From positions 1 to 33,740 of IMG/VR virus record IMGVR_UViG_3300028553_000104: DNA of 33,740 nt; one strand, written 5' to 3'. Positions 1-33,740 of this stretch are shown here, piece by piece. The position numbers and the translations under genes are program-made. The notes under the pieces are model-generated. The model was not told the DNA's origin and ran no database searches. It saw only the letters and a list, made by a program, of their open reading frames with translations. Numbering within the stretch: position 1 is the first letter of the stretch; every line of letters begins with the position of its first letter. The stretch comes from a virus.

Positions 1-251
1 GTGTGGAACACAGAGTATTAGATGATTACGAACGCAACCGTGAATTAATTGATTTGACAGCACAGCCCCAAGAAATTAAAGAGTTAGTAGATGCCACAAT
101 ACGTGAGCAGGTTAGCCACAAGGACATTGGGCAGGTTGGTGTAAGATTTATGCAATTCTGTGGCAAGTATGAATTGAATAAATGTAGCGAGGCGGCTGAC
201 AGCTTCGGCCGGTGGTTGAATGAAACCTACAAAGGTGTGTTAAATGCGTAA
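1..251 (+). CDS. Small phage protein, 5' end possibly cut by window
   Basis: The frame is open from the window edge; the first possible start is GTG at 3, giving 82 residues, but the true start may lie upstream. The protein is mostly helical and polar, with no motif I recognise. It ends with RWLNETYKGVLNA. The stop overlaps the next gene's ATG by 8 bases, as is typical of densely packed phage early genes. Function unknown. Confidence 0.6.
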   Translation, partial: VEHRVLDDYERNRELIDLTAQPQEIKELVDATIREQVSHKDIGQVGVRFMQFCGKYELNKCSEAADSFGRWLNETYKGVLNA

Positions 252-453
252 TATTGTCATGATAGGAATTTCTACAATTCTTATTATAGGTATTATAACC
301 ATTACCGGAGTACGTGATGATTCAATTAAATCAAATAGGTTTGATTGCCGATTATTAATCGGTGGATGGCATCCAGACGTGCCAAAAGAAATAACAGACG
401 AATGTCGAAAAGGAGTAGCACATGACACTAATAGCAAAACCAGTTATAGATAA
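244..453 (+). CDS. Small membrane-anchored hypothetical protein
   Basis: 69 residues. Residues 3-22 are a run of Ile/Val/Leu/Gly/Thr (IVMIGISTILIIGIITITGV), a single transmembrane or uncleaved signal segment, followed by a short polar tail containing two cysteines. It overlaps the upstream gene by 8 bases and the downstream gene by 32 bases, so translation is probably coupled. I do not recognise a family. The overlap with a well-supported downstream start lowers confidence in the C-terminal end but not in the frame. Confidence 0.5.
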   Translation: MRNIVMIGISTILIIGIITITGVRDDSIKSNRFDCRLLIGGWHPDVPKEITDECRKGVAHDTNSKTSYR

Positions 454-889
454 GCAGTTTTGGATTTTACAAAAAGATAACGAAAAAATTGGTAACATCG
501 AGGCCTGCAATGGTGGTTACCAAGTTAAAATTGATAACCAGATTACACAGTACAAAACAATTCGCATGGCAACTCGACACATTGACATCAAATTTGAAGC
601 GCCGGTCAAACTTACCAAGCCAAAGGTCACAGTTGATCGGGTACATGGATATCCGGTTACAGGAAGAGTTTACAATCCTATGTGGGACGTTAGTCAACAG
701 TTGCCAGTGTATACTCAAACAGCTAAAAGTAAATCATGGATTGCAGCTGGATGGTACAATGTACGCAAGGGCCGACACTGGAAAATAGTGCAAGCACCAA
801 AGTTAATTGTACTACAACGCTATCCCTATCAAGGTCCATTTAACTCAGAGGACGAAGCACATGACAATGCATCTAACCAAGTTCGTTGA
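422..889 (+). CDS. Hypothetical phage protein, 155 aa
   Basis: Start ATG 422 is set by a good ribosome site (aaaaggag) about 7 bases upstream. The first half reads like a small beta-rich domain (FWILQKDNEKIGNIEACNGG); the second half contains YPVTGRVYNPMWDV and a Trp/Tyr-rich stretch, then QRYPYQGPFNSEDEA. No catalytic motif is seen. The end overlaps the next gene start at 861. Probably a T4-like accessory protein of unknown role. Confidence 0.7.
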   Translation: MTLIAKPVIDKQFWILQKDNEKIGNIEACNGGYQVKIDNQITQYKTIRMATRHIDIKFEAPVKLTKPKVTVDRVHGYPVTGRVYNPMWDVSQQLPVYTQTAKSKSWIAAGWYNVRKGRHWKIVQAPKLIVLQRYPYQGPFNSEDEAHDNASNQVR

Positions 890-1070
890 TCGTGTACGTG
901 GGCAAGAAGCCCGCGGTGTAAAGGATTTTGTCATGAGTATGACAGATGCCAAGGACCTACATGCTGACATTACACGACTGCTAATAGACCTGCAAACCCT
1001 ACGGGAACAAGCAATTATCACACAAGAAGATCAAGTAATCACAGTGAAAATGGATGGGGGTACATTCTAA
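861..1070 (+). CDS. Small hypothetical protein (MTMHLTKFVDRV)
   Basis: The frame is open upstream to 807, but ATG 861 is preferred because GAGGACGAAGC precedes it at Shine-Dalgarno distance and it gives the usual short overlap with the previous gene. 69 residues, predicted mostly helical (VRGQEARGVKDFVMSMTDAKDL, then a leucine-rich helix LLIDLQTLREQ) ending in a short beta stretch (VITVKMDGGTF). Function not recognised. Confidence 0.65.
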   Translation: MTMHLTKFVDRVRGQEARGVKDFVMSMTDAKDLHADITRLLIDLQTLREQAIITQEDQVITVKMDGGTF

Positions 1071-1087
1071 ATACACCTATATTTCTA

Positions 1088-1095
1088 GATAAATA
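1088..1095 (+). promoter_or_regulatory. T4-late-like octamer GATAAATA
   Basis: GATAAATA lies 18 bases before ATG 1114, in a short intergenic gap. It resembles the T4 late promoter consensus TATAAATA. The resulting mRNA would have a short leader carrying a ribosome site. Confidence 0.4.
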
Positions 1096-1113
1096 AAATA
1101 TAGGAGTATTATA

Positions 1114-1401
1114 ATGTCCAGACCAAAACCTAGCATAATAGTTGAACACACTAACAAAGCCACGTATAAGACTGAGCAAGTTTTGGCATCAGAGGGTGTA
1201 TGGGCAGTGTTTTATGATGCTAAACCGATCAACCTCAAAACCTCAAATATGCTAGTACAATATCCCGGGCCCAAGTATAAAAAGGTTTCATTCTCCAATC
1301 CAGGTCATGCCAAGAACTTGGCCCGCAAACTAAACACACAATTTAAAACCGACAAGTTCACTGTGGTATTATTAACACAAGGCCAACAGGTTTATCCTTG
1401 A
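1114..1401 (+). CDS. Hypothetical protein, 95 aa
   Basis: ATG 1114 is preceded by ATAGGAG, a clear ribosome site. The protein is basic and predicted alpha/beta: an N-terminal strand (PSIIVEHTNK), a central YPGPKYKKVSF, and a helix (HAKNLARKLNTQF) followed by a strand (FTVVLL). No known family recognised. The next gene begins within 2 bases of its stop, suggesting coupling. Confidence 0.7.
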   Translation: MSRPKPSIIVEHTNKATYKTEQVLASEGVWAVFYDAKPINLKTSNMLVQYPGPKYKKVSFSNPGHAKNLARKLNTQFKTDKFTVVLLTQGQQVYP

Positions 1402-1402
1402 T

Positions 1403-1771
1403 GTGCGTAATAAACAGAAGCTTACTGAAGAACTAGTTCAACAACTAGATACCGAGCTTGGTATCACGGTTGACCAGGCCATGCGTACATGGTGGCATAA
1501 TCTCAGAAAAAGTGGTGGCATGCGTCTTACCACTAATGGATTTGATATTTTCCTTAACCACTTACAACTCAAACACTACGATTATAAATTACAGCCATTT
1601 GATCTTAATTCAAAACTAATAATAGCCTTGGATCAAAAATTACAGCAACCATATTATATTGTAACTAAAAAAATGATGCCAATACAAATAGTATTCTTTG
1701 GTAGCAAAGAAGCCATGATGACTAATTTATACGGCGATCTTAAAAAATTTATTGACAATTATACCCCATAG
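1403..1771 (+). CDS. Hypothetical protein, 122 aa, GTG start
   Basis: The first usable start is GTG 1403, immediately after the preceding stop, suggesting translational coupling; a later ATG at 1481 (MRTWWHNL) is the alternative. The sequence has an N-terminal helical part (QKLTEELVQQLDTELGITVDQA), then a Tyr/Leu-rich region and C-terminal helix (AMMTNLYGDLKKFI). Function unknown. The tRNA promoter -35 lies inside its last codons. Confidence 0.6.
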   Translation: MRNKQKLTEELVQQLDTELGITVDQAMRTWWHNLRKSGGMRLTTNGFDIFLNHLQLKHYDYKLQPFDLNSKLIIALDQKLQQPYYIVTKKMMPIQIVFFGSKEAMMTNLYGDLKKFIDNYTP

Positions 1772-1780
1772 TGTTATACT
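1752..1780 (+). promoter_or_regulatory. Sigma70-type promoter for tRNA(CAT)-1
   Basis: TTGACA (1752-1757), 17-base spacer, TATACT (1775-1780). Transcription would start near 1787, 11 bases before the tRNA acceptor stem. Confidence 0.7.
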
Positions 1781-1797
1781 ACTTGAGTAGTAAAGAT

Positions 1798-1873
1798 GGC
1801 CCGGTAGCTTAAATAGAAAAGCGTCAAACTCATAATTTGGGGAGTGTGGGTGCAAGTCCTACCCGGACCACCA
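1798..1873 (+). tRNA. tRNA with CAT anticodon (Met or lysidine-modified Ile), copy 1
   Basis: A 7-bp acceptor stem (1798-1804 with 1863-1869, one C-A mismatch), D stem GCTT/AAGC, anticodon stem TCAAA/TTTGG with loop CTCATAA (anticodon 1831-1833), T stem GTGGG/CCTAC with loop TGCAAGT, and an encoded CCA at 1871-1873. The D loop has no GG pair, which is unusual and may weaken D-loop/T-loop contact. A G1-C72 pair argues against an initiator tRNA. CAT can be elongator Met or Ile2; I cannot decide which. Confidence 0.85.
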
Positions 1874-1878
1874 AACAA

Positions 1879-1886
1879 GATAAATA
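1879..1886 (+). promoter_or_regulatory. T4-late-like octamer GATAAATA
   Basis: GATAAATA ends 7 bases before GTG 1894, the spacing seen at several other octamer-driven starts in the window, and there is no ribosome site between them. Confidence 0.35.
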
Positions 1887-1893
1887 CTTGACC

Positions 1894-2061
1894 GTGGAAC
1901 AGCAAAAGAAACCTGTAGTGCAGTATTACTATTCTGAAGCAGAATGGACAAGATTAGGTTGTGGTCCGTTACCGGAAGAGCGCGATCGTTCTAAATTACT
2001 CGATGCTCATGCAAAAGGTAATCCAAAGGTTGACGGCAAAGCTGTCAAGGGTTATAATTAA
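1894..2061 (+). CDS. Small hypothetical protein after the tRNA
   Basis: The frame is open back into the tRNA, so the start must be later: GTG 1894 (55 aa) or TTG 1888 (57 aa). GTG 1894 is preferred because it sits 7 bases after an ATAAATA octamer, as in other probably leaderless genes here. The product contains YYYSEAEWTRLGCGPLPEERDRSKLLDAH in outline: an aromatic N-terminus, a polar middle and a Lys/Gly-rich tail. No family recognised. Confidence 0.45.
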   Translation: MEQQKKPVVQYYYSEAEWTRLGCGPLPEERDRSKLLDAHAKGNPKVDGKAVKGYN

Positions 2062-2066
2062 TAATC

Positions 2067-2153
2067 ATGATATGGTTGGCTATTTTTATTCTCGGTTCTG
2101 TTGGAATATATCTGTTAATTGAGTTAAAAGATTGGCTTGATAATGATCAGTAG
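2067..2153 (+). CDS. Very small membrane peptide, 28 aa
   Basis: ATG 2067 opens 28 codons (MIWLAIFILGSVGIYLLIE...), almost all one hydrophobic helix followed by KDWLDNDQ. It starts 5 bases after the previous stop, and no strong ribosome site is visible. The pattern (one transmembrane helix plus charged tail) is typical of tiny phage membrane peptides, but an ORF this short could be chance. Confidence 0.35.
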   Translation: MIWLAIFILGSVGIYLLIELKDWLDNDQ

Positions 2154-2159
2154 TATAAT
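2132..2159 (+). promoter_or_regulatory. Likely promoter of the cold-shock gene
   Basis: TTGGCT (2132-2137), 16-base spacer, TATAAT (2154-2159), then a T-rich leader with ribosome site AAGGAAG before ATG 2187. Confidence 0.5.
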
Positions 2160-2186
2160 AATTTTTTTAAAAGGAAGTATAGTAAA

Positions 2187-2390
2187 ATGGCATTTGGTAA
2201 AGTAAAATGGTTTAACGACGCAAAAGGTTTTGGTTTTATTACCCCCGATGGCGGTGGTGAAGATTTGTTCGCACATTTCTCAGCAATCGGTGGAAGTGGA
2301 TTTAAAACACTTAAAGAGAATCAAGCGGTAATTTTTGATATCGTGCAAGGCCCAAAAGGCAAGCAAGCATCAAACATTGTTCCGCAGTAA
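2187..2390 (+). CDS. CspA-family cold-shock protein
   Basis: 67 residues, the full length of a single cold-shock (OB-fold) domain that binds single-stranded RNA or DNA. It begins [20 protein letters not shown], with the RNP1 motif KGFGFI at about 14-19 and the RNP2-like motif DLFAHF at about 27-32; the C-terminus ends SNIVPQ. It has a good ribosome site (AAGGAAG) and its own promoter. In a phage it may act as an RNA chaperone that melts mRNA structure or antiterminates. The family is certain; the phage role is inferred. Confidence 0.95.
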
Positions 2391-2403
2391 AGAATTGTTG
2401 TAA

Positions 2404-2434
2404 CGTGGACGCAGGGGTTAAATCCTGCGGACCA
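2404..2434 (+). other. Hairpin resembling a T-arm
   Basis: CGCAGG and CCTGCG form a 6-bp stem around the loop GGTTAAAT, with flanking TGG/CCA pairs. The order 'GACGC-GG-GTTAAATCC' resembles the T-arm end of a tRNA or tmRNA, but no acceptor or anticodon partner is present and no U-run follows. It may be a relic or a weak terminator after the cold-shock gene. Confidence 0.3.
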
Positions 2435-2440
2435 TTTAGG

Positions 2441-2469
2441 TTGACTTTTAATTCGTTTTCTGCTACAAT
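2441..2469 (+). promoter_or_regulatory. Sigma70-type promoter, leaderless start of GIY-YIG gene
   Basis: TTGACT (2441-2446), 17-base spacer, TACAAT (2464-2469). The predicted +1 is the A of ATG 2476. The region after the -10 (AGTAGTAT) recurs at the promoters at 26113 and 33110. Confidence 0.75.
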
Positions 2470-2475
2470 AGTAGT

Positions 2476-3087
2476 ATGAGAGTAAAGAATTTTGAGGTCG
2501 ATTTAGATTCTGTAGAAGATTGCCAAAAGCTAATTAATCAACTTAAAAGTAATATAGGCGAACTTCGAATATTAACACACGGCTCTAAAAAGCAAAGAGT
2601 CCGTTCTGTATTTGAAGCTTGTCGAAAGATATACAATACCGATATCAGCGACTTGTATCGTCATTTAGATTTAGATCCAAACCCGATTTATTATGTCTAT
2701 ACACATTCGGAACCTTCTAAAAAGATTGCTATAGGCAAAAACGGTATCAGTACTTTTGCGGCGACATTAGGAATGGAGTTAATTCCGTTCTATGTAGGCA
2801 AGGGTGTTGGCGATAGAGCTTACGATTTAAACCGCAACGAGACGCATCGTAAAGTAAGACAAAAACTTCAGCAGTTCGGGCAGGAAGTATCTGTTAAAAT
2901 ATTAAAATCTGGACTTACTGAGATGGAAGCATTAATATTAGAATCTAAATTAATCGATATGTTCGGACTAATAGCTTCGGGCGGTAAATTAGTAAATTTG
3001 GACGAAGGTGTAAATAGTAAAGAACGACGCTTAAAATATAAAGACGAGCTTCGTGAGATAAGTATGTTATATAAGAATTCTGTCTGA
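2476..3087 (+). CDS. GIY-YIG family endonuclease (LEM-3-like), likely homing
   Basis: 203 residues. A GIY-YIG nuclease core is visible from about residue 72: IYYVYTH (the 'GIY' strand), then FYVGKGVGDRAYD ('YIG' strand plus conserved Arg), ETHRKVRQKL, and EMEALILESKLIDMFG with the catalytic-type Glu. The N-terminal 70 residues are helical and may bind DNA. No ribosome site precedes the ATG, and the promoter -10 puts +1 on the A of ATG, so the mRNA is probably leaderless. The stop at 3085-3087 abuts a permuted tmRNA gene, so the tmRNA locus may be the target or the ride-along of this nuclease. Precise target unknown. Confidence 0.85.
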   Translation: MRVKNFEVDLDSVEDCQKLINQLKSNIGELRILTHGSKKQRVRSVFEACRKIYNTDISDLYRHLDLDPNPIYYVYTHSEPSKKIAIGKNGISTFAATLGMELIPFYVGKGVGDRAYDLNRNETHRKVRQKLQQFGQEVSVKILKSGLTEMEALILESKLIDMFGLIASGGKLVNLDEGVNSKERRLKYKDELREISMLYKNSV

Positions 3088-3422
3088 AGTTAGACTGAAA
3101 GCTATGCAAGACGCGGAGTGGTGCCCGCCACCTCCACCACAAGCATACTGTGATGCGTTACCCAGCGTGAAGTTAAGAGGGTGAAAACAGTATGCTTTTG
3201 ATGGGGGTGTATAATCCTTTCGATTGTGTAGGAAGTAAGAATAATTAGGAATCGGTAGGCGATGACCGTATAAATCAAGCAAATATTGTAAATGCAAAAA
3301 CATCTACAGGCGAAGTAACTGTTTCAGGCAAGAACGTAAAGTTCTCTGCTCGTACAGTGAAAGCTACTTTAGCAGTTTAATCACTGCTTTGATCAACTAT
3401 GATTAGAAACAGAAAATAGTAG
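3088..3422 (+). ncRNA. ssrA: Circularly permuted (two-piece) tmRNA gene
   Basis: The tRNA-like 3' end comes first: P2 3' strand CTATGCAA (3102-3109), GACGCGG T-arm start, acceptor strand CACCTCC (3129-3135), then A-CCA (3136-3139). A spacer (3140-3202) closes by a perfect 11-bp hairpin (3141-3151 with 3187-3197). The 5' end follows: GGGGGTG (3203-3209) pairs over 7 bp with CACCTCC, then TATAATCCTTTCGAT, matching the tmRNA 'GGATTCGA' region, and TTGTGTAG (3224-3231) pairs over 8 bp with the P2 strand. A pseudoknot-like CGGT/ACCG (3253-3268) precedes a tag frame that ends GCTACTTTAGCAGTTTAA, very like the tag end of E. coli ssrA. Known permuted tmRNAs are processed to two RNAs that tag and rescue stalled ribosomes with SmpB. 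The T loop is not canonical (see findings). The 5' and 3' limits are approximate. Confidence 0.85.
3279..3380 (+). other. tmRNA tag reading frame
   Basis: From GCA-AAT at 3279 (the classic Ala-Asn resume codons, 48 bases after P2) the frame is open for 33 codons to TAA 3378-3380. The peptide begins ANIVNAKTST and ends TVKATLAV, a hydrophobic tail like protease-directing tags. A shorter option is resumption at GCT 3348, giving the ten-residue tag ARTVKATLAV. A small hairpin (AGCAG/CTGCT) spans the stop codon. The resume codon cannot be settled by eye. Confidence 0.55.
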
Positions 3423-3448
3423 ATAGGGACTTCGGTCCCTATTCTTTT
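3423..3448 (+). terminator. Rho-independent terminator of tmRNA
   Basis: Perfect 8-bp stem ATAGGGAC/GTCCCTAT with a TTCG tetraloop, followed by TCTTTT. Placed just after the tmRNA coding piece. Confidence 0.9.
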
Positions 3449-3556
3449 GACATCAGTGGTAATTGGACTGTGGGTGTAGCGGCAGGGTCGGACATAAACG
3501 CCAGCAACAACTATATGTATCATTACCTTGATTTACACGCAAGGTATATCTTCTAA
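3449..3556 (+). pseudogene. Remnant of an outer-membrane beta-barrel C-terminus
   Basis: The frame from 3449 to TAA 3554-3556 reads 35 residues with alternating hydrophobic/polar residues (WTVGVAAGSDINAS, then YMYHYLDLHARYIF) and ends in Phe with aromatic or hydrophobic residues at alternate positions, the signature of the last strand of an outer-membrane barrel recognised by BamA. No start codon or upstream barrel exists: the frame runs back into the tmRNA terminator. It looks like the tail of a lost barrel gene. A chance ORF is possible. Confidence 0.35.
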
Positions 3557-3583
3557 TAGGGTTGTCGGCGTGTATTTTTTTTT
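3534..3583 (+). terminator. Terminator-like hairpin with competing upstream hairpin
   Basis: TACACGC (3534-3540) pairs with GCGTGTA (3568-3574), followed by nine T's (3575-3583). The loop is long (27 bases). The 5' arm also lies within a competing hairpin TACCTTG/CAAGGTA (3524-3530 with 3540-3546), so the two structures exclude each other. The plus-strand T-run faces the end of the minus-strand lysis cassette. Confidence 0.45.
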
Positions 3584-3587
3584 GATC

Positions 3588-3941
3588 TCAATCTGTTTTT
3601 ACAGTCGGGTTCTCTTCACCGTTTGGATCTTTAATCGCTTTGCCAATTAATGCATTTGCTACCCAAGCACCCATGTATCCAATGAAATAATATTCGGTTA
3701 ATTGGCTGTTCATAATCAAGTAAACAAATCCCCAAGTACTAACTACCCAGGCACCAAATCTGCTAAGTTTGCGTTCATTTAATCTACCGTTGACCGCAAC
3801 CAAATCAATAATACTGATAGTATTCTTTTTGTCATTATTTAATTTATATAAGGCATAGATAGCAGTGGTGATCACCACTGCTAGAATAGCATACATTATT
3901 TCATCTGCGGTTACTTTATTATCAAACCAATGAGACAACAT
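3588..3941 (-). CDS. Holin-like membrane protein
   Basis: 117 residues with three hydrophobic segments: about 14-32 (IMYAILAVVITTAIYALY), 63-79 (GAWVVSTWGFVYLIM) and 85-101 (YFIGYMGAWVANALIG), and a charged C-terminus. Size and three-helix layout fit a class I holin that opens the inner membrane at lysis. The start overlaps the stop of the upstream lipoprotein gene by one base (TAATG). It is the last gene of the minus-strand lysis cassette. The function comes from topology and context, not from a recognised family signature. Confidence 0.6.
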   Translation of the reverse strand: MLSHWFDNKVTADEIMYAILAVVITTAIYALYKLNNDKKNTISIIDLVAVNGRLNERKLSRFGAWVVSTWGFVYLIMNSQLTEYYFIGYMGAWVANALIGKAIKDPNGEENPTVKTD

Positions 3942-4204
3942 TATTTCACTCCGTCAAATATTTTCTTTTGCTCAACGTACCATTGTTGCCACCCAGATAG
4001 TTGATTAGCAACTTCATTGTATGTACCATAGTTTTCGATTACAATATCAAACACTTGACTGGCCGTCGAATCTGCAGGGATTTCTTTTAGTGCAGGTGGC
4101 GGAACTTGTAGTGTGTCACTGGCCTTGGGGAAATTTTGTGTTACAGGAACAGTCACGCATCCGGCCAACACGGCAATCAAACTTATGATTAGAAGTTTTT
4201 TCAT
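3941..4204 (-). CDS. o-spanin-like outer-membrane lipoprotein (Rz1 type)
   Basis: 87 residues with a lipoprotein signal: MKKLLIISLIAVLAGC, lipobox LAGC with Cys16 as the lipidation site. The mature part is short and has a Pro-rich stretch (LQVPPPALKEIP), as in Rz1-like o-spanins, then a helical tail. The start overlaps the end of the upstream i-spanin-like gene by 4 bases (ATGA). Spanin pairs fuse inner and outer membranes at the last step of lysis; this would be the outer-membrane partner. Confidence 0.7.
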   Translation of the reverse strand: MKKLLIISLIAVLAGCVTVPVTQNFPKASDTLQVPPPALKEIPADSTASQVFDIVIENYGTYNEVANQLSGWQQWYVEQKKIFDGVK

Positions 4205-4641
4205 TTTTTAACTTCCTTACGATTTTTGGCCGCATCATTTAAAACCGTGATTACACTATTATTAACCGTGCATTGCTTGTTCAATTGATCCGCTAATTCT
4301 TTCAAACGCTTTTTATTAGTTTCGGTAATATCTTTGATGCGAGCCTGCTCTCGTAGAATCTGCTCAGCTAATTTTGTATTGGCTTCTGCCGACGCTGTTT
4401 CTGCCTTAGCAACTTTTAATTGCATTTCAGCAATGCGTGCCTTGTACTCGGCATCTTTGGCAATACCACCTTCGTACCACACAGCAACCACAGTTAACAG
4501 AATGCCAGCAACTTGAATTGGTAGTTTGTATTGTGATACAAATGGAATAAAGGATAGTACAAAACTAGCACCGATGGCCAGCAAGCCTACCAACAACATT
4601 AGGTGGAAAACGAAATCAGGAAGCCAATTTAAAATAAACAT
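4201..4641 (-). CDS. i-spanin-like inner-membrane protein with coiled coil (Rz-like)
   Basis: 146 residues. Two hydrophobic segments at about 10-33 and 41-57, then a long Ala/Glu/Lys-rich coiled coil (about 62-130: AEYKARIAEMQLKVAKAE, AEQILREQARIKDI) and a basic C-terminus. It starts directly after the endolysin stop and overlaps the lipoprotein gene by 4 bases, the order endolysin-Rz-Rz1 known from lambda. Classical i-spanins have one membrane helix; two is unusual and could mean a longer anchor or a holin/spanin mix. Assignment rests on coiled coil plus context. Confidence 0.65.
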   Translation of the reverse strand: MFILNWLPDFVFHLMLLVGLLAIGASFVLSFIPFVSQYKLPIQVAGILLTVVAVWYEGGIAKDAEYKARIAEMQLKVAKAETASAEANTKLAEQILREQARIKDITETNKKRLKELADQLNKQCTVNNSVITVLNDAAKNRKEVKK

Positions 4642-5295
4642 TTATGCTCCTAGTACCGATAGTGCAAGATTATAACGAGCACGACGATCGTCAATACCGT
4701 TATTTCCACCGTTGATGATTTTTGTTACACGGGCAGTATCGCCAACATCACTGGGTGTGTTTAAATGATTAGTGGTCCAGAACCAACAGGCGCTTTGTAC
4801 AGCACCGTCATACGTTGTTAGATACGCACTTACATCATCCACTGGCAGATTGATGCTGTTGGCAAACTTAGTACAGTTATCACGGCCGGTGAGTTGGATA
4901 AGTCCCTTACCGCAAAAGCGCCAGCCATCGCCGCTTGCAACATCACCGTTGCCCATGCGATTGGCATAAGTGTTATTGGCAATGGCTTCTGGATTACGGT
5001 GTATCGAAGTAGCTAGAGCATTTGGTGCGTATGGTTTAACTGGTTTATGATCTGTGCCTAGTATGGCATACCGATTTGGCCAAGTGTTTGCTAGTCCTTG
5101 AGCAGAATAATTTAAATTTTCTCTAAGGTCTTTGTAACCACTGGATTCGTGGGCAGTTTGGGCTATAAATTGGGCAATTCTCTGTGGTGTGTTAATGTCA
5201 GCGCCAGGCAGAAATTTATTCAAGGCAGCACACCAGTCGTTAACATTATTGTTACCGGGTATTAATTGTGCCAGCTGTTCTTGTGTGATTTCCAT
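4642..5295 (-). CDS. GH19 chitinase-fold endolysin
   Basis: The frame is open to 5361 (239 aa), but ATG 5295 (MEITQEQLAQLI, 217 aa) begins at the domain start and lies 8 bases after an ATAAATA octamer, so it is preferred. Glycoside hydrolase 19 features: HESSGYKDLRENLNYS with likely catalytic Glu50 and Glu59, the GKGLIQLTGRDN motif, and a C-terminal INGGNNGIDDRRARY. Phage GH19 enzymes cleave peptidoglycan glycan strands. No signal peptide, so it needs a holin for release; a holin-like gene is in the same cassette. It is the first gene of the minus-strand lysis operon. Confidence 0.9.
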   Translation of the reverse strand: MEITQEQLAQLIPGNNNVNDWCAALNKFLPGADINTPQRIAQFIAQTAHESSGYKDLRENLNYSAQGLANTWPNRYAILGTDHKPVKPYAPNALATSIHRNPEAIANNTYANRMGNGDVASGDGWRFCGKGLIQLTGRDNCTKFANSINLPVDDVSAYLTTYDGAVQSACWFWTTNHLNTPSDVGDTARVTKIINGGNNGIDDRRARYNLALSVLGA

Positions 5296-5303
5296 AATAT
5301 CTG

Positions 5304-5311
5304 TATTTATC
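5304..5311 (-). promoter_or_regulatory. T4-late-like octamer before endolysin
   Basis: On the minus strand GATAAATA ends 8 bases before ATG 5295, with no ribosome site between. It would transcribe the lysis cassette as a late, near-leaderless message. Confidence 0.45.
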
Positions 5312-5374
5312 TTGCCGAATCCATTGATTCTTGGGTATTGATGTGTTAAAATGTTATACATCTACAATTAAGTC

Positions 5375-5382
5375 ACTAAGTA
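5375..5382 (+). promoter_or_regulatory. T4-late-like octamer before porin
   Basis: ACTAAGTA at 5375-5382, 36 bases before the porin ATG; it gives a leader with the ribosome site AAAAGGAAT. Confidence 0.35.
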
Positions 5383-5418
5383 TTATTTGATGTAAAACTT
5401 TTAAAAGGAATTAAAACA

Positions 5419-6549
5419 ATGAAAAAGCTATTATTAGCATTATTCGCAGCATCTAGCATGGGTGCTGTTCAAGCACAATCTAGTGTAACTGTATACGGTA
5501 TTTTGGACGTTGGGTACAGTGGTATTAGTACTCGTGCGAGCACCCCTAGTACTACAACCAAAACACAAACTAACAAGTTTGACCAATCAGCAGAACAAAC
5601 AAGTCGTTTAGGATTTAAAGGTAATGAAGATCTAGGTGGTGGTACTGCTGCAATCTTTACAGCTGAATTTCAATTGTATCCACAGGATGCGACATTGTCT
5701 GGTAATACCAATGGTGGGTTAGTAAATCGTCAGACATTTGTAGGTTTGAAGAAAAACGGCTTTGGGCGAGCGGCAGTTGGTACACAGTACACTCCAGTGT
5801 TTAACGCTGTAGCCGCTACTGATCCAGGCCAACTGAACAACGCAGTTGGTAGTGTTATCTATCCAGCAAATGGAAGTGATGTAACTACAACCGCATTTAC
5901 TGTGCGTTCAAGCAATGCGTTAACTGTTCAATCCGACTCCTTTAAAGGTGCTCGCATTGGTGCAATGTATGCCGCAAAGAATCAAGATACAACGCAAACT
6001 GGTCCTAACACTGGTGGTACTACAAACATCAATGGTTACGGTTTAACAGCTGACTATACATGGAACAAATTGTATGCAGTTGCGGCATATCAAAATTTCC
6101 GCAATGAAACTACAAGTTCTTCTACAGCAACACCAGTTGCTACAGCAATGACAAACAACAACGGTACAAACGTAGTTGATGGCCAAACGTATATAGGTAC
6201 AACTTATGACTTTGGTATCTTGAAGGCCTATGCTTCTTGGGTCAATCGTAACGCAACTTCTGTACTTAACTCCAATCAGTTTGCTAAACGTCAAGCTCAA
6301 CAGATTGGCGTTCGTGCTTACATCACTCCGGTAGTTGAGGGTTGGGCAAGTGTAGGTAATGGTCGTTACACAGCATTTGGTGTTGGCCAACCAACCGCTA
6401 ACTTCACTGGCTACCAAGCTGGTGCAAACTACTACTTGAGCAAGCGTACAAACTTGTATGGTATTTTTGGTTCAACCCAAACATCATCAACAAGCAATGG
6501 CGCCGCTGGTGCTAACCAGTACGCAATGGGTGTTCGTCACACATTTTAA
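5419..6549 (+). CDS. Gram-negative porin (Burkholderiales type)
   Basis: 376 residues. Signal peptide MKKLLLALFAASSMGAVQA followed by QSSVTVYGILDVGYSG, the standard first strand of the trimeric porin family of Betaproteobacteria. Typical features follow: SRLGFKGNEDLGGGTAAIF, FVGLKKNGFGRAAVGTQYTP (strand leading to constriction loop 3), YGLTADYTWNK, and the terminal strand NQYAMGVRHTF ending in Phe for BamA recognition. Length matches complete porins and there is no frameshift. It has its own ribosome site and a strong terminator at 6574-6596. A full-length porin inside a phage is unusual: lambdoid phage PA-2 encodes porin Lc, which alters host surface and superinfection, a possible parallel. 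Confidence 0.95.
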   Translation: MKKLLLALFAASSMGAVQAQSSVTVYGILDVGYSGISTRASTPSTTTKTQTNKFDQSAEQTSRLGFKGNEDLGGGTAAIFTAEFQLYPQDATLSGNTNGGLVNRQTFVGLKKNGFGRAAVGTQYTPVFNAVAATDPGQLNNAVGSVIYPANGSDVTTTAFTVRSSNALTVQSDSFKGARIGAMYAAKNQDTTQTGPNTGGTTNINGYGLTADYTWNKLYAVAAYQNFRNETTSSSTATPVATAMTNNNGTNVVDGQTYIGTTYDFGILKAYASWVNRNATSVLNSNQFAKRQAQQIGVRAYITPVVEGWASVGNGRYTAFGVGQPTANFTGYQAGANYYLSKRTNLYGIFGSTQTSSTSNGAAGANQYAMGVRHTF

Positions 6550-6573
6550 TCAATAATTGATTAGACTCACCCT

Positions 6574-6596
6574 AAAGGTCCTTCGGGGCCTTTTTT
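6574..6596 (+). terminator. Rho-independent terminator of porin
   Basis: AAAGGTCC / GGGCCTTT stem (8 bp with a T-G pair), TTCG loop, followed by a run of T's. Confidence 0.9.
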
Positions 6597-6611
6597 CATG
6601 GTAAGTAATTC

Positions 6612-7451
6612 ATGTTAGATATAGTCACTGTAGTATTCCGAGACGAACTTCCTATATTACGAGTGCAAGCAGAAAGCATTGATCTGTACTGTCAGGATAT
6701 AGGCCTTCAAACGATCTTTGTTATTGTAAATGATGATGATAGTATTGTTGATCAAATTGATCCAAGTTGGTGGGGTAGTTTGTATGATCGTATACGCATA
6801 ATTCCACGTAGTTATTTTGATTGTAACTTTGTAGACAACGGATGGGTCAGTCAACAAGTATTAAAAGTACTGGCTAGCTCATTGAGCACTAATCAATATT
6901 CAATGATTCTAGATGCCAAAACTATTTTTGTAAAATCAACAACAATAGAGTTATTATTTCCAAACGGCAAACAAGCCGGAGGATCATATCCAATACAAGA
7001 AGTATTTCTCACAAGTGCTCGTATTGTTGGTGAATTATTTAACGTAACTGTTGATCGCAATGGCGGATCGAGTGGCGTTCCGTTTATTTTTAAAAACGAA
7101 CTTATACGTAATATGATTGTAGAAATAGAAAATCGCACAAAAGAATCATTTCCTAAATGGTTCCAAGACCAAGGAATGGTCACTGAATATATTTTATATG
7201 TAGGGTACTGTAAATATCTATATGGCACCCTGGATGATATGTATAGTCAATCCTATCCATACCAAGTGGTTAATTTATGCCATAGTCAAACTGGAATTAT
7301 TCCTAATAAATTAAACGACATGGCCCTGGACAACACCCTTACGGTTAGTATACATCGTCGTGCATGGACAGTCATGACAGAAGAACAAAAAGATACTTAT
7401 AGAAAGTTATTAACGAGCCGACACATAAAAACAGCAGGCGATCTAAAATGA
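6612..7451 (+). CDS. DUF6492-like glycosyltransferase-fold protein
   Basis: 279 residues. It begins LDIVTVVFRDELPILRVQAESID, as in GT-A-like DUF6492 proteins; then FVIVNDDD at about 36-43 and SMILDAKTIFVK at about 98-109, where 'DAK' sits in place of the usual GT-A metal-binding DxD region. GGSSGVPFIFKNELI and the WFQDQGMVTEYILY region complete the family look. Likely role is sugar or nucleotide-sugar chemistry on a surface glycan, but no substrate can be read. Its last codons overlap the PIG-L gene by 4 bases (ATGA), so the two are one translational unit. Confidence 0.65.
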   Translation: MLDIVTVVFRDELPILRVQAESIDLYCQDIGLQTIFVIVNDDDSIVDQIDPSWWGSLYDRIRIIPRSYFDCNFVDNGWVSQQVLKVLASSLSTNQYSMILDAKTIFVKSTTIELLFPNGKQAGGSYPIQEVFLTSARIVGELFNVTVDRNGGSSGVPFIFKNELIRNMIVEIENRTKESFPKWFQDQGMVTEYILYVGYCKYLYGTLDDMYSQSYPYQVVNLCHSQTGIIPNKLNDMALDNTLTVSIHRRAWTVMTEEQKDTYRKLLTSRHIKTAGDLK

Positions 7452-7981
7452 AGGCAATGGTCATGGTAGCACATCCCGATGATTGTGTTATCTTTGCCTA
7501 CAGTTTTATGCATCATTATCCAGAGCTCGAGTGGACCGTGTGTTATCTTACGCACATCGTCAATGACCCCCGAGGTCGAGAGTTTGCTAACTTTTGGTGT
7601 CGACGAGGGATCACTACTAAATTTTTAGAGTTTACTGATAGCTGGAACTTTGTAAAAAATGGAGAATTAGGGTTTGATCCTGTTGTTGCCGCTGATGCGA
7701 TTAAAGAAGCAATCGGCACTCAAGATTTAATACTTACCCACGATCACCGTGGAGATTATGGGCATGTACATCATAAGTTTATACATGATGTAGTAGCATC
7801 AAATCATGCCTACATAGTAACTTTTGCTGGCATTGGTAAAGGCAATATTAAATATACTATAGAGCCGGGTGTTTATAGCCTAGATGAATTTCCGTTGCAT
7901 AAAGATATTGTTTCTGGTTTTCATCAACAACTGCATGCAAATGAATATTGTGTTTCAGAAAGAGTAAGAAAAATATTATGA
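7448..7981 (+). CDS. PIG-L/LmbE-family N-acetylglucosamine-type deacetylase
   Basis: 177 residues. The N-terminal zinc motif AHPDD is at residues 8-12 after a hydrophobic strand (MVMV), and GHVHHKFIHD supplies the second HxxH zinc site near residue 110. PIG-L enzymes deacetylate GlcNAc-like sugars, including LPS and natural-product intermediates. Slightly shorter than typical 220-aa members. It overlaps the upstream glycosyltransferase-like gene and the downstream SGNH gene by 4 bases each, so the three genes are likely expressed as one sugar-modifying unit. Confidence 0.85.
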   Translation: MKAMVMVAHPDDCVIFAYSFMHHYPELEWTVCYLTHIVNDPRGREFANFWCRRGITTKFLEFTDSWNFVKNGELGFDPVVAADAIKEAIGTQDLILTHDHRGDYGHVHHKFIHDVVASNHAYIVTFAGIGKGNIKYTIEPGVYSLDEFPLHKDIVSGFHQQLHANEYCVSERVRKIL

Positions 7982-8796
7982 CAAAACGATTAATGGTAGC
8001 CGGTTGTAGTTTTAGTGCTCCAAGTCAAAAACTGCCGGGAACTAGCTGGGGCGAAATAATGGCTGACCGATTGGGCTGGAATCTAACTAGCCTGGCGCGA
8101 CAAGGGTGTAGTAATGGCGGTATTAGAATTCAAATTGAAGAGATCCGTAGACAACGTCCCGACTTTGCTGTGGTGAGTGCAACCTTTTGGGATCGTATGG
8201 AGATCCCTGCTCGAGCTGCACCATATGATTGGAGTATTTCGGCTGGTGGCTGGGATCCTAAACTACAACAACATCTACAAGATTGTACATTAAAAAATGG
8301 ATACAATCGTGCCGATGGTATTGATAATGTTAATTACAAAACCAACCATTACAATATGATATGTGAAACTATTTTTAGTTTAATCGATTCCAAAGAACAT
8401 CCGTATCGTAGTGGCGCAGTTGACTCTCATACAAAAAATGCACTTAAATTATATGTTGATGCCATTTATGACGCGAACTGGAAGAAACAGCAGGACGAAT
8501 GGATTATTCGTGAAGGGGTGCTATCAATGTACCTAGATGGTATTAAATTTTTGTTTTTGCCAAACTTACTTTGGCCGTTTGATCCAGCTAATCAATCTCA
8601 ATGGCGCGACGCTTTTCCTAGCTTAATACCCGATCACTATCTACAATTAGACCCAATGCGAACCCCGCAAGTTGCAACAGGTACACACCCGTGCGATCCT
8701 AAGAACGATCCAGGTTATCATGGCAACCATGCCAGCCAAGAACTAATTGCCAACTGGCACTTAGCATATATGAAGAATGGATTTGACCTAAGTTAA
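7978..8796 (+). CDS. SGNH/GDSL-hydrolase-like protein 1
   Basis: The frame opens at 7948, but ATG 7978 (MTKRLMVAGCSFSAP) overlaps the PIG-L stop by 4 bases and starts at the domain, so it is preferred (272 aa). GCSFSAP is the block I serine motif variant, ARQGCSNGGIRIQI resembles block II with Gly, and FAVVSATFWDR resembles block III. A late HG/H pair (GYHGNHASQE) may provide the catalytic His. Such enzymes often act as sugar O-acetylesterases or transferases. Function inferred from fold only. Convergent with the radical SAM gene, overlapping by 4 bases. Confidence 0.65.
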   Translation: MTKRLMVAGCSFSAPSQKLPGTSWGEIMADRLGWNLTSLARQGCSNGGIRIQIEEIRRQRPDFAVVSATFWDRMEIPARAAPYDWSISAGGWDPKLQQHLQDCTLKNGYNRADGIDNVNYKTNHYNMICETIFSLIDSKEHPYRSGAVDSHTKNALKLYVDAIYDANWKKQQDEWIIREGVLSMYLDGIKFLFLPNLLWPFDPANQSQWRDAFPSLIPDHYLQLDPMRTPQVATGTHPCDPKNDPGYHGNHASQELIANWHLAYMKNGFDLS

Positions 8797-9824
8797 AGTG
8801 TTTGTGGGTTCTTTGCCATAGTCCAGTTACCGCAGGTGTCAACACAGGTATAAATTCTACCGTCGGCTATTGATTTCTTCGCCCAAGATTCCTCTACAGA
8901 ATCAAACCATGCAATACAATGCTCGAGACTGTATTCAAGGGCATTATTTTCTTTTACTACGTTAACTAACTGTTCATTACCAGGTTGATGCATCGAGCCA
9001 GGATAAAATCCAAGATAACAACATGGATACACTGTGCCGTCGGCGGCAAGATATAATTCTCGTTGTCTTTTATGGTTACATCCTATTGTGAGGGTTTCTG
9101 TGTCTTTTATATGTTTAATAGTTTTTGAATTAAACCAAGTTATATGACTTTCAAGCATGGCACCTATAGGTGGCGGATCTGCAGGTTCAGTAAGGCTGCG
9201 GTTGCCGATCCAATGACTAAAGCTGCCATCTCTGTTATATGCCGGACCACGATCTCGTCCGCCATCGATATTATCAAACTTAAAAAATCCTAGTGCTGTT
9301 GCTAATTCCTCACACTGAGCCAGTTGATGGCGGTTATGATCAAATGGAATAAATCTCCAAATAGCTCGGCCGCCAGCTTGTATAAATGCTGTGGCATTTT
9401 TAATTATTGTATCCCAATTAGTGTCTTGTCTATATAAGTTATGAGTATCCGAGAGGCCGTCTATACCCCACCCAATTTGTACCCCAGGTAGTGCTAATCG
9501 GGACCACCACTCGGGTGTTCGCATACTACCGTTAGTACTAATATGAATACGTTGAATGTTATTTTTAACTAGGTACTCGACTATCTCTAGTCCATCTTTA
9601 GCAAGACCAAAATCGCCAAGATTGCCATTAAACACTACTCGCTTAATTTGTTTTAAAAATTCAGGGGGTAGTATATGTTTAATATCTGCCAACCTAAGTT
9701 CCGTTTCGGGATATCCGCTATTGTAATCCATTCCTCGATAGTTGCGCATACACATCGGACAACGAGCATTACAACGGGTGGTTAATTCAATTTGGATTTG
9801 TTCTATATCGTGAAGTTTAAGCAT
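8793..9824 (-). CDS. Radical SAM enzyme with SPASM-like C-terminal cysteines
   Basis: 343 residues. The [4Fe-4S] motif CNARCPMC (Cys18, Cys22, Cys25) sits in TTRCNARCPMCMRNYRG; GNLGD at about 67-71 and ISTNGS at about 95-100 fit the radical SAM barrel. The C-terminal third has extra cysteines (TIGCNHKRQRELYLAADG, then PCCYLGF, C-x-AWF and CVDTCGNW), the pattern of a SPASM or Twitch auxiliary-cluster domain. Such enzymes modify peptides (RiPPs) or small substrates. No precursor peptide gene is obvious next to it. The start is preceded by TATAAATA with no ribosome site, so translation is likely leaderless. Confidence 0.85.
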   Translation of the reverse strand: MLKLHDIEQIQIELTTRCNARCPMCMRNYRGMDYNSGYPETELRLADIKHILPPEFLKQIKRVVFNGNLGDFGLAKDGLEIVEYLVKNNIQRIHISTNGSMRTPEWWSRLALPGVQIGWGIDGLSDTHNLYRQDTNWDTIIKNATAFIQAGGRAIWRFIPFDHNRHQLAQCEELATALGFFKFDNIDGGRDRGPAYNRDGSFSHWIGNRSLTEPADPPPIGAMLESHITWFNSKTIKHIKDTETLTIGCNHKRQRELYLAADGTVYPCCYLGFYPGSMHQPGNEQLVNVVKENNALEYSLEHCIAWFDSVEESWAKKSIADGRIYTCVDTCGNWTMAKNPQTL

Positions 9825-9831
9825 GGATTAA

Positions 9832-9839
9832 TATTTATA
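9832..9839 (-). promoter_or_regulatory. T4-late-like promoter, minus strand, radical SAM gene
   Basis: TATAAATA on the minus strand ends 7 bases before ATG 9824. It forms a head-to-head pair with the plus-strand octamer at 9838-9845; the two overlap by 2 bases. Confidence 0.55.
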
Positions 9840-9845
9840 TAAGTA
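9838..9845 (+). promoter_or_regulatory. T4-late-like promoter, plus strand, sulfotransferase-like gene
   Basis: TATAAGTA ends 7 bases before ATG 9853; no Shine-Dalgarno lies between. Confidence 0.45.
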
Positions 9846-9852
9846 TTTTATC

Positions 9853-10431
9853 ATGAAATATATCATACTAAGTTTTGGACGATCCGGGTCAGTCTTACTG
9901 GCTCATAATATTGGACAAAAAATAAATGCTCTTCCGATATATTTGAAAAATATTAACGATCCATTGGTCGATCCTGTTATACACAGTCATACATTATTAA
10001 ACAAACAACAAACTCAGGAGTATACCAGGGTGTTTAATCTAAGAGTCGATCCAGTTGAAACTATATTATCTTGTCTAATAGCCAACCATTCAACCCGCTA
10101 CCATAAATTTGCCGCAGAAAATATAGGTATAACAGACCCCTTTATAGGTAGCCTAGAAGAAGCCCAATCTTTATGTCAACGTTTTCTAAGGTGGGCGCAG
10201 TACTACTCCGGGACTCTTGATCAAAACGATTGCGTGGTTGTATATGAAACTATGGTTGCTGGATTGACCAATCCTGTGTACGATCGTATCTACCCCAATA
10301 AAAAACAATTAATCATAAACTATGATGAAGTTGTTGAAAAAATTAAAGATTTCCAACCAGAATTAGGAATTGCCAGCAAACCATTTATCGACCATCAAAA
10401 TATTGTGGACATTTATCAGTTGACCACTTAA
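9853..10431 (+). CDS. Sulfotransferase-like protein
   Basis: 192 residues. The N-terminus MKYIILSFGRSGSVLLAHNI has the glycine/serine-rich phosphosulfate-binding-loop style (SFGRSGS) of sulfotransferases, and FNLRVDPVETILSCLIA matches their 3'-phosphate motif region (R-x-P then S). A later FLRWAQYYS and DCVVVYETM fit the family's second half. It would transfer sulfate from PAPS, but the acceptor is unknown and the protein is short for the family. Divergent from the radical SAM gene with only 28 bases between start codons. Confidence 0.6.
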   Translation: MKYIILSFGRSGSVLLAHNIGQKINALPIYLKNINDPLVDPVIHSHTLLNKQQTQEYTRVFNLRVDPVETILSCLIANHSTRYHKFAAENIGITDPFIGSLEEAQSLCQRFLRWAQYYSGTLDQNDCVVVYETMVAGLTNPVYDRIYPNKKQLIINYDEVVEKIKDFQPELGIASKPFIDHQNIVDIYQLTT

Positions 10432-10493
10432 ATATGATCTGCTATAATTACTTATTAAATTAGAAATATTTTACAAAAAAGCAAATATAGGGG

Positions 10494-10522
10494 TTGACAA
10501 AGTATAAATAAACCTATATAAT
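10494..10522 (+). promoter_or_regulatory. Strong sigma70-type promoter, leaderless 48-aa ORF
   Basis: TTGACA (10494-10499), 17-base spacer, TATAAT (10517-10522), both consensus. The predicted +1 (10529) is the A of the ATG. Confidence 0.85.
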
Positions 10523-10528
10523 ACTATT

Positions 10529-10675
10529 ATGAAACATTTAAACACTCATTCTTATTGTGTAGCGATATCAGGGAAACAGCCCGTGCCAGCCAATTGGCTC
10601 CATATTGAGGCAACATCCTTTGGTATTCGCGGCACAGATATTAATAGTATGGATTTAGAGGGTTGGGATGATTAG
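10529..10675 (+). CDS. Small leaderless ORF, 48 aa (possible leader peptide)
   Basis: ATG 10529 lies exactly at the predicted +1 of a consensus promoter; the frame reads 48 residues (MKHLNTHSYCVAISGKQPV... ending LEGWDD). No domain recognised. Thirty bases after the stop is a terminator hairpin (10705-10731), and beyond it another small gene, so this could be a leader peptide in an attenuation unit or simply a tiny early protein. Confidence 0.5.
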   Translation: MKHLNTHSYCVAISGKQPVPANWLHIEATSFGIRGTDINSMDLEGWDD

Positions 10676-10704
10676 ACAGTAACAGTATTTGAGTTTAATC
10701 ACAC

Positions 10705-10740
10705 AACCCTGGAACTAAACACTCCGGGGTTTTTTATTTT
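10705..10740 (+). terminator. Rho-independent terminator
   Basis: AACCCTGGA / TCCGGGGTT, 9-bp stem with one T-G pair and a 9-base loop, followed by TTTTTATTTT. It separates the 48-aa ORF from the 57-aa ORF. Confidence 0.85.
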
Positions 10741-10754
10741 AAGGAAAGGATATT

Positions 10755-10928
10755 ATGACAGATTATACAAAATTAAATGATCGTATTGTAAAACAGGCTT
10801 ATGAGGTTAGTAATTTAACTCTAACAGAAGCTATGAAAACAAGACTGTTTCAGAATAAGATTGATCGTGCTGTTGAAATGATTGAAGCAAGGAAACTTAG
10901 CCCAGCATTTTACAAAGACAGTTATTAA
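10755..10928 (+). CDS. Small helical protein, 57 aa
   Basis: ATG 10755 follows a clear ribosome site (AAGGAAAGGA). The product is helical and amphipathic (MTDYTKLNDRIVKQAYEVSN, then TLTEAMKTRLFQ and AVEMIEARKLSP). No family recognised. It lies after a terminator, so expression may need read-through or antitermination. Confidence 0.6.
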   Translation: MTDYTKLNDRIVKQAYEVSNLTLTEAMKTRLFQNKIDRAVEMIEARKLSPAFYKDSY

Positions 10929-10940
10929 GATCATGTAGTA

Positions 10941-10973
10941 AGTGTTATAGGAAACGAGATCCTGTACTACACT
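10941..10973 (+). other. RNA hairpin upstream of tRNA
   Basis: AGTGT-TATAGGA pairs with TCCTGTA-(CT)-ACACT: 12 bp with one T-G pair and a 2-base bulge, loop AACGAGA. No U-run follows, so it may be a processing signal or a transcript-end stabiliser rather than a terminator. Confidence 0.4.
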
Positions 10974-11002
10974 ATAACTAGTACAAATGGGCGGACCAAT
11001 TT

Positions 11003-11078
11003 GGAAATGTAGCTTAGTTGGTAGAGCAGTTGCTTCATACGCAACCTACCGTAGGTTCGAATCCTACCATTTCCACCA
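11003..11078 (+). tRNA. tRNA with CAT anticodon (Met or Ile2), copy 2
   Basis: Canonical cloverleaf: acceptor GGAAATG/CATTTCC, D arm with TTGGTAGAGC, anticodon stem GTTGC/GCAAC with loop TTCATAC (anticodon 11036-11038), T arm CTACCGTAGGTTCGAATCC region with TTCGAAT loop, and encoded ACCA ending at 11078. Unlike copy 1 it has a normal D loop. Either elongator Met or lysidine-modified Ile2. Confidence 0.95.
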
Positions 11079-11080
11079 GA

Positions 11081-11109
11081 TTGACACATAAACCGATTTA
11101 TAGTATAAT
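11081..11109 (+). promoter_or_regulatory. Sigma70-type promoter for metallophosphoesterase gene
   Basis: TTGACA (11081-11086), 17-base spacer, TATAAT (11104-11109), starting 3 bases after the tRNA CCA. Leader of about 24 bases with ribosome site AAAGGAG. Confidence 0.8.
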
Positions 11110-11139
11110 GTTTTATTAACTTAAAGAAAGGAGCATAAT

Positions 11140-11709
11140 ATGCCAGCAGTATTTTTAGTCAGCGATACGCACTTTGGTCACGCCGGTGTATGCCGCTTCA
11201 CACGTAACGATGGTTGCACTCCGCTTCGCCCTTGGGATTCAGCAGATGAAATGGATGAAGCCATGATTGAGGCCTGGAACGATCGTGTGCGGCCCAACGA
11301 CAAAGTCTATCACTTAGGAGATGTGGTTATTAACCGCAGGGCTCTTGCTACTATGGCTCGACTTAATGGTGACAAAGTTCTTATTCGAGGTAACCATGAC
11401 ATTTTTCGTGATGACGAGTATCGCAAGTACTTCCGTGAACTTCGTGCCTACCACGTTATGAACGGACTTATACTAAGCCATATTCCTCTGCACCCAGAAA
11501 GCCTTGGAAGGTTTGGTACGAATATCCATGGACACACCCACTCCAATAGGGTGCTACTACCAAATGGAGATATTGATGTTAGGTACCACTCCGTTTGTGT
11601 GGAGCAGACTCCAGACTTTGCACCGATTCTCTTCGAAGATGTATTAAAGAGGATTACTGCCGAAGGCGGCGTAGTTGGATTCAAGAACGGTAACGGCCCT
11701 GCAATGTAA
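11140..11709 (+). CDS. Calcineurin-like metallophosphoesterase
   Basis: 189 residues. All metal-site motifs are present in order: SDTHFGH (about 8-14), LGDVV (about 60), GNHD (about 86-89), SHIPLHP with His, and HGHTHS (about 132-137). This matches small phage and bacterial phosphoesterases acting on nucleotides or nucleic-acid phosphoesters. It has its own consensus promoter and ribosome site. The substrate cannot be read from the sequence. Confidence 0.95.
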   Translation: MPAVFLVSDTHFGHAGVCRFTRNDGCTPLRPWDSADEMDEAMIEAWNDRVRPNDKVYHLGDVVINRRALATMARLNGDKVLIRGNHDIFRDDEYRKYFRELRAYHVMNGLILSHIPLHPESLGRFGTNIHGHTHSNRVLLPNGDIDVRYHSVCVEQTPDFAPILFEDVLKRITAEGGVVGFKNGNGPAM

Positions 11710-11729
11710 TAGTTGCGGGTCTTTTACTA

Positions 11730-11737
11730 ACTAAATA
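11730..11737 (+). promoter_or_regulatory. T4-late-like octamer ACTAAATA
   Basis: Ends 7 bases before ATG 11745; no ribosome site between. Confidence 0.35.
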
Positions 11738-11744
11738 TTAGACC

Positions 11745-12029
11745 ATGCATGTTCTCATACTCTCCGACAACTGGAATCAATACAACGAATACCGTCAAGG
11801 AATTCGACGTAATTCGTCAGCACACGTGATGGCTAATTTTTTAAGAGAACACAGCATCAGCGTAGATGTTGTTGACTTTTTGCACGACTTTACAGTGGAC
11901 GAGTTGTCCAACATTATCAAAAATAATAAACCAGAATTTGTTAATCAATACAAACAAAAAAAATTAGAGTATTTTGTTAAAAATCAGTTTACTTTTAATA
12001 AATTTTTACCTGACCCAAGCAGCATATAA
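11745..12029 (+). pseudogene. N-terminal fragment of a B12-type radical SAM protein
   Basis: 94 residues. MHVLILSDNWNQYNEY and SSAHVMANFLREHSISVDVVDF match the start of the two B12-type radical SAM proteins in this window (for example SIYVLASFLRRNNIKTQAIW at 13602-15149), i.e. the Rossmann-like N-terminal domain. The cysteine motif and barrel are absent: the frame stops at 12029, inside the end of the convergent methyltransferase gene. I read it as a truncated relic that still has an octamer promoter. It could also be a stand-alone small protein. Confidence 0.5.
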
Positions 12030-12560
12030 CCAGCGGATGTTGTCAAGATCTGGGGTCTGCTGGTCGACTGAACATTCTGCTACCGTAAATCCAAACTGTT
12101 CAGCCACGGCATGATGTAATTCTACTGTCCATCGAAATATAGTAAAATCATAAGTTTTTGGTGCCACATAGGGATTGGCCATTTTACTACGCCAGTATAT
12201 TCTTGCCGTTGGCGTCAACAACTGTGTCACTTTAGAAACTTGATTTTTAACATCATCCAATGTGCCATATTGCATGCTTCCTAAACAAAACGCAACATTA
12301 AATTTTTGGTCCGTGGTAAATTCTTCAAGTGTTGTTCTATGATCCGCACCAGAATAATTTGGATCAATTCCAATCAAGTTGGGAATATATTTTTTAAATA
12401 TATTATGCCCGCACCCGATATCGATTACAGTTTCGTCGGGCAAAATTTTGTCAATCAACCCAAGACCCGAATATTGGAATCGTCCCAACCTGGCCTCGGC
12501 CTGCTCTGAAGTTTCGGTCATTTGACGATAAAATTTGTTGAGGTTGTCCTGTTCTATCAT
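12006..12560 (-). CDS. Class I SAM-dependent methyltransferase
   Basis: 184 residues. Motif I is VIDIGCGHNIFKKYI (about 44-58), followed by LIGIDPNY with the acidic residue at the end of strand 2, and NVAFCLGSMQYG as motif IV. The acceptor is not visible. The last 24 bases overlap the truncated radical SAM ORF in convergent orientation, suggesting that a recombination joined the two. It is preceded on its strand by GATAAGTA 5 bases before ATG. Confidence 0.8.
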   Translation of the reverse strand: MIEQDNLNKFYRQMTETSEQAEARLGRFQYSGLGLIDKILPDETVIDIGCGHNIFKKYIPNLIGIDPNYSGADHRTTLEEFTTDQKFNVAFCLGSMQYGTLDDVKNQVSKVTQLLTPTARIYWRSKMANPYVAPKTYDFTIFRWTVELHHAVAEQFGFTVAECSVDQQTPDLDNIRWLYAAWVR

Positions 12561-12565
12561 ATCTA

Positions 12566-12573
12566 TACTTATC
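12566..12573 (-). promoter_or_regulatory. T4-late-like octamer, minus strand
   Basis: GATAAGTA on the minus strand ends 5 bases before ATG 12560, which would place the ATG at +1 by T4 late spacing. Confidence 0.4.
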
Positions 12574-12632
12574 TATAAAAATCAACCACATCAATAAGGT
12601 AGATATATATATCTTGTTGATGGAAGAGAAAA

Positions 12633-13610
12633 ATGAAAAAAATTTGTATACTTTTAATAACTATATCAATGATATTCAGCGTTGGCCATGCCTGGGCAAC
12701 TGACTGGGACCCAACTAAAAAAACTATAGAAATTATTGTTCCGTATGCACCTGGTGGAGGTTCGGATAGAACAGCTCGTTTGATAGGCGATATTTTTAGT
12801 GAACATGGTTGGAAAAATATTGTAATTAACAAACCTGGTAACAGCAGTATAATCGGAACCAACCAGGCCGCAAAAGCAAAGCCCGACGGATACACACTAT
12901 TCATGGGCGGCGACGGCACCATGGATGCCAACCTTGTGTTTAAAAATGGACTTGAAGGTATTGAATATAATGAGCATAGCTTTGCTCCTATTATTCCAAT
13001 GGGTCAAAATGCTTTTGTTTTGATTGCACCGGTCAATTCGCCAGTGAATTCCTATGAAGAATTTAGAACTTATGTTCGTCGCAATCCAAACAAATTTAAT
13101 CTTGGATTTTGGAATATTCAAGAAGCCAATGCGTTTTTAGTATGGGCTCGGTTAGATGGACTGCCACGCCCGACTATTATCAACTACAAAGGATCTGCTC
13201 CTGCTCGTGTGGACATCTTGGGCGGTAATCTGGATTTTGCAATTGATTCTGTACCAACTACTGCCCAATTGTATCAAACCGGACGGCTTAAAATATTGGC
13301 TGCATTCACTGATGAAGGTCTACTAGAAATGAAGGCTGTGGACTCTTCAATACAGATTCCCAGTCTGGCCTGGAAATATCCTGAATTGAATGTACACATA
13401 TGGCGAGGGTTATATGCACCTGCTGGAACAGACCCTGCTGTGATTAAAGAAATTAATCGTGTGGTTAATCAAGGATTGAAACTTAAACAATTTATTGAAA
13501 GAGTTGCACCAGGAGATCGATATGGTATGGGTGGTACTCCTGAGCAGTTGCACAAAATACAGTCTGGCATATTAAATCGTTATAGAAATATGTCCAAGTA
13601 CCTAGAGTGA
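12633..13610 (+). CDS. Bug/TctC-family periplasmic substrate-binding protein 1
   Basis: 325 residues. Signal peptide MKKICILLITISMIFSVGHAWA, then KTIEIIVPYAPGGGSDRTARLI, the signature N-terminus of Bug (TctC) receptors. NKPGNSSIIGTNQAAKAKPDGYTL (in part) and GLYAPAGTDPAVIKEINR are also typical. In bacteria these bind carboxylates or other organic acids for tripartite tricarboxylate transporters. No TctA/TctB membrane genes are in the window, so it would act alone, use host permease, or bind something else. Ribosome site GGAAGAG. Its end overlaps the convergent radical SAM gene by 9 bases. Set A of a repeated three-gene set. Confidence 0.9.
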   Translation: MKKICILLITISMIFSVGHAWATDWDPTKKTIEIIVPYAPGGGSDRTARLIGDIFSEHGWKNIVINKPGNSSIIGTNQAAKAKPDGYTLFMGGDGTMDANLVFKNGLEGIEYNEHSFAPIIPMGQNAFVLIAPVNSPVNSYEEFRTYVRRNPNKFNLGFWNIQEANAFLVWARLDGLPRPTIINYKGSAPARVDILGGNLDFAIDSVPTTAQLYQTGRLKILAAFTDEGLLEMKAVDSSIQIPSLAWKYPELNVHIWRGLYAPAGTDPAVIKEINRVVNQGLKLKQFIERVAPGDRYGMGGTPEQLHKIQSGILNRYRNMSKYLE

Positions 13611-15149
13611 TCTCATTAAACTGATATATTTTTCTCTGTAGTTTTGATCTAGCCCGTTGACATACGACTCCCACTCCCACGACATGGGCCAGGTTGTTGA
13701 GCTGTCATTCAATAGTAAATCTAACATCTCTTGTTTTTTATCGCTCAATGCTAACAGGTACGGTAAACGAAATGTGCCAATAGCCAGTTTATAGTTCTTA
13801 GAATTGTAATATTTTTGTTCAACTTCCGCGGCATCAAGCACTGCTTGACGGAACGTATACGCATCGGTTTTCCAATTCGTGTCGCCGCCATACCTTGAAA
13901 ACGTGTTGTTCCCAATGGCAGCCTCATTGATTGAGTATCCAAACTTTTCTGGATTTTTATCTATATCACTAAGTCCTAGTCTAGGAGTAATATGCAAGGC
14001 ATGTGTGGTAATACGTTTAATTAATTTTTTTACACAAGGCGTACCTAGCCAGGTTAACAATTCATCTTTGGTTTCAACATTGTGATTTGGCAATCCTAGA
14101 ATAAAACTACCATCACCGTACATTTTGCCATCCCACGCTTCGTTGCATATATCAACAGCCTCATTGATTCGTTCTAGACCCAATCCCTTGCCAACTCGTT
14201 TTCCACTGGTATTGTCGATTGTTTCTATACCAAAAAAACATGCAATCATGCCTGAGTCTATTAGATTCTTTGCCATATTAGGAAAACGTCTGATTAAATC
14301 TAATCTAAGGCATCCTATATACTGCAACTTGAATGGCAAACTTTGACTAACTTCCAACAGCATATTGACTTTTTCCTCGCTGTCGTTAATTAAATCGTCA
14401 GTTGTGTAGTAGTGCGTGGTTCCGTGATTATAGTAATTTTGTAACAGCTCGTCTCTTAGCGCACTGGCAGTTTTGATATACTCGCCAGGTCTTTTACCTC
14501 TAAGCTCATAACTGCAAAAACTACAATTAAAAATACAGCCTCTGGCAAATTCAACAGCAAGACCTTCTCCTGGCATTATACAATCAGACGGATCAAACAC
14601 AGTTGGTGTTGTATTAAATTCTGTAAACGGGTACAGCAAATCAGATGCCACCGGCGGCGTCAACGACTCTGTTTTAACTCTAGCACTGTCTGCCTGCACC
14701 AATTCTAGTAATGCTTGTTCGCCTTGACCTTTGACAAATAAATCTATAAATTCAGATTCAGGAAGATTGTTGATAGCTCCGTACAGCACTTGTGAGCCTC
14801 CTACTACAATTTTTGCATTGGGCGCCAGTTTTTTAATTAGTAAAAATCGTTTACGAGTGTGTTCAGTAGAGCAACCAAAAAAACTATACGGCTCATCGTT
14901 TTTTTTATTTTTTGAGTTACTTAATAAAGTTGACGAAATGCCCACTACCTTGACATGTTCGTTAAGAAATTTTTGACAAAATTCAACAAACACATTGTAG
15001 GGAATATGGTTCCATCCCCATATTGCCTGAGTCTTGATATTATTTCTTCTAAGGAAAGATGCCAGTACATAAATACTGTACGGCCTACTTTGACCTGGCG
15101 CCGATTCCCCAAATAGAACCACTTGATTGTCTTTGATTGAGTCAGTCAT
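13602..15149 (-). CDS. B12-binding-type radical SAM enzyme 1 (set A)
   Basis: 515 residues. The N-terminal Rossmann-like half (about 8-155) resembles the B12-binding domain (KVVGISSTLLS, KIVVGGSQVLYG, DLFVKGQGE), although a DxHxxG cobalamin motif is not seen. The radical SAM motif CIFNCSFC has Cys205, Cys209 and Cys212. The signature FFGIETIDNTSGKRVGKGLG is shared with the set B paralogue (SFGIETLHDKAGRRVGKGLG). C-terminal 120 residues are family-specific. Chemistry unknown: methylation, ring formation and sulfur insertion all occur in the wider family. Preceded by CATAAATA 6 bases before ATG. Confidence 0.85.
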   Translation of the reverse strand: MTDSIKDNQVVLFGESAPGQSRPYSIYVLASFLRRNNIKTQAIWGWNHIPYNVFVEFCQKFLNEHVKVVGISSTLLSNSKNKKNDEPYSFFGCSTEHTRKRFLLIKKLAPNAKIVVGGSQVLYGAINNLPESEFIDLFVKGQGEQALLELVQADSARVKTESLTPPVASDLLYPFTEFNTTPTVFDPSDCIMPGEGLAVEFARGCIFNCSFCSYELRGKRPGEYIKTASALRDELLQNYYNHGTTHYYTTDDLINDSEEKVNMLLEVSQSLPFKLQYIGCLRLDLIRRFPNMAKNLIDSGMIACFFGIETIDNTSGKRVGKGLGLERINEAVDICNEAWDGKMYGDGSFILGLPNHNVETKDELLTWLGTPCVKKLIKRITTHALHITPRLGLSDIDKNPEKFGYSINEAAIGNNTFSRYGGDTNWKTDAYTFRQAVLDAAEVEQKYYNSKNYKLAIGTFRLPYLLALSDKKQEMLDLLLNDSSTTWPMSWEWESYVNGLDQNYREKYISLMRSL

Positions 15150-15155
15150 TTGTTT

Positions 15156-15163
15156 TATTTATG
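15156..15163 (-). promoter_or_regulatory. T4-late-like octamer, minus strand
   Basis: CATAAATA on the minus strand, 6 bases before ATG 15149; no Shine-Dalgarno between. Confidence 0.45.
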
Positions 15164-15191
15164 GGTAAAAACAATTAACCTAAATTACCCA

Positions 15192-16292
15192 ATGACCACT
15201 GACATATATCAAGTTGGAACCGAATGGTTTGGAAATAAATTTCTTGCCCAACTGGAATCGTCGCGCACAAATATTCCTATAAAATTTAATCTGTTCGAGA
15301 CTGAATTTGATTCTGCTGATTGGAGCACAGAGCCTGCAGAAACATGGGACCACTTGATGGATATTCGGGCCCAGCAAATAGCATCAATGAACAAACCAAT
15401 TATACTGAGTTTCAGTGGCGGCACAGACTCATTGACAATCTATCATGTGTTTAGACGCAACAATATCAACATAGATGCACTGTATGTTAAATTTAAAAAA
15501 GATCCTGCAGAACAACACCTGTATCAAGACGTATTGCCTTTTATAGAAGCTGAAAGAATAAAATATGGGTTTCAAGTCTTGTATTCAGAAGAAACAGTTG
15601 ACTATCTAGACAGCATATATGATACCCCTGAGTGGGTATTTGCCGACATGCAACTGAGAGTACATTTTTCTGTTGCGAGCGGATTTGCTGGACTCGAAGA
15701 ACTTCCAAGTTTTAACAAAGGCATGGATACAGATTTTATTTTTGTGTTGGGCGTAGAAAAACCAAGAATTAAAATTGTCAATAATCAATTTTATTCCTAT
15801 CAATCAGACACAACATGGAACGGATACTTTGATCCACGCAATGAATTTTTTTATCTATCTCCCAGGTTACCGGAATTACATATTAAACAAAGTTATATGT
15901 TGGCCAATTATATTGTTGATCTAGCCAAAAAAGAAAACAACTCACTTGAGTTTTATAACAACATCCACGATGTTCATCGGTTTGATTACTTGGATTACAG
16001 TATTCGCGGTTGCGGTAGAATAGGGGATTTGGCCAATAGTCGAGATCAAAAAGTGTTAAATCGTCACAACGGATTGGTCATTTCTGACTCTGGAATACAA
16101 TATATTGGTCGTAGCGCAGACATATTGACCGAAGGATTTAATAGCAATTCTGCATACGCAAAAAACTATATCAATGGCCTGCGTATGTTAAAATCAGACT
16201 CTGTAATGGGTAAACTGTTTCGGTCTGAGACCAACTACTATTCGGTTGTTGATATAGAGTCAAAGTGGTATAAATTAAATATTGCCGTTTAA
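15192..16292 (+). CDS. PP-loop (adenine nucleotide alpha-hydrolase) ATPase 1 (set A)
   Basis: The frame opens at 15150, but ATG 15192 (MTTDIYQVG, 366 aa) is the likelier start because the upstream part is only the spacer to the divergent gene. The PP-loop SGGTDS at residues 75-80 is preceded by a hydrophobic strand (PIILSF), as in N-type ATP pyrophosphatases that adenylate substrates for amidation, thiolation or queuosine-type chemistry. FVLGVEKPRIKI, LPELHIKQSYML and GCGRIGDLANSR are shared with the set B paralogue at 22416. It has no known domain beyond the PP-loop core. The 3' end overlaps the convergent SGNH gene by 18 bases. Confidence 0.8.
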   Translation: MTTDIYQVGTEWFGNKFLAQLESSRTNIPIKFNLFETEFDSADWSTEPAETWDHLMDIRAQQIASMNKPIILSFSGGTDSLTIYHVFRRNNINIDALYVKFKKDPAEQHLYQDVLPFIEAERIKYGFQVLYSEETVDYLDSIYDTPEWVFADMQLRVHFSVASGFAGLEELPSFNKGMDTDFIFVLGVEKPRIKIVNNQFYSYQSDTTWNGYFDPRNEFFYLSPRLPELHIKQSYMLANYIVDLAKKENNSLEFYNNIHDVHRFDYLDYSIRGCGRIGDLANSRDQKVLNRHNGLVISDSGIQYIGRSADILTEGFNSNSAYAKNYINGLRMLKSDSVMGKLFRSETNYYSVVDIESKWYKLNIAV

Positions 16293-17033
16293 TTTCTTAT
16301 AAAAATAATCCGCGGTTGCGCGGTGGGTATCAAACCCAATGGTGGTGTATTCTTCTTGTCCATAGGATTTGACCATGTCTTGTTTTATAAAAGGATCGTC
16401 GTAGTTGATTTCTAAATCTGCGTAAATTATATTATTGGCCTGGCACACAGACGACAGTAAAATTTTATTTTTATGGAAATTATAACTGTTTGATTTCCAG
16501 TCAATCAAATCCCAGTATTCGGAATACGGAACAATTTCGTCGTTGTTTGGAGTTTTATAAACCATGCTTTGAAATTTGATTGATGCAAATTCTCTACGTA
16601 GATATGGTGGCCAAATGACAAAGACTGCACGAACCCGCTCTCTGAGAGCCATGATAGTGTTGACACCAATTCTGGTCACTGTATCGGCACCTGCCCCGGG
16701 CAGTCCTAAATTTAACACACCAACGGCAGGCACCAAGTTGGTCAAATGGTTGACCCAGGTCAACTCTTTTTTTAACAGTAGTCCAAAGGTGTTGCTGTCT
16801 CCTAAACACAATATATTGTCTTGCTCAAGCAACTGTTGATCATAATCAAATGTGCTGTTGTAGCCTAAATTATTAATTGTGTATGTGTTGCCGTTGAGAT
16901 TGATATGTTGGTTGATGTGATTTTTTAGTTTGATATGATAACTTTCAAATTCCCATGCTGGTGGAAGATCACCTTTAAAATATAAATTTTTGTGTCTAGT
17001 TGTTCCTAGCGATTGTTCAATTGTATTTTTCAT
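16275..17033 (-). CDS. SGNH/GDSL hydrolase 2
   Basis: 252 residues. LCLGDSNTFG at about 75-84 is block I with the nucleophilic Ser; NLGLPGAGADTV is block II with Gly; the block III Asn/Gln is less clear (VFVIWPPY); DTHRATADYF near the C-terminus is the D-x-x-H block V. This is a better match to the family than SGNH protein 1. Probable esterase or acyltransferase on a sugar. Starts directly after the stop of the upstream minus-strand gene, forming a two-gene unit. Confidence 0.75.
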   Translation of the reverse strand: MKNTIEQSLGTTRHKNLYFKGDLPPAWEFESYHIKLKNHINQHINLNGNTYTINNLGYNSTFDYDQQLLEQDNILCLGDSNTFGLLLKKELTWVNHLTNLVPAVGVLNLGLPGAGADTVTRIGVNTIMALRERVRAVFVIWPPYLRREFASIKFQSMVYKTPNNDEIVPYSEYWDLIDWKSNSYNFHKNKILLSSVCQANNIIYADLEINYDDPFIKQDMVKSYGQEEYTTIGFDTHRATADYFYKKLNGNI

Positions 17034-17672
17034 TTAATTGTTTAGTAAAAATTTTGACTTGGCAGGCTGAATTGATAGCCACTGATCTAAAAACGTCAAT
17101 TGGTTGGAATTTGGCAAATCAAATTCTGGCATGATTTTTGTTTTTATAAATTCTTTTAAATTTACACAGTGATTGGGAGAAAATTGTTCTATAATTTTAG
17201 GAACATCTGGATCAACTGTATAGTTGTTGTATGAAATGCTACTGTTGATGATTTGTTTTATATAAGTTTTATTGTTCACCGGAGCATTAAACTTTGTTCT
17301 ACTAATTTTGGTAAACCAATATGCTTGTTTTTCGTATGACATACGGAGTTGCAGATGTATGTCAGCGTACAACAATATCTTATAGGTGTTGTTGCTAACT
17401 TCTTGGTTAGTATCATACATATCGTTGTTAAACAATGGATTACAAATTAAAAGCACTTGTGGTTTGTCAGATTTTTTGAGTTCGGTGTTGTTGGGCCAAA
17501 ATTCTTTGGCTTTCCAGTTTGTTGGATTGGTAGATAATTCTGCAGGAAATTGTTGCGCAATCATGTGCTGAACTGTTTCAATACTGTATTGGTATTGACC
17601 AGACAGCAAGAAATAGTAATACAGTGCAAAACCACCGCTGCCGCCTTGATACAGTATAGTCACATCTTTCAT
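17034..17672 (-). CDS. Sulfotransferase-like / P-loop-like protein
   Basis: 212 residues. It begins MKDVTILYQGGSGGFALYYY, a strand plus glycine-rich loop like that of the two other sulfotransferase-like proteins here, but it lacks a clear R-x-P-x-x-S motif. The rest is Asn/Tyr/Ile-rich and not recognised. The start lies exactly 5 bases after TATAAATA on the minus strand, without a ribosome site, and it is divergent from the similar gene at 17717. Confidence 0.5.
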   Translation of the reverse strand: MKDVTILYQGGSGGFALYYYFLLSGQYQYSIETVQHMIAQQFPAELSTNPTNWKAKEFWPNNTELKKSDKPQVLLICNPLFNNDMYDTNQEVSNNTYKILLYADIHLQLRMSYEKQAYWFTKISRTKFNAPVNNKTYIKQIINSSISYNNYTVDPDVPKIIEQFSPNHCVNLKEFIKTKIMPEFDLPNSNQLTFLDQWLSIQPAKSKFLLNN

Positions 17673-17677
17673 AGCAA

Positions 17678-17685
17678 TATTTATA
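17678..17685 (-). promoter_or_regulatory. T4-late-like promoter, minus strand
   Basis: TATAAATA on the minus strand; 5 bases separate it from ATG 17672, so the ATG would be at +1 by T4 late spacing. Confidence 0.55.
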
Positions 17686-17701
17686 TACCCATATTATGCC
17701 C

Positions 17702-17709
17702 TATAAATA
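17702..17709 (+). promoter_or_regulatory. T4-late-like promoter, plus strand
   Basis: TATAAATA, 7 bases before GTG 17717. Head-to-head with the octamer at 17678-17685. Confidence 0.55.
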
Positions 17710-17716
17710 ACACATT

Positions 17717-18364
17717 GTGAAATCCATATTCATTCTGTACATGCCCGGACATGCTGGCAATTTCCTAACCAGGTTGTTTAGTTTGAGTCCAGAAACAGTG
17801 CCACAGGTACCGATTGACGTATTAAAAGACGCAGTGATTAACACTGGTGCGCCACCGGTGATTGACAGCCGTGTTGATCATTATGCATTTGATCAGGTGT
17901 TTAAAAAATTTAACACTTGGCAGGATTTTCATCGTGACTGGCCAGATTTTTATCAGCAAACTCTATTTGAATATTTTAATCAATTATATCCTGTGCCATT
18001 TTCACATGTGGTCTATTCTATACATCCGCATGAATTTGGACTAATGGAAGACAATATTGTTCAGACCAATTTTGACTACTATTATGTTGATCTTGACAAA
18101 AAATACAAACCTTGGGTATTAAAACAACAAGCTAGTTTGAACTTTAAATATCGACCTGATTATCAGTCTGAGCTCAATTTGTTTAATCAAATTAAAACAA
18201 AATATTCAATGACTCCGATTAACCTTACAACTATGTTAGATTCTGCCAACACATTCATTGATGAATATTTAAAAATTTCTCAAACAATGCAATTGACCGC
18301 TGACATTAATTCTGCTAGAATATTGTACAACGGATGGGTTAAAGAACGAGGACCAAAATGGTAA
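17717..18364 (+). CDS. Sulfotransferase-like / P-loop-like protein, GTG start
   Basis: 215 residues from GTG 17717. MKSIFILYMPGHAGNFLTRLF carries a strand plus G-H-A-G-N loop that resembles a sulfotransferase phosphate-binding loop. Mid-protein FSHVVYSIHPHEFGL and the C-terminal helix are not diagnostic. It overlaps the downstream glycosyltransferase-like gene by 7 bases. The paired arrangement with the divergent gene at 17034 suggests related acceptors. Family call is tentative. Confidence 0.5.
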   Translation: MKSIFILYMPGHAGNFLTRLFSLSPETVPQVPIDVLKDAVINTGAPPVIDSRVDHYAFDQVFKKFNTWQDFHRDWPDFYQQTLFEYFNQLYPVPFSHVVYSIHPHEFGLMEDNIVQTNFDYYYVDLDKKYKPWVLKQQASLNFKYRPDYQSELNLFNQIKTKYSMTPINLTTMLDSANTFIDEYLKISQTMQLTADINSARILYNGWVKERGPKW

Positions 18365-19503
18365 CTACCATTACCCGTGCGCCCAACGACAATTTTACCT
18401 ACGAGTTATTTCAAAATTTATTATCTACTGTGCCAGTTGATTTTGAAGCATATTATATTTGGTCCGGGCAACTTGACGAATTTAAAAAGTTTATTGCGGA
18501 AACTGTATTTTCTAAATCCACTGTTATAATAGGAATTAAAGATTTACTTGATTTATGGTTAGAATTTGATCATTGGACCGAAACTGTAACTGCCGGTGCC
18601 GAGTTATTGGCCGATTTGGCTTGCCGCAACTTAGATAAAAATTTTATTATCTTTACTAGCGTAGAAAACTTATCCGCTGAGCTTGCACTCTTAGAAGTTA
18701 CAAACATACAACTTGTTGAGTGGGGTGGCGACGTTACTAATCAGGCCGATTTGTATCCAACAATAACTCCAGTGTTTGATAAAAATTTTAATTCTGAAAA
18801 AACATTTATTAGTTTAAACAGACATCCACGGGCACACCGGTTAGTATTACTAAGTTATCTATTTGGAAATAATTACAATGATCATGGATATATTACCTAT
18901 TTAGGACAAAGTCGATTTGATTTACCGTCTTGCATACTAGATAAAATATCCTGGCAATTTGACGAGCGCCATAACATAGGCAGACAACATATACTTGATG
19001 GATACAAAAAATTTTACAACAACAAAGAATTACAGATTATCGAGTATGAGAACATTTATCCAACTCCTAATAACAATGTAGATAATTTTATACACAGGTT
19101 AACGCCGTTATATCGAAATAGTTTTGTTGAAATTATCTCCGAATCTAGTTTTGCGGCACCATCATACTTGGTAACCGAAAAGTCACTAAACAGTATCTAT
19201 GGATGTAATTTTCCTATTATTTTGAGTGGTATTGGTATAGTTGACCATCTTCAAAACATAGGATTTGATATGTTTGATGATATTGTAGATCACAGTTATA
19301 ACTCAATTGCCAATCCATATGATCGCATTTTTGCAGCTATAGAAAACAATCGCAGGTTACTGGTAGACTCTGCGTATGTTAAACAATTATGGGTGGCCAA
19401 TCAACACAGATTTGAACAAAATATTAACATTGCTCAAAACGTATTATACGATTGGTATCGTGACCGGGCTATAGCTCAATTTAACAATATCCAATGGTAT
19501 TGA
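18358..19503 (+). CDS. Glycosyltransferase-like protein (GT10/fucosyltransferase-type C-terminus)
   Basis: 381 residues. The middle has ISLNRHPRAHRLVLLSYLF, like 'N-R-R-P-H-R' segments of phage glycosyltransferases. The C-terminal part FVEIISESSF, then VTEKSLNSIYGCNFPIIL and GFDMFDDIVDHSYNSI matches the layout of GT10 and exostosin-like enzymes: E-x-x-x-x-x-x-x-T-E-K for the nucleotide-sugar site, then a G-F-D-x-F-D-D-x-V-D-x-S-Y segment. Likely transfers a sugar to a surface or virion glycan. Starts within the previous gene's last codons. Confidence 0.6.
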   Translation: MVTTITRAPNDNFTYELFQNLLSTVPVDFEAYYIWSGQLDEFKKFIAETVFSKSTVIIGIKDLLDLWLEFDHWTETVTAGAELLADLACRNLDKNFIIFTSVENLSAELALLEVTNIQLVEWGGDVTNQADLYPTITPVFDKNFNSEKTFISLNRHPRAHRLVLLSYLFGNNYNDHGYITYLGQSRFDLPSCILDKISWQFDERHNIGRQHILDGYKKFYNNKELQIIEYENIYPTPNNNVDNFIHRLTPLYRNSFVEIISESSFAAPSYLVTEKSLNSIYGCNFPIILSGIGIVDHLQNIGFDMFDDIVDHSYNSIANPYDRIFAAIENNRRLLVDSAYVKQLWVANQHRFEQNINIAQNVLYDWYRDRAIAQFNNIQWY

Positions 19504-19528
19504 CAAATTTAACATACTACTGTATAAT
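19500..19528 (+). promoter_or_regulatory. Sigma70-type promoter of omega gene
   Basis: TTGACA (19500-19505), 17-base spacer, TATAAT (19523-19528), overlapping the stop of the preceding gene. Ribosome site CAGGAGA lies in a 17-base leader. Confidence 0.85.
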
Positions 19529-19551
19529 ATACTTTTAAAACAGGAGATATC

Positions 19552-19776
19552 ATGAAACCAAGAATTGCAAGTCGTGGCCCAGAAATTGACATGGAACAGT
19601 GTGTGCGCGAAGCTGGTGGTGGACGTTATGACATGGTGCTGATCGGCGCACAACGGCTTCGTGAGCTCAAACGCCAACACCGCGAGGATAATAAGTATAT
19701 CACTTGTATTGACGCTCTTAAAGAAATTCAAGATGGACAGGTAAGTTTAGTAGATTATTTGGCCAAGGTAAAATAA
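19552..19776 (+). CDS. rpoZ: RNA polymerase omega subunit homologue
   Basis: 74 residues. DMEQCVREAGGGRYDMVLIG followed by AQRLREL matches the core omega sequence 'V-x-D-x-V-x-x-x-x-x-R-[FY]-[DQ]-[LM]-V-L-x-A-A-x-R-A-R-x-L', and KYITCIDALKEIQDGQVSLV matches 'K-P-T-V-x-A-L-R-E-I-x-x-G-x-[IV]'. The length is close to betaproteobacterial omega. Omega wraps the beta' subunit C-terminus and aids polymerase assembly. A phage copy under a host-like promoter could replace host omega to retune the host enzyme, for example against ppGpp control. The family call is by alignment by eye; the role is inferred. It is 2 bases upstream of a methyltransferase gene. Confidence 0.8.
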   Translation: MKPRIASRGPEIDMEQCVREAGGGRYDMVLIGAQRLRELKRQHREDNKYITCIDALKEIQDGQVSLVDYLAKVK

Positions 19777-19777
19777 C

Positions 19778-20452
19778 ATGTATGATATCTATGCTCTAGC
19801 CAGAGACCGCGATAACTATCTACGATTTATTACCGGTGGTGAGCATAGAATTGAAGTATTTTATCAAATTGAGTTGGATGGTGGTGGCACCACATTTGGG
19901 CAAGATTACCTGCCAGTTATAAAAGATTGTTACCCAGATAGAGTATTTGACCGAACCTACGAGTGGTGTTCGGGGCCAGGGTTTATTGGATTCTCTTTGC
20001 TATCACATGGATTATGTAAAACATTGTGTTTATCAGATTTATACGATCCGTCAATAACTGCCGCAGAGATTACCATTGACTACGAACCCAATGCTTGCTG
20101 TGACTTAGTAACTACCTATCTTTGCAAGGATGTAGGGCTTATCCCCAAGCATGAACAATTTGATTTAATAGTAGCCAATCCGCCGCACTTCAATGATATT
20201 ACTATGAATGACTACACGGGTATTAGAATTTCCAAAGATATTAATTGGACTGCTCATAGAAACTTTTTTAATAATATTAAATCATATCTAACAGTAGATG
20301 GAATAATTTTATTACAAGAACACATTCATGGTGCAACGGTAGATGAGTTAACGGATATGATTGAATCAAATGGTTTAAAAATTACTAACAGTTTTCGTAG
20401 ACCTAATGTCAAAGAAACTGCTATGTACTATATCGAAATACAACACGCATAA
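19778..20452 (+). CDS. SAM-dependent methyltransferase with NPPH motif
   Basis: 224 residues. EWCSGPGFIGFSLLSHG is motif I (about 67-83), LCLSDLYDP gives the motif II acidic residue, and DLIVANPPHFND (about 131-142) is the NPP[YFH] motif of methyltransferases that act on planar nitrogens (HemK/PrmC-like or N6-adenine). The product could methylate a glutamine, an adenine or a small molecule. It follows the omega gene directly, so the two share a promoter. Confidence 0.8.
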   Translation: MYDIYALARDRDNYLRFITGGEHRIEVFYQIELDGGGTTFGQDYLPVIKDCYPDRVFDRTYEWCSGPGFIGFSLLSHGLCKTLCLSDLYDPSITAAEITIDYEPNACCDLVTTYLCKDVGLIPKHEQFDLIVANPPHFNDITMNDYTGIRISKDINWTAHRNFFNNIKSYLTVDGIILLQEHIHGATVDELTDMIESNGLKITNSFRRPNVKETAMYYIEIQHA

Positions 20453-20463
20453 GGAAAAATATC

Positions 20464-20628
20464 ATGGCAAAGCCACAACAAACAGCAAGCGAATTAAGTC
20501 GTACACTAGCAGGACAATGGACCAAGAGTGAGAAACGGGCTCACATCAGTCGACAAATGATGGAAAGTAAAACACGTACTCATGCCGCTCTTAAAGCCTT
20601 TAAGCAAAATCAAATTTTGAATAAATAA
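20464..20628 (+). CDS. Small basic protein, 54 aa
   Basis: ATG 20464 after ribosome site AAGGAAAAA. 54 residues, helical and basic (MAKPQQTASELSRTLAGQ, then KSEKRAHISRQMMESK and HAALKAFKQNQ). No family recognised; possibly nucleic-acid binding from its charge. Located between the methyltransferase and the tRNA. Confidence 0.6.
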   Translation: MAKPQQTASELSRTLAGQWTKSEKRAHISRQMMESKTRTHAALKAFKQNQILNK

Positions 20629-20635
20629 AATTAAC

Positions 20636-20723
20636 GGAAGACTCCCATAATGGTATTGGAACAGATTACTAATCTGTCGGCTGCGTGAGCGGTTTCGGAG
20701 TTCGAGTCTCCGGTCTTCCTCCA
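20636..20723 (+). tRNA. Type II tRNA with anticodon ACT (Ser, reading AGT)
   Basis: Acceptor GGAAGAC/GTCTTCC (7 bp), short D stem CCA/TGG with GG in the loop, anticodon stem ACAGA/TCTGT with loop TTACTAA (anticodon 20668-20670), a long variable arm (about 20678-20695), T arm CGGAG/CTCCG with loop TTCGAGT, and encoded CCA. A long variable arm plus ACT gives serine. Two odd points: bacteria normally use GCT for AGY codons, and the discriminator base is T rather than the G usual in serine tRNAs. The product is therefore likely but not certainly charged with serine. Confidence 0.85.
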
Positions 20724-20780
20724 ATAATTTATCCCATTAATGTACTACCAAATAAGTAAAATATAACACAAGGAAACATC

Positions 20781-21206
20781 ATGGCAAGTAATAAAACACT
20801 TTCAAAAAAAGTAAAAATACAAGATGCACCAACTGAAGGTAACTTCACTAGGGCAGAGGTTCAAGCGGCAATTAAAGCTGTTAAAACCCCCACACCAAAG
20901 AAAAATATAGACCCAGGCAAACCCGTTAGTCGCCCAATGGCTCCTATAGCCAAAGACACAGGTTGGGGCAAAACACTTACTAAAGCAGAATTACTAGGCT
21001 TAGTAGATCGCATTTATGCAAAACAAGAGGAAGAAAAAATGTCAAAACTTTCAGACACATTAGCACGAGCATTGGCAAAGAAACAAGGCCGTACTCACGT
21101 TGATGGTAGTGATACTACTGCCGCAACAGAAAAGAAAGCTAAAGTAAAACCTTTAGCTGGACCAGCGAAAAAACCGCCAACTCGTAGTGCTGGCCGTGGG
21201 AGATAA
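20781..21206 (+). CDS. Lys/Pro/Ala-rich basic protein, 141 aa
   Basis: ATG 20781 after ribosome site AAGGAAAC. Low-complexity, basic and Pro-rich ends flank a helical centre (LTKAELLGLVDRIYAKQEEEKMSKLSDTLARALAKK in outline). The tail GPAKKPPTRSAGRGR suggests nucleic-acid binding or a disordered linker. Its last codons overlap the start region of the oxygenase gene frame. No family recognised. Confidence 0.65.
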   Translation: MASNKTLSKKVKIQDAPTEGNFTRAEVQAAIKAVKTPTPKKNIDPGKPVSRPMAPIAKDTGWGKTLTKAELLGLVDRIYAKQEEEKMSKLSDTLARALAKKQGRTHVDGSDTTAATEKKAKVKPLAGPAKKPPTRSAGRGR

Positions 21207-21216
21207 TTTTATTAAA

Positions 21217-22308
21217 ATGTCAGTAATATTATACACATCGGTTCCGGTAGAGTCGCACGAAGTTAACATTATAATTAATCAAAAGACAGTTTCTGCTAAG
21301 TTTACCGATTCATCTATTTTAATTGATACTACATTAAATTTTGGAATACATCAGTTAACAATTGAAAATTTAACTACTAAAAGATTTGGCATTACCCAAG
21401 CAATAGTAGGAAATTGCAACCTCCGAAAATTATTTTATCTTGCTTGGATGACAACCACAAACAATGAACGAGTACAACCGTGTAATGAGCTTTGGGAAGC
21501 AGGACAACGTTGGAATTTACCGTTTGGGTATCCTGTAAGTAATTGGATATCGGTTGTTGAGCAGAAATTCCCCAACGGGGTGATTGGAAATGATCTTTAT
21601 AAAGACTATTGGATTTGGTATCCCAAATCGATTGACCTCGACCGCAATTCCCCACAGATCATGAAAGATTTTTTTGAGTATAATTTTAATTTTACAGTAG
21701 TTAATAAAAAAAACTTTACCTATGATCAAATCCCGTATATAACATATACAGAACCAGTTGATCAGAGTCTAATTAATCAATCCTATCAGGAATTAAAAAA
21801 TAACCAACCTCTAGTCAATTTACTAGCAAAAGTTCCTGGGCAAAAAAAAGCAAATGCCGAGGAGTTCGGGTACGCTGATAATCAACAATGGCAATCGTTA
21901 CTGTTATATCGAAAAGAAAGTCCTGGGTTAGCAGCAGTAGATCATCTTGATCGTTTTCCGGCCTGTAATAAATTAATCAACAGTTTAAATATGCCTTTTT
22001 GGTATGTATTCATTGGTATAATGCCACCAGGTGCTATCGTTTATCCCCATGTGGATGACATGGCCGTTGTCGACCCAGAATATATTCATTGGCGTGGATG
22101 TACGCAATTGTATATTCCAATATATCAACCGGTTGATAGTTATCTTAAAATAGCCGATGCCGGTACAATCGACACCACATCAGGAAATATGATCATTAAC
22201 AGTGATATATTTACTCATGCCGCGGCCAATAACAGCACAGAGTATCGATATATGTTAGCTTTACGAACTAGACAAGACCAAATATCTACGTTCCCAATTA
22301 CTTGTTAA
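21217..22308 (+). CDS. 2-oxoglutarate/Fe(II) oxygenase, aspartyl/asparaginyl hydroxylase-like
   Basis: The frame opens at 21187, but ATG 21217 (MSVILYTSVPVESHEV, 363 aa) avoids a long overlap with the upstream gene. The C-terminal 100 residues carry the double-stranded beta-helix motifs: YPHVDD with His278 and Asp280, HAAANN with His334 as the third iron ligand, and MLALRTR (Arg350/352) for 2-oxoglutarate, as in aspartyl/asparaginyl beta-hydroxylases. The N-terminal 200 residues are phage-specific. The substrate may be a protein or small molecule of the cargo pathway. Confidence 0.75.
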   Translation: MSVILYTSVPVESHEVNIIINQKTVSAKFTDSSILIDTTLNFGIHQLTIENLTTKRFGITQAIVGNCNLRKLFYLAWMTTTNNERVQPCNELWEAGQRWNLPFGYPVSNWISVVEQKFPNGVIGNDLYKDYWIWYPKSIDLDRNSPQIMKDFFEYNFNFTVVNKKNFTYDQIPYITYTEPVDQSLINQSYQELKNNQPLVNLLAKVPGQKKANAEEFGYADNQQWQSLLLYRKESPGLAAVDHLDRFPACNKLINSLNMPFWYVFIGIMPPGAIVYPHVDDMAVVDPEYIHWRGCTQLYIPIYQPVDSYLKIADAGTIDTTSGNMIINSDIFTHAAANNSTEYRYMLALRTRQDQISTFPITC

Positions 22309-22336
22309 TAAATAACACAAGCAACGCCGGGTTCTT

Positions 22337-22346
22337 CCGACGTCGG
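22337..22346 (+). promoter_or_regulatory. Perfect 10-base palindrome, possible operator
   Basis: CCGACGTCGG lies 14 bases before the -35 box at 22360. A GC-rich palindrome stands out in AT-rich DNA and could be an operator or a methylation/restriction site; nothing decides. Confidence 0.25.
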
Positions 22347-22359
22347 TTCTCTAAGACGC

Positions 22360-22388
22360 TTGACATAGTGATGTCTTTACTGTATTAT
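22360..22388 (+). promoter_or_regulatory. Sigma70-type promoter of set B operon
   Basis: TTGACA (22360-22365), 17-base spacer, TATTAT (22383-22388). Transcription would start near 22395, 21 bases before the TTG start of the PP-loop gene. Confidence 0.7.
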
Positions 22389-22415
22389 TAATACAGAACG
22401 CCGTCCGTAAACATC

Positions 22416-23552
22416 TTGTCGGATGTTAGCTCCAACCCAATACTGAGAATTTGTGTGAATAATACATTGTGCCCGGCCTATGTAGTAAACAATCAACATC
22501 GATTTTTTAATCGATGGCAAGCTCTACAATTTGCCAGTAAACATAACACTCGTGACGTAAAGTTTGACCTCTGGAATGATGTTTTTTCTAAGCAATGTTG
22601 GACTAAGAATCCCGAGTTAAGCTGGGAATCGTTAATGGACCTAAGAGTTAAACAATTAGAGGCCACAGGGCGGCCGCTGGTACTATTGTTCAGTGGTGGA
22701 ACTGATAGTTATACCATCTATCAAACTTTCTGTCGTAATAACGTACACATTCACGGACTGGCCACAAAGAGAAGAAAAGATTGGAAGTATGCCAATCACA
22801 CAGCCGACTGGGTTAAAGAAAATCATCCAGATCCTACCACTAAATTTATATCCGTTGAAAACGATGATCAAATAGATAGTATGTACACCAATCCGTACTT
22901 TATTACAGATCGCGTTAACACATACAACTTTGGGTGGGATATTATCGAAGAGCGTATGTTTTCAAAAATAAGAGAAGAGTTTAAAGATCCAATAATCATT
23001 ATGGGATTAGAAAAACCTCGTCTTATATTAGAAAACGGACATTGGTACAGTGCATGCGTGGATTTGTTGTTTACTCACGTGTTCCCTCCGAATGATGTAG
23101 AAATGTTTTACATTACGCCTGATCTGCCTGAGTTACATATTAAGCAATGTTGGATGCTTAAAACTTGGTTAGAAAATAGTGGCCATACACTCACTGACGA
23201 CTTTGTTACACAAGACTTGTACAATCCTAACAAAGTTGATTATTATGATTTTGCATGGGCTTGCGGACGGATTGGAGATCTCTCCAATAGTCGAGGCGAA
23301 AAAATCAGCAACTGGGAAACTAAAATTTATATAGATCCAACAAACATAAAAAACAGTTATATGGTTGGCCGTGGAAGCGAAACTTTTAATCAAGGACTGG
23401 TTGCAGGTAACACTGCTGTATTAAATTATATACGCGGTCATCGGATGATGCTGGAACCTGGAGTGTTAGAAGATCATTGGAAACAAAAAATGGTCGGTAT
23501 TATTACGGACCGATTTTACATGGGCTCAATGTGTAGTTTAGAAAAACTTTAA
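22416..23552 (+). CDS. PP-loop (adenine nucleotide alpha-hydrolase) ATPase 2 (set B)
   Basis: 378 residues if TTG 22416 is used; other non-ATG starts are possible. SGGTDS at residues 93-98 follows PLVLLF; WESLMDLRVKQLEATGRP, IIMGLEKPRLIL, LPELHIKQCWML and CGRIGDLSNSR align with the set A paralogue at 15192, but sequence identity is only moderate, so the duplication is old or the copies came separately. Probably adenylates a carboxylate, carbamoyl or similar group for a later step. First gene of a three-gene operon with a Bug protein (12 bases downstream) and a radical SAM gene. Confidence 0.8.
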   Translation: MSDVSSNPILRICVNNTLCPAYVVNNQHRFFNRWQALQFASKHNTRDVKFDLWNDVFSKQCWTKNPELSWESLMDLRVKQLEATGRPLVLLFSGGTDSYTIYQTFCRNNVHIHGLATKRRKDWKYANHTADWVKENHPDPTTKFISVENDDQIDSMYTNPYFITDRVNTYNFGWDIIEERMFSKIREEFKDPIIIMGLEKPRLILENGHWYSACVDLLFTHVFPPNDVEMFYITPDLPELHIKQCWMLKTWLENSGHTLTDDFVTQDLYNPNKVDYYDFAWACGRIGDLSNSRGEKISNWETKIYIDPTNIKNSYMVGRGSETFNQGLVAGNTAVLNYIRGHRMMLEPGVLEDHWKQKMVGIITDRFYMGSMCSLEKL

Positions 23553-23563
23553 AAGGAATCAAG

Positions 23564-24508
23564 ATGTTAGGTAAATTTTTAATTAGTACTGTATTATTAT
23601 TAACTGCTGTTAGCATACAAGCAAACGATAACATTAAAATAATTGTTACATCCGGGCCAGGAACCCCAATGGATATTATTGTTCGGGCTGTGGCAGCATC
23701 TAACTCTGTACAAAAAGAATTAAGAACAACTCCTGTGGTCTTAAACAAACTAGGTGCCAGCGGTATGATTCCAGTAACCGAAGCAACTGGCGCTACGCCC
23801 GACGGTAAGACTTGGATAGTAACTAACGCTACCACGTTTGGAACTTTACCTGTATTAACAGAAGATATAAAGTACGATCCTATGAAAAGTTTTGATCATG
23901 TTAATATTATGGCCGCAACTCCTAGAGGATTAGTAGTGCATCGTGATTTTCCGGCTAACAATTTTCAAGAGTTTGTTCGCGTACTTAAAGAAAATCCAAA
24001 TAAATTTAATTTTGGAGGTATTATAAAAAGTACAAACGATCTTGACTTGCAGAGTTTAGCAAAAACATTAAAATTTAACTATGAATGGATAGGTTATCAA
24101 AGTAGTACCCATGTAGTTCCTGATTTATTAACCAATCGAGTCAACGGAGCAATTATTCAAATAGGCACAGTACTGCCGCATATTAAATCAGGCCAGCTCA
24201 AAGTACTTGCCGTTACATGGGAGAAAAGATTACCAGATTTTCCTAATACTCCTACGTGGGGAGAGTTAGGATATCCAATGTTAAATATTCCATCGTGGTA
24301 CGGATTAGCAGTTCCGGCTGGTACTTTACCAGAGACCGTAAAAAAAATTAATCGTGCAGTAACTGCCGCCATAAACGAGCCAGAGACCCGATCTAGATTA
24401 GCCGCCGGCTACAATTTTCCGCTAAACTATGGCCCAGAAAAAGCCACTAAATTTGTGCAAGATGGGCTGGCATCTACCAGACGACAAGTGTACTTAATGA
24501 GTAAATAA
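23564..24508 (+). CDS. Bug/TctC-family periplasmic substrate-binding protein 2 (set B)
   Basis: 314 residues. Signal peptide MLGKFLISTVLLLTAVSIQA, then NIKIIVTSGPGTPMDIIVRAVA, a variant of the Bug N-terminal motif in which the usual PPGGxxD is GPGTPMD, so ligand specificity probably differs from protein 1. PDGKTWIVTNATTFGT, IKSGQLKVLAVTWEKRLPDF and YGLAVPAGTLPETVKKINRA are classic family segments. Ribosome site AAAAGGAAT. Co-transcribed between a PP-loop ATPase and a radical SAM enzyme, an arrangement that suggests it binds or delivers the pathway's substrate or product. Confidence 0.9.
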   Translation: MLGKFLISTVLLLTAVSIQANDNIKIIVTSGPGTPMDIIVRAVAASNSVQKELRTTPVVLNKLGASGMIPVTEATGATPDGKTWIVTNATTFGTLPVLTEDIKYDPMKSFDHVNIMAATPRGLVVHRDFPANNFQEFVRVLKENPNKFNFGGIIKSTNDLDLQSLAKTLKFNYEWIGYQSSTHVVPDLLTNRVNGAIIQIGTVLPHIKSGQLKVLAVTWEKRLPDFPNTPTWGELGYPMLNIPSWYGLAVPAGTLPETVKKINRAVTAAINEPETRSRLAAGYNFPLNYGPEKATKFVQDGLASTRRQVYLMSK

Positions 24509-24529
24509 TTATTATTACTAGGACTTATA

Positions 24530-26086
24530 ATGGCCAATGTCATCATTTTTACAGATAATCCACCAAGAAATATTGGTAATAAAAATTCTTCATGGTATTT
24601 GGATTATTTGAGTTATCCCGCTGGTGCCTATGCCATTGCTTCTCACCTAAGATCGCTAGGATACTCGGTACTTGTAGTTCCCCACTGTTCAAAGTTAAGT
24701 TACAAAGGAGTTGAGGAAATAATTTCATTGCATAGCAATGACTTGGTATGGGTTGGACTTAGTACCACTTTTTTTTACACAGTAAATAATGCATTATCAG
24801 AATGGCAAACAGCATGGCATGAATGTAGTGAGCCGTTAATGACTACAGATTTTGTTTCAAGAAAAGAAGCAAGAGAATTTAGACTTGGAACTCAACCAAT
24901 ATGGGGCACAACTGAAATTAATCGTATAGCAAAATTTATTAATAAAAAATATAACATTCCTTTTCTACTCGGTGGAGCATGGGTAACACATATTGCAAAT
25001 GGCGGCCTGGCTGAACTAGAATCTAATGTGCATATTATAAAAGGAAGAGCCGAATTATCCGCTGAACTATCAACAAAAACTCGTAGTGCAGTTCAAACTA
25101 ATAATGATACCTACGATGATACAGATTTTAAAAATAGAACTTATATCTGGACTCCAGAAGATCACATTGATTCGTCAGATTGGCTACCACTTGAAATTAG
25201 TCGTGGGTGTTTTTTTAATTGTGCATTTTGTAATTACGATCGAAAATCGACACTGTCTTATAGAAATCCAGAAAGTTTAAAACAAGAGTTAATTAGAAAT
25301 TACGAGCAGTTTGGAATAACCAAATACATTGTCATGGACGACTTGTACAATGACAGTAAAGAAAAAGTACGGATACTATATGATCTAGTGTGGAGTCAAC
25401 TTCCGTTTCAGCCAGAATGGACTAGTTATATGCGACTTGACATGATTTATGCAGATCCTGAAAGTGCAGAATTTTTAAAACATAGCGGTGCAAGATTAGG
25501 ATCATTTGGTATTGAAACCTTGCATGACAAAGCCGGTCGTCGTGTAGGAAAAGGATTAGGTAAAGCACGTATTCTTGAAACCTTGTCTAATCTTAAACAA
25601 ACCTGGGGACAAGATACTCTTATAATGGCCTACTTTATTATGGGACTACCCGACGAACCCGAAGAATCAATGTTAGAAACCATTAAATGGTTAGAAACAA
25701 ACAATGACATATTTTCTTATTCTGCGGCACCTATGTGGATTACGCCGCCTGAGCACAGCAATATTGCGTTAAAACAACATCCAATATCTCTTGATAATCA
25801 AAAATACGGGATTACCTGGATAGGTGATAGTAACTGGCAAAACAAAGAAGGGATTACTTTTACTCGAGCACAAGAACTTGCATCTATGCTAACTAACAAA
25901 GAAAATAGAAATCCAATTTCTTTTGCAGAATACGGTGAATTTAGGCAAATGGGGTTTAGTCATTACGATATTGCAAATATAAAGACTGCCGGCGTAAATA
26001 ATTTTAAATTCAAGCATCAACAGAGCTACGAAACAACTATACAAAATAAAATGATATCACGATTGGAAAAATACTTTATTAAGTGA
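24530..26086 (+). CDS. B12-binding-type radical SAM enzyme 2 (set B)
   Basis: 518 residues. N-terminal Rossmann-like region (ANVIIFTDNPP, AGAYAIASHLRSLGYSVLVV, WVGLSTTFFYTV, FLLGGAWVTHIANGG) lacks a clear DxHxxG cobalamin motif. The radical SAM motif CFFNCAFC has Cys227, Cys231 and Cys234. SFGIETLHDKAGRRVGKGLG and AYFIMGLPDEPEES are shared in outline with paralogue 1. Ribosome site AGGAC. Last gene of set B; a host-like promoter follows at once. Reaction unknown. Confidence 0.85.
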   Translation: MANVIIFTDNPPRNIGNKNSSWYLDYLSYPAGAYAIASHLRSLGYSVLVVPHCSKLSYKGVEEIISLHSNDLVWVGLSTTFFYTVNNALSEWQTAWHECSEPLMTTDFVSRKEAREFRLGTQPIWGTTEINRIAKFINKKYNIPFLLGGAWVTHIANGGLAELESNVHIIKGRAELSAELSTKTRSAVQTNNDTYDDTDFKNRTYIWTPEDHIDSSDWLPLEISRGCFFNCAFCNYDRKSTLSYRNPESLKQELIRNYEQFGITKYIVMDDLYNDSKEKVRILYDLVWSQLPFQPEWTSYMRLDMIYADPESAEFLKHSGARLGSFGIETLHDKAGRRVGKGLGKARILETLSNLKQTWGQDTLIMAYFIMGLPDEPEESMLETIKWLETNNDIFSYSAAPMWITPPEHSNIALKQHPISLDNQKYGITWIGDSNWQNKEGITFTRAQELASMLTNKENRNPISFAEYGEFRQMGFSHYDIANIKTAGVNNFKFKHQQSYETTIQNKMISRLEKYFIK

Positions 26087-26089
26087 CGG

Positions 26090-26118
26090 TTGACCATTAA
26101 TTCCCATTTTGCTATAAT
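26090..26118 (+). promoter_or_regulatory. Sigma70-type promoter
   Basis: TTGACC (26090-26095), 17-base spacer, TATAAT (26113-26118). Nearly identical through the spacer and start region to the GIY-YIG promoter at 2441. Confidence 0.85.
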
Positions 26119-26147
26119 AGTAGTATAGTAATTAAAAGGAGTCGTAA

Positions 26148-26357
26148 ATGGCTTATACCGTTTTCCAACATGATACTCGTTTTGGTCCACGCAAGGGCTT
26201 AGAAGGTCCTTTTCATTACCCTAGTGGTGCTGTATTATACTACGATCCAATAGCTGGAGAGTATTATGACCCTCGGACAGATTGGTATGTGAGCAACGAA
26301 GATGTTGCAGTTTTACAACAACAAATTTTTGATCGTTTGACACAAAAATCCATTTAA
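26148..26357 (+). CDS. Small aromatic-rich protein, 69 aa
   Basis: ATG 26148 after AAAAGGAG. YTVFQHDTRFGPRKGLEGPF, then GAVLYYDPIAGEYYDPRTDW: a beta-rich, Tyr/Asp/Pro-rich N-terminal part with a C-terminal helix (VAVLQQQIFDRLTQ). No family recognised. It sits between two promoters, so it is its own early transcription unit. Confidence 0.65.
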   Translation: MAYTVFQHDTRFGPRKGLEGPFHYPSGAVLYYDPIAGEYYDPRTDWYVSNEDVAVLQQQIFDRLTQKSI

Positions 26358-26366
26358 CAGTATAAT
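26337..26366 (+). promoter_or_regulatory. Sigma70-type promoter of the MoxR gene
   Basis: TTGACA (26337-26342), 18-base spacer, TATAAT (26361-26366), overlapping the end of the 69-aa gene. The start region AGTCGTATA resembles AGTAGTATA at the related promoters. Confidence 0.8.
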
Positions 26367-26422
26367 AGTCGTATAGTAATTAATTTCAACCAGTAGTAAG
26401 TAATTAAAAGGACACAGCCCTC

Positions 26423-27508
26423 ATGTCAGAAACAAGAACAGTCACTTCGGTGCAGGCTCGCAAGAGTTTACTCAAGGCATTCAAAAAACAACGCCCATTA
26501 TTCCTCTGGGGTCCTCCTGGAATTGGTAAATCAGAATTAGTAGCAGATATCACTGAGGAACTCGGTGGCATTATGATCGACCTTCGCTTGGGTCAGATGG
26601 AGCCCACAGACATTCGTGGTATTCCGTTTTATAATAAAGACAACGGCAAGATGGACTGGGCTGAACCAATTGATTTGCCAAGTGAAGAACTTGCTAGTCA
26701 GTATCCGATTGTAGTCCTGTTCCTAGATGAAATGAATGCAAGTGCTCCTAGTGTTCAAGCCGCGGCATATCAACTAATCTTAAATCGTCGTATCGGTAAA
26801 TATCATTTGCCAAAAAATGTAGTAATGGTTGCCGCAGGTAATCGTGAGTCAGACAAGGGTGTTACATATCGCATGCCGACACCCTTGGCAAACCGTTTTA
26901 TTCACCAAGAGATGAAGTGTGATTTTACATCTTGGCAAGAGTGGGCTGTGAACAAGAACATCCACAAAGACGTGGTCGGTTACTTGTCATACGCCAAGCA
27001 AGATTTATACGACTTTGATGCTAAGTCAGCAAGCCGTGCCTTTGCAACACCACGCTCGTGGACCTTTGTAAGCGAATTGCTGGAAGATGAAGACAGCGAT
27101 GATGATACAATTACCAACTTGATTGCTGGTACAGTGGGCGAAGGCCTTGCTATCAAGTTCATGGCACACCGCAAGATTGCTGGTCGTATGCCCAAGCCAG
27201 AAGACATCTTGTCTGGTAAGGAAAAAGAGCTGAATGTTAAAGAAGTCTCAGCAATGTACAGTTTGGTGATTAGTATGTGCTACGAGCTTAAGGCCGCAAT
27301 TGAAGCCAAGGTGTCGGATAAACAGTTCCACGAAATGGCCGATAACTTCTTTGGTTACATGATGAAGAACTTTGAAACTGAGTTGGTGGTGATGGGAGCC
27401 CGCATAGCACTCACGACATATAATTTGCCATTCCAACCAACCAAGTTGAAAAACTTTGATGAATTTCACCAACGCTACGGCAAGTATATTTTACAGGCAA
27501 GCGCCTAA
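26423..27508 (+). CDS. MoxR-family AAA+ ATPase
   Basis: 361 residues. Walker A GPPGIGKS at 30-37, GQMEPTDIRGIP, Walker B VVLFLDEMN around 98-105, sensor-like VVMVAAGNRESD and an arginine-finger region PTPLANRFIH. MoxR ATPases work with a VWA or metallopeptidase-like partner to remodel or mature protein complexes. The probable partner starts at 33145, an HExxH protein. The ribosome site AAAAGGA precedes ATG 26423. In phages the pair is of unknown function, possibly involved in virion assembly or host complex remodelling. Confidence 0.9.
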   Translation: MSETRTVTSVQARKSLLKAFKKQRPLFLWGPPGIGKSELVADITEELGGIMIDLRLGQMEPTDIRGIPFYNKDNGKMDWAEPIDLPSEELASQYPIVVLFLDEMNASAPSVQAAAYQLILNRRIGKYHLPKNVVMVAAGNRESDKGVTYRMPTPLANRFIHQEMKCDFTSWQEWAVNKNIHKDVVGYLSYAKQDLYDFDAKSASRAFATPRSWTFVSELLEDEDSDDDTITNLIAGTVGEGLAIKFMAHRKIAGRMPKPEDILSGKEKELNVKEVSAMYSLVISMCYELKAAIEAKVSDKQFHEMADNFFGYMMKNFETELVVMGARIALTTYNLPFQPTKLKNFDEFHQRYGKYILQASA

Positions 27509-27516
27509 CTAGTTTA

Positions 27517-27565
27517 GGAGGGTGGTGTTGATTTTAAACACAGGGCTGTGCTTGCACCACCCTCC
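27517..27565 (+). other. Strong 11-bp hairpin after MoxR gene
   Basis: GGAGGGTGGTG pairs perfectly with CACCACCCTCC, loop of 27 bases that contains CACAG/CTGTG. TTCC follows rather than a U-run, so it may protect the MoxR mRNA end, slow read-through into the small-gene array, or block the ribosome rather than terminate. Confidence 0.6.
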
Positions 27566-27584
27566 TTCCATTTAAAGGACCGAT

Positions 27585-27818
27585 ATGGGATTTGTAGTTT
27601 ACTGTATAGCAAGTGGCGAATTGATGCGTTACTATGACACTGAGTCAAAGGCACAAGCACAGGTCACTGGGCACAATCGCAAGGCAATCATTGCAACCCT
27701 TAAAGGTGACGAGTATGCCAGAGAATGGAAATGTTGTTCTTGGGAGGACTTTGAACAAGTGTTTAACGCAGAGTATCAAGCACACAAGTGGCATTACCTA
27801 AATAGGTCTAGTCACTAA
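27585..27818 (+). CDS. Small hypothetical protein, 77 aa (array start)
   Basis: ATG 27585 after AAAGGACC. FVVYCIASGELMRYYDTESKA, then helix (AQVTGHNRKAIIATLKG) and an acidic/aromatic tail (CCSWEDFEQVFNAEYQAHKW). No family recognised. The stop codon overlaps the next ATG (TAATG). Confidence 0.6.
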   Translation: MGFVVYCIASGELMRYYDTESKAQAQVTGHNRKAIIATLKGDEYAREWKCCSWEDFEQVFNAEYQAHKWHYLNRSSH

Positions 27819-28156
27819 TGAACTTTACAATTACTCGACTAGATCGTAGACACAGTTATTGGGACTACTATGACTACATGATTGAGTTTAAAAAGACCGA
27901 GAATTGGTTGCACAAAACCTATTCAGGTGTACTAGAATTTGATCGTAGCCGGCGTTGGTTTAATGAAACTTACGGATGGAGCCAAGATATAGAAACCCGT
28001 ACAGAAATGCTTAAGGTCATGGATGCTCAACAAATACACGAGCTTGATAATATCAATACTCATTGGGCCTACAGCATTAGATATCAAGAGTATCGTATCT
28101 ATGTCAACGAGTCAGCACTAACTATGTTTAAATTAAAGTGGTCCGGCAATGCTTAG
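27818..28156 (+). CDS. Array protein, C-terminal FxLKW signature, 112 aa
   Basis: 112 residues. Ends RIYVNESALTMFKLKWSGNA: the shared array signature (an aromatic strand, acidic residue, then A-x-x-[FM]-x-L-K-[WF]). The upstream part repeats W-x-[NHK]-x-T-Y (ENWLHKTYSGVLEF, RRWFNETYGW). Overlaps the next gene by 8 bases. Function unknown. Confidence 0.7.
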   Translation: MNFTITRLDRRHSYWDYYDYMIEFKKTENWLHKTYSGVLEFDRSRRWFNETYGWSQDIETRTEMLKVMDAQQIHELDNINTHWAYSIRYQEYRIYVNESALTMFKLKWSGNA

Positions 28157-28349
28157 GGTTGATTTTCATGTCCCTATGAGTCGTATGGAGGAAGTTACTG
28201 CATGGTTGACTGATTCCATTGGCCCAAGTTGGGAAGGCTACGATGTACATAACTGGAGCTACGGCGAGGAATATCAATCATTATGGTTCACAGATGAGCG
28301 AGATGCTATATTGTTTAAACTGAAATGGGCAGGCAATGAAAACATTTAA
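28149..28349 (+). CDS. Array protein, 66 aa
   Basis: 66 residues; ends WFTDERDAILFKLKWAGNENI, the array signature. N-terminal half: VDFHVPMSRMEEVTAWLTDSIGPSW. Overlaps neighbours by 8 and 14 bases, so the chain of coupled starts continues. Confidence 0.7.
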   Translation: MLRVDFHVPMSRMEEVTAWLTDSIGPSWEGYDVHNWSYGEEYQSLWFTDERDAILFKLKWAGNENI

Positions 28350-28689
28350 ACGTACTGTTATCATTCGTGAGCGAGATCTTACAGGTCTTATGTATAAGAC
28401 TATTAAGAAGGGCTTGTTTGATCGTATTGATGTTGAACCGTTGACTTACCAAGAGATCCAGAACGAAATCTTGCTAGATACCCTTAAAGGAAAAGTGCAA
28501 CGGGGTCATTCTGCATTGCCCGATGTTTATGGAACACTAATGTATAAAGAAGGTAACTTGTATAACAAACAGTATTTGTCGTGGTTCCTAACTATGGATT
28601 ATCCTAACGGACAGATCTATGTACAGAGTCGTGCTGGCGAACCAACTGATCCCTTACATCGTGTAACCTTTGAAAAAGATTATGCCTAG
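28336..28689 (+). CDS. Hypothetical protein, 117 aa, in the array
   Basis: 117 residues, start ATG 28336 inside the end of the previous gene. Segments: KTFKRTVIIRERDLTGLMYK, LTYQEIQNEILLDTLKGK, YLSWFLTMDYPNGQIYVQS. It lacks the FxLKW signature; it ends RVTFEKDYA, perhaps a degenerate version. Function unknown. Confidence 0.65.
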   Translation: MKTFKRTVIIRERDLTGLMYKTIKKGLFDRIDVEPLTYQEIQNEILLDTLKGKVQRGHSALPDVYGTLMYKEGNLYNKQYLSWFLTMDYPNGQIYVQSRAGEPTDPLHRVTFEKDYA

Positions 28690-28894
28690 AGTACTGGACA
28701 AAACACTATGGCCTTGCCAGATTGATACTGACTTTGTCAGCATCGACGATTCTTTTGAGCGGCAAGCGTGGCTCAAGGCGAATGTTGGGGCACAACATAC
28801 AGACTGGCATTTAACAAGTCCGGCAATGAGTGAACAGCGTTGGCACTTTGCCCGTGAGCAGGATGCAGTCTTGTTTCAATTAAGGTGGGCATGA
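28682..28894 (+). CDS. Array protein, 70 aa
   Basis: The frame opens at TTG 28670; ATG 28682 (MPRVLDKTLWPCQID) is preferred. Ends WHFAREQDAVLFQLRWA, the array signature with Arg for Lys. Contains a helix (SFERQAWLKANVGAQH). Overlaps the next start by 4 bases. Confidence 0.65.
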   Translation: MPRVLDKTLWPCQIDTDFVSIDDSFERQAWLKANVGAQHTDWHLTSPAMSEQRWHFAREQDAVLFQLRWA

Positions 28895-29076
28895 TAGACG
28901 ATAATTGGCGCACATCCGCTGGACCATGGCATCCATATTATACATGGCAACCACGTCGGATTAACGGTAAGTGGTATTGGCTAACTACTGTGTATCGTAG
29001 AGAACGGAACATAATAATTTACCCATCTCAAGGCTACGAGTTTGGTGATGGATTTGACGTATTGAGAGATGCATAA
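28891..29076 (+). CDS. Hypothetical protein, Trp/Tyr/Arg-rich, 61 aa
   Basis: ATG 28891 overlaps the previous stop by 4 bases (ATGA). Aromatic and Arg-rich (WRTSAGPWHPYYTWQPRRIN) with GKWYWLTTVYRRER and a C-terminal FGDGFDVLRDA. No FxLKW signature. Function unknown. Confidence 0.6.
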   Translation: MIDDNWRTSAGPWHPYYTWQPRRINGKWYWLTTVYRRERNIIIYPSQGYEFGDGFDVLRDA

Positions 29077-29294
29077 TGATTAGAGTTAATGTTATGGAAG
29101 ATGCATTTAATCGTGCGTTTTGGAATGCCAAGCGTGCCTTGCCGATTGAGCATTTAGAACGGCCAAGGCAGTATGGCCAACGGTGGCGTGAAGCGTTTAA
29201 GTGTAGGCCAGATTCCAACAGCGATTGTAGCGAAATTTATTATGTGTTTGATCAGGATGCGGATTACACTTGGTTTATGTTGCAATGGGGATGA
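29076..29294 (+). CDS. Array protein, 72 aa
   Basis: ATG 29076 overlaps the previous TAA (TAATG). Ends YYVFDQDADYTWFMLQWG, a variant of the array signature. The N-terminus IRVNVMEDAFNRAFWNAKRA is predicted helical. Confidence 0.65.
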   Translation: MIRVNVMEDAFNRAFWNAKRALPIEHLERPRQYGQRWREAFKCRPDSNSDCSEIYYVFDQDADYTWFMLQWG

Positions 29295-29497
29295 AGTTAA
29301 CCGTGCCTGTGCGTAATGCCGCGGATGCATTGGTTCTTAAACAGCAGGTCGAGGAGTCTTATTTGGACTTTACATGGCGGTATACTCCGCAAGTAAATAA
29401 CTGGTTAGGCGATGAGATTATAACTCCCGGAACAGTGGAGTTTGAGTTTAAGGATGAACAGATGGCAACATATTTTCAGTTGAAGTGGGCTCGATGA
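29291..29497 (+). CDS. Array protein, 68 aa
   Basis: The frame is open at 29270, but ATG 29291 (MKLTVPVRNAADALVL) overlaps the previous stop by 4 bases and is preferred. Ends EFEFKDEQMATYFQLKWAR, the signature with two following residues. Confidence 0.65.
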   Translation: MKLTVPVRNAADALVLKQQVEESYLDFTWRYTPQVNNWLGDEIITPGTVEFEFKDEQMATYFQLKWAR

Positions 29498-29778
29498 ATT
29501 ATTATTACGAAATAAATCCTGGATACGATGGTACCATCTTTGGTGACAAATGGCGCTATTGGTGTATGTACAACTGTAGCCCTGCGGACAACGGCAAGAT
29601 GTGTTTTAAAACCCACGATGACTTTGTGGCTCGTAGCAGTCGTGTATGGGTGGAGAATACCAACAGTGTTTACCAAGTTAAGCCTGATTGGTATGGTATG
29701 CGTGGACAAGTAGATCCACACGAGTTTACTATAGTTAAACTAAAGGCAAAAACAATCAAATGGTGGTCAGGTGAGTAA
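29494..29778 (+). CDS. Hypothetical protein, 94 aa, in the array
   Basis: ATG 29494 overlaps the previous stop by 4 bases. MNYYYEINPGYDGTIFGDKW, then a cysteine pair region and PHEFTIVKLKAKTIKWWSGE at the end. It lacks the exact DAxxFxLKW signature. Function unknown. Confidence 0.65.
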   Translation: MNYYYEINPGYDGTIFGDKWRYWCMYNCSPADNGKMCFKTHDDFVARSSRVWVENTNSVYQVKPDWYGMRGQVDPHEFTIVKLKAKTIKWWSGE

Positions 29779-30052
29779 AGACGAATACTACGCAGATACA
29801 GCGGCTCGCCTGGATACTATCATAGGTGGTGATACTAGCCATTTCCTACGTCTACAACGAGTTCGCAACGAATGGGATGAGCTTGCTCGTGCCGTGCCTA
29901 TTGGACAAGGATTCCTTACATTTAACGACTATGTTAGAGAATACTACGGAATTAAATTAGGTGTAGACTCCTACACTGGTGGCGTACAGCTAGATTATGA
30001 TATTGTAGACGAAAAGAAATACACTATGTTCCTATTAAAGTTTGGCAGATAA
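29771..30052 (+). CDS. Array protein, GTG start, 93 aa
   Basis: GTG 29771 lies within the previous gene's last codons. N-terminal helices (ARLDTIIGGDTSHFLRLQRV) and the end DYDIVDEKKYTMFLLKFGR, the array signature with Phe for Trp. Confidence 0.65.
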   Translation: MSKDEYYADTAARLDTIIGGDTSHFLRLQRVRNEWDELARAVPIGQGFLTFNDYVREYYGIKLGVDSYTGGVQLDYDIVDEKKYTMFLLKFGR

Positions 30053-30300
30053 TGCACGTAAACAATTTTTCTCTTCCTAGACCGCCAGAAGGAGCACTGA
30101 ATCAGTGCCATTTGGTTGTGGTTAATGATCCTGCATTTCGTATGTGGGCAATGAAGAAGTACTGTAGAGAAAATAATCTAAGTTTAATGTGGTCCGAGTT
30201 AGTCGAAACGTCGGATGTTAGTGCATTGTTTGATGAAGCCGCGGCCTTTTACTTTATCGATCCTGCAGATGCTACCTTGTTTAGATTAAAGTTTAAGTAA
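30052..30300 (+). CDS. Array protein, 82 aa
   Basis: TAATG overlap with the previous gene. Ends AFYFIDPADATLFRLKFK, the array signature. The middle (DPAFRMWAMKKYCRENNLSL) is a helix, as in other members. Confidence 0.7.
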   Translation: MHVNNFSLPRPPEGALNQCHLVVVNDPAFRMWAMKKYCRENNLSLMWSELVETSDVSALFDEAAAFYFIDPADATLFRLKFK

Positions 30301-30524
30301 TGGCTATCGATCGTAACCCACGCTTGACTATTCCGGTAAAAACTTATACTCATTGGACTGAGTGCGAACCTTGGTGTCAAGTTTACGTAGGTGTATGGAA
30401 CGAAACATGGTGGAAAGATTTTCCCGACATGGCCATGGCAGTGGTTGTAGAAGGGCCTCACGAAGATTGTTATTGGTTTCGCAACGAGCGAGATGCATTA
30501 ATGTTCAGGTTGAAGTTTGTATGA
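30300..30524 (+). CDS. Array protein, 74 aa
   Basis: TAATG overlap with the previous gene. Ends CYWFRNERDALMFRLKFV, the array signature. Contains PWCQVYVGVWNETWWKDFP, an aromatic region. Confidence 0.7.
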   Translation: MAIDRNPRLTIPVKTYTHWTECEPWCQVYVGVWNETWWKDFPDMAMAVVVEGPHEDCYWFRNERDALMFRLKFV

Positions 30525-30721
30525 TATGGAGTATGATCATTGCCAAGATATTAACCACAGTTATGTCTTGGTTAGATGCCGGCAGCCAGCAACTAACTTA
30601 TCCAGATTATGCTGTGGGCCTAATGTGTGGTGAATCCCTAGCGCAACTCTTTTACGAGATGGATTGTTGTCGCCTAGGAAATTATGACTACCATCTGCTA
30701 CTTTGTGCAGATTACGATTAG
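30521..30721 (+). CDS. Possible small protein overlapping the HNH gene
   Basis: ATG 30521 overlaps the previous stop by 4 bases, as elsewhere in the array. The 66-residue frame (MIWSMIIAKILTTVMSWLDA... ending LLLCADYD) overlaps the minus-strand HNH gene by 161 bases. One of the two frames is probably a shadow in that stretch; the HNH frame has repeated motifs there, so this one may be a fragment left by the insertion. Confidence 0.3.
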   Translation: MIWSMIIAKILTTVMSWLDAGSQQLTYPDYAVGLMCGESLAQLFYEMDCCRLGNYDYHLLLCADYD

Positions 30722-31097
30722 TTGTAGTTGCCGAATTTTTTTTATCGTGGTCTGGATAAAGTTCTCTTAGCTTACGATTATTGTCCGATCCTGTCCACGG
30801 ATGTGTTCCGTTAGCTACTCGTCTTAAATTATTTAATGTAGCAAGTTCAGAGAATGCTTGGGGTGATAATAACTTACGCTGAGAAGCAATAAGATAACAA
30901 GCACCGTAATCGCCTTGAGCATAATGTATATCATAATGCTCTTGAATAGATACTGCTGTTAAGTTAGCCGGATCGTTGTTGGTATAATCACCATCTATGT
31001 GGTGTATCTCATACTTACGCCCATCATTGTCGTTTGGAATTGGACCATATGCTTGTTTGTATATTTTACGGTAGTCTGCTCGACGATAAGTATTCAT
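30561..31097 (-). CDS. HNH homing endonuclease with NUMOD3-like repeats
   Basis: The frame opens at 31157, but ATG 31097 (MNTYRRADYRKIYKQAYG, 178 aa) has the ribosome site AAAGGAA 9 bases upstream. HNH core: GRKYEIHHIDGDYTNNDPAN with the HH pair and the Asn near the third position, then HYDIHYAQGDYG. The C-terminal 80 residues hold three to four short repeats (VANGTHPWTGSDNN, VADGSHNFLGDNN, VALGIHHTLGPQHN) like the DNA-binding NUMOD3 helices of T4-type homing enzymes. It interrupts the array in opposite orientation. Confidence 0.85.
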   Translation of the reverse strand: MNTYRRADYRKIYKQAYGPIPNDNDGRKYEIHHIDGDYTNNDPANLTAVSIQEHYDIHYAQGDYGACYLIASQRKLLSPQAFSELATLNNLRRVANGTHPWTGSDNNRKLRELYPDHDKKNSATTTNRNLHKVADGSHNFLGDNNPSRKRVALGIHHTLGPQHNLDKLVAGCRHLTKT

Positions 31098-31173
31098 GCT
31101 GATTAGTTCCTTTTTAACTATTAGAGCTCCTGGATGTTTCTGCATCGCGAGGGGCACTTTTATTTAGTATCAT

Positions 31174-31202
31174 TTGACATATAAACCATTTTAACTTATA
31201 AT
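31174..31202 (+). promoter_or_regulatory. Sigma70-type promoter, leaderless start
   Basis: TTGACA (31174-31179), 17-base spacer, TATAAT (31197-31202). The predicted +1 is the A of ATG 31209. Confidence 0.8.
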
Positions 31203-31208
31203 ATAAAA

Positions 31209-31562
31209 ATGAAGACCACCGTTAAAAAGAATCTAATCATATTTCATAGTGTGCGTGAGTTTGAAGAATTACACCATCGGTTGTTTGAAGAACATGGGCG
31301 TGCCACTATGCTAGTAAGCTGGCGGATGAAACGCAAACTAGGATTTACTATCCGTCATCACAAAGGACTTGTTCCATATTTGGAAAAATATGGCAATCCC
31401 ATGGGCAACCCATTGACTGCCGGTGATTCTCACAGCAACGACTTACTAAAAAAATTCACAGAAGAAAATAAACACAAAATGGCCCACGAAGATCAAATCC
31501 ATCTTGATTTTTGGAACGAGGCAAGTATGAGCTTTTTCATGCTAAAATACCTAAATAACTAG
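31209..31562 (+). CDS. Array protein, 117 aa, leaderless
   Basis: ATG 31209 sits at the predicted transcription start. MKTTVKKNLIIFHSVREFEE, a KRKLGFTIRHHKGLVPYLE middle, and the end HLDFWNEASMSFFMLKYLNN, a member of the FxLK[WFY] array though separated from it by the HNH gene. No ribosome site. Function unknown. Confidence 0.7.
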   Translation: MKTTVKKNLIIFHSVREFEELHHRLFEEHGRATMLVSWRMKRKLGFTIRHHKGLVPYLEKYGNPMGNPLTAGDSHSNDLLKKFTEENKHKMAHEDQIHLDFWNEASMSFFMLKYLNN

Positions 31563-31570
31563 CGGTTGAT

Positions 31571-31578
31571 ACTAAATA
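31571..31578 (+). promoter_or_regulatory. T4-late-like octamer ACTAAATA
   Basis: ACTAAATA lies 25 bases before ATG 31604 of the large endonuclease gene. Confidence 0.3.
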
Positions 31579-31603
31579 CTTAATATACATAGGGTCAACT
31601 ATC

Positions 31604-33097
31604 ATGCTACATGAATTGCAAGAACTAATAATCAACACAAATTCTCGTGTTATCGGGCAGGTGTTAAAAAATAAAACAAATACAGAATTGCATAAGTGGG
31701 TTATGAGTGAGTCGGCGTTACTAGTTGATTGCACTATGAAAGAAAGAATATACTATATATTAAACAAAAAACCAAATCCAGTATGCAAGGAGGGAAATAA
31801 AATGACCTTCAATACAAAAACACATCAATACGGATTTTGTGATAATATTAGTAACTGTGCGTGTTTTGCCTCTTATATTAGTGAGTCAAGAAAAGGGTGT
31901 GACATGAGCCATGTGATTGACAAAAGGGTGGAAACATGGCTTGAGAAATATGGTGTAGAAAATATTAGCCAATCGGCCACAGTTCAAAAAAAACGCAGTA
32001 GCACCATTAAATCAAGAAATTATGATAAACTGTATAACAGATTATCATACGATAAACAATCGCAGGGCTTTGAGCAAGTTGTAACCCGACTTGCAAATCA
32101 TGTCACTCCGATGTTTACTCGAGATAGTTATATTGGTAGTTCCAGAAAAAACTTCTATTCATGGAAATGTATTATATGTAATAATCAATTCGATGATCAT
32201 GTTGACTATGGTAGAATTCCTAGATGTAAAACTTGCTACCCACATAATAAATCCAAAGGTGAATTAGAATTACAAAATTATTTAGATTCATTGCAAATTA
32301 AATATACCTGCAATGATCGTAGTATATTGGGTGATTTAGAATATGACATTTATATTCCTGAAAAAAAGATTGCTATTGAATTTAATGGTGTATATTGGCA
32401 TTCGACTGAGTTCAAAGATTCGGATTATCATGTAAATAAGTTTTTGCGTAGCGCCGAGGTAGGAATTCATCTAATTAGTATATTCGAAGATGAATGGATT
32501 AATAAAAAAGAAATAGTATGTAGTCGGTTAGCAAGTGTATTAGGATGTTCTAAAACAATACCTGCTAGAAAATGTAAAATTGTAGAATTGAGCGGGAAAG
32601 ATTATAGACAATTTGTCCAAACATATCACTTGCAAGGAACAACTTCGGCAACCTATAAATATGGGCTAGTGTATCAGGGCGAGCTTATTTCAGTAATGAG
32701 CTTTAGTAAATCCAGATATACCAATGATGATTATGAATTAATGCGATATTGTTCTAAAGATACTGTTGTTGGCGGGGCTGGTAAATTATTCAAATATTTC
32801 ATTACTAAATTTAATCCCAAATCTATAATTAGTTACGCCAATCGTTGTTGGAGTAATGGTGGGTTGTATTATCAACTAGAGTTTGATAATGTGACTGATA
32901 ATATGGCAAATACTGGTTATTGGTATATTAAAAATAATATTCGATATCATCGAAGCAGTTTTACCAAAAATAAATTAATATCTTGCGGGGCAGATTCTGC
33001 CTTAACCGAATCAGAAATAATGAATCAATACGGTTATCTCAAGATATACGACTGTGGAAACTACAAATTTCGTTGGAAAACACAGGTTGACCAATAA
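31604..33097 (+). CDS. Vsr-like (EDxHD-type) homing endonuclease
   Basis: 497 residues. A cysteine-rich zinc-binding region (KCIICNNQFDDHVDYG, PRCKTCYPHNKS) precedes the nuclease core: LGDLEYDIYIPEKKIAIEFN then GVYWHSTEF and GIHLISIFEDEW, as in I-Bth0305I-like phage endonucleases related to the Vsr mismatch nuclease. The C-terminal 180 residues (PARKCKIVELSGKDYRQF, GLVYQGELISVMSFSKSRY, SYANRCWSNGG) recur in phage mobile endonucleases. A free-standing mobile element of the phage. It separates the array from the HExxH partner gene. Confidence 0.85.
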   Translation: MLHELQELIINTNSRVIGQVLKNKTNTELHKWVMSESALLVDCTMKERIYYILNKKPNPVCKEGNKMTFNTKTHQYGFCDNISNCACFASYISESRKGCDMSHVIDKRVETWLEKYGVENISQSATVQKKRSSTIKSRNYDKLYNRLSYDKQSQGFEQVVTRLANHVTPMFTRDSYIGSSRKNFYSWKCIICNNQFDDHVDYGRIPRCKTCYPHNKSKGELELQNYLDSLQIKYTCNDRSILGDLEYDIYIPEKKIAIEFNGVYWHSTEFKDSDYHVNKFLRSAEVGIHLISIFEDEWINKKEIVCSRLASVLGCSKTIPARKCKIVELSGKDYRQFVQTYHLQGTTSATYKYGLVYQGELISVMSFSKSRYTNDDYELMRYCSKDTVVGGAGKLFKYFITKFNPKSIISYANRCWSNGGLYYQLEFDNVTDNMANTGYWYIKNNIRYHRSSFTKNKLISCGADSALTESEIMNQYGYLKIYDCGNYKFRWKTQVDQ

Positions 33098-33115
33098 ATC
33101 CAGTTGTTGTATAAT
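33087..33115 (+). promoter_or_regulatory. Sigma70-type promoter of HExxH gene
   Basis: TTGACC (33087-33092), 17-base spacer, TATAAT (33110-33115), with AGTAGTATA after it. The -35 overlaps the last codons of the endonuclease gene. Confidence 0.85.
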
Positions 33116-33144
33116 AGTAGTATAATGAATAACAAGGATATGCA

Positions 33145-33740
33145 ATGGGCACAGCCGGTACTACAGCAAACAAAAAAGATTCAGCTAAGTTTAAAGACTT
33201 GTGCGGGCCCACGGACCCTAAATTAGATCGTGAAATCCGCGAAAAACTGATTACTGCTCGGGTAGGATTACTACTCCGTGCCAGCTTTTTTGGTAACTTG
33301 GCAACTCGTTTGAAACTAGTTAATGCCGATGAGTGGTGTACCACTGCCGCTACCGATGGCCGTAACTTCTACTATAATAGTCGCTTTATTGACATGCTCA
33401 AACCAAAAGAAGTTGAGTTCCTTTTTGGTCATGAGGTATTACATTGTGTCTATGATCACTTTGGTCGTAAAGGCGATCGAGATCATCAATTGTTTAACAT
33501 TGCCAACGACTATTGTGTAAATGCCGACTTAAAGAAACATCGTGTGGGCGAGTTCATTACCACAGTACCGTGTTTATTTGATCCAAAATATGATGGCATG
33601 AGTTCGGAAGAAGTCTACGACATCTTGTACGAGAATGCGGAAAAAATTGACATCGGTGGTTTAATTGACAAGATGTTAGATGAGCACTTGGATGGTGAAG
33701 GCGACGACAGTGAAGGTGAAGATGGCGATGGTAAAGAAAA
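33145..33740 (+). CDS. HExxH metallopeptidase/VWA-type partner of MoxR, cut at window end
   Basis: The frame is open from ATG 33145 (after ribosome site AAGGA) to the window end, 198 residues with no stop. FLFGHEVLHCVYDHFGRKGD contains the zinc motif HEVLH (His96-Glu97-His100). The family pairs an N-terminal metallopeptidase-like domain with a C-terminal VWA-like domain, and is usually next to a MoxR ATPase. Here the C-terminus is past the edge; the visible end is acidic (EGDDSEGEDGDGKE), the linker commonly found before the VWA domain. Confidence 0.85.
   Translation, partial: MGTAGTTANKKDSAKFKDLCGPTDPKLDREIREKLITARVGLLLRASFFGNLATRLKLVNADEWCTTAATDGRNFYYNSRFIDMLKPKEVEFLFGHEVLHCVYDHFGRKGDRDHQLFNIANDYCVNADLKKHRVGEFITTVPCLFDPKYDGMSSEEVYDILYENAEKIDIGGLIDKMLDEHLDGEGDDSEGEDGDGKE

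Follow-up and report, generated by a model that had tools for sequence, protein, structure and literature searches.

A permuted two-piece tmRNA gene with a non-standard elbow and a long phage-only tag on a phage contig

The tmRNA locus and its genomic setting

The window, i.e. the whole stretch of DNA analysed here, is an entire IMG/VR virus record (IMGVR_UViG_3300028553_000104; 33,740 bases) and probably covers only part of a larger genome. On its plus strand, flanked by a homing-endonuclease-like ORF and an opposite-strand lysis cassette (spanin-like and endolysin genes), lies a tmRNA gene in permuted order. The ORF and the parts of the gene, with their source where one applies, are as follows:

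2476–3087, plus strand: ORF of 203 aa with weak similarity to homing-endonuclease families (it reads as GIY-YIG-like), running at its 3' end into the tmRNA match, which starts at 3076
3076–3139, plus strand: acceptor piece, the CCA-ended 5' part of the transcript (RF04321 match)
3102–3109, plus strand: P2 strand 1, pairing with 3224–3231 (folding)
3113–3128, plus strand: T-arm GCGG-A-GUGGUG-C-CCGC, with a 4-bp stem, a variable closing pair and a 6-nt non-standard T-loop
3129–3139, plus strand: acceptor 3' strand CACCUCC (U70), discriminator A73 and CCA (RF04321 match)
3140–3202, plus strand: spacer of 63 nt with an 11-bp hairpin (3141–3151/3187–3197), presumably removed (folding)
3203–3209, plus strand: acceptor 5' strand GGGGGUG, giving the G3-U70 wobble (RF04321 match)
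3210–3223, plus strand: D-loop segment UAUAAUCCUUUCGA, with CC at 3216–3217 versus GG in bacterial models
3224–3231, plus strand: P2 strand 2 (folding)
3253–3268, plus strand: pre-tag hairpin CGGU...ACCG, corresponding to a stem that follows P2 in the Rfam model; presumably part of PK1 (RF04321 alignment)
3294–3380, plus strand: tag frame, opening with resume codon GCA and closed by UAA, AKTSTGEVTVSGKNVKFSARTVKATLAV*
3371–3388, plus strand: stop-codon hairpin AGCAGU/ACUGCU (alignment of relatives)
3390–3420, plus strand: H-type pseudoknot, stem 1 3391–3394/3401–3404, stem 2 3396–3400/3416–3420 (covariation, 24 relatives)
3423–3442, plus strand: terminator-like hairpin AUAGGGACUUCGGUCCCUAU, followed by UCUUUUG (stem kept in relatives with a different sequence)

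The Rfam model RF04321 (tmRNA_permuted) matched positions 3076–3380 over its full length, from model position 1 to 213; the match scored 56.4 bits, above the cut-off of 47, with an E-value of 1.4e-8 for the window. A sequence-only reading of this DNA had claimed a circularly permuted tmRNA gene and proposed a search with the Rfam models; RF04321 bears the claim out, whereas the older, clade-specific beta_tmRNA scored 31.4 bits, under its cut-off of 84. The structural elements of that reading were likewise found where it had placed them: the acceptor 3' strand CACCTCC with ACCA precedes its partner GGGGGTG, the two forming a 7-bp stem; an 8-bp P2 helix, including two G-U pairs, joins CTATGCAA to TTGTGTAG; and AAGCATACTGT pairs with ACAGTATGCTT in the 11-bp spacer hairpin. 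Folding of 3095–3240 in isolation reproduces these helices (z = −3.2 versus shuffles). Features that the sequence-only reading had not pointed out are the non-standard loops of the T-arm and D-arm, the 28-aa tag and the pseudoknot at the 3' side. The stop-codon hairpin and H-type pseudoknot are retained in 24 relatives, where 36 cells are changed on both sides of the pairing compared with 8.6 in shuffles, and the covariation score of 0.301 (0.099 shuffled) was reached by 0 of 500 shuffles; it was far lower in all slid versions of the pairing. Downstream of the pseudoknot, relatives carry terminator-like stems of varying sequence. ARAGORN made no call at the locus, and no Rfam riboswitch was found near the gene. 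The region 3460–3580 was considered as a second tmRNA or other RNA and rejected, its only match being a 5-bit chance match.

Through its ATPase (26423–27508), the window shares 95% identity with proteins of contigs of up to 228 kb, wider relatives reaching 344 kb, and among cultured phages this protein is closest to that of PA5oct-like Pseudomonas jumbo phages (50%). RF04321 matched in 38 of 50 relative contigs, picked mostly via the window ATPase, together with three (L201–L203) sharing the neighbouring ORF, and scanning for a single acceptor type by itself gave at least 119 viral stretches; on these two counts, phage-borne permuted tmRNA is common. Two phage contigs, G011 (the L139 contig; 95340–95902) and G095 (the L413 contig; 218519–219064), each hold two adjacent permuted-tmRNA matches, possibly tandem or partial copies. 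At 5419–6549 (plus strand) the window has a gene for a full-length porin of the outer membrane (Porin_4, E 7e-37), possibly a host-surface gene carried by the phage; its closest matches in a plasmid collection are Burkholderiales porins at about 30%, and it is from this porin that a betaproteobacterial host is suggested. Elsewhere in the window, ARAGORN called a tRNA-Ser with anticodon ACT at 20636–20723 (plus strand; an unusual A34 for AGU, and below the Rfam cut-off there) and two tRNA-Met(CAT) genes lie at 1798 and 11003, either of which could instead be tRNA-Ile2. A cluster of sugar-/SAM-type enzymes (DUF6492, PIG-L deacetylase, radical SAM) occupies 6612–9824, most of its members lacking a PHROG match.

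Elbow loops and alanine identity

The T-loop (GUGGUG) and D-loop (UAAUCC) of the window tmRNA both depart from the standard UUCRANU/GG set, which is characteristic of the bacterial models but was not taken as obligatory, as do those of other phage classes whose tmRNAs are otherwise intact; the window T-arm is without the standard U54-A58 motif, which stabilises tRNA elbows. The bacterial standard used for comparison is the Rfam consensus rather than a survey of bacterial genomes; in it, the T-loop UUCGAUU and the D-loop UGG ahead of UUUCGAC are both highly conserved. In a survey of 95 distinct tRNA-like domains from phages, T-loop and D-loop fell into matched classes: UUC with GG in 41, UGC with AG in 31 of 31, GGC with AG in 12 of 12, and GUGGUG with CC in 6 of 6, the last set having been retrieved by a T-loop scan that disregarded the D-loop. 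Within the UUC/GG class, 17 of the 41 D-loops read AGG and could also be taken as AG; GG is carried as well by five domains whose 6-nt T-loops are of UUCGAA/U type; and one further domain (L031, UGC with UAGGAU), ambiguous by one base of spacing, was counted apart. The classes read as a coordinated change of the two loops, at positions 18-19 in one and 55-56 in the other. In the UGC class, this would be an exchange of G18/U55 for A18/G55, and in the GUGGUG/CC class of the window a swapped G/C contact, the precise contacts within the six-base loop being a prediction. We found no earlier report of these loop classes in the literature searched, most subscription journals being outside the reach of that search.

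At the acceptor end, G3·U70, A73 and CCA occur in 95/95 phage domains (CCA being required by the search), and G3·U70 in 36/36 domains retrieved independently of acceptor sequence, across 11 different acceptor strand pairs. The window tmRNA carries the same predicted alanine identity (G3-U70 wobble, A73). The covariance-model match, the covariation of acceptor, D/T-loop and pseudoknot in relatives, and the conserved G3-U70 wobble thus uphold the earlier claim of a permuted tmRNA gene on a phage and argue for a working one. We consider it highly probable (about 0.83) that the locus is a complete, functional-looking two-piece tmRNA gene of a large phage, the host of which is likely a betaproteobacterium. 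Points against this are the T-arm without U54-A58, the lack of a Clp gene among the window ORFs searched, and a tag that ends in LAV where E. coli ClpXP depends most on Ala-Ala (PMC7652416).

The tag peptide and the Clp proteins of relatives

The tag of the window tmRNA is 28 aa long (AKTSTGEVTVSGKNVKFSARTVKATLAV, 3294–3377, with an Ala resume codon and the stop at 3378–3380), holds an VTVSGKNVKFSAR core and ends in LAV, without the C-terminal Ala-Ala of the ssrA degron. Tags of this kind run to 27–29 aa compared with the usual 10, and end in LAV, FAV, LAL or LA rather than LAA. Lengths of the 67 confidently read tags (35 of 10 aa, 20 of 25–29 aa) include loci fetched via the tag itself and are not a frequency. 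The pattern VTV(S/T)GKN(V/I)KF matched 71 viral stretches, representing 54 distinct viral loci, all of them tmRNA tags; across 84,980 bacterial and archaeal genomes it matched once, in an ordinary ORF, and in no bacterial tmRNA. Within these searches, the long tag is phage-only. No match to the tag, or to the tmRNA, was found among cultured phages in the collection, and no earlier report of the long tag in the same searched literature, again with most subscription journals out of reach. The core serine is Ser in 44 of 45 cases, encoded by both TCN and AGY codons, though S, R, T, C and W were all permitted by the pattern. The pN/pS of 0.21 for the core is not proof of selection, the set having been retrieved by an amino-acid pattern, and for the invariant codons GTA, ACT and TTC, RNA constraint or recent common origin is also possible.

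The long tag is found on tRNA-like domains of every loop class, and between the window and its relatives 66–85% is shared in the tag and 3' part against 60–73% in the tRNA-like part, a picture that suggests modular exchange. The tRNA-like part of L201–L203 matches the window exactly, while the tag differs from that of the window in L202 and L203. Other long tags exist: phage permuted tmRNAs L030 and L056 carry a different family, ANLKASGNVTFVNFGAKLPTNDQVFALAA, and L313 another. The tag was also considered as a piece of another phage protein, and this was rejected: across 28 contigs its motif occurred at most once per contig, in the tmRNA only, and it had no Pfam match. Matches of the tag in the PDB (best E 0.00028) were likewise set aside as sums over clostridial cell-wall-binding repeats in which each stretch is at chance level.

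Pfam searches with positive controls found neither SmpB nor SspB in 27 large relatives, and with no phage SmpB the tmRNA would presumably rely on a host copy. ClpP is encoded by 10 of the 27 contigs, eight of which also encode a second, divergent ClpP-like protein about 2–4 kb off, and the AAA_2 proteins of relatives comprise a ClpA of about 760 aa and a ClpX of about 400 aa (ClpA and ClpP were checked by NCBIfam, ClpX by reading its sequence). The long-tag tmRNA occurs together with ClpX, ClpA and ClpP in three contigs (G008, G020 and G051). In L327–L330, L333–L336 and jumbo contigs related to them, a tmRNA is accompanied by ClpX, ClpA and ClpP together with another, divergent ClpP-like gene, and the ClpX residues that read the degron vary from clade to clade. 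No Clp gene was found among the window ORFs searched.

In E. coli, ClpX reads the ssrA tag through residues including T199, V202, R228 and H230, with H230A greatly raising KM, and Ala-Ala is the key ssrA element for ClpXP (PMC7652416). In all seven contigs that carry AND...AA tags, the phage ClpX reads SITRDV and RKH; RKH occurs in 0 of 6 others. In these six contigs, which have unusual tags (four the long LAV tag, two a 13-aa ANA(A/S)NDExFALAA tag), residue 199 is S, A or T and residue 230 is V, T, Q, S or N. The non-H ClpX sequences form a single clade (support 100/99), two members of which (G009 and G077) have LAA-ending tags; one clade means a single evolutionary event and not independent proof, and the link between altered T199/H230 and unusual tags is only suggestive.

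Alternative explanations and proposed role

One alternative is that the gene is inert, a decaying remnant of a host-derived tmRNA in which the odd T-arm and D-loop are simply damage. The T-loop is indeed non-standard, the 56-bit RF04321 score of the window is low compared with most relatives (mostly 85–143 bits), and ARAGORN misses the gene. Yet GUGGUG recurs in six distinct domains, every one with a CC that the retrieval had not asked for; G3-U70 and CCA are intact, as are the tag frame, which stays open, and the covarying pseudoknot of the 3' domain; and the tRNA-like part is held constant across L201–L203 while the tag varies. Decay therefore seems very improbable to us. We give equally little credence to a dominant-negative or decoy tmRNA that would sequester host SmpB, AlaRS or ribosomes and so block host trans-translation, even though the CDS-less tmRNA of phage DS6A is quoted in PMC11915505 as inhibiting the endogenous tmRNA in E. 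coli, and phages without SmpB, as in the 27 relatives, would compete for that of the host. A decoy would need neither the open tag frame, nor the hydrophobic-Ala terminus, nor the protein-level constraint found here.

An alternative that we regard as unlikely, though less so than these two, accepts a working tmRNA and gives its tag a mainly non-proteolytic purpose, e.g. labelling rescued host fragments for some phage structure or delaying their breakdown. Such a purpose would fit the length of the tag, its conserved core and its range of LAV, FAV, LAL or LA ends; the retained hydrophobic-Ala C-terminus, the Clp proteases encoded by relatives and the lack of any same-motif phage protein in 28 contigs speak against it. 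A private tag-and-degrade pathway, joining the two-piece tmRNA, the phage-only LAV tag, a ClpX altered at T199 and H230 and phage ClpP, apart from the LAA-based ssrA system of the host, is somewhat more plausible, but we put it forward only tentatively.

Returning to a functional two-piece tmRNA, the following mechanism can be envisaged. A single transcript would carry, in order, P2 strand 1, the T-arm, the acceptor 3' strand with CCA, the spacer hairpin, the acceptor 5' strand, the D-loop, P2 strand 2, the tag frame, the stop hairpin, the pseudoknot and the terminator. Host tRNA-processing enzymes would excise the spacer, leaving two RNAs that stay paired through the acceptor stem and P2. Host AlaRS would charge the molecule via the G3-U70 wobble and, because relatives encode no SmpB, host SmpB with EF-Tu would deliver it to stalled ribosomes, which would resume at GCA and append the 28-aa tag. 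With a C-terminal LAV in place of LAA, tagged proteins would be read by a protease of adjusted specificity, possibly the phage's own ClpX and ClpP, such as the largest relatives encode. The likely benefit would be the release of ribosomes that stall on broken mRNA in infected cells, with the truncated products steered by the phage. We infer, in line with the sequence-only reading, that the RNA may rescue ribosomes while mRNA is degraded or may tag host proteins.

Permuted tmRNAs carried by phages are already published (PMC9004378, PMC11915505), so the phage location is not new: 53 two-piece tmRNAs in a phage database were reported along with a detailed case, Methylophilales phage Melnitz (PMC9004378), and the tmRNA database holds 79 bacteriophage sequences of all forms (PMC11915505). 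The tmRNAs of Melnitz and pelagimyophages are also virus-borne and permuted, with similar proposed roles, but the Melnitz gene has a glutamine riboswitch (PMC9004378), whereas no Rfam riboswitch was found close to the window gene. With the bacterial two-piece tmRNAs of Alphaproteobacteria, Betaproteobacteria and Cyanobacteria (RF04321, RF01849, RF01850, RF01851), the window gene shares gene order, acceptor and P2 helices, G3-U70, CCA, spacer, resume codon, tag and 3' hairpin; it differs in having GUGGUG/CC rather than UUCGAUU/GG and a 28-aa LAV-ending tag, and in falling under the beta_tmRNA cut-off. Jumbo phages such as Atu_ph07 (ClpX, ClpA, ClpB, ClpS and ClpP-like) likewise encode their own Clp chaperones and protease, in papers without mention of tmRNA (PMC6102473; PMC7824862), whereas here Clp genes and tmRNA lie on the same contigs. 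The surprising parts are the elbow class and the phage-only tag.

Misses by ARAGORN are concentrated in the non-standard loop classes (GUGGUG 5/5 tested, GGC 5/11, UGC 4/31, standard 1/41), an annotation gap for tmRNAs of this kind. Phage tmRNAs are usually just noted and left, but their natural loop variation offers direct tests, and the covarying loop pairs, the swapped GG/CC contact among them, are informative about how far tRNA-like function depends on a standard T-loop. A private phage tag-and-degrade route is a possibility that can be tested as well and, if true, the coexistence of phage Clp proteases with a phage-only tag would open virus control of ribosome rescue and proteolysis to experiment.
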